The position numbers and the translations under genes are program-made. A stretch of DNA of 37,083 bases, taken from positions 1-37,083 of IMG/VR virus record IMGVR_UViG_3300025168_000251; one strand, given 5' to 3'. Below the pieces are notes generated by a model. It had not been told where the DNA came from, ran no database searches, and was given only the letters and a program-made list of their open reading frames with translations. Shown here piece by piece: positions 1 to 37,083 of the stretch; within the stretch, counting starts at the first letter, position 1, and every line of letters starts with the position of its first letter. Source of the DNA: a virus.

Positions 1-730
1 ATATCCATTGACTATTTTTTACGTCTACTAATTTAGTACGAACCTGTTTAGATGCGTCCATAAGTATATTATCTCTCATATTATAGTGCATATCATATAG
101 ATGTAAACTGCCTGCTTGGTGGTAGTATGAACCTAGCTCTAGGTCTGGATATATTTCTTTTAGTTCATTTAGCATGAGTTGCTGAAAGAGTGCAAAATTA
201 AATATGTCGTTACACATACCAAATATAATATCATTACTTCTCATGTTAACGCCTAAGTGTAATTTATTATCTCGAATAAATACTTGAAGATATTGTGTGC
301 ATGGAATATCATGCCAATTTTTAGTTTTATGGTATGGCTGACCTATAACTATTGTACATCGCCTAGAGTCTTTATCTTTTTTTAATTCTTGTTTAATCCA
401 ATTCCATTGTTCTCCAAGAATAAAGCTTCCATAATTAGACTCTACTTCATTTTGCCCATCTTGTATCCTAAGCCAGATACTTGCGCACTTGCCAATATTA
501 TCTACTCTTTTATTTCTAGATAAATACCATAAAAATTCCATTATAGCATAGTTTGTATTAAATTTTCTAGATGGAAAACCTATACCTAATTTTGTAGGAT
601 CTGTTAATTCAAAAGATCTAAAAAGTAATTCTGTTTGGTTGGTTCCATTACTACTAACATCTTTACCAAAGTAGGTAAGTGCTTGTAATTCCGATAAAAA
701 TAGCTCATGTAAGCTGTCAAATTTGTTCAT
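1..730 (-). CDS. ThyA-family enzyme, probable dCMP hydroxymethylase/methylase (C-terminus cut by window edge)
   Basis: Reads from an ATG at 730 for 243 codons and runs off the window at base 1. It has the thymidylate synthase fold signatures: the SRRC arginine pair at residues 122-125, the nucleophile Cys144 in DIPCTQ, MRSND at 163-167, and HLY at 210-212, matching the His/Tyr that bind the nucleotide sugar. The residue equivalent to E. coli ThyA Asn177, which reads the uracil ring, is Asp175 (GMCND). The 31-residue Cys-to-Asp spacing equals C146-N177 in ThyA and C148-D179 in T4 gp42. In this family an Asp here goes with dCMP rather than dUMP. I infer a dCMP hydroxymethylase-like enzyme acting on the phage nucleotide pool. 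Family membership is near certain; the substrate is inferred. The ribosome site is weak (AAGGG). Confidence 0.85.
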   Translation of the reverse strand, partial: MNKFDSLHELFLSELQALTYFGKDVSSNGTNQTELLFRSFELTDPTKLGIGFPSRKFNTNYAIMEFLWYLSRNKRVDNIGKCASIWLRIQDGQNEVESNYGSFILGEQWNWIKQELKKDKDSRRCTIVIGQPYHKTKNWHDIPCTQYLQVFIRDNKLHLGVNMRSNDIIFGMCNDIFNFALFQQLMLNELKEIYPDLELGSYYHQAGSLHLYDMHYNMRDNILMDASKQVRTKLVDVKNSQWI

Positions 731-756
731 ATAACCCTTTTATTTTTTTATATAAC

Positions 757-793
757 TAATATAATAAAAATAAATGAGACTATAAAACTTTTT
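757..793 (-). promoter_or_regulatory. Bipartite promoter-like element upstream of the ThyA-family gene
   Basis: On the minus strand: AAAAAGTTTTATA, then 7 variable bases, then TTATTTTTATTATATTA. Both blocks and the spacing are identical at 13684-13720, upstream of gp32. The first block overlaps the 3' end of the preceding gene. Promoter function is inferred from position and conservation. Confidence 0.5.
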
Positions 794-1730
794 TATGATT
801 ATTTTTGTTTAATGTATAAAATTCTTGAAGTTGTTGGGCTCTATGATATATTGTTTCTAGTGTTGTATTTTCATTCCATTCTGAAAATTTGCCAACTAAA
901 TCTATTCCCATTATTTTTTTTATTAATAAATTATCTGTTATTTGAGTAGACTCTGCATAATCTATAATTTTATTTCCTTCTATATTTTTATCGTATATGT
1001 TTCTCATTGATTCATATATTATTTTTGTACCAATATACGTTTTTCTAAAGTAAGTTTTTCCAGTTGCTAATACTTGCTTATATAATTTTGATAATGTTTT
1101 ATCTTCTGCTGAATCTAGATTACATGTGTATATAAATTTATCTACATGTGGTAAATTAAATCCTTCTAAATTATAGTTTTCAACAACAGATCTTCTTAGT
1201 TTTCCGCTTGATTCTAAATCTATTAAATCAACTAAATTTATTGTTGACAATATTTTATTAAATTTTAATACTTCTTCACCTATATTAATGCCCTCGTTTA
1301 AGTCTATACTGGTTATTGTTTTATCTATTATTCTTTTATTTACACTTTCTTTAATTTTTTTAAAAAATAAATCATAGCTTTCTTCCGGACCACTATTATT
1401 TATACTAATATATTTTACATATTTTTCAAAGGTATTATAATATGAAGTTTCTACAGTTGTTTTTCCTCTAGTATATAAGGAGTATAAATTTTTAAAATTT
1501 TTTGGAACAACACTTGTACATTTTCCACGATCATCATAAAACCTCTGAAATTCTGATATTGAAACACTATCAAATTCTTGTTTAACTATTTCTAGTAATG
1601 CAACCGGTATTATTTTATATCCTGCAGGATAGTCTGATTCTTCAAGGGTTTTGTGTAGTATTAATTTTGTATTTTTTAATAGATATGCTAAAAAATATGA
1701 AGTGGGGTTATTTCCTAATATATAATCCAT
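780..1730 (-). CDS. Degenerate Rossmann-type (FAD/NAD-like) protein, function unknown
   Basis: I prefer the ATG at 1730, one base after the stop of the upstream fibre gene (316 aa). In-frame ATGs at 1751 and 1766 would overlap that gene, and no start has a good ribosome site. The N-terminus (DYILGNNPTSYFLAYLL) resembles the first beta-alpha unit of FAD-binding oxidoreductases such as UDP-galactopyranose mutase or amine oxidase relatives. However, the GxGxxG glycines are largely replaced (GNNPTS), so cofactor binding is doubtful. A mid-protein stretch, KILSTINLVDLIDL, looks like the hydrophobic strand-helix ISTIPL-type motif of the same families. It lies directly after the fibre gene, so a role in fibre or surface glycan chemistry is possible but unproven. 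It ends in Lys-Val-Leu-stop inside a promoter-like element. Confidence 0.75.
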   Translation of the reverse strand: MDYILGNNPTSYFLAYLLKNTKLILHKTLEESDYPAGYKIIPVALLEIVKQEFDSVSISEFQRFYDDRGKCTSVVPKNFKNLYSLYTRGKTTVETSYYNTFEKYVKYISINNSGPEESYDLFFKKIKESVNKRIIDKTITSIDLNEGINIGEEVLKFNKILSTINLVDLIDLESSGKLRRSVVENYNLEGFNLPHVDKFIYTCNLDSAEDKTLSKLYKQVLATGKTYFRKTYIGTKIIYESMRNIYDKNIEGNKIIDYAESTQITDNLLIKKIMGIDLVGKFSEWNENTTLETIYHRAQQLQEFYTLNKNNHKKVL

Positions 1731-1731
1731 A

Positions 1732-4700
1732 CTATAGGTCAGCGCTTCCATAACTTTGAGATACAAACATTATACTCATACTAGCATATCTTCTAAAATC
1801 AGGCCTGTTTAAAGCCGATGCAGTTACCATAAATTCTACAGATGCAGAGAAAAAATTGTCCTCGTGGCCACCATAAAATCCTCCCTTATTTGGTCCACTA
1901 GCTATACTACCAGGATCAGTACCCCAACCGTTTGGCCAGCCATCTATGTTTTGTGATACACCATCTTTAGTTGTATTTCTAATTGGAGGAAAATATGTTG
2001 GTGATTCATAATGGCTCCATGGTGCCCAAGTATCTGCAAATACTCCCCAAACATCTGGGTTTAAAGAGTCGTCTACTCTTTCATTTCCAGCTGCGTCATA
2101 TCCCATAATTAATCTAGCATTCCATGTAAACTGTATACCCTGTGGAGAACCATACATTGATAATAGTCCATTATGGGAACTAAATGCATTATTACCACCA
2201 TTTCTTACTGGAGTAGTTGTTAACGCTACACCATATGAACTAGTTACCATACCTGATCCTGACCAAAATGGTGGCTGGGTAGCTTGTTCGTATATGTTGG
2301 CAGAAGAAGTTTCTATAAATGGCCAATGTGCACCTCCTCCTATTATTGGTGAGGCTGCTGAACAAGAATTTGGGTGTGTTTCCCAAGAATATCTTGGGGC
2401 TAGTGATGAAGCAGAATTGGCCCAATCAACTACTGGTGTCCAATTAACATTTGTTCCACCGTAAGGATTATCACATGGTTGTATACTTGTAGTTATATAT
2501 GGGGCTGCTCCACCTAACATTACAGTTTTACTTGGTACAGGACCAAATGATCCTTCCAATGTTATAACTGATGAAGCAGTTGTTTTGGTTTTAAAAGACC
2601 CACTTTGAAAACTTAAGGCTGTTACATTTGCTGCCTTTATCATTTGGGCTCCAGTATGTGGATCAGTTACATAATGGGCATTAGGATGACTATGAAATTG
2701 TATATTAAAGTCTTGTAATGGTATTAATGCAACTAAGTCTGCTGTTGTTTCAGTATTACAAATTCCCATTTCTCCTGCTACATTAAAACTCATAGATATT
2801 GGTACACCATAACTACTAGAAAATTCAGATCTAAAGTATAGCTTAGAAGAAGTATATGAACCAAAGTTTGATATATTAGCAGTATTGATTACATCTTCAG
2901 AATGGCTAAATGCTGAATTTGTTGCATTGAAAAGAAAAATCGAATTAGAATTATGTATTATTCTATTAAATGTATCAGGATTAGACGGTGAACCTGATCC
3001 AAATCCCATAACAACACCTCTTAAGTCATTACCTGTTTTATACCCTCTAGCTTCATTGTTAAATACAGACAAAGTAACCATAGAATTAATTGCTAATCCA
3101 GGTACTAATAAGTCAAAAGATCTACTAATAAATTTATCATCATGAGGACAACATCCTGCTCCTCCAATATAAAATGTTTTATAATTAGTGTCATTAACAG
3201 CCTGATAAGACTTAGTGTCTGGCATAATAAATGATCCAATACCTGGATAATCATCAACAGTTACTGATTGTGTTCTTGTTGCTCCACAATTTACGTTTAT
3301 AGTTTCTCCAGATGAAAATGTATGTGAACTTTGGCTATATTCTGTCCATAGATATGTACAAGTACTTCCTGGAGCTTGAGTTATTGGGGATAAATAATTG
3401 CTAGGGTTTTCTATAAATGGGTATCCTGGAAATATTCCAGGTGTTGGAGGGTCTACATGTGTCCAATATCCAGAGTGTGAATTGTTTGGACCACCCAATT
3501 TTATACCCGTTCCCTCACCATGAACAGGGGCACAATAGTTTATAGACTCTCCTCCTGGAATTGTCCAATCTGGATCATCTAAAGAATGAGAAACCATTTT
3601 TACAAATACAGTGTCAGTAAAAGAACATCCACTTTGACTAATTGCCAAGCTCATAGTATACATTCCACAAAAATTAGGGTCATTCAAATATAATTCTGTT
3701 TGGAGTGAGTGAGAATCAGTCACTGTATTTTTACCAAAATATAATTTGTTAGCAATTGCCGTAGAAAATGAGCCATGATTTAGGTCTGAAATAATTGTTC
3801 CATCATTTAATGTTGCTCCTGATATACTCCAAGTAGGTTGTCCTAAAGTAGGAAAATTAAATATTGGACCTAAAGCTGAAAGAGCCATTGTTGGATAACA
3901 CTGTACAGTATTTGATTTTCCAGCCGATATACCTGGATTAGATACTAGTGTAATTGTTCCTGAAATATCAGAACAGCAACCAGGAGTTGGTGTAATTGTA
4001 GGGTTTAGGGGTGCACTAAAACTTGGACTATTTGATGCCGAATTTATACATAAGCTATTTGATACTGATGCGGTAAAATGAATATCGAAGACGCCTTCTT
4101 GATATGTTGTTGAGTCTGGTCTAAATATGTCATAAGGTACCGAAGGGTTGTTTGTATTTAATACAAATACTCCTGCACTACCAGTTGGGGTAACTCCTCC
4201 GCCAAATCTATAACCAGGATTATTGGCTGCCGGTATCCAAGTATTAATAGCTGCTGACTCTGCACCTGTTGCAAAAGTAAAACTATGTGGATATGTACCA
4301 GGAAGACTACCAGAAAAGTCTATAAATGCCAAGTTTGGAATTGCAACTATTAAATTTCCAATGGCGTTTATTGCATTACCTGCAGGAGCCGTGTTTATTT
4401 TATTTGCTAAGTTTATTACAGTATCGTTTACATTAGATGATGTATAGTACCAATACTCTGGATTAATTGGATTAAGAGTATTATCTTGGTTAAGACTATT
4501 TGTTCCTTGTGCTCTAAATTGATAGGTAACTCCATTATTTGCAACTATATTAAATGATCCTTGATGGGCAAAAACTCCAGTATTTGAAGCTGTTATTTGT
4601 GGGCCTGAACCTGTTGCTTCGTAGCTCATTGAAATTGAAGCAGATGCAAAGTGTCCTCCTCCAGTTTCTAAAGCATATGTTATTGTATCATAATTTTCTA

Positions 4701-6888
4701 TACCTAGAGTTGATAAAGGAAATTCAAAACCTGGTGTTAATTGGCAAGCAGTATTATCTGCTGATGTAGAATATGGTTGTTTATTTAATTGAATAAATGC
4801 ACAACAAGAACTTGTTGCAAATAATCCACCATCAAGTTCGATTGCTTCCTCATAACAAACATTTAATTCTTGTGGTAATTTATACTCAAATGCTTTAGAG
4901 TGGGTATCTGATATTATTTCTGCATTAGATGAAGAGTTAAACCAAGATAGGGTCATGTGGGTTGGTGCTGGTATCATTGTACCAGAAACAAATGATCTTT
5001 TGAGATTGTTTAGAGCTGGATTTGGGTATGGATTATGTGTAAATGGATCAACTACTTCTGGATTATTTATCCTAAAACCAGTATTACCTCCATGTCCTAT
5101 GGCAACTGAGTCTTCGTGGTTTATTCTAAATACTACCCATGACTCCAATGGAGTAGATGCATTATAGTTTGGTCTAGGACCTGGATTTATAGAATGGAAT
5201 GTTAATTTTCCATTTCTTGCAGATGCAGTTACTTCATAAAACCATCTACTATGAGATGGGTGTAAATGTGCATCATTAATTGCATTTGCTAGATTTTGGG
5301 CTGACGCGGTAACATTTGCACCAATTTGACCAATTATATGCGTAGGCATAATTCCGTAATTTATACAACTGGTATATTGGTATGGCGGTGCAGACGATGT
5401 TAATCCTATTTGAACCCAATACTCATCTTGACCTACTGAAGGGGCAGATGATCCTAAAAGCGAACCAGAATTAGATACCCAGTCTGCTTGGTGTGTTGGA
5501 CGAGGATTAGGTTTAGGATCAAAGTAAATATAATCCATTTGATTACTTGGACCAACCTTTCCTCCAGCTGGCCACTGGGATGCAGAATCATGCATGTCAA
5601 TTAAATCTAAAGTATATGAAGCTGTTCCTTCTCCTGTTCCATCACCAAGCTGCATTGCAAAATTACCACTTTGAGTATATCCAAATGGTTGTTGGGCGCC
5701 TTGTGAATATATAAAATTAGAACTTAATATTTCAGCACCAGTATTTGAATCGGATACTGTCCATTCTTTGTGGGTTCCTGTATCTGATCCAGAAAATCTT
5801 AATTCTATAGATTCAGAAACACAAAAAGAAGTACTACTTTCACAAGGATACTCAAATATCGTTGCATCCGGACCACATGAACATAATTCCCCAGTAAACC
5901 CTTTTAACACTATTCCATTTTTTAATTGGTAACTATTTGTTCCACCAACTGTAAAATCTACTGAGACGCCATTAGAGTCACATCTCCAATTATCAAAATC
6001 ATCACTATATACTCCTCCATCATTATAGCCATGTCTAGCTCCACCAAATTCTGTAGGTACTCCTGCACCTCCAGCTATAACATTACTTAAACCTAGATTT
6101 GTTATATTGTATATTGGCGTAGATCCAGTCATTTCTGTTTGTGAAATGGTTACTGTTCTACCAAAATTTCCACCCCTTATTGCTTTAAGTTTTCCTGCAT
6201 GGCCGTTTGCACTATTTACAGCATCTGTAAAATTTTCAGCTAGGGATGAACTTTTGTGAGTATTAAATACAATTACTTCACTACCAGTTATGTGTCCATT
6301 TGATCCTTGACCAGATTGAAATGAAGATGTAATTGAATAAGTTTTACTTTCACTAAATGGATAGTTTAAAGTATAAGCATTTAATGTTACTGTTCTTTTT
6401 ACAGTGTCTGTTTGATTTTTAAATACAAATGAAGCAGTTGCTGGAATATTACATAGGTGGCGATTTTCAGTTATTTTAACATGGTCATAAATATTGTCTT
6501 TCCATGCAACTAATTTTGTTCCAACTGGTAATAAATCTATAGGTTGAAACGTATTATTGTTAGTGTTTCCCCCTAGCCAAACTAAGGCTTTTTGGTCGTT
6601 TGTTGCCTCAAATTGAAAACCATCTTCTGTAGTTATTCTTCTCCTCGGCATTTCATGATGGTCTAAGCTTCCTGTTCCAACAAACATATATAATAAATCT
6701 TCACAATTATTATATCTATCTTTTGTTTGTATACTTGCAGAAATATACCTATAACTACAACTGATTACTCCACCAGAGGTCAATGGTCTCCAAGTAGGTA
6801 AACTACCAGATAAACTTTCAGATATTTGTATGGCTGTGAAGTCTCCAAACTCTGTACTAATACTTGTTGATATATCGCTTATACACAT
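1732..6888 (-). CDS. Giant tail fibre / adhesin-like virion protein
   Basis: 1718 aa, rich in Ser, Thr, Gly, Asn and Pro, with many short beta-strand-like segments and no transmembrane segment, as expected of a fibre or receptor-binding protein. At least three related modules carry an NLAxxIN-type helix: FTDAVNSANGHAGKLKA near residues 217-233, NLANAINDAHLHP near 526-540, and NLANKINTAPAG near 824-835. The third follows a TYQFRAQG strand. The same module appears in this phage's tail sheath. Cys pairs (CCAF, CCSD, CCPHDD) recur between modules. The ATG at 6888 has no ribosome site and a late-promoter-like motif abuts it. The receptor and exact position in the tail cannot be read from sequence; a large baseplate-attached adhesin is the best guess. 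Confidence 0.8.
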   Translation of the reverse strand: MCISDISTSISTEFGDFTAIQISESLSGSLPTWRPLTSGGVISCSYRYISASIQTKDRYNNCEDLLYMFVGTGSLDHHEMPRRRITTEDGFQFEATNDQKALVWLGGNTNNNTFQPIDLLPVGTKLVAWKDNIYDHVKITENRHLCNIPATASFVFKNQTDTVKRTVTLNAYTLNYPFSESKTYSITSSFQSGQGSNGHITGSEVIVFNTHKSSSLAENFTDAVNSANGHAGKLKAIRGGNFGRTVTISQTEMTGSTPIYNITNLGLSNVIAGGAGVPTEFGGARHGYNDGGVYSDDFDNWRCDSNGVSVDFTVGGTNSYQLKNGIVLKGFTGELCSCGPDATIFEYPCESSTSFCVSESIELRFSGSDTGTHKEWTVSDSNTGAEILSSNFIYSQGAQQPFGYTQSGNFAMQLGDGTGEGTASYTLDLIDMHDSASQWPAGGKVGPSNQMDYIYFDPKPNPRPTHQADWVSNSGSLLGSSAPSVGQDEYWVQIGLTSSAPPYQYTSCINYGIMPTHIIGQIGANVTASAQNLANAINDAHLHPSHSRWFYEVTASARNGKLTFHSINPGPRPNYNASTPLESWVVFRINHEDSVAIGHGGNTGFRINNPEVVDPFTHNPYPNPALNNLKRSFVSGTMIPAPTHMTLSWFNSSSNAEIISDTHSKAFEYKLPQELNVCYEEAIELDGGLFATSSCCAFIQLNKQPYSTSADNTACQLTPGFEFPLSTLGIENYDTITYALETGGGHFASASISMSYEATGSGPQITASNTGVFAHQGSFNIVANNGVTYQFRAQGTNSLNQDNTLNPINPEYWYYTSSNVNDTVINLANKINTAPAGNAINAIGNLIVAIPNLAFIDFSGSLPGTYPHSFTFATGAESAAINTWIPAANNPGYRFGGGVTPTGSAGVFVLNTNNPSVPYDIFRPDSTTYQEGVFDIHFTASVSNSLCINSASNSPSFSAPLNPTITPTPGCCSDISGTITLVSNPGISAGKSNTVQCYPTMALSALGPIFNFPTLGQPTWSISGATLNDGTIISDLNHGSFSTAIANKLYFGKNTVTDSHSLQTELYLNDPNFCGMYTMSLAISQSGCSFTDTVFVKMVSHSLDDPDWTIPGGESINYCAPVHGEGTGIKLGGPNNSHSGYWTHVDPPTPGIFPGYPFIENPSNYLSPITQAPGSTCTYLWTEYSQSSHTFSSGETINVNCGATRTQSVTVDDYPGIGSFIMPDTKSYQAVNDTNYKTFYIGGAGCCPHDDKFISRSFDLLVPGLAINSMVTLSVFNNEARGYKTGNDLRGVVMGFGSGSPSNPDTFNRIIHNSNSIFLFNATNSAFSHSEDVINTANISNFGSYTSSKLYFRSEFSSSYGVPISMSFNVAGEMGICNTETTADLVALIPLQDFNIQFHSHPNAHYVTDPHTGAQMIKAANVTALSFQSGSFKTKTTASSVITLEGSFGPVPSKTVMLGGAAPYITTSIQPCDNPYGGTNVNWTPVVDWANSASSLAPRYSWETHPNSCSAASPIIGGGAHWPFIETSSANIYEQATQPPFWSGSGMVTSSYGVALTTTPVRNGGNNAFSSHNGLLSMYGSPQGIQFTWNARLIMGYDAAGNERVDDSLNPDVWGVFADTWAPWSHYESPTYFPPIRNTTKDGVSQNIDGWPNGWGTDPGSIASGPNKGGFYGGHEDNFFSASVEFMVTASALNRPDFRRYASMSIMFVSQSYGSADL

Positions 6889-6904
6889 ATATATAAATAT
6901 AACT
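6889..6904 (-). promoter_or_regulatory. Late-promoter-like AT motif before the fibre gene
   Basis: Minus strand reads GTTATATTTATATA, immediately before the ATG. It matches the ATATTTATATA motif found upstream of the sheath, tube, gp26-like and other structural genes. If it acts as a -10 element, the message would be essentially leaderless. Confidence 0.4.
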
Positions 6905-6914
6905 TTAAGACAAA

Positions 6915-7124
6915 TTAACGACTAATCCAATCCTCTAATTCTTTAGGAGATGGAAATCTTATGTTTTTATTGCAATTACTACAAAACCATTTTGCTGTAT
7001 TTTTGTCATCGAATTTAATACTTTGTTCTCGGTGGCTGCAATTGTTCTGGAAATCTTCTATTTTTTGTTGAAGTTCCTTTAGTTCCTTGTTCAACTGTTC
7101 TATCCTTTTCATGAGCTTTCTCAT
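6915..7124 (-). CDS. Small coiled-coil zinc-ribbon-like protein
   Basis: 69 aa. Residues 1-30 form a charged heptad-rich helix (KRIEQLNKELKELQQKIEDF). A C-x-H pair (NCSH) then precedes a C-x2-C pair (WFCSNCNK), a plausible zinc site, and the end is an acidic amphipathic tail. It lies between nrdJ and the fibre gene. The start could be Met1 at 7124 or Met5 at 7112; neither has a strong ribosome site. No specific function is recognised. Nucleic-acid or protein binding is typical of such mini zinc ribbons, but that is inference. Confidence 0.65.
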   Translation of the reverse strand: MRKLMKRIEQLNKELKELQQKIEDFQNNCSHREQSIKFDDKNTAKWFCSNCNKNIRFPSPKELEDWISR

Positions 7125-7188
7125 TCTTGATGTGTTTATACATCAATTCTTTAAGGTATAACTCTTGAATCCAATCAGGTGATTTCAC
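7015..7188 (-). CDS. Possible overlapping 57-aa gene with GTG start
   Basis: A GTG at 7188 is preceded by a perfect AGGAGG with 5-base spacing (7194-7199), inside the nrdJ 3' end. The frame stays open for 57 codons, starting VKSPDWIQELYLKELMYKHIKNEK, and overlaps the zinc-ribbon gene in another frame. The first 25 residues look protein-like; the rest is low-complexity and probably shaped by the overlapping gene. The AGGAGG also encodes the Gly-Gly of the conserved NrdJ tail, so it may be coincidental. It could instead be a coupling leader for the zinc-ribbon gene. Confidence 0.3.
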   Translation of the reverse strand: MKSPDWIQELYLKELMYKHIKNEKAHEKDRTVEQGTKGTSTKNRRFPEQLQPPRTKY

Positions 7189-9034
7189 AACTTCCTCCTG
7201 CACATGCTAATTCTCCTGAAAGATTTGTATTATCTTCTATTTCAATAACTCTTGATAAATCTACATCGTTTAATGACTTCATCATTTCGTCATATTTTTC
7301 TTCTGTGATATCTTCAAATGGGGCTTGTGTATATGTTCCTCCATTATAAGGTAATACTGATAAACCATTATAATGGTTTCTATTTTCCCACATCCATTCT
7401 CCAGCAAGGTCCCATTCATCTTCTTTAAGACTTATAGTTGCAGAAACATTATGGGTATTAGATCCTTTACGATGGCCAGAGGATACCCATTCAGATGCCA
7501 CCCTTTTAACTCTTTCTAATGTACTAAATGGAGATTCTGTTCTAAGTATAGATCCTTCAGGAGCTTTTTGAGGCACTTGAATTACTGCTGTATCATGTGG
7601 TCTGAAATATTCGTCTTCCACTAATTCTGGATGATTTTTAATTAAGTGTTGATATATTGATTCATTTTTACCAACCCTAATTCTTCTAATATAATAATCA
7701 TTATGCCATGCATGAATACCTGAACTTGTACCTAGTACTAGTGATGTTGTTCCTGCAGGTTTAACAGTTGTTGTTCTTGCTGCTTTATTTATTTCTAAAA
7801 TTTTTGCAACTCTTGCATTTTCTTTTTTTACTAGCTTAGCTGATTCTGACATATCATAACCCAGTACCGTTCCACTACCAATTCCAGTCATACTAACACC
7901 AATTAGAGCTTCTTTCTCTGTTGTTTCTTGCCATACTGGTCTTAAATAATGAAAGTTTGTATATCCAGCTTGAAGTGTCCCAATAAATGCTGCAGTTTTT
8001 ACTCTTTCGTTTAAATCTTCTTGTGATTCTATATTTGAAACATTTACTTCACATAAGTTACAAAATTGATGAGGTCTTAATGCTATTTCACAACAAGGAT
8101 TAGTTCCCCAATCTTTATCATTATTTAGATAAATACCAGGTTCACCAGCTCCAGATAATTCTACACGTTTCCAAAGGTCCATAAAAAATCCCTTTGTTAT
8201 TTTGTGCCTCATTAAGCATGCAGAGTTATTAGCTCTACCTCTTTGTGGGTTTAATTCCCACCAATTACCAGATTTACAACCTATCATTTGCTCATCATCA
8301 GCATTAAATAAACTAATAAGTGCTGCCCTTCTAATACCTCCAGCAAGAACTGCATCTGCGATATGGCATACAATATCGTGGGCTTCTAATGTAGATAGTC
8401 TTTCACCTGTTTCTTTTGCATCAAGCATTCCTGTTAGTTTAAGTATACATTCTTTAAGTGGTTGTGGACCAGGAGCTTTACCACCAGAAGTTACAAGTTG
8501 GGCACCTTTTGCCCTAATATCTGAAAAGTCGAATTCTATTCTACTTCCTCCACCATTCATATAAGATTTCATTAAAACTTTAATGGCATCTGCCCAGCCT
8601 TCAATAGAGTCTCCAATTAAAAACCTACGCTTTCTTTTAGGAAAAGGCTTATTTATAACGGGTAATTTTTCAACATGATGTCTTTGTACAGAATATCCAA
8701 CACCTGTGCCACCTAACAGCAAAAACATTGTTTCACTAAATGAATCAATAGAATCTATTGGTAAATATGCACAATTATATATTCTATTTGGAGATATTTC
8801 AATTGGCTTTCCACCAAACTGGAGACTTCTCATTGAAGGAAGTACCTTTTTATCATATACTAGTTTATATTTTTCTTCTATTTCTTCCTTTAACTGTGGA
8901 AAACTCTTTTGGTGCATTTCCTTATTTCTTGTCACCAATTCTTCCCAAGACTCTCTTCTATTTAATTCAGGTAAGTACTTTGCGTACTTCATATAAACTG
9001 TAATTTCTGATAATATTTGATTTGATACTTCCAT
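7175..9034 (-). CDS. nrdJ: Adenosylcobalamin-dependent (class II) ribonucleotide reductase
   Basis: 619 aa. It reduces ribonucleotides to deoxyribonucleotides using coenzyme B12 as radical source. All landmarks of the monomeric class II type are visible: Cys88 (YNCAYLP) and Cys325 as the active-site disulfide pair, Cys314 in NPCCEI as the thiyl cysteine with Glu316 two residues on, and a C-terminal shuttle pair Cys611/Cys616 (CAGGSC). The 11-residue spacing Cys314-Cys325 equals Cys408-Cys419 of the Lactobacillus leichmannii enzyme. It is shorter than that enzyme (739 aa). Triphosphate substrates are likely by analogy. It removes any need for NrdB or oxygen but makes dNTP synthesis depend on host cobalamin. 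It follows the gp41 gene across a terminator-like hairpin. Confidence 0.93.
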   Translation of the reverse strand: MEVSNQILSEITVYMKYAKYLPELNRRESWEELVTRNKEMHQKSFPQLKEEIEEKYKLVYDKKVLPSMRSLQFGGKPIEISPNRIYNCAYLPIDSIDSFSETMFLLLGGTGVGYSVQRHHVEKLPVINKPFPKRKRRFLIGDSIEGWADAIKVLMKSYMNGGGSRIEFDFSDIRAKGAQLVTSGGKAPGPQPLKECILKLTGMLDAKETGERLSTLEAHDIVCHIADAVLAGGIRRAALISLFNADDEQMIGCKSGNWWELNPQRGRANNSACLMRHKITKGFFMDLWKRVELSGAGEPGIYLNNDKDWGTNPCCEIALRPHQFCNLCEVNVSNIESQEDLNERVKTAAFIGTLQAGYTNFHYLRPVWQETTEKEALIGVSMTGIGSGTVLGYDMSESAKLVKKENARVAKILEINKAARTTTVKPAGTTSLVLGTSSGIHAWHNDYYIRRIRVGKNESIYQHLIKNHPELVEDEYFRPHDTAVIQVPQKAPEGSILRTESPFSTLERVKRVASEWVSSGHRKGSNTHNVSATISLKEDEWDLAGEWMWENRNHYNGLSVLPYNGGTYTQAPFEDITEEKYDEMMKSLNDVDLSRVIEIEDNTNLSGELACAGGSCEIT

Positions 9035-9061
9035 TTGTTCCCTTTATTCCTTATTGCTGTT

Positions 9062-9090
9062 GAAAAAAATAACTGGCTACTACACCAGTT
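9062..9090 (-). terminator. Rho-independent terminator/attenuator between gp41 and nrdJ
   Basis: Minus-strand stem AACTGG/CCAGTT (9071-9076 with 9085-9090), 8-base loop, then a run of seven Ts. It lies only 28 bases before the nrdJ ATG with no promoter-like motif in between, so it sits in the nrdJ leader if nrdJ is transcribed from upstream. Confidence 0.6.
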
Positions 9091-9094
9091 GTAC

Positions 9095-9109
9095 TAATAA
9101 ATATAGATA
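9095..9109 (-). promoter_or_regulatory. AT-rich late-like motif upstream of nrdJ
   Basis: Minus strand TATCTATATTTATTA resembles the ATATTTATATA motif of the structural genes but is less exact. It lies upstream of the terminator hairpin. Confidence 0.25.
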
Positions 9110-9119
9110 TATACATATA

Positions 9120-10463
9120 TCAATTCATTTCGTCAAACTTCTTTTTCATCATTTTTCTTAAATATTCATTGTGATTATCCATTTCTTTTGTTGTTTCTTT
9201 TCCTTGTATTGATGTGTCAACATATATATCTATTTGTCCGTTAGACGCATTCATTTTACTCGGAAAAGTAATACCATCAGGACCAAATCTGTTTTTAATA
9301 ACGTGCCATCTACCTGTATTTGCGAGTTTATCTTCTATTTTTCTACTTAAAGATAGTACAAAATCTGCAGTCATAATTTTACTATAAGATTCTGCAATTT
9401 TTTCTGCTCCAATAATATCATCTTCTAAGGCTGATCTATTTGCTTGAGATGCCGTCCATACAGGTATTTCATATTCACCAGCTAATCCACGTAAATCTTC
9501 ATAGATATTACCAAGTTCTAATCTAACCTCTTTACCGTGGCCACGCAATAAATCTGCATAATCAACTATAATTAGATCTGGTTTTTTACCATGGGCCATA
9601 CATCTTTGAATATGTGCTGATATAGTATTTACCGTTGCAGCTTTTGTTGGGTAATATTTTACTATTAAATCACCCTTAAGTGTTTCAACTTTTTTCTTAA
9701 CTTCATCAATGTTATATTTTAATTCTTGTGCTTGTATTCCTGTAAATACTGAATCATATCTTAATCCTACATATGCGGCATTTAGTTCAAGCGTATAATG
9801 TATTACATTTAAGCCTGCCCTAATGGCGTTTGCGCCTACATTTACAAGAGCCCAAGATTTACCAATACCAGCAGGAGCAACCATAACACCAAGTTCTCCT
9901 TTACCTAGTCCTCCATCTGCAATATCATCAATTGCATCCCATCCTGTGGTAACTGTATTTCTAACAGATTCTAAGTATCTTTCATCTATATGTTCAGCAT
10001 ATTCATGTCCAACATCTTTTTCTACACCAGCCTTCATTGCATTATCAACTTTAACCTTTATAGAATCATAATCTCCCCTATTTAATAATTCAACTGATTC
10101 AATTATGGCCTTTTTTATTTCTTGGTTTTTACAAAACTCTAATGCTTTTTCTTTTACAAAATCTAAGTCTTCAGCTTCCATTTCTTTAAATGCTTCCTTT
10201 ATATTGTCTGCTATGGACTTCTTAAGTAATTCATTATCCATTTCTATTATTTTAACCTTCATGGCTTCAATAGTTGGTAATGAATTATATTCTCTGTAGT
10301 AATCTTTTATTATATCAAGTATTATGATATTTGCCTCGGATTCAAAATATGAAGAATCTAATATATCTGATATCTGTTGCAAGAATAACTTATCTTTAAA
10401 CAGTGCAGCTATTAACTTTATTTGAAAAGCATATCCAAAATCGCTTAGTTTATTTACCTTCAT
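9120..10463 (-). CDS. 41: DnaB-family replicative helicase (T4 gp41-like)
   Basis: 447 aa. The N-terminal half (about 1-160) is helical, as in DnaB-family primase/loader-interacting domains. A RecA-like core follows GWDAIDDIADGGLGKGELG (about 175-193): Walker A APAGIGKS near 198-205, and a hydrophobic Walker B strand ending in Asp (PDLIIVDYADLL) near 305. A C-terminal segment with ASQANR is typical of DnaB/gp41 motif 4. It unwinds DNA 5' to 3' at the fork as a hexamer. The start overlaps the upstream nuclease stop as TAATG, implying translational coupling. Length is close to T4 gp41 (475). No separate primase or loader is visible here. Confidence 0.88.
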   Translation of the reverse strand: MKVNKLSDFGYAFQIKLIAALFKDKLFLQQISDILDSSYFESEANIIILDIIKDYYREYNSLPTIEAMKVKIIEMDNELLKKSIADNIKEAFKEMEAEDLDFVKEKALEFCKNQEIKKAIIESVELLNRGDYDSIKVKVDNAMKAGVEKDVGHEYAEHIDERYLESVRNTVTTGWDAIDDIADGGLGKGELGVMVAPAGIGKSWALVNVGANAIRAGLNVIHYTLELNAAYVGLRYDSVFTGIQAQELKYNIDEVKKKVETLKGDLIVKYYPTKAATVNTISAHIQRCMAHGKKPDLIIVDYADLLRGHGKEVRLELGNIYEDLRGLAGEYEIPVWTASQANRSALEDDIIGAEKIAESYSKIMTADFVLSLSRKIEDKLANTGRWHVIKNRFGPDGITFPSKMNASNGQIDIYVDTSIQGKETTKEMDNHNEYLRKMMKKKFDEMN

Positions 10464-11503
10464 TATTTATTTCTTATTGCAAAAGCATTTAGTGTTGAAA
10501 ACGTATCTTTAAGCCAAAGTTGAGGATTTTTAATATTCATATTAATAGAATCTTCTAGTAGCATTTTCATAAAATTTGGTTTTACAAGTTTAGGTATATC
10601 TTGTTTACAAATATTATTTATAGATTCTTTAGCTCTACCAGATATATCAACTTCTGTAAGTTGCATTAGTTTGTGATTTAGTTCTAACATATCTTTATTA
10701 CTTAAAATATCTGCGGCTAGTTTTGTGCCATCATCTGCAGTTTTTATATGATTAAATATATCTTCTAATTCTACTTTTTTATCTTCAAATAATAAAGGTA
10801 ATCTTTTTTGTAGTGTTTTTGTACCAGCACCACGTATTCCAGGTATATTATCTGAACTATCCCCAGTTAAAACCCTATACATTAAGAAGTTTTTAGAATC
10901 CATAGCAAATTCTTCTTTAATAGTATCCTTAAAGTAGAATTTTTTCTTAGTTGGAGACCATACCTGTACCCTATCATCTATGAGTTGAAGAAAATCTTTA
11001 TCTGTAGACATTATAATACATTGACTTTTTGGATATACTTGTTGAGAAATATATGCCATTGAATCGTCAGCTTCTATATTTTCTATAGACATAACACTAA
11101 TTGGTAACTGTTCTAAGTATTGAGATAGTCTTTGTAGTTGTTGTGCCATTGCTACTCGTTCATCATCTACACTATTAAACTCATTTATTCTTGTCATTCT
11201 ATGCTTAACTCTACGTGTTGCTTTATAATCTGGAAACAATTTTCTACGTCTTTGACTTCCACCTTTACCATCAAAACATATAATAACCCTAGTTGGTTTT
11301 ATATTTCTTATTGCATATCCTATAGACATTAAAAACCCCGTGATTCCACCAACATGTGTTCCATTTTCATTAACTGTTGGTACAACTACAAAGGCTCGTA
11401 TAAAGGTGTTTAGACCGTCTATAATTAAAATTCGGTCATTTGCGTCTTTTGGCATTTCTTGCTTTTCCAAGTCTGCCAACATGTTTAGGTATTTTTTATT
11501 CAT
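10463..11503 (-). CDS. rnh: 5'-3' exonuclease / flap nuclease (T4 RNase H-like)
   Basis: 346 aa. It carries the metal-binding carboxylates of the FEN1/T5 exonuclease family in order: ILIIDGLN, CFDGKGG followed by the basic RRRKLFPDYKA helical arch, EADDSM, MSTDKDFLQLI, and a helix-three-turn-helix TGDSSDNIPGIRGAGTKT. It should remove RNA primers and 5' flaps from lagging strands. The N-terminal about 25 residues precede the fold. The annotated ATG at 11503 has no ribosome site and lies 4 bases after a promoter-like core, so Met8 (11482) or Met17 could be the true start. Confidence 0.9.
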   Translation of the reverse strand: MNKKYLNMLADLEKQEMPKDANDRILIIDGLNTFIRAFVVVPTVNENGTHVGGITGFLMSIGYAIRNIKPTRVIICFDGKGGSQRRRKLFPDYKATRRVKHRMTRINEFNSVDDERVAMAQQLQRLSQYLEQLPISVMSIENIEADDSMAYISQQVYPKSQCIIMSTDKDFLQLIDDRVQVWSPTKKKFYFKDTIKEEFAMDSKNFLMYRVLTGDSSDNIPGIRGAGTKTLQKRLPLLFEDKKVELEDIFNHIKTADDGTKLAADILSNKDMLELNHKLMQLTEVDISGRAKESINNICKQDIPKLVKPNFMKMLLEDSINMNIKNPQLWLKDTFSTLNAFAIRNK

Positions 11504-11548
11504 ATAGTAATATAATCATTTTTTATTGAACCAGAAAATCTGAGGTGA
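11504..11548 (-). promoter_or_regulatory. Promoter-like element upstream of the nuclease gene
   Basis: Minus strand: TCACCTCAGA, about 22 bases, then ATTATATTACTAT. The same two boxes at matching spacing occur at 14735-14792 (upstream of the UVDE gene), and the upstream box recurs at 15212-15221. The core abuts the ATG. Function inferred from recurrence. Confidence 0.45.
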
Positions 11549-11576
11549 TTATTATCGAAAAGTTATTAACAAAAAT

Positions 11577-11662
11577 AAAAGGCTCTCGGTCGGTTAAAAC
11601 AGTCGTTATCATAGTGAGGACTTTTAACCTTAACGCTCTACACCACGGGAAGGTGGCCTTTT
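11577..11662 (-). ncRNA. Structured intergenic RNA candidate: three-way junction
   Basis: Closing stem AAAAGGC/GCCTTTT (11656-11662 with 11577-11583) encloses two helices. One is a 4-bp CACC/GGTG hairpin with a 7-base loop (11641-11655). The other is an 11-bp GGTTAAAA+GTC helix with a 2-base bulge and 14-base loop (11592-11629). On the minus strand it is followed by ATTTTTG, so it could be a structured mRNA 3' end or terminator after uvsX, or a separate small RNA. I do not recognise a known RNA family and found no tRNA. Confidence 0.35.
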
Positions 11663-11676
11663 TTCGTAGAACAAAT

Positions 11677-11719
11677 AAGTAATGGTGGCAAACCTGTTTT
11701 AGATCTACCACCGTTACTT
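11677..11719. repeat. 12-bp hairpin downstream of uvsX
   Basis: AAGTAATGGTGG (11677-11688) pairs with CCACCGTTACTT (11708-11719) around a 19-base loop. In plus-strand RNA all 12 pairs form, one as U-G; in minus-strand RNA that position is an A-C mismatch. No T-run follows on either strand. Confidence 0.5.
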
Positions 11720-11730
11720 AATAATAAAAT

Positions 11731-12855
11731 TTAACCTGTTGGAGGAGTTTCGTCTGTATGTTCTAAGTCATCAATTCCAAAATTTTCTATTTTGTAATCC
11801 ATTATAACTTTATCACATATCTTATTATATACTTCTTCCTTTAATGTTGGGTCAGCTTCTAACTTTCCATTCCAATCTTTTGAAAGGAATTTAATTTCTT
11901 CGCCTGAATCTCTTGTTAAAGTATACCAACTACCACCTTGTTTAATCATTCCATAGTCTTTTAGAATTCTTAACCATCCACCTAGATCATCTATTCCAGA
12001 TTCAAAATAAATATCGAATTCAGAAGTTCTTAATGGTGGACCCATTCTGTTTTTAACAACTATACATTTGGTTTTAATTCCAACAACTTGGTCTTTTCCA
12101 TTTACCTTTGCTTTAATTTGTCCTGCAGCCTTTAATCTTAGTCTACATGATGCATGAAATTGAAGGGCTTTTCCACCACTTGTTGTCCAAGGATCACCAA
12201 ACATTACACCAAGTTTTTGACGCAATTGGTTTGTAAATATCAAAGCAATTCTTTGGCGTCCAATCATATTTGTACACTTTCTCATTGCTTTTGAAATAAC
12301 AATAGCTTTTCCAGTCGACCAACCGTCTTTACTATAGTCAGCTTCTTGTTCTACTCTAGTAGTGGCAGCTGCAACTGAATCTACAACTATTGTTACCAGT
12401 CTGTCTTTGTCGCTTTCTCTAACCTTACTAATGATATTTTCAATAACTTCAAATATATCTTCAACTGTTTCTAATTGAATATATAATAGCTTTTTAGTAT
12501 CAATACCTAAACACTCAAGAAATTCTTCATTTACTGCATTTTCAGTATCTATAAATACCGCCAATCCACCTTTCTTTTGTGTGTTTGCAAGTATTTGTGC
12601 AGCAACTAAAGATTTTCCTGAAGCTTCCATACCAGTTATTTCGGTAATTCTACCAACTGGAATACCACCATTAGGTCTATTAGCTATTGCAATATCAAGC
12701 ATAGACGAGCCTGTTGAAATCCATTCAGTTAAATCTGTTGGTGTTTCATCGGCTCCATCAAGAAAATGTGCTACCTTGTAATCCTTAAATTTCTTGTTTA
12801 AGCTATCAGCTAATACTTCAGCTAATTTATCTCTATCTTCTCGTTTATCTACCAT
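11731..12855 (-). CDS. uvsX: RecA-family recombinase (T4 UvsX-like)
   Basis: 374 aa, close to T4 UvsX (391). Walker A GMEASGKSL lies near residues 70-78 after EIT. Walker B is VTIVVDSVAA near 150-158. The region MRKCTNMIGRQRIALIFTNQLRQKLG matches the NQ-containing RecA loop 2 zone, and a C-terminal acidic tail is present. It forms filaments on single-stranded DNA for strand exchange and recombination-dependent replication. It starts five bases after the gp32 stop, so the two partner proteins are co-transcribed. UvsY and UvsW are not seen in this window. Confidence 0.93.
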   Translation of the reverse strand: MVDKREDRDKLAEVLADSLNKKFKDYKVAHFLDGADETPTDLTEWISTGSSMLDIAIANRPNGGIPVGRITEITGMEASGKSLVAAQILANTQKKGGLAVFIDTENAVNEEFLECLGIDTKKLLYIQLETVEDIFEVIENIISKVRESDKDRLVTIVVDSVAAATTRVEQEADYSKDGWSTGKAIVISKAMRKCTNMIGRQRIALIFTNQLRQKLGVMFGDPWTTSGGKALQFHASCRLRLKAAGQIKAKVNGKDQVVGIKTKCIVVKNRMGPPLRTSEFDIYFESGIDDLGGWLRILKDYGMIKQGGSWYTLTRDSGEEIKFLSKDWNGKLEADPTLKEEVYNKICDKVIMDYKIENFGIDDLEHTDETPPTG

Positions 12856-12860
12856 ATCTA

Positions 12861-13652
12861 TTAACTAAACAAATCGTCAAATGCTTTACTAATATCATCA
12901 GTTTTACCTACTTTAGCTGGTGCCTTAGTAGTTGCTGTGTCGTTATTAGTACCATTAGTTTTGTTTTCCCATGGTAAATCTCCAGCTTCTTCACCTTCAC
13001 CATCTGGACTTAACCAAGTTTCTAGTGCGCCTTTTAATTCATCGTATGAAACCTTCTTGAAAATACTAAAAATTTCTTGTTGTCCACTAACAATTTTATC
13101 AGCAAGAGCTTTATCTTCAGTTGCTGGTGTTTGATTTGGTTTAACCCTAATAGAAGTTTTTGGATATGTTCCTGCACCTTCTGAAGGAGTAAATTCTACA
13201 ACAATATCTCTACCATCTTTTAAGCCTGTAATATCACCATAGTCTGGATCAGAAATAAATCCTAATAATTCTGCATATACCTGTTTGCCAAATCCCCAAA
13301 ATTTAACACCTTCACCTTCTTCTCCACGTACAATTACTGGTACATAAACCCTCATTTTAGGTTCTAATTTTTTAGAAAGTTTCCAATCATCTGAATTACC
13401 AGTTGATTTTAATTTTTCTGCAAATTCTACTACTGGGTCGGATTCTCCATGAGTTACTGGCGAAAGATAGTTTCTTTTACCTAAGTCATAGTGAAAAAAT
13501 AATTCTAAGAACGGGTTATCCGTATCATGTTGGTAAGGTACTATTCTTACTTGATTTTTACCTGGACTTGGTTTCCATAAGCTGGAAGTCCTTGTTGTTT
13601 GAGACTGTAAGTCTCCGAGTTTTTTGCGTATTGCATCTAAGTCAATTGCCAT
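12861..13652 (-). CDS. 32: Single-stranded DNA-binding protein (T4 gp32-like), zinc-site lost
   Basis: 263 aa (T4 gp32 is 301). N-terminal basic cooperativity segment, core with WKPSPGKNQVRIVPYQ and KFWGFGKQVY, then an acidic C-terminal tail ending DDISKAFDDLFS that would contact replication partners. In T4 gp32 a THG segment is followed by the Cys residues that bind zinc; here THGESDPVVEF occupies that place and the whole protein has no cysteine. It therefore cannot use the T4 zinc site. Strong AGGAG ribosome site before the ATG. It coats ssDNA at forks and during recombination; uvsX follows directly. Confidence 0.9.
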   Translation of the reverse strand: MAIDLDAIRKKLGDLQSQTTRTSSLWKPSPGKNQVRIVPYQHDTDNPFLELFFHYDLGKRNYLSPVTHGESDPVVEFAEKLKSTGNSDDWKLSKKLEPKMRVYVPVIVRGEEGEGVKFWGFGKQVYAELLGFISDPDYGDITGLKDGRDIVVEFTPSEGAGTYPKTSIRVKPNQTPATEDKALADKIVSGQQEIFSIFKKVSYDELKGALETWLSPDGEGEEAGDLPWENKTNGTNNDTATTKAPAKVGKTDDISKAFDDLFS

Positions 13653-13683
13653 TTTTTTTCTCCTGTTTTAATTATTATTTAGT

Positions 13684-13720
13684 TAATATAATAAAAATAA
13701 TTTACATTATAAAACTTTTT
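13684..13720 (-). promoter_or_regulatory. Bipartite promoter-like element upstream of gp32
   Basis: Same 13-base block, 7-base gap and 17-base block as at 757-793. The upstream block covers the stop of the UVDE gene (Lys-Val-Leu-stop). This is the only promoter candidate for the gp32-uvsX pair. Confidence 0.5.
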
Positions 13721-14723
13721 GTAAGTTATTTTCATATTTTTTTAGGTACGATTGTACCGTTAATTCTTTTGCTTTTGCTTCTACTACAACATCAATATCT
13801 AGTCCATAGTCTTGAATTTCTTCTATAATATAGTCTGAATGTGCTTGTACTTTTATTTTGCTAACTTCTTTATGCATTTTTGCAATCGTTGGCCAGTCGT
13901 GTAGTGTATCATGTGTTATATTATTTTTAGACATTATTTCTTCCATGATTAAGGTTTGTTCTTGTCTTCTAGATTCTGAGTAGTGAGTGCATTGTTTTAC
14001 ATCACCCCACGTAGATGCAGCAAGCCTTAGTGCTCCTTCCTCAGAAAGACCGCCAGGACAAAACTTATGGTGATGATAATCAAAGACAATAGGTATACCT
14101 ACAACACTGTATACATATTGATATAAATCCATTACAGAATACATAGAAGCTTTATCATCGTTTTCAACAGTAAGGCGGGCTTGGGCTGATGGTTGAAGAC
14201 GTTTAAAGTTTTTACAGAATCTATCTAGTGCAGATGGTTTATCTCCGTATGCACCGCCTACATGAATATTTATTTTTGCAGCTGGAGATTTTGGTAAACC
14301 CATAAGATCAAGAATTTGTGCTGTTTTATCTAGCTCGTTAATAGCATTTAGTACTACTTTTTCGTTTGGAGAAGCTAAAACACAAAATTGACCTGGATGA
14401 AATGATAGTCTTTGATTGTTATCCATTGCAAGCTTACCCACAGCTTTAAGTAAAGCACATATTTCTTGATAATCTGGTAAATCTGATAGTTTATATTCAG
14501 ACATCCAAGGCATCATATCACTTGACATACGATATACCTTTATATTGTTTTCATTATTCCAATTTACAATTTTTAGTAAATTAGTAATATTAATTAGTAT
14601 TAGTTCAGAAGCATAGTCAATGCCTTTAGCATCGAATGTTCTTCGTATCATACTTCTATTGCATGATATGCCTTGTTCTGCAAGGGTCATATTTATACAT
14701 GCGTATCCTAGTCTTTTTGCCAT
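13707..14723 (-). CDS. uvsE: UV-damage endonuclease (UVDE/UvsE family)
   Basis: 338 aa TIM-barrel nuclease that nicks DNA 5' of UV photoproducts to start alternative excision repair. It starts with the family's MAKRLGYACINMTL. Metal-binding signatures appear in order: RLSFHPGQF, INIHVGGAYGDK, LTVENDDK, VFDYHHHKFCPGG and THYSESR. All expected His/Glu/Asp ligands appear present, so it should be active. It sits directly upstream of gp32 within the DNA-metabolism block, and a promoter-like element precedes it. Phage-encoded UVDE would protect virion DNA in sunlit water, an ecological inference. Confidence 0.92.
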   Translation of the reverse strand: MAKRLGYACINMTLAEQGISCNRSMIRRTFDAKGIDYASELILINITNLLKIVNWNNENNIKVYRMSSDMMPWMSEYKLSDLPDYQEICALLKAVGKLAMDNNQRLSFHPGQFCVLASPNEKVVLNAINELDKTAQILDLMGLPKSPAAKINIHVGGAYGDKPSALDRFCKNFKRLQPSAQARLTVENDDKASMYSVMDLYQYVYSVVGIPIVFDYHHHKFCPGGLSEEGALRLAASTWGDVKQCTHYSESRRQEQTLIMEEIMSKNNITHDTLHDWPTIAKMHKEVSKIKVQAHSDYIIEEIQDYGLDIDVVVEAKAKELTVQSYLKKYENNLQKVL

Positions 14724-14734
14724 AGTTTAATTTT

Positions 14735-14792
14735 ATATAGTAATATAATCATTTTGTTTCAAATAAAAAAATTCTGAGTGAAAAGTTATTAA
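14735..14792 (-). promoter_or_regulatory. Promoter-like element upstream of the UVDE gene
   Basis: Minus strand: GTTAATAACTTTTC, TCACTCAGA, T-run, then ATGATTATATTACTATAT. All parts recur upstream of the nuclease gene at 11504-11565. The core is about 17 bases before the ATG. Confidence 0.45.
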
Positions 14793-14794
14793 CA

Positions 14795-15139
14795 TTATTT
14801 CCAAAATATTTGTATTGATACTAGTGTTGTTGCTAGTACTAAAGATATTGCTGTCTTTGTATTTATTCCTTCTCCCATAAAAAACCAAGTTAATAATACA
14901 AACGATATCATTCCAGTACCAAACCCTATAAATCTACCTGGCCATAAAAGTCCATCAAAATAATTTACAACATATTTTGTTGCAAAAATAAATAGATAGG
15001 AAATTATAGTTCCAAATACTACCGATAAAATTAGTGGGTTTTTGTCGAACCATTTCCATAGAAACTGTCCGTTTGTTTGAATCCAGATAAGAGTCTGGCC
15101 TGCGAAGAACAGGAGTATTGCAATTGTTAATTGATTCAT
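14795..15139 (-). CDS. Small four-helix membrane protein
   Basis: 114 aa with about four hydrophobic helices (near 3-20, 34-54, 67-86 and 92-111) separated by short polar turns such as WFDKNP and GEGINTK. Size and helix count resemble small multidrug-resistance or DMT-like proteins. I see no diagnostic SMR glutamate in helix 1, so the family is not assigned. It probably inserts in the host inner membrane. It lies between the UVDE gene and a small charged gene, with a promoter-like motif about 35 bases upstream. Confidence 0.7.
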   Translation of the reverse strand: MNQLTIAILLFFAGQTLIWIQTNGQFLWKWFDKNPLILSVVFGTIISYLFIFATKYVVNYFDGLLWPGRFIGFGTGMISFVLLTWFFMGEGINTKTAISLVLATTLVSIQIFWK

Positions 15140-15171
15140 TAAGTAAAATTTATTAGTTACTGTTTAATTGT

Positions 15172-15221
15172 TATTATATATAAATATAAACAAAATTTTT
15201 CAAATAAAAAAATCTGAGGTG
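15172..15221 (-). promoter_or_regulatory. Hybrid promoter-like element upstream of the membrane protein gene
   Basis: Combines the CACCTCAGA plus T-run upstream box of the DNA-metabolism genes with a TTTATATTTATATATA core of the structural-gene type. The spacing between boxes (about 22) is that of the first class. Confidence 0.4.
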
Positions 15222-15222
15222 T

Positions 15223-15402
15223 TTATTTTTTAAAAAGTTTTGCTATTTCTGTCTGTATTAGGTCAGACAATAAAGCTTTTAATTCTTCTTCGTCTTTATC
15301 CCTACGCTTTAAATGGTCATCAGGATCGTATGTTGGTTTATTCATTCCAGTATTTCTAGATAAAGTTGGCTTTTGATTTGGTGTTAAGTCTTCTTTTTTC
15401 AT
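15223..15402 (-). CDS. Small charged hypothetical protein (59 aa)
   Basis: Its ATG overlaps the stop of the preceding 133-aa gene as ATGA, which strongly supports translation. The 59 residues are highly charged, with a lysine-rich N-terminus, a KPTYDPDDHLKRRDKDEEE centre and an amphipathic C-terminal helix ending LFKK. No cysteine or recognised domain. Function unknown. Confidence 0.6.
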   Translation of the reverse strand: MKKEDLTPNQKPTLSRNTGMNKPTYDPDDHLKRRDKDEEELKALLSDLIQTEIAKLFKK

Positions 15403-15800
15403 CGCTTTACCTTAATATAAATTACTTCATGTACAGATGTGTCTATTCTCCTAAGACCTGTATCATTTGTTAATAGTATGGAATTTCTATAGTTATCCCA
15501 TTCTAATTGAAATCGTGTGTCTAGTACGCCGTTATTACATGTTTTAATACATTCATTTAACGCATTTATAGTATATAGAGTATTTGTTTGTTTTTTTCTG
15601 TGTAAGGAAATTGTATCTGGTAAGATTACAACGTCTCCACTTGAATCTATATTATATGTACACATTAATTCTCGAGTATCAGATTCATTTCTTAAAACAA
15701 ATAGTTTATTATATAAAATATCGTATGCCTGTATAATCTTATCAACTGTTTTTGATAGTGTCTTTGTATTTGTGAATGTACATAAAAGTTGTGTTTTCAT
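15399..15800 (-). CDS. Hypothetical protein (133 aa)
   Basis: Starts at a TAATG overlap with the upstream 705-aa gene and ends at an ATGA overlap with the 59-aa gene, so it is clearly part of that operon. Mixed alpha/beta composition, no signal peptide or membrane segment. An N-terminal helix carries KTVDKIIQAYDILYNKLFVLR, and the C-terminal half is strand-like (RNSILLTNDTGLRRIDT). I do not recognise the family. Confidence 0.7.
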   Translation of the reverse strand: MKTQLLCTFTNTKTLSKTVDKIIQAYDILYNKLFVLRNESDTRELMCTYNIDSSGDVVILPDTISLHRKKQTNTLYTINALNECIKTCNNGVLDTRFQLEWDNYRNSILLTNDTGLRRIDTSVHEVIYIKVKR

Positions 15801-17917
15801 TATACCTCTACTTCTTCGCCTGTTTGAGCATTAGTTAAACTACCATCAGATTGTATATTATTTTCTGCAGCTTTTCCATCTCCTGTAAATGATAGTTGGC
15901 AACCTCCACCAGTTCTACCAGCTGTTCTCTTGGTTCTAAAAGTTATTGAATAATCATCTGGGTTGTTTGTTCCCTTACTAGTGACAAACTGTGGTTTATT
16001 ATCCTTGTCATAGAATTGTTTATTGTGCTCTAACTCTAACAAAGTTTTATTTGTTCTAATATTATTTGCAATTTCAATTGCTGATAAGAGAGCTTCTACT
16101 TTTACACCGGCTTTTTGTACCAAATTTTTAGCGTTATTTTCACCAATTAGTGCAGATGCATGCTCCAATGTTATTATTTTTCCTAATCGTTTTTTATACT
16201 TATCTTCAAACTTTGCCAATTCCTTACCAAACTTTTTCCAATACTGTTCTTTATCGGCTGGTTTAGAATCTGCTACTTCTTTTTTGATTCTGTCTATTTC
16301 CTCCATATATTCAGATGTTATTTCAGATATTTTCTCTGTTTCTTCATTTGAAAATGTAGTACCTAAGTTTACTTCGTCTAGTGTTGTTTTAATAAAGTTT
16401 GTTGTTTTTTTCTTTGTTTCTGCTTTATTTTCACCCTTTATTAATTTATCACTAATAAGTAGTGTGTGGTCTTTTTCGCCAAGATATTGTCCTTGATTAT
16501 TTTGTTTTTCCGGGTCTGGGTGTAATTCACATATAGTCTTAGAATTTGCTGGACAACCATATATCCTACCTTTTTTTCCAAATTTACAACTTATTAATGA
16601 AACTCTTTCAGCTGTACCACCCTTTATTTTATCGCCAGCTGGGAAGTTTCCTGCAGAAGGTAGATAAACTTCTTCACCATTTGCTAATTCTTGTTCATAT
16701 AAATTATTTTCTGCTATTTGTTTTAAAATTGAAGAAGCAACCTCAGGATCAGATTCATGTAATTCTACCATTAAATCATTATAGCTATTAGCAATAGCTT
16801 CTTTGGCTTCTTTGCTTGGTATTTTTATATTTTTTAAAACATTTTCTAGATTTTGTTGGTGTTTTTCTAGTGAATTTGCAACTGATTCGTCAAGATTACC
16901 AGCATCTGCTTGTTTTTTTGCAACATTGATTGTGTTTTGCAGTGATGGGCTTCTAAAACTTTGAGCCAAATAGTCTGTTGAATGCTCACTACTTGGCATT
17001 TTAACACTACCATCTTTATTTTTAACAGCATATATACCATGTAACCCACCTCTTATTTTTTGTAATATTGGATGAGTTTTGAAATAATTAGTAACTGGAT
17101 CGTCACTATCCTTTTTAGGTTTAACAATATTTTCATCACCTAAATCTGGTTTTGCAGCTGAAGATAATTCTAACTTAACAGACTTGGCATTAAATTGTCT
17201 CAATTCAACTAAAGACTCCATTTTTTGGACTAAAGCTTCTGTACTGTTTGTTCCATTACCAAGTATTTTTTTACCTCCTCCTAACTTATTAAGGTATGCT
17301 TTTCTTTTGCCTGACTTTGGCATTGCATTTGCTGAAAAACCAGTTTTGTCAACTAGCCATTGCGCTGCAGCAGTTTGTTCATCTTTAGATGCAGTTTCGT
17401 CAAATAAAACTTTAATTTTTTTAGATGCTTTTTTTACTAATTCTGACTGGCTGTCAGTTAAACCATCAACTCTGTTGTTTATCCTTGTTTCAAAATCATC
17501 AATTACTTTTTTATTTTCTTTGGAAGATTTTTCTGAGCCTTGTTTAGCTTTTATCTTATCTGTTTCTTTAGTCTTATATAAACTTGCACCTTTTACTGGT
17601 TCTTTAGAATCTTTTTTATTTAGATCAGATTGGTCTTTATCTAAGGGTTCAGCGGTTCCATCATCTATAGCTTTTTCCATATTTTCTTTGGATTTGAAAA
17701 CTACTATTTTTCCAGAGTCTGAAGTAGACTTAGCTTTATATGTTTTTTCTTCTGTTAGTTGAGAAATATATGCTTGGATAAAATCTTCAGAATACTTGTA
17801 TTGCCTTAGAACGGTTTCTAATACCCTTACATGAGAGCGTTTTTTTGGGTCTGGCATGCCATCATTTACTCGCCATGACCACTCTCTAACTAAATTGTCT
17901 ATAAATAAATTTTTCAT
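15800..17917 (-). CDS. Large probable virion structural protein (705 aa)
   Basis: The N-terminus (FIDNLVREWSWRVNDGMPDP, then an HVRVLETVLRQY helix) looks like a short attachment segment seen in T4-like marine phage virion proteins, from memory rather than a search. Residues about 55-200 are a Lys/Asp/Glu/Ser-rich, probably disordered linker. The second half contains EVYLPSAGNFPAGDKI, a Cys-containing KFGKKGRIYGCPANSKTICELHP segment and long helices. The C-terminus has a TKRTAGRTGGGCQLSFTGD glycine-rich turn. Ribosome site GAAGG 7 bases before the ATG and a late-like motif upstream support late expression. It could instead be an internal or injected protein. Confidence 0.6.
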   Translation of the reverse strand: MKNLFIDNLVREWSWRVNDGMPDPKKRSHVRVLETVLRQYKYSEDFIQAYISQLTEEKTYKAKSTSDSGKIVVFKSKENMEKAIDDGTAEPLDKDQSDLNKKDSKEPVKGASLYKTKETDKIKAKQGSEKSSKENKKVIDDFETRINNRVDGLTDSQSELVKKASKKIKVLFDETASKDEQTAAAQWLVDKTGFSANAMPKSGKRKAYLNKLGGGKKILGNGTNSTEALVQKMESLVELRQFNAKSVKLELSSAAKPDLGDENIVKPKKDSDDPVTNYFKTHPILQKIRGGLHGIYAVKNKDGSVKMPSSEHSTDYLAQSFRSPSLQNTINVAKKQADAGNLDESVANSLEKHQQNLENVLKNIKIPSKEAKEAIANSYNDLMVELHESDPEVASSILKQIAENNLYEQELANGEEVYLPSAGNFPAGDKIKGGTAERVSLISCKFGKKGRIYGCPANSKTICELHPDPEKQNNQGQYLGEKDHTLLISDKLIKGENKAETKKKTTNFIKTTLDEVNLGTTFSNEETEKISEITSEYMEEIDRIKKEVADSKPADKEQYWKKFGKELAKFEDKYKKRLGKIITLEHASALIGENNAKNLVQKAGVKVEALLSAIEIANNIRTNKTLLELEHNKQFYDKDNKPQFVTSKGTNNPDDYSITFRTKRTAGRTGGGCQLSFTGDGKAAENNIQSDGSLTNAQTGEEVEV

Positions 17918-17932
17918 ATAATAACCTTCAAT

Positions 17933-17943
17933 CTATAAATATC
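17933..17943 (-). promoter_or_regulatory. Late-promoter-like motif upstream of the 705-aa gene
   Basis: Minus strand GATATTTATAG, 15 bases before the ATG, overlapping the end of the polymerase gene. Shares GATATTTATA with the elements at 30896 and 32632. Confidence 0.4.
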
Positions 17944-19255
17944 ATGAAAACCTATAAGAAACATCTTTTAAGTCACCATAATTACTACCAAAGCTTATCC
18001 TAGTAGGATATTTCATTGCAGCCTTTATTTTTAAAATTAACTCTTTACCCTCTGACATATCAAAATCAAAGGTAAAACTGTCATAAGTATATAGTATGAA
18101 CTTGCTATTATAATCATTTAAAACCTTTATTACACGTTCCATAGCTTCAGAATTTAATTCTGTTTCAGCTGATTGGATGTAGTAGTTAAACAACTTTTGC
18201 GGATTCATTTCACCAATAGTTGATTGATATACTTTTCTATTATATAAGTATGTTTTATAATGGTTTTTTAACTTCCATTCTTTCCAAAATTTATAAATAA
18301 ATTCATTTACTTTATTAAAAAAGGGTATTTCTAAAAATTCTTTAGGAATTCCACCATATAGTAGTTGAAAACTTATTTGTTTGGCCTCTGAATATTGTTT
18401 TTTAGTAAGTTTATCTGTTGCAAAGTACTGTTTTCCAAGATATTCATGAATAGATTCATTAGGCAAGTCATATCCAATAATATCTCCTATTATTCTAAGA
18501 TGATATGCGTCATAATCTAGCTCTAATATTCCTCCACCGTTAAATCTACTGATATATTTATTTCTAGTACCGTCAGACTTATTTAAGGCAGCATAATTTA
18601 TTTTATTAAACGTATTACTTGGTCTTCCTGTTAAAGTGTACGTATTATAATTGCAATATTCATAACCATTACCAGTATATAAACCAGAAGATTCTATACT
18701 ATTTAAACTATTTAAAAAGCCACTTATTTTTTTATACCCAGATGATTTTACTCCACCTGTTGGCATTTGTTCTATATCTATAATATCTATAAGTTTATCT
18801 TCTAAAGATTGGCAGTATTCTATATGCTTTGTTATTGGTATAAATTCATTAATATTTTTCTTTTTCCAATACATAGAATATAATTTATTATGGGCGGCCG
18901 TATAGTCTTGATTTATTTTTTTACCAGAGTTAAAATATACCATTGAATTACAACAATGTGTATTTTTAAGGTTAAAATTATGATTAAATGTTTTAATATC
19001 ATGTACATATTTTTTATGCGGGGTATCAATTGCACCTGTAATTTCTTTAAGTGTAAATGTTTTTATTGCATCTGTATGTTTTATTGGTATATAATATTTT
19101 TGCACATTATTTAACATGGAAACATAAATACCAGTTAAGTTAGAACATCTAGGGTGACTAGAATGATCTGAGGGTATTGGTATGAGTATAATATCTGATT
19201 CTTTGCACTGGTGAGTGAATTCAGTAAATTGTAGTATTGTATCAATAATTATCAT
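17942..19255 (-). CDS. Short family A (Pol I-like) DNA polymerase
   Basis: 437 aa. Polymerase motifs in order: TGRPSNTFNKINYAAL (template/primer region), motif A LELDYDAYHLR near 244-254 with the metal-binding Asp, motif B EAKQISFQLLYGG near 289-301 with the conserved Lys and Phe, and motif C LYTYDSFTFDF near 386-396. Motif C has Asp but Ser where most family A enzymes have Glu (HDE becomes YDS), and motif B lacks the usual Arg. The N-terminal 130 residues show no DxE exonuclease motif, so proofreading is not evident. T4 itself uses a family B polymerase; this could be a replacement replicase or an accessory repair enzyme. It lies between virion genes, with a promoter core 5 bases upstream. 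Confidence 0.82.
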   Translation of the reverse strand: MIIIDTILQFTEFTHQCKESDIILIPIPSDHSSHPRCSNLTGIYVSMLNNVQKYYIPIKHTDAIKTFTLKEITGAIDTPHKKYVHDIKTFNHNFNLKNTHCCNSMVYFNSGKKINQDYTAAHNKLYSMYWKKKNINEFIPITKHIEYCQSLEDKLIDIIDIEQMPTGGVKSSGYKKISGFLNSLNSIESSGLYTGNGYEYCNYNTYTLTGRPSNTFNKINYAALNKSDGTRNKYISRFNGGGILELDYDAYHLRIIGDIIGYDLPNESIHEYLGKQYFATDKLTKKQYSEAKQISFQLLYGGIPKEFLEIPFFNKVNEFIYKFWKEWKLKNHYKTYLYNRKVYQSTIGEMNPQKLFNYYIQSAETELNSEAMERVIKVLNDYNSKFILYTYDSFTFDFDMSEGKELILKIKAAMKYPTRISFGSNYGDLKDVSYRFS

Positions 19256-19274
19256 TAGTATAATATAATAAAAA
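19256..19274 (-). promoter_or_regulatory. Promoter-like core upstream of the polymerase gene
   Basis: Minus strand TTTTTATTATATTATACTA runs straight into the ATG. It shares TTTTTATTATATTA with the elements upstream of gp32 and the ThyA-family gene, but not their upstream block. Confidence 0.35.
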
Positions 19275-19292
19275 ATATTGAATCGGTGAAAT

Positions 19293-20111
19293 TTATACTA
19301 AAGAATTATATGTTTTTGAGTCTGTGTTGATTATTTTTTCTTCTTCTGATAAAGAATCATTATTGAATACTGTTCTACTCATAGGATATAAGTAGTTATG
19401 TGGTTCAGATGTGTGAGATGCTCCTTCCATTGGTCTATTTGTATGTACATGATATTTTCCAATAAATTCTTCTCCAGTAACAGTTTGAAACTGGTCTCCA
19501 GGGCTAAACAAATTAGATTGTTCTCGTGGATTGGCATATTCTAAAGAATCTGATAGGTATTCAGTTAAACCAGGCATTTTTGATTCAGCCTTTAACAATG
19601 ATTCATTATTTGTTGGAATTATTCCGTGCTCAACAATTACATTCTTATGTAAAATATTAAATATTGGTCCTGCAATTTTCCATTCTAAGGAAGCCATAGT
19701 ATATAGTTCGTGATGGGGATTTGATTTTTTAGCTAATCTCTTATAAAGATCTTTATCTATTTCAAAAATTTGCTGTGTATTTTCTTGTCTTGCAAAATAT
19801 CTCATAAAAAATCCGGCATCTTCGTCTTTTTGCGTTAATGTTGCACCAATAGATATAATTCCAGGAAATGATTTTGCAAATGTTGGTTGTAGTTTATTAT
19901 ATAAAAAAACATTTCTATCATATACTATTTTTCTTAATTTAGTTGAAGGCGTAGAAGGGGTTGCACCAACATAAGGCCTACCTTTTTTAGTATGGTATGG
20001 ACCAATATAAAAATTTGGCTTTTCTGTTTTATCCTTAGGTGAAAAAAGTTGAAACTCTCCACCCTTAGTATATAAATCAGTTACTATTTCTTCTTGCCTA
20101 AATATTTTCAT
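19293..20111 (-). CDS. Probable virion structural protein with duplicated YIGxYH motif
   Basis: 272 aa. Two copies of one motif flank a middle domain: residues 17-59 (GGEFQ ... FYIGPYHTKKGRPYVGATP) and 205-242 (GDQFQ ... FIGKYHVHTNRPMEGASHT). This duplicated Tyr-His-Gly motif suggests two similar assembly or binding modules at either end. The start of the 1179-aa protein (FYTKNGSEF) echoes DLYTKGGEF here. It follows the hub-like gene by 6 bases, which places it in the tail/baseplate block. Exact location in the virion is unknown. Confidence 0.65.
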   Translation of the reverse strand: MKIFRQEEIVTDLYTKGGEFQLFSPKDKTEKPNFYIGPYHTKKGRPYVGATPSTPSTKLRKIVYDRNVFLYNKLQPTFAKSFPGIISIGATLTQKDEDAGFFMRYFARQENTQQIFEIDKDLYKRLAKKSNPHHELYTMASLEWKIAGPIFNILHKNVIVEHGIIPTNNESLLKAESKMPGLTEYLSDSLEYANPREQSNLFSPGDQFQTVTGEEFIGKYHVHTNRPMEGASHTSEPHNYLYPMSRTVFNNDSLSEEEKIINTDSKTYNSLV

Positions 20112-20117
20112 ATTTTA

Positions 20118-22919
20118 TTACCCTTGCTCATCTTCTATATTATCTTCTATTTCATAAATAATTTCCTGTTTTAGTGATTCTTGGTCAGCTAAGTTCCATC
20201 CACCAGAAATTTGTTCTTGCATGTATATTCCATCTTTAGGTGTCCAAAATCCTTCAATAAAGTCTTCAGTATATCCTCTTTGGATTTTCCACTCTCTTTC
20301 ACCTGATACCTGTCTTCCGTCGGTTTCTGTGTATGTATATTGGTATGTACCGGATTCTAGCTCACTACCACCTTCCCATCCAGTAGCTGGTGGTTCTGGA
20401 TCTGGATCTGGTTCAGCTGGTGGGGGTGGAGTTGGTTCTACTGTTGGTTCTGTTTCTTCTTCAGGTATTTCTTCTACTTCAGGAGCAGGGGGTTCAACTT
20501 CAGGTTTTGGTTTTGGTTTAGATTTTTGTATTGTACTTTTTTCAGGTGGGGTTTTATCTTCTAGCAGTGTTTTGGCTACTGAACCTTGTCTCATTATTGA
20601 TCCTAATTCTACTTTCCAACCTGATGAATCTACTGTATGGTCAACACTAGTTATTGTAAAACCTGTTTCACCATATCTTGGTGGTAAATAGTCAATTGTT
20701 ATAGGGTAACCCCAAACTATACCACTCATTCCGTCTAAAGTTATTCCTAATTCAATTGGAAGAGTAATTCCTGCACTAAGTGTATTCAGTGCATGTTTAC
20801 TTTCATCTTCTGCAGCAGATCCTAGTTCTACCATTTTTCTAACTGCACTAGTTGCAGATTCTATTTGTTCTGTTTCAACGTTATCTGCTAGATCTATTCT
20901 AGCCTCTTTATATGAATCTCTAATTTTTTGAGCAGCTGCTAGTAAATCTTCTTCTGAATTACCACATCCATCTACATCTTTATTTACCTTGGTTCTCATT
21001 ATCATATTTTGATGGTCCATATCAACTACTTCAGCATTAAATAAATTCCAAGAAGAAGTTTTTTCTTTACCCATTTCATGGGAATTTTTTGCTGAGTTAG
21101 TACCATACATAACCATTGCAGCTATTTTGCCACTTAACTTTGTTTCTATTTTAATATCTCTAGCAATTGAGTTTTGGCCAACTGCTGGTATTTCAGGAAC
21201 AATTACTTCTTCTTCATCATCTTCTTCTAGATTTGCATCTACTATTCTTAATATTGCGGGAACATCAGGATCTTCTATCATTTGTAAGTCCCACATATCT
21301 GAGCATGCTTCATTTACTGAATCTAGTATTTTATTTATAAATGCATCTAGATATTCACATTCCTTTAATGTGTTTTCAACAAATCTAACATTTAATAATA
21401 TATTAGAAAGCATTCCATATTTTTTTTCTCCAGTGTCAAATATTAATCCTGAAGAAGTAAGTGGTTCTACTGTTTTTGCTGAGATGTTATCATCGTCTGG
21501 TAATATAGAGCCAAGGGCACCTGCAGTAGCGTCTGTGATTGAAGATACTACTGAGGCTCCAGTGTCTTTTACTTTTGACCACCATCCTTTTTCTTCCTTT
21601 GTTTCATCAGCACCCTTTTTAGAGTTAGCAGCCGCCTTTGTTTGTTTTTTTCTTTGAAAATCTTTTGCAAAGTTTGGGTCTTCTTCGTAACCATCCCAAT
21701 GTGCTTGTCCTGGCAATACACAAACCATAGGGTTAGAAGATATTAATGATGGGTGGTTTTGAAGCATTGTTCCTCTACTATCAAGAGAACCAATACCACT
21801 AGCGCGCCGTTCAACTAAGTGTGGCATGAATTTTTTTGTTTCTTTATATATTTTATTCCAAGCTGATTCATTGCCTTCAGTGTCACTAAGTTTATCAGAT
21901 TCTTTTCCTGTACAACACTTTTCTCCTTCTCCACTTTCTGGTTCTTCAGAAACTTCAGGTATAAGAGATTGGTTAACTATAATTTCTTCAAAATAATCCC
22001 AAGTCATATAATATGACAAATCTTCGTTGTAGCTTGTTTCATCATCATCATCACCTTCTTCTTCTCCTTCTGGTATATCTTTATCAAACTCTATAGGGCA
22101 CCCAACGAAAGCCATGCCTCCATCTACACTTGGTACCTCATGAGCCTCACCAGATACCTGTTTTTCATATAGGAACTTACAAACATTTACACTATTTGGG
22201 TTAAATGTTACTGCCTCTGAAGTATCAGTTTCAGCATTTGCATCATCGCTATCTGTACAGTTATTGGATTTTGAAGTTGTTGAAGTTGGAACAGACATTA
22301 AAACAGTACCCATAGAAATTAATGTTACTTCACAATCAAATCCACCATTAGCATTTATTGACCATGAAAAATTAGAAACTTTTCCTTTCATTGCATCATA
22401 ATTAAATTTTGAAGATATTTGATATGCTTTTAGTTTTTCTGTAAATTTGCATAATGATCCTTTCATTTCATCAAAACCAAAGCCTTCAGTTATAGGTGTA
22501 CCATCACTTCTTGTAGACCAACCCCATTCTAATACTTGATATGTACCAAGAGTCATAAATAATGGTTCTATAAATTTTAGTTGCTCTATTGACCAAACAT
22601 TAAATGAAACAGTTGCTTTTCGTAGTGCACCTGCTTGTCCTTGGTCTTTTATCGATAAACTAGTTATACCTGGCATAGGTTCAGCCCTGTTATCTAATTG
22701 ATATGATGTTTTTAGTGTGTTTAGGTTAGATGAAAATAATTGATACTTTTCCCTTAATGTTTCATCACCATTAACTTTACAATTTGATGTTAATTTTATC
22801 CACGGCATTCTTCCATGTGTCCATTCATTATAAGTATCAGGAATTATGCTTGCACGCGTCATCAACTCATTTATGGCCCCATCTGGCCATTTTCTATTAA
22901 AAAAACTTTTTGCACCCAT
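20118..22919 (-). CDS. Baseplate hub-like structural protein with Pro/Glu linker
   Basis: 933 aa. The N-terminal about 220 residues (MPWIKLTSNCKV, MPGITSLSIKDQGQAGALRKATVSFNVW, LGTYQVLEWGWS) look like a tail/baseplate domain. Acidic low-complexity segments follow. Residues about 735-777 (PITIDYLPPRYGETGFTITSVDHTVDSSGWKVEL) resemble the closing domain of gp27/late-control-D-type hub proteins, where an H-t-i...W pattern ends the barrel. A Pro/Glu-rich linker at about 793-848 leads to a small C-terminal beta domain with EREWKIQRGY. The gp53-like gene overlaps its start as TAATG. Hub assignment is by motif and context only. Confidence 0.6.
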   Translation of the reverse strand: MGAKSFFNRKWPDGAINELMTRASIIPDTYNEWTHGRMPWIKLTSNCKVNGDETLREKYQLFSSNLNTLKTSYQLDNRAEPMPGITSLSIKDQGQAGALRKATVSFNVWSIEQLKFIEPLFMTLGTYQVLEWGWSTRSDGTPITEGFGFDEMKGSLCKFTEKLKAYQISSKFNYDAMKGKVSNFSWSINANGGFDCEVTLISMGTVLMSVPTSTTSKSNNCTDSDDANAETDTSEAVTFNPNSVNVCKFLYEKQVSGEAHEVPSVDGGMAFVGCPIEFDKDIPEGEEEGDDDDETSYNEDLSYYMTWDYFEEIIVNQSLIPEVSEEPESGEGEKCCTGKESDKLSDTEGNESAWNKIYKETKKFMPHLVERRASGIGSLDSRGTMLQNHPSLISSNPMVCVLPGQAHWDGYEEDPNFAKDFQRKKQTKAAANSKKGADETKEEKGWWSKVKDTGASVVSSITDATAGALGSILPDDDNISAKTVEPLTSSGLIFDTGEKKYGMLSNILLNVRFVENTLKECEYLDAFINKILDSVNEACSDMWDLQMIEDPDVPAILRIVDANLEEDDEEEVIVPEIPAVGQNSIARDIKIETKLSGKIAAMVMYGTNSAKNSHEMGKEKTSSWNLFNAEVVDMDHQNMIMRTKVNKDVDGCGNSEEDLLAAAQKIRDSYKEARIDLADNVETEQIESATSAVRKMVELGSAAEDESKHALNTLSAGITLPIELGITLDGMSGIVWGYPITIDYLPPRYGETGFTITSVDHTVDSSGWKVELGSIMRQGSVAKTLLEDKTPPEKSTIQKSKPKPKPEVEPPAPEVEEIPEEETEPTVEPTPPPPAEPDPDPEPPATGWEGGSELESGTYQYTYTETDGRQVSGEREWKIQRGYTEDFIEGFWTPKDGIYMQEQISGGWNLADQESLKQEIIYEIEDNIEDEQG

Positions 22920-23230
22920 TAAATTTTCCTTTTTCGCAAACCTTCATTAAATGTTCTAAGTATTTCTGATGTTTCCATAGGAATTCTTAGTTGTATACCT
23001 CCTTTAACAGCCATTGTACCATGACCTAAGTCATTTGCTTGTGCTATTATCCACCATAAAGTTACGTCTTTATAAAATTCACTAGCTAATAAATCTAGCC
23101 TATCACCTGCTCTAGATTCAACATATAAATCGCTTGATCGTCTTTCTATTTTTGGATATAATATAGTACTATAAAATGTTCTACCTGTTATAGGGTCTTT
23201 TCTTTTTTTATTTATTTCATGTCTTTTCAT
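22919..23230 (-). CDS. 53: LysM-like baseplate protein (T4 gp53-like)
   Basis: 103 aa. Residues about 37-84 form a LysM-type repeat: SRAGDRLDLLASEFYKDVTLWWIIAQAN, then a loop ending GIQLRIP. The same arrangement is found in T4 gp53 and P2 gpX-type tail proteins, where it helps assemble the baseplate. The N-terminal segment is basic and strand-like. It sits between the 1179-aa tail protein and the hub-like gene, as expected for a baseplate operon, and its stop overlaps the next start. Confidence 0.7.
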   Translation of the reverse strand: MKRHEINKKRKDPITGRTFYSTILYPKIERRSSDLYVESRAGDRLDLLASEFYKDVTLWWIIAQANDLGHGTMAVKGGIQLRIPMETSEILRTFNEGLRKRKI

Positions 23231-23239
23231 AACTTATTC

Positions 23240-26200
23240 CTAATCTTGTGGGCTATATACTCCAGCTGGAGAAAAGTCTCTAGAAATTGCACCAAAATAA
23301 TTAGCATCTCTAGAAAATAAAGCTTGAGTTACTGCGTCATCGCTGTTTTTTGCGTCTGCAAATAATATTTTTCCTCCTATTGACAATTCAAGATGGTGAG
23401 GAAGTTGTCTACCATCCGCTAGTTCCCATGGAGATCCATCACTTGGCTTCATACTAAAACTATCTATAATCATTGGTATAGCAACAAACCAATCTCCTAA
23501 TGTAAATTTCAACATTGGGGCCTTTGGTAATCCACCAATGTATTCTGGGGAAATTAATTGGATAAACCTATTTAATCTTTTGTAATTTGCAATTAACTCT
23601 TCCCTAGTTCCTGCAGCTATTTTTAAGTCAAAGGATATATCTCTATCCATTGATTGAAATAAATATGTTGGAGTTGTTCTACCAACATACGTAACATCTT
23701 GCCAACTAGGATTAACATTATCTGAAAAATTATTTAGATATGCCCTAAATTGTAAGGTTTCAGCTTCATCATTATCTGGGGATATTGTTTGGAATTTTAC
23801 TCTAATTAAATCATCAAATTCAGGATTATAGTCTGGATTTTCTGCATCAGATAAATCTACAGAGTTATCATGAAGGCCGGTTGATATTGAATTTTCCCAG
23901 CTGCTTCTGTCAATTGATGAACCTGCAGGTGAACCGTCTGATCCGTCACTTAATCTTGTTAGTCTACCATAATCTGCTCCAAATCTTGTTGCTCTATCTA
24001 AACCTTGCCAAGGTAACGCATTTGGATCACCATCATTTGGTCTTTCAAAATTCTTATTTGTTCCATCTAATAATTCTCTGAAATCCATTAATTTATGGCC
24101 AGTTCTATCTACCGGTATTTTGCCGTATATAAGGGTTTCATATTTTCTTAACGTTGCATCTTGGGAAATTTCACCAGTAGGATCTTCTTCTTCTGTAATT
24201 TTAGCATTTTTATCTGGTGAATTAATTTCTTCAAAGCTTGCCTCATCAAATTTTTGTACTATTGGAGATTGAAAACCTCCTTCAAGGTCTAACATTCCAT
24301 CAAAAGTAGCTGGACCATTATAATTACCATAAGTTTGATGTTTGTTGTGTACACCTACATCGTCAAATGCTGTTTCATTATTAATGTAGAAAGTATTAAG
24401 ATCTGTACCGTCTATAGATCCATCAGGTAATCCTTCATTTAATATTGCCAATTTAGATTTAAACGGATTACCTGGGCCGGTGTCGGTCATTCTATCATAT
24501 GCTAATGAAGGAGCACCTTCTTCTCCAGGAACGTTAGCTAAAGTACTTAAATTACCACCGTATTGATCGCTATATCTTGTACCATCATCACTTGTATAAT
24601 ATGTTTTAGCTACTGATGGATTTGTATCAACTGCTTGTCCCATTTCTTGGTTAAATAGGACATCTCGGCCACTTTTTGTTAGCATTTTAGAATCTGAATA
24701 TGTTCCACCTGTTTCTAAATGTTGGCCAATTCCTATTCCTGCAGTAGACCTATATATTGAAGTTCCACCTATACCATATACTGAATGTGGTCCTAGAAAA
24801 CCTTTATCAGATAATCTAGTTATTTTTACCTTGGTCATTCCTCTAAAGGCACCAGGAATATTGTTTGATATAGTACTTCCAATATTTTGACTTATGTCAG
24901 TAAAACTACTAAGTAAACTTGCATTTGATTCAGGACTATCATCACCAGTCACACCAAATAATCCTGATTTTAAGTCTGTTGCTAAAAATACTAGTCTTGA
25001 ATTACTTCTAGGACTACCATCACCCATAGGTGTTTCATCTGATGGAGCAGACGATGGTACTTTTGAATCTAGTCCGCCAGTATCTATTTTTAAATCTTTT
25101 GCAGCTGCTTTACCTACTCCAGCAGAAGCTAATCCACCAGCTAGTTCAGCTGAAAAGACATTATCTTCATATCTTGAATTGCCCTTAAGTGTTCCATTTA
25201 ATGGTCCTAATCCATGTCTTACTAAATGTATACCTACTGCATTTGTTAATGTTTGTGCTAAAGTAGATAGCGCTAAAGGGTATACCCTATTAGAACCTAA
25301 TCCAAGTATATTATCTGTTTGTACCTTTGGGTTTGTTAATTGTAGTCCAACTTCTTTAAGTATAAATAATAAACCTTTTGGGCTTATTAAAAATTTACCA
25401 ATTCTGGCTGCGTCAAAAAGAGAACGATTAATTGCAGTTCCAACCCCACCTCTTATTAAATCTATACCAAACTTTGGACCAGGACCATCACTAAATAAAC
25501 TCCAATTAGAACCAATATCTCTTAATATAAACGGTTGATCTGTTGCATTTCCCCAAGAACCAAAGTTTGAAGATTCTTTTCTAAGATCAGTTGTTCCTTT
25601 TCCTGGTATTGAAGTGTATAGATTATTAACCTTATCAGCCCATTTACCTGTTAATTTTATATCACCGCCATTTGCATTATTACTATATCTATGTTGTTTT
25701 GCATCTATGTTTGTGTCTAATCCAGGACCTGATCTAGCCAAAACTGAAAATTCCTGTTGGGATCCGACATTTACAGTAGACATCATTAAACTATTAAAAT
25801 TATAGCTACCGTTTGGAAAAGTTTGGTCTATTGGATAAGTATATTTGTTCCCATTATCTTCTCCTTCTTCCATTCCAATAAAACTACTAACTCCACCCTT
25901 ATATTGTCCTTTATCATATTTTATAAAACCAGTAGCTGCCTTGTCTTCAATATTATTTTCTGCTCCAGTTACTTTATCATTATACATTGTTCTTGTCCAA
26001 GCGTATGTACTACCCGGGTTATCCGTGTTCATTGAAAATTGCATAGTTCCTGGAGTACCACTTACACCTGTAAAATCTGATGGACCATAGTGTCCTTTAT
26101 TTGTAATAAATCCAGACATATCTATATCTGCTATTCCATTACGTATTTTTAGTTGTGTAGATATTTTTTTGCTTTGAAATTCATCACCAGAAACACCAAC

Positions 26201-26779
26201 AAAATCAGTACCAGGACCAATTTGGTTTGCTGTAAATCCTGTTGCATCTATATCTGGTGAACCATTGTGTATTTTTAAATCTGGTGTAGAAAAACCAGGA
26301 ATAAAACCAAATGGAGTAGTATCTGTTCCTACAAATCCAGGTATAAAACTAAATATTGATACTTCTGGTGTTGTGCCAGGAGGATTGGCCATATTATTAG
26401 TTACTGATGGAGCAGTTCCTGGAGGATTACCCATATTGTTTGAAACTTCAGGTGCTATAAAGGCTGGACTAAATGAAAATGCAGTTGAATCTATTCCTAT
26501 TTTAGGAGCAGATACAGGCATAGGGAATACATCAACAGATGTTTTTTCTGGTGTAGGAGCAAATGGAGCGGGTCCTTCATTATGTGGTTTTTCAGGGGTT
26601 GGACCAAATACATTAACATCATTTACCATTTCAGCTAATTTTGAAACAGGAGTTTTATCACCTGATACTCCATCTTTACCAACCTTTTCAGCTGGAGATG
26701 TTACTGGTTTTATATTAGAAAACTCACTACCATTTTTAGTATAAAATGTTGCTAAATCTATTGTTTCAAAAGTTGCCAT
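23240..26779 (-). CDS. Large repeat-containing tail/baseplate protein
   Basis: 1179 aa. The first 250 residues are Pro/Gly-rich with tandem repeats. NNM-NPPGT-P units lie near 112-135. Two copies of a 36-residue unit (LKIxNGxxDIDxxGF then GPxDFxGVSG) lie at about 166-201 and 208-243. The middle includes amphipathic helices (ISPKGLLFILKEVGLQL). The C-terminal about 180 residues (TYVGRTTPTYLFQSMDRDISFDLKIAAGTREELIANYKRLNRFIQLISPEY) form a compact domain resembling tail-tube-cap/baseplate proteins of contractile phages. It lies immediately downstream of the tape measure gene, which fits a gp48/gp54-like cap or baseplate role; that assignment is inference. Confidence 0.6.
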   Translation of the reverse strand: MATFETIDLATFYTKNGSEFSNIKPVTSPAEKVGKDGVSGDKTPVSKLAEMVNDVNVFGPTPEKPHNEGPAPFAPTPEKTSVDVFPMPVSAPKIGIDSTAFSFSPAFIAPEVSNNMGNPPGTAPSVTNNMANPPGTTPEVSIFSFIPGFVGTDTTPFGFIPGFSTPDLKIHNGSPDIDATGFTANQIGPGTDFVGVSGDEFQSKKISTQLKIRNGIADIDMSGFITNKGHYGPSDFTGVSGTPGTMQFSMNTDNPGSTYAWTRTMYNDKVTGAENNIEDKAATGFIKYDKGQYKGGVSSFIGMEEGEDNGNKYTYPIDQTFPNGSYNFNSLMMSTVNVGSQQEFSVLARSGPGLDTNIDAKQHRYSNNANGGDIKLTGKWADKVNNLYTSIPGKGTTDLRKESSNFGSWGNATDQPFILRDIGSNWSLFSDGPGPKFGIDLIRGGVGTAINRSLFDAARIGKFLISPKGLLFILKEVGLQLTNPKVQTDNILGLGSNRVYPLALSTLAQTLTNAVGIHLVRHGLGPLNGTLKGNSRYEDNVFSAELAGGLASAGVGKAAAKDLKIDTGGLDSKVPSSAPSDETPMGDGSPRSNSRLVFLATDLKSGLFGVTGDDSPESNASLLSSFTDISQNIGSTISNNIPGAFRGMTKVKITRLSDKGFLGPHSVYGIGGTSIYRSTAGIGIGQHLETGGTYSDSKMLTKSGRDVLFNQEMGQAVDTNPSVAKTYYTSDDGTRYSDQYGGNLSTLANVPGEEGAPSLAYDRMTDTGPGNPFKSKLAILNEGLPDGSIDGTDLNTFYINNETAFDDVGVHNKHQTYGNYNGPATFDGMLDLEGGFQSPIVQKFDEASFEEINSPDKNAKITEEEDPTGEISQDATLRKYETLIYGKIPVDRTGHKLMDFRELLDGTNKNFERPNDGDPNALPWQGLDRATRFGADYGRLTRLSDGSDGSPAGSSIDRSSWENSISTGLHDNSVDLSDAENPDYNPEFDDLIRVKFQTISPDNDEAETLQFRAYLNNFSDNVNPSWQDVTYVGRTTPTYLFQSMDRDISFDLKIAAGTREELIANYKRLNRFIQLISPEYIGGLPKAPMLKFTLGDWFVAIPMIIDSFSMKPSDGSPWELADGRQLPHHLELSIGGKILFADAKNSDDAVTQALFSRDANYFGAISRDFSPAGVYSPQD
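26051..26284 (-). repeat. Two diverged tandem copies inside the 1179-aa gene
   Basis: Copies of roughly 108 bases at about 26176-26284 and 26051-26158 encode LKI-NG-DID-GF...DF-GVSG units. Nucleotide identity is only partial, so the duplication is not recent. Confidence 0.55.
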
Positions 26780-26780
26780 A

Positions 26781-29700
26781 TTATGCTCCTACTGGTCCTT
26801 GGGCTAAATTAAGTACTTCTCCAACCTTTCTTCCGTCCATATTTATTACTCCACCTTTACCTATTATTGTAATTAGTTCATCTATTTTTGCCTCTAATGC
26901 AGTGGTATCTATTTTTTGAGGTTTAGATGATGCTTCATCAGTATCACCATCACTTCCACCAAACATTCCAGTTAATCCTGCAATTGCAAGGGCTGGTGCA
27001 GCTATTGTTAGCATAGCCAATGTACCTTTAAAATCAGATACGTCTGCTAATCCTTCAGCAATTGAACTAAGTCCTGCTCCAACTTGTGCTAATCCTGAAG
27101 CAGTTCCAACTAGCATTGTTAAACTAGTTGCCATCATTCCAATACCAACAGCGGCAAACATTGCGGCTGCTCCAAATCCTAAAGTTGGAAACATTGCGAC
27201 TGCAAATGATCCAGCTAAAGCATATAAAGAAGCACTTAACATAAATATTGCACCAAACTGAGCAGCCATTTGTAAAAGAGGAGCAGCAACCCTTTCCAGT
27301 CCTATACCTAAAGTAATTGACGCTTGTCCTAGTAATTCTACGGCTGGCGCTGTAAAATACGCAGCTACACCAAACAAGTATAATGGAATTGCTGCGAGAG
27401 CAGTTGTTAAAGCTAGTACACCAATTGCTTGACCTAAATACATTATCTGAGGACCGTATGGTGCCATTAATATTAATGGTGGAGCCATATCAATCATCGC
27501 TTGTGCAACTATTGGTAAACCATCTATATATGGATATAATATAGACATTGACATTGCAAATGGAGCTAATCCTATACCTATTGCATAAAAACCTTCTCCC
27601 ATTACTTGGAATGTTTCAGCTATTGGAGCCATCATTAATAGAGCTGGAGCCATAGTCACTAAACCAGCAGCCATAATAGGTATTAATGGTACAAATTCTG
27701 CTAACATCATCATTCCAAATGCAAAAGGAATAAGGGCGTAACCTAATGCTGCAAGCGCCATTGAAGATATAAGTAATCCTTCTCCTACTGCAGATAATGC
27801 TACTAGTGGAGGAGACATTATTGCAAATCCTTCAGCTAACATTGGTAATAATGGAATATATTCTGCCATTATAGCTAATGCTAAAGCGAAAGGCAACATT
27901 CCTAGTCCAACAGCAGTAACTCCAGCTCCTGCAAGTATTAAACCTTCTCCAACCCCAGCTAATTGAACTAGTGGACCTAAAGCAGGCGCCATATCTCCTA
28001 GAGCCTCTCCTAAACCTTGTAATTTTTCAATTGTACCTTTACCAACCATAAACATAGCTATTGCTAAGAATGGAAGAGCAGCTGCTAAAGCTAATATACC
28101 TACACCAGCCTGAAGTAGTCCTGGTCCTGATGCAGCTAATGCTTGAGATGCAATTCCTATACCAGTTAATGTTTCAACTCCACCTGCTGCACTAAACATT
28201 AATGCTCCAACTGCTGCAATTGCTAAACCAGCTCCTAATATTGGAAGAGCCATACCCATTAAATACATTGCAGGAATTGCTGGATACATCATCATCATTC
28301 CTACCGCTAGTTGAGGTAGCATTGGTATCAATAGCATAAAATTAGGTATTGCTTCACTTACTATTTTTAATGCATAAGCCAATACTAACATAGCTGCTGC
28401 GACGATTAACATTGCGGCTGCTCCCGCTATGATTGCTAAAGCCCCTACACCTGACATCATAATCATACCTAGTAGTGCTACTGCTCCAACTAATGCTAAC
28501 ATTGATACAACAGCCATTCCAACAGCTTCCCAACTTACACCCATAAATTCTTGTACAGCTTTGGCAAATACATATACTGCTGCCGCTACCAATACCATTG
28601 CAGCTGCTCCTTTTACAACATCAGACATTTTTATTTTACCCATGGATTTCATCATTTTGTTAGCGCCTTCGCCTCCTTTAGCATCTACTTTAGGCAAATC
28701 TGTAGGAGCTTTACTTTTTGGTATTAATGATTCCTTAATATCTCCACCAGGGCCTTTATCTCCGCCTCCAAATCCTAATTTGCTCATCGCGCCTTTACCA
28801 AGTTTTCCTACAAAACCTAATACACCTTTAAGTTCTGATTTCCAATTTCCCATACCAGCAACAATTGCAACTACTGATTCTGCGTTTTCTCCAAGTAGCA
28901 TTCCTGCTCTTGCCAATAAACCTTCTTGTTGTTCTTGTATTTCGCCTGTTTCTTTATAGTGTTCTAGACCAGCTTCGGATAAATCATTTAATTTATCTTG
29001 GTTACCCATTATGTTTGTAATTTCCCCAACAGACATATTCATTGCGTCGGCAAGGGCTTGTTGCTGTATAACATTCATGCTTTGGAATTCTTCTAAAGAG
29101 CCAACCTGTTGTGTTAATTGTTTTGTAACTTCTAAATGGTCTCCTCTAAGAGCTGCTTCTCTGGCTGCGTTTAGGTTTAATTCTCTACCTATAAGTACAC
29201 TTGCCTCCATTTCTGCTTCAATGGACGTTTCAATATCAAGTAATCCTTTTCCTGCCTCTACAATAGAACTAAATTCTACACCAAGTTTTTTAGCTGCAAT
29301 TGCCGCTTTTGCTACATTTTCAAATCCTTTTTTACCAAATCTAGCAAATTCTTCAGAATTATCTGCCATAATACCTAGTAATTTTCCAGGAGCCAGTCCA
29401 TTAGCTTTCGCTAGGGCTATTGCCGAGCTTTGTAGGTTTGTAGCTAGTTTTTCACTACCACCACTCATCATCATTAAGTCTTTTCTAAATTGAGCAGCAC
29501 TGTCTGCACCCATACCAAATCTTTCAGCTAACAATGTTGTCTGTTTAACATTTTCCATTGTCAAGTCTTTCATTGACATACCAGTATCAAGCATTGCTTT
29601 TTGAGAAGATGCTATATGTTCTTGCTCTATACCCATACCAGCCATTGTTACGTTTAGAACCTTAGCTTGGCCAACCATCTTAGCTGAGTTTGTAAGACTT

Positions 29701-30608
29701 ACTCCTGTAGAGTTTGCAAACTCTCTCATATCTCTAGTAAATTGACCTATTTGGTTTGCTATAAATGCAAATGCCAATTGGCCATTGCTAAATATGCCAA
29801 TATATTTTGCTGCTGTTTCTTTAAGGCCATCTAGGAGTTCTTGTTGTTCCTGAAATAGTTTTGTTTGTTCTTCAAGTACTTGCCTAGTTTCAATACCAGC
29901 AATATTTTTCTCAGACATTAATTCGTTCATTTCTTTGGCTGAGTCTACTTGTTCGACAAAAAGATTATTCATGTCTTTAAGTTCTTGTGATTGTTCCATT
30001 TGTTTTGCTAGTATATCTGCTTGGCTAGCCCCAGAAGCAGTTAATGCTTCAACTTCATCACTATGGGAAAGTGCCATGCTTTCTAAAATTGTATCTTGTG
30101 AGCCCATTAAAGATCCAATATCTATATTTGCAGATTTTACTTCTTCTAACATACCAATATCTAGAGCTATAGTTTCAGTTAGTGCTGTACCTATTGCTAA
30201 GTTTCCACTTGCCAATGCATTTTTTGCAGCCATTACTGCATTTTGTTCTATTGCAAACTTTTTGAGAGCCATAGCTCCCATAATATCTTTTTCTTGGGCT
30301 GCTGCATGGTCACCCATTAATTTTGATAAGTTTTGTTGTTCTCTATTTAAGTCTCTAGCAAAATCAGAGGCTGTTGAATAATTATCAGCTAATTCTGCAG
30401 ATTTTTCTGCTATTGAGTCTAATCTTGATTGAGCAGCGTCTAGGTGTTTTTTATAGTCTTTAGCGGCCTTTGATCTTTTGTCAGCAAACTTAGCATACTT
30501 TTGACTCATAGTATCAACCTGTTTACTTGCTGATACTAAGAGCTTATTTTGCTTATTTAACTCTACATTGAGTTGAGACTGATCTTTTGCTGAAAACTTT
30601 TTGGCCAT
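26781..30608 (-). CDS. Tail tape measure protein
   Basis: 1275 aa. The order of regions is typical: an N-terminal coiled coil (1-120: KQVDTMSQKYAKFADKRSKA), a helical core at about 260-560 with FANSTGVSLTNSAKMV and MSVGEITNIMGNQDKL, then a long Ala/Gly/Met-rich hydrophobic region at about 665-1200 with many membrane-like helices. The end, GVINMDGRKVGEVL, is a common tape-measure terminus. It sets tail length and is ejected through the tube, the hydrophobic part probably entering the host membrane. It is about twice the length of T4 gp29 (590). It sits directly after the tail-assembly genes, the canonical position. The ribosome site is modest (GAAGAA). Confidence 0.85.
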   Translation of the reverse strand: MAKKFSAKDQSQLNVELNKQNKLLVSASKQVDTMSQKYAKFADKRSKAAKDYKKHLDAAQSRLDSIAEKSAELADNYSTASDFARDLNREQQNLSKLMGDHAAAQEKDIMGAMALKKFAIEQNAVMAAKNALASGNLAIGTALTETIALDIGMLEEVKSANIDIGSLMGSQDTILESMALSHSDEVEALTASGASQADILAKQMEQSQELKDMNNLFVEQVDSAKEMNELMSEKNIAGIETRQVLEEQTKLFQEQQELLDGLKETAAKYIGIFSNGQLAFAFIANQIGQFTRDMREFANSTGVSLTNSAKMVGQAKVLNVTMAGMGIEQEHIASSQKAMLDTGMSMKDLTMENVKQTTLLAERFGMGADSAAQFRKDLMMMSGGSEKLATNLQSSAIALAKANGLAPGKLLGIMADNSEEFARFGKKGFENVAKAAIAAKKLGVEFSSIVEAGKGLLDIETSIEAEMEASVLIGRELNLNAAREAALRGDHLEVTKQLTQQVGSLEEFQSMNVIQQQALADAMNMSVGEITNIMGNQDKLNDLSEAGLEHYKETGEIQEQQEGLLARAGMLLGENAESVVAIVAGMGNWKSELKGVLGFVGKLGKGAMSKLGFGGGDKGPGGDIKESLIPKSKAPTDLPKVDAKGGEGANKMMKSMGKIKMSDVVKGAAAMVLVAAAVYVFAKAVQEFMGVSWEAVGMAVVSMLALVGAVALLGMIMMSGVGALAIIAGAAAMLIVAAAMLVLAYALKIVSEAIPNFMLLIPMLPQLAVGMMMMYPAIPAMYLMGMALPILGAGLAIAAVGALMFSAAGGVETLTGIGIASQALAASGPGLLQAGVGILALAAALPFLAIAMFMVGKGTIEKLQGLGEALGDMAPALGPLVQLAGVGEGLILAGAGVTAVGLGMLPFALALAIMAEYIPLLPMLAEGFAIMSPPLVALSAVGEGLLISSMALAALGYALIPFAFGMMMLAEFVPLIPIMAAGLVTMAPALLMMAPIAETFQVMGEGFYAIGIGLAPFAMSMSILYPYIDGLPIVAQAMIDMAPPLILMAPYGPQIMYLGQAIGVLALTTALAAIPLYLFGVAAYFTAPAVELLGQASITLGIGLERVAAPLLQMAAQFGAIFMLSASLYALAGSFAVAMFPTLGFGAAAMFAAVGIGMMATSLTMLVGTASGLAQVGAGLSSIAEGLADVSDFKGTLAMLTIAAPALAIAGLTGMFGGSDGDTDEASSKPQKIDTTALEAKIDELITIIGKGGVINMDGRKVGEVLNLAQGPVGA

Positions 30609-30623
30609 TGGTTATTTCTTCTA

Positions 30624-30866
30624 CTAACTATATTTTTTAGCTAATTTTTTCCAACTGGAATTATACTTATCTCTTTCAGGAGTTTCTGCATTCATTAAAT
30701 CCTGTATTTCTGGAGTAGATAAAAGTTTTTTTATTGCCCTTTTTTTGGCTGCTGATCCTAGGTTATCTAGTATATTATGTAGGAATTTTACTAAAACATT
30801 GTCTTCTTTTAAAACGTGTTTTAGTTCTTCTCTAACTAGTTTTCTTACTTGTGTTTCTTTTGACAT
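30624..30866 (-). CDS. Small basic helical protein before the tape measure
   Basis: 80 aa, Lys-rich and mostly helical (VRKLVREELKHVLKEDNVLVKFLHNILDNL), with no Cys. It has a strong AGGAG site and a late-like motif about 30 bases upstream. It lies between the frameshifted gp26-like gene and the tape measure gene, where tail assembly factors are usual. Function unknown; an assembly factor or tape-measure partner is possible. Confidence 0.65.
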   Translation of the reverse strand: MSKETQVRKLVREELKHVLKEDNVLVKFLHNILDNLGSAAKKRAIKKLLSTPEIQDLMNAETPERDKYNSSWKKLAKKYS

Positions 30867-30895
30867 GTGTTATCTCCTAATGTTCATATTATTAC

Positions 30896-30910
30896 GTATA
30901 TAAATATCAG
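30896..30910 (-). promoter_or_regulatory. Late-promoter-like motif upstream of the 80-aa and tape measure genes
   Basis: Minus strand CTGATATTTATATAC. Near-identical to the motifs at 32033 and 32632. Confidence 0.45.
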
Positions 30911-30925
30911 AAGATAAAGGTTTTA

Positions 30926-31141
30926 TTAACGTCTTCTAGAGGGTTTTGCATTACTTTTTGATTTAGCCTTATCCATTTCTTCTTTTTCAGCCTTTTTAGC
31001 TTCTACAAGTTTTTGATAGTTAAATCGTCTAAGATGTACAGGCATTTCATAAAGCACATCCCAGGGAAAACCCCCTTGTGAGTGGTAAGCTATATCAAAT
31101 AACTGTTGGTGCAGAATGGGCCTATAGTTAGGCCCTAGGCC
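30926..31141 (-). CDS. Frameshift extension of the gp26-like tail protein (chaperone-type second frame)
   Basis: 71 codons with no usable start: the frame opens after a TGA at 31157-31159, and its first ATG is codon 33, inside the well-formed part. The sequence (YRPILHQQLFDIAYHSQGGFPWDVLYEMPVHLRRFNYQKL, then a Lys/Glu helix ending SRRR) looks like the small helical domain that follows tail assembly chaperones. It is reached from the 290-aa frame by a +1 (or -2) shift in the 29 bases between 31156 and 31128, which contain seven Ts (31142-31148). A product fusing residues 1-286 to this extension would be about 357 aa. Inferred, but open frame, absent start and location before the tape measure agree. 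Confidence 0.65.
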   Translation of the reverse strand, partial: GLGPNYRPILHQQLFDIAYHSQGGFPWDVLYEMPVHLRRFNYQKLVEAKKAEKEEMDKAKSKSNAKPSRRR

Positions 31142-32000
31142 AAAAAAACTGGACGGTCATTGGGAGTTGCACGTCGTGCTCCTCTCCAGTATTTTCATCA
31201 TAGTATGTATGTGTTAGGTCAATATCAGGAGATATTTCATTCATATATTCCCTAAATGCTAGTGAATCTCTAGATAAAAATTCATCATCAACAAATTTAC
31301 CAATAGTTACCCTATCATGTTCTCCATCTACAGAGACAAGCATAAATTTAAGCCTAGTACTTAGCTCGGGACTAACACCAGTTATTCTTTTTCTCATTTT
31401 TTTGTTGGCTTTAATTTCATTTTGAATTTTCTTTTCATCTCCATGAGTAAGAAGTTTAAACTCTATAGTTCTTTTTGATGCTGGTAGTTTAAATGAAAAT
31501 AAGTTTTCGCCTTCAGTAAATATTGCTGGATCAAATTCTTTTAAGTCAAACTGTGTTAAATCTATAACTTCTGTTTGTTTGTCTCCAGATGTTGGACTAG
31601 TTAATTCAACCTCATAGTCTTTACCATATGCTAAAACTCGAGCTGCAATCATTATTGCATTTTTATCACCAACAAGTAAATCATCATAATTTATTGGACT
31701 AACAATAAGATTTTTTAATAATACATCAATAACTGTACCATTTTTTATTAGGTTTTGAGAAGTCAAAATATCTTCTTCTTTTGCAGTCATATATTTTACT
31801 TCAATTGTTCCAGAAGATAATGGACTACCCTTAGGATATAATAATCCCTTTGATGGTAAATCTATTGTTTCTGTTGGAAACTTTAATTCCTTTACTGCTT
31901 GTTTAAGTTCTGGGGCAGCCTGTTGTATTACTTGATTTTTTAATTCTTGGTCCGAGAGTCTATTTTCTCCTGGATAGTCTGAGTCTACTACTTTTGACAT
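31128..32000 (-). CDS. 26: T4 gp26-family tail/baseplate protein, likely tail assembly chaperone
   Basis: 290 aa. Matches the T4 baseplate gp26 family pattern: TIDLPSKGLLYPKGSPL near 45-60, VKYMTAKEEDILTSQNLIKNGTVIDVLLKNLI near 68-100, then a D-x-N helix and AARVLAYGKDYEVEL. The usual Cys pairs after it are absent here. It ends MTVQFFWPRA. A strong AGGAG site and a late-like motif lie upstream. Gene order tube, this gene, tape measure is the tail-assembly-chaperone arrangement, and a second frame at 30926-31141 continues the protein if ribosomes shift at the T-run near its end. Confidence 0.75.
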   Translation of the reverse strand: MSKVVDSDYPGENRLSDQELKNQVIQQAAPELKQAVKELKFPTETIDLPSKGLLYPKGSPLSSGTIEVKYMTAKEEDILTSQNLIKNGTVIDVLLKNLIVSPINYDDLLVGDKNAIMIAARVLAYGKDYEVELTSPTSGDKQTEVIDLTQFDLKEFDPAIFTEGENLFSFKLPASKRTIEFKLLTHGDEKKIQNEIKANKKMRKRITGVSPELSTRLKFMLVSVDGEHDRVTIGKFVDDEFLSRDSLAFREYMNEISPDIDLTHTYYDENTGEEHDVQLPMTVQFFWPRA

Positions 32001-32032
32001 AACTGTATCTCCTATTGCTTTTTGTTCATAAC

Positions 32033-32050
32033 GTATATAAATATATATTC
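32033..32050 (-). promoter_or_regulatory. Late-promoter-like motif upstream of the gp26-like gene
   Basis: Minus strand GAATATATATTTATATAC, about 33 bases before the ATG and directly after the terminator, so it would restart transcription for the assembly and tape measure genes. Confidence 0.5.
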
Positions 32051-32063
32051 CCGCAAAAAATAA

Positions 32064-32095
32064 ACAAAAAAAGACCCAAACATTTGTCTGGGCCT
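32064..32095 (-). terminator. Strong rho-independent terminator after the tail tube gene
   Basis: Ten-pair stem AGGCCCAGAC/GTTTGGGTCT with an AAAT loop (32072-32095, two G-U pairs), then seven Ts on the minus strand. It ends the sheath-tube transcript, consistent with separate high expression of these abundant proteins. Confidence 0.85.
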
Positions 32096-32120
32096 TAATT
32101 TATATGTTAAATATGATATA

Positions 32121-32612
32121 TTAGTATTGTAATATCCAGTAATCACATTGAATAGTAATAGTAATTTCATTTGCGGCAGCTGTTTGTGTCCAATCAATTG
32201 CTCCAAAATCTGCAGAAGTAATCATTGCACCTTTACCGGTCCATTCTTCTACTTTATCACCTACTGGTCCAAGTATATTAATCGTTACATCTTTCTTATA
32301 GAAATCTGCATAACCATCTCTACCTGTTACTGATTCATGATGTAAACGTACCCATTCCATAACGGCTTGAGCCCCTGATGGTACAATTGGGTCATATAAA
32401 ACTAAATCAATTGTTTCCCATGTAGTTTTACCTTTCACATATCGTGAAACATTCATGTGTTGTAATTCTAAAGCTTCAGTTGCTAGTTTTGGTCTTGCAG
32501 CTGTTTTAATTAGATAAGCTGGAATTCCATCAACATAGAATATAAACCTATTTTGTTGTTTTGGCTCAAAGGCCGTGAACATTATTTCATTTGGATCTAC
32601 TAAGTTTGCCAT
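32121..32612 (-). CDS. 19: Tail tube protein (T4 gp19-like)
   Basis: 163 aa, the same length as T4 gp19. It shows the beta-rich tube pattern: QQNRFIFYVDGIPAYLIKTAARPKL, a WETIDLVLYDPI segment, WVRLHHESVTGRDGYADFYKKDV and the C-terminal ADFGAIDWTQTAAANEITITIQCDYW. Hexameric rings stack inside the sheath to form the tube. AGGAG ribosome site, late-like motif about 20 bases upstream, terminator directly downstream. Confidence 0.92.
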   Translation of the reverse strand: MANLVDPNEIMFTAFEPKQQNRFIFYVDGIPAYLIKTAARPKLATEALELQHMNVSRYVKGKTTWETIDLVLYDPIVPSGAQAVMEWVRLHHESVTGRDGYADFYKKDVTINILGPVGDKVEEWTGKGAMITSADFGAIDWTQTAAANEITITIQCDYWILQY

Positions 32613-32631
32613 TTATTTTTCTCCTATTCTT

Positions 32632-32646
32632 GTATATAAATATCTT
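32632..32646 (-). promoter_or_regulatory. Late-promoter-like motif upstream of the tail tube gene
   Basis: Minus strand AAGATATTTATATAC, lying between the sheath stop and the tube start. Confidence 0.5.
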
Positions 32647-32669
32647 CTTCTTTTAATATTTGTTAAATT

Positions 32670-35558
32670 CTACTCTTCAAATGATGCGCCAGTTCTCATA
32701 ATGTTGAAGTCTACAATGATAAATTCAGCAGCTTTTGCAGGCTGTAAGAATATTTCACCTTTCATTTGATTTCTGTCAATTACATCTGGTGTATTATTTG
32801 ATTCGTCCATTACAACTTTAAATGCGTAAAGACCTTGTTGAGCTTGAACTGTTTCTAAATACGGGTTAACAATATTTAAGAATCTATTTCTTGTTGCTGT
32901 TGTATTGTTTTCAAATACAAGATATTTTGTAGATGAAGCAATAAACTTCTTAAGTTTTATTAGTAATCTTCGTACATTGATTCTATCTAAAGCTGATGGT
33001 TTAGTTTGTAAAGTTTTCTGACCCCAAACGCAAACTCCTGTATTAGGGAATACTGCTATTGGATTTACTTTACCTTCATATAAATCATCTCTTTCATTAT
33101 GAGTTAATCTTGAGTAAACATCGATTACAGTATTTAAACTTCCTCTATTTAATCCTGCAGGAGCAAACCAAGGGAAGGCAACTTTATCATTGAAAGCTAT
33201 TACACCTGGTACAACAACTGAAGGCGGTACCCAAACAAACCTATTAACCGTTGCATCAAGTATTTTTACCCAAGGGAAATATGTTGCTGCATAGCTTGTG
33301 TCATATAAATCAGCGTTTGCTATTGCACTTGTTGTGTTTTTTCCAGAAGTTGAGTTTACTCCATCCATTACATAGAAACAATCACCTCTACTTTCACAAG
33401 TATCAATAATTTTTGCAACTATATTAGAAGCGTTTTCTGCAAGTATTCCTGGCATAACGATCATGTTAATATCAATTTCATCAGGGTTTCCAACTGAATC
33501 TAATGCTTTTTTGTATGCTACAAAACCATCAGTAGTAGTTGATGCAAAACTCATACCTAAAGTATTGGTAGATAACATATCTTTTTCCATTGCTACTTGA
33601 GTTGCTGGATTAACTCCATCATAACCTCCTTGGAATGCAAGTGAAAATCTTTTTGCATGTAAAGAACTATTAACAGTTACCGTTGAACCAGTAACTTCAC
33701 AACTTTCTAAAAAGAATGCTTTATTTTCTCCAATACTTGCATCATCACTTAATGGAGCAAGATAGTTTTCCATTCCATTTTTAAGAATAGTTTCATCAAA
33801 GTTGAATCCGTAATATGTTTTTGTATCTGTATCTAAACTTCTAGATGTTACTAGTGCTGCTGTAGGATATGCTGCACCTGATGCATGTATTCCTACATGT
33901 GGATGTGTATATGCTGGAAGACTAAATGGTGAGATATAAGGTTCGTGTCCGAATGGTACTAATGCGTCTGAGTAAACAGCGTTATTAGCATTTTCGTGCA
34001 TTTCAACCCTTACATATCTTGACATGTTTCTATAATTACCTAAAACAACTAATTTTGCATTACCATCAGCGTCATTAGAATATTCTTGATATTGATCACC
34101 AATAACTCTAGCTAAATAGTTTGGTGAACTTGGATTTAGGTTACAATTTGTATGAGATTCTAAAGAAACTACTTTAGTATCAGTATCATCGAATTTTCTA
34201 ACAAGAACAGTAAAGCTTCCATAATCTATTCCAGATATTGAACCAGCCTTTTTAATTCCAACAATACTAACTTTACATATTTGGTTTGAGCCATTACCAT
34301 GTGATAATGTATGGAACTTAAATAGTGGACTTCCTGCGTTACCATTTAATTTTTGAGATAATACCCAAGGTGTACATGCTGCTTTATATTGTTTTCCTGA
34401 AGTAGTACTTGTTGTTCCAGTTACAGTGGCTGCTGATGCGACAAAGTTTACACTTGCTGTAACTGCAGTTGCATTAAGGAATGAATATCCACCACCTTTA
34501 TTTGTAGCCATTGCTCCATAAGATTGTGAGTTAAATAAAGAATATACATATGATTTTTCTAAAGCAGATTGTCCTGCAGTAGGTACATGTCTTCCTGGGT
34601 CTGTAGCTAATACATTTTTAAAGTAATTAGCATTTGTTTTATCAAAAGAAGTAGATAAAGGTAAATCACTATTTGCAAAATCAGTAAGTGTTGTTATTGA
34701 TGACCCATTTATTGAATCATAGAAAAATCCATTACCAGTATTTGCAACTCCGTGTTGAAATTGGTGTCCTCCATGAAGAACTGCAACAGGAGCAAAGAGT
34801 GCGACTGCAGCTAATGCAGATCCAGTTGATATAAGATATCCATTTGCAGTTGTACCAACTTTATTTGCTGTTAGGTTTACTGAAGATTCTGAAGCTACTG
34901 CAGTTACTAAATCAGTAAGTGTTGTTGCTCCATTTATTTCAGCTGCAAGATTTGCTATAGTTGCTGTTCCAGTTGAACCTGTAGCATAATAATAGAGTGG
35001 GTGTTGGTCTGCAGGTATTGCTGAAGGATTAGCACCTATAAACCTATAAGTAGTACCTTCTGCTGCAATCTGAAATTCTGTTAGCCTGCTTGTTGCTGCT
35101 TGTTCAACATCTATACTACATGATATAGATGCAGTTGCAAAAGTTCCTCCACTAGGAGAACTACCAAATACAATATCACCAGCTTGTTGTGTTGAGTTTC
35201 TAGAGCTTGCATGTACTAAACCTAAGATATAAGGTATTTCATCGGATTGCGAAGCTATTAAATATACTTGTTTTGGTAAACTAGTCACATAACCATTTAG
35301 TCCTAAAACACGAACAATAGTTACTGCGCCAGCACTTTTTAAGTATTCTTTAACGGTATATGGTACATATGTACCTGCTGTTCCGCTTCCAAATTTTAAT
35401 TCAAATTCATTTGTTGAACGAACTACTGTTGGTTGAAAGGCTGGGCCTTTTTCAGTTCTACCTATAATAGCCGCTCCTATTTCGCCGATACCTACAGGTA
35501 AAAACGATAAGTCATTTTCTTGTGTGAAAACACCTGGACTAACGATTCTTTCTGCCAT
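32670..35558 (-). CDS. 18: Contractile tail sheath protein (T4 gp18-like) with insertion
   Basis: 962 aa against 659 in T4. The N-terminus (RIVSPGVFTQENDLSFLPVGIGEIGAAIIGRTEKGPAF) and C-terminus (LNIVNPYLETVQAQQGLYAFKVVMDESNNTPDVIDRNQMKGEIFLQPAKAAEFIIVDF) are classic sheath ends that form the intersubunit mesh. Extra length lies in the middle, including a module at about 145-270 (TTYRFIGAN, then TIANLAAEINGATTLTDLV) that matches modules of the 1718-aa fibre. This would be displayed outward on the sheath. GAGGAG ribosome site 9 bases before the ATG and a late-like motif about 60 bases upstream. Confidence 0.93.
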   Translation of the reverse strand: MAERIVSPGVFTQENDLSFLPVGIGEIGAAIIGRTEKGPAFQPTVVRSTNEFELKFGSGTAGTYVPYTVKEYLKSAGAVTIVRVLGLNGYVTSLPKQVYLIASQSDEIPYILGLVHASSRNSTQQAGDIVFGSSPSGGTFATASISCSIDVEQAATSRLTEFQIAAEGTTYRFIGANPSAIPADQHPLYYYATGSTGTATIANLAAEINGATTLTDLVTAVASESSVNLTANKVGTTANGYLISTGSALAAVALFAPVAVLHGGHQFQHGVANTGNGFFYDSINGSSITTLTDFANSDLPLSTSFDKTNANYFKNVLATDPGRHVPTAGQSALEKSYVYSLFNSQSYGAMATNKGGGYSFLNATAVTASVNFVASAATVTGTTSTTSGKQYKAACTPWVLSQKLNGNAGSPLFKFHTLSHGNGSNQICKVSIVGIKKAGSISGIDYGSFTVLVRKFDDTDTKVVSLESHTNCNLNPSSPNYLARVIGDQYQEYSNDADGNAKLVVLGNYRNMSRYVRVEMHENANNAVYSDALVPFGHEPYISPFSLPAYTHPHVGIHASGAAYPTAALVTSRSLDTDTKTYYGFNFDETILKNGMENYLAPLSDDASIGENKAFFLESCEVTGSTVTVNSSLHAKRFSLAFQGGYDGVNPATQVAMEKDMLSTNTLGMSFASTTTDGFVAYKKALDSVGNPDEIDINMIVMPGILAENASNIVAKIIDTCESRGDCFYVMDGVNSTSGKNTTSAIANADLYDTSYAATYFPWVKILDATVNRFVWVPPSVVVPGVIAFNDKVAFPWFAPAGLNRGSLNTVIDVYSRLTHNERDDLYEGKVNPIAVFPNTGVCVWGQKTLQTKPSALDRINVRRLLIKLKKFIASSTKYLVFENNTTATRNRFLNIVNPYLETVQAQQGLYAFKVVMDESNNTPDVIDRNQMKGEIFLQPAKAAEFIIVDFNIMRTGASFEE

Positions 35559-35615
35559 GTTTGATTTCTCCTCGTGTATTTATTGATGTGGATGTATTAA
35601 CTATCCACTATTTAT

Positions 35616-35632
35616 CTATATATAAATATAAC
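35616..35632 (-). promoter_or_regulatory. Late-promoter-like motif upstream of the tail sheath gene
   Basis: Minus strand GTTATATTTATATATAG. The 58 bases to the ATG hold a small TGGAT/ATCCA inverted repeat and the ribosome site. Confidence 0.5.
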
Positions 35633-35647
35633 CGAAAATGCCAAAAA

Positions 35648-35974
35648 TTATTCTGATGGGGTAAATATTCCAGTTTCTATATCTAAAGAACCTTTACCAT
35701 ATTTTGCAGTTAAATCTTGTGCAAACTGAACTTCTTCATCCCTGTTTTTATTAAATAAATGCTCAACATTATCCTTTTCTTTATCTAATGATTTTAACTC
35801 AAAATGTATTTGACCCATCCTCAACGTTAAACTATCATAGCTTTGTTTTATTTTTGCTATAGAATTAAGTTCTTCAGTTGAAAATTTTATTGTTGAATTT
35901 TCTTGTTTTTCCTGAGCTTTTTGGGCTCTGTGTGCTTCTAATTTTTGTTGTTCGTCTTGTGTTAATACTGCCAT
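35648..35974 (-). CDS. Small coiled-coil protein upstream of the sheath
   Basis: 108 aa, nearly all helix: a Gln/Lys/Glu-rich first half (QKLEAHRAQKAQEKQE), then a long heptad-like stretch (IAKIKQSYDSLTLRMGQIHFELKSLDKEKDNVEHLF) and a short GSLDIETGIFTPSE tail typical of small phage helical proteins. A perfect AGGAGG lies 6 bases before the ATG. Located between the gp15-like gene and the sheath; role unknown, perhaps assembly. Confidence 0.75.
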   Translation of the reverse strand: MAVLTQDEQQKLEAHRAQKAQEKQENSTIKFSTEELNSIAKIKQSYDSLTLRMGQIHFELKSLDKEKDNVEHLFNKNRDEEVQFAQDLTAKYGKGSLDIETGIFTPSE

Positions 35975-36004
35975 TTGTAACCTCCTAAGTTTTGTTATTA
36001 GTAA

Positions 36005-37018
36005 TTATTTTTGCCCATGACCCTTTAATATATCATTTCTAGGTATCATAGACGATTGTGCTTGTCCTTGATTAAAATTACTAGATTTTCCGTCTAGTCC
36101 TGTTGTTGTTTGTGTTTGTCCTTGATTAAGATAACTAGATTTTCCGTCTAGTCCTGTTGTTGATTTTACATTGTCGCCATATCCTGTGTTTCCACCTTTG
36201 CCTCCAGGTAAAGAGTTTATATCACTAACAACAGATGTTCCCATAATTATTTTTGAAACTGTATGGTCGCGTTTGTTATATTGAGTCATATCTTTCTGTA
36301 AATTATCTGGTATAATATAACCATTCATTTCTAATGTAAAAGTTGCCCTTATTCCTCTATCTTCTCCTTGTACCAATTCATTAGATACATCGAATGAAGT
36401 CATATTTGCTAAAAATTTATAGTAGTTGTCTTTGCCCCAATATGAATTAGATGCATAATTTACATCTTCTATAATTTTATTTTGGTGTCCTATAAATTCT
36501 GTTACAAGAATACATTCATATGATAGTTTTACATAATCAGGTATTACTATATTGTATGATTCTTGACTAGGTTTTTTACCCACTAAAATATCAAATCTAT
36601 CATATCTATTTCTTTGATTATATTTTTTTCCAACAGTATAATATAAATGAGGATGATTTGCATCTAACTTATTAAATCCTTCCTGTCTTTCTATACCTGT
36701 TCTTCTATACATTAAAATTGGATATTGTATTTTTCCAGATTTATCTCTAAAAACCCCGCTTTTTTGTACAGATCTCCATCTTTCAGGAGAACCATATATT
36801 ACAGGTACCCTTATTTCTTTTTGATTTTCTTTAACCCTAAGTTGTATAACATTTTCAAAGTAATAGTGAATGGCTTCATCTGCGTCATATAATCCAACAG
36901 CAGGTTCTTTTACAGTATCGTCTCTTTGTACTTGAGAAGACCTATTAGTTGCAACTAAATTGCCACTTGAATCTACGCGTTTGCCTTGCTTATTATTTGC
37001 TTCAGGTGTATATGCCAT
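36005..37018 (-). CDS. Tail completion / sheath terminator candidate (gp15-like)
   Basis: 337 aa. After about 45 disordered residues comes AIHYYFENVIQLRVKENQKEIRVPVIYGSPERWRSVQ. This resembles the core of T4 gp15-type tail completion proteins, where a long strand leads to VPI-YG. PILMYRRTGIE and NYASNSYWGKDNYYKFLANMTSFD follow. The C-terminal about 70 residues are Gly/Gln/Ser-rich, with a tandem TTGLDGKSS-NQGQ repeat. Position ahead of the sheath gene fits a neck/tail-terminator role. The assignment rests on a short motif and context, so other neck proteins are possible. Confidence 0.55.
   Translation of the reverse strand: MAYTPEANNKQGKRVDSSGNLVATNRSSQVQRDDTVKEPAVGLYDADEAIHYYFENVIQLRVKENQKEIRVPVIYGSPERWRSVQKSGVFRDKSGKIQYPILMYRRTGIERQEGFNKLDANHPHLYYTVGKKYNQRNRYDRFDILVGKKPSQESYNIVIPDYVKLSYECILVTEFIGHQNKIIEDVNYASNSYWGKDNYYKFLANMTSFDVSNELVQGEDRGIRATFTLEMNGYIIPDNLQKDMTQYNKRDHTVSKIIMGTSVVSDINSLPGGKGGNTGYGDNVKSTTGLDGKSSYLNQGQTQTTTGLDGKSSNFNQGQAQSSMIPRNDILKGHGQK
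36063..36162 (-). repeat. 46-base tandem repeat, 54-base period
   Basis: Copies at 36063-36108 and 36117-36162 differ at only two bases and encode two TTGLDGKSS units. Low divergence suggests recent duplication in a disordered tail, where copy number could vary. Confidence 0.85.
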
Positions 37019-37020
37019 AA

Positions 37021-37083
37021 TTATTCGTTATAAAGACCATAAGAGTAGCCTTCTCGTATATTTTCAAATTGAACCTTACTTTT
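37021..37083 (-). CDS. C-terminal end of an upstream gene (partial)
   Basis: The last 20 codons read QFENIREGYSYGLYNE then TAA, ending two bases before the next ATG. The rest lies beyond the window. Tight spacing supports a real co-directional gene; probably another neck or head-tail gene by position. Confidence 0.55.
   Translation of the reverse strand, partial: KSKVQFENIREGYSYGLYNE

Follow-up and report, generated by a model that had tools for sequence, protein, structure and literature searches.

The window, i.e. the whole stretch of 37,083 nucleotides of viral DNA analysed here, carries on its minus strand a run of tail genes, in which a gene of the T4 gp26/gp51 family is laid out in two overlapping reading frames. 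In what follows TAC stands for tail-assembly chaperone, TAC-N for the part read in the zero frame and TAC-C for the C-terminal extension in the +1 frame. The features are:

32670..35558, minus strand: tail sheath protein (PF04984 and PF17482 above cut-off)
32121..32612, minus strand: tail tube protein (gp19-like), upstream of the chaperone (PF06841, E=5.2e-6, just under the curated cut-off)
32009..32013, minus strand: Shine-Dalgarno-like AGGAG ahead of the TAC-N ATG (sequence TAGGAGATACAGTTATG)
31128..32000, minus strand: TAC-N, putative short-form tail-assembly chaperone of the gp26 family, 290 aa (PF12322, phrog_150)
31142..31148, minus strand: slippery run TTTTTTT, zero frame TTT TTT T (TTTTTTT in 79/83 loci, TTTCTTT in 4/83)
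31137..31141, minus strand: GGCCT past the run, dual-coding and nearly invariant (junction counts, per-base conservation)
31118..31135, minus strand: stem-loop GGGCCTA-ACTA-TAGGCCC, 7 bp, 6 nt past the run (register count, covariation)
30926..31141, minus strand: TAC-C, C-terminal extension in the +1 frame, 71 codons and stop (conservation, codon-position selection, model)
30624..30866, minus strand: 80-aa ORF between TAC-C and the tape measure gene (gene-order context only)
26781..30608, minus strand: probable tail tape measure protein, 1275 aa, downstream of the chaperone (length and position)

The order sheath, tube, chaperone, tape measure is shared by the window and two cultured phages, Microcystis phage Mel-JY01 and Flavobacterium phage immuto; in the window one 80-aa ORF precedes the tape measure gene, and Mel-JY01 has a 71-aa ORF in the equivalent position. 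For the 80-aa ORF no convincing family was found in PHROGs. The tape measure candidate matches no Pfam family and is considered probable by its length and position; its similarity to the protein following the Mel-JY01 chaperone is weak, at 36% over 265 residues. The sheath domains of the 962-aa sheath protein are confined to residues 684-953, so that about 680 residues lie N-terminal of them. Elsewhere on the minus strand the window encodes a short family A DNA polymerase (17942-19255; 437 aa), whose Pfam match covers profile positions 113-358 out of 381 and which may lack the usual N-terminal exonuclease part, a UV-damage endonuclease UvdE (13707-14723; PF03851, E=2e-57) and the large subunit of a ribonucleotide reductase (7175-9034), in which the insertion domain of the B12-dependent class is matched weakly. 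Rfam and tRNA scans of the window gave no matches.

TAC-N runs from the ATG at 32000 to the TAA at 31130-31128 and ends in ...VQFFWPRA*. Its matches place it in the family of T4 gp26 and gp51 (PF12322, T4_baseplate; 41.7 bits against a curated cut-off of 24.5) and in phrog_150 (baseplate hub). The +1 frame carries a TGA at 31159-31157, is then open to the stop at 30928-30926 and reads FFGLGPNYRPILHQQLFDIAYHSQGGFPWDVLYEMPVHLRRF... By these coordinates zero and +1 frame can be joined only inside 31156-31128, which confirms what an earlier reading by a model (hereafter the sequence-only reading) had stated, namely that the junction is limited to 29 bases with TTTTTTT among them. Counting GGC (31141) as codon 1, the extension in the window has no ATG, GTG or TTG ahead of codon 29; its first possible start is the GTG at codon 29, followed by an ATG at codon 33. 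The absence of an early start had been recognized correctly, but codon 33 had been taken for the first one.

On its own the extension matches no Pfam or PHROGs family. The two halves were modelled separately. The TAC-N model (pLDDT 88) is nearest to the baseplate hub subunit of phage SP-15 (TMt 0.88) and to T4-like hub assembly proteins, and the TAC-C model (pLDDT 85) has three predicted helices at residues 6-20, 27-32 and 35-63. A PDB fold search with TAC-N or TAC-C gave no significant match, solved chaperones included; the solved tail chaperone HK97 gp13 (2ob9) came at rank 13 (E=2.5, probability 0.23), short of significance.

A scan of viral contigs confirmed at least 598 relatives, of which the best 80 were kept, and the loci with a shared slip region form a set of 83, the window included. 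Throughout this set the +1 frame is open (83/83, with two cut off by the contig end) and codes for one and the same helical domain. The median open length past the slip point is 72 codons in the +1 frame and 3 in the -1 frame, i.e. more than chance would leave open. Phage records of three lineages at 43-53% identity show the two-frame layout as well, and both Mel-JY01 and immuto carry it. The sequence-only reading had ascribed protein character to the 71-codon frame, as a continuation of the 290-aa gp26-like protein, and had suggested looking for a two-frame arrangement among aligned homologues; the 83 loci bear out the former and display the latter. Conservation of the extension starts with the first codon past the T-run (alignment consensus GLxPxYRxxLHxQIFxLxYHGxGGFTxxxVYNMPIxLRxFY). 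In 188 pairs of relatives its changes number 3299, 2550 and 6275 at first, second and third codon positions, respectively, and 3321 of 4739 single-change codons (70%) are synonymous; judged by this comparison the extension is under purifying selection.

In the zero frame the run is read TTT TTT TGG CCT. It is invariant, except for one base in two loci, among the 50 loci with less than 75% nucleotide identity. Of the codons at the two slip positions of the 83 loci, the 162 that encode Phe are all TTT, and the other four are CTT, in each case as the second codon; elsewhere in these genes Phe is written TTT in 78% and TTC in 22% of cases, and because the loci are related no simple probability attaches to the all-TTT pattern. 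The adjoining GGCCT codes for Trp-Pro in the zero frame, (T)GG CCT, and for Gly-Leu in the +1 frame, GGC CTA. The zero-frame stop follows 9 to 21 nt past the slip point in a sequence that varies among the 83 loci. Since the run is invariant, Gly-Leu is conserved from the very next codon and the stop region is variable, the slip is placed at the T-run. The sequence-only reading had left two sites open; TTT stands, and the GCC TAA C stop region, which varies in position and sequence, is rejected.

At the conserved sites of the loci examined (UUU_U, CUU_U or UUU_C) a tRNA could re-pair one base ahead. One relative without the seven-T run (L003, about 4748; LR756508.1) reads AAC TTT CTA TTC CCT; here a +1 slip on TTT_C, placed one codon earlier, can join the frames. 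An internal Shine-Dalgarno stimulator of the prfB kind was also considered and rejected, as it is present in 8 of 83 loci and thus not above the 13% background.

The stem-loop downstream of the run covers the first bases of the zero-frame stop codon. A perfect 7-bp stem at the window's register is present in 16 of the 83 loci. Comparable hairpins occur at 0.2% of positions elsewhere in the same genes, so that about 0.2 perfect stems would be expected against the 16 seen. The covariation set consists of the 18 loci that form six or more pairs. In it 98.4% of cells pair, a fraction inflated by the choice of these rows for pairing (the register count is independent of that choice), and five of the seven pairs have changed on both sides. 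The covariation score of 0.448 compares with 0.220 (sd 0.033) in shuffles and with 0.08 or less when the register is slid. On the TAC-N tree the stem is found in all members of two well supported clades, the window's own (4/4) and another (7/7); elsewhere it is scattered or absent, and most of the 83 loci have none. A stem-loop common to the whole family is therefore rejected. The covarying stem is restricted to some clades and is a candidate stimulator in these lineages rather than a general requirement.

On our best reading the locus is probably the tail-assembly chaperone gene of a T4-like contractile-tail phage, with a 357-aa long form that would be made by a programmed +1 frameshift. Programmed slippage on TTT TTT T that fuses the gp26-family protein to the extension, as proposed by the sequence-only reading, is strongly supported on comparative grounds; the shift had been given as +1 (or -2), and it is +1 by frame, with -2 yielding the identical frame. 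Most ribosomes would stop at the zero-frame TAA and release TAC-N (290 aa), and a fraction would slip +1 on UUU_UUU_U and continue through the 71-codon helical domain to produce TAC-NC (357 aa). We infer a pause at UGG, where slow reading of the codon may aid +1 slippage, and within the window's own clade the stem-loop 6 nt downstream would be the candidate stimulator. The role as a tail-assembly chaperone is suggested by family, gene order and analogy to lambda. The same analogy (gpG/gpGT) would have TAC-N cover the tape measure protein, with tail-tube subunits brought in through the additional domain of TAC-NC.

One trait of the run goes beyond a simple slip. The third base of the first TTT is T in 83/83 loci and is unneeded for simple P-site +1 slippage; its constancy is a hint of a tandem +1 shift, a -2 shift or an E-site effect. 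It is conceivable that both Phe positions of the all-T heptamer count, through a mechanism that spans two codons (tandem +1, or -2), and we entertain this only tentatively. Under a tandem +1 or a -2 shift alike, a homologous chaperone family would have changed the direction of its shift between clades and kept the fusion product.

A -2 shift by itself would move the tRNA on the second TTT back two bases and give the same fusion with FFF-GL at the junction (358 aa). The seven T's would allow perfect re-pairing, and the invariant third base of the first TTT is needed for it. There is also a precedent in the tail chaperone gpGT of phage Mu, which has been called the sole -2 shift known from nature (PMC3498833). 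Mu and the window share a frame change equivalent to +1, but Mu reaches it by -2, whereas +1 is favoured in the window: by hand analysis Streptococcus phage GXN1 (GAA TTC TTT CGT) and L003 (AAC TTT CTA) re-pair badly at -2 and perfectly at +1, an indirect argument since both are distant relatives. We regard the -2 shift as improbable; if true, it would be the second natural case after Mu.

Translation of TAC-C alone, by internal or coupled initiation after TAC-N, is a good deal less probable still. The Mel-JY01 and S-PM2 records do annotate the second part as a gene of its own, and many loci have some in-frame ATG, GTG or TTG in the extension. These starts are not conserved in position, however, and the window's first one, at codon 29, falls within the conserved domain. 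No start codon precedes extension residue 20 in 20 of the 83 loci (L039 has none at all), and an upstream +1-frame start with a Shine-Dalgarno-like motif is found in only four of the 83. The invariant T-run would be left unexplained.

Slippage of RNA polymerase, which T runs are known to be able to cause and which would put a fraction of the mRNAs in the other frame, seems hardly credible, since the TTTCTTT loci and GXN1 (TTCTTTC) interrupt the run and yet retain the frame change. A seven-base run is also short for efficient transcriptional slippage. Least probable of all is a homopolymer indel from sequencing or assembly, or a decaying gene; homopolymers are prone to error, but about 80 contigs drawn from many metagenomes, and cultured phages besides, agree in the seven-base length and the frame relation, which argues against an error, and none of the loci of the clade has both parts fused in the same frame, with the extension under purifying selection.

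The +1 frameshift on the T-run can be compared with the arrangements found elsewhere in the family. T4 gp26 and gp51 both match PF12322, and gp51 has an additional C-terminal part (phrog_634). T4 thus resembles the window in having one short and one C-terminally longer protein, but it encodes them in two separate genes on opposite strands, whereas the window has a single gene with a +1 frame change. T4 genes 26 and 51 adjoin each other and can still be recognized as paralogues (E=2e-6 over 161 aa; L088:4803-6229). Separate short and long genes of the T4 type were not seen in the records listed for Mel-JY01 and immuto, the window being a fragment; each of these records has one TAC-N place and one TAC-C place, and a separately coded second long form was not seen in them.

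Cyanophages (80 contigs, S-PM2 included; L092-L171) and a jumbo-phage group (8 contigs; L175-L182) are like the window in family, position, overlapping frames, poly-T site and C-terminal domain, but their extension is encoded in the -1 frame, following U_UUU_UUC, and not in the +1 frame following UUU_UUU_U. Where their gp26-like gene ends and the frames meet, TTTTTTC is invariant. By hhalign the TAC-C of the window group is homologous to its counterparts in the cyanophages (probability 93%, P=3e-7) and in the jumbo-phage group (probability 89.5%, P=2e-6). The cyanophage TAC-C in turn resembles the C-terminus of gp51 (P=7e-5); direct comparison of the window TAC-C to T4 gp51 found no homology. 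The +1 layout is also present in SP-15 (TTT TTT C), GXN1 (TTC TTT C) and RM378 (TTT TTT T), whose extensions are homologous by eye at most; viral-contig scans with these three queries returned only the query phage or one weak relative. With a +1 clade, -1 clades and two genes in T4, one family appears, from sequence comparison, to use three solutions. In public records the extension figures as a hypothetical protein that is short or has a different start in immuto (L002:4839-4949), Mel-JY01 (L001:4836-5072) and SP-15 (L005:4755-4874), and the 'gp51' of S-PM2 is annotated as a separate gene with its start past the stop.

Similar sites are known from unrelated genes. The bacterial prfB site, CUU_UGA_C, slips +1 on a CUU P-site codon followed by a pyrimidine, and its internal Shine-Dalgarno stimulator is absent from the window, where the site is UUU_U with UGG next. 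Influenza PA-X (UCC_UUU_CGU; PMC3498833) slips +1 on a UUU P-site codon followed by a pyrimidine, which GXN1 resembles with TTC TTT CGT. Among tail chaperones, SPP1 gp17.5/gp17.5* shares a U-rich slip site with the window, there for a putative -1 shift at UUUUUUC (PMC6316719). Lambda G/GT and P2 E/E' provide a short and a frameshifted long chaperone upstream of the tape measure gene (PMC5009743), as in the window, where gene position, conserved overlapping frames and a conserved slippery site all recur; the lambda shift is -1 instead of +1, and the likeness to lambda and P2 is one of layout, without a shown sequence relationship. Phage 0305phi8-36 has a two-gene tail chaperonin (PMC2147016). 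A 2016 review called G-T frameshifting widely conserved with T4 as the exception (PMC5009743), and in a 2010 review gp26 and gp51 already figure among the hub assembly chaperones (PMC3004832).

The sequence-only reading was right to link the gp26 family to the chaperones, but the link is not new. The abstract of Vladimirov et al. 2022 reportedly states that frameshifting is conserved in several T4-like groups and that T4 uses genes 26 and 51. As that work is cited, gp26/gp51 are tail-assembly chaperones of T4-like phages (PMC10885494, PMC12846349; cf. PMC3004832), these phages carry one short and one long chaperone gene (PMC10885494), and polyT slippery sequences, described as -1, occur in T4-like TAC-N genes (PMC12846349). 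The +1 direction, the U7 site with a stem and a change of direction inside the family were not found in the literature searched, outside of which Vladimirov et al. 2022 lies; the +1 direction and the U7 site with its stem look new.

Together with the 2022 report, as far as it is cited, our results place a large group of environmental phages with a probable frameshift in the T4 chaperone family. The direction goes by clade, +1 in the window group and -1 in cyanophages and the jumbo-phage group, with two genes in T4, and this series of clades offers natural material on how a frameshift signal can change direction without loss of the product. UUU_UUU_U, GGCC and the stem form a compact element. 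In public genomes the long form is overlooked or annotated as a separate hypothetical protein. Across the window group, its distant relatives and T4, the chaperone product appears to have been kept and the way of making it changed.
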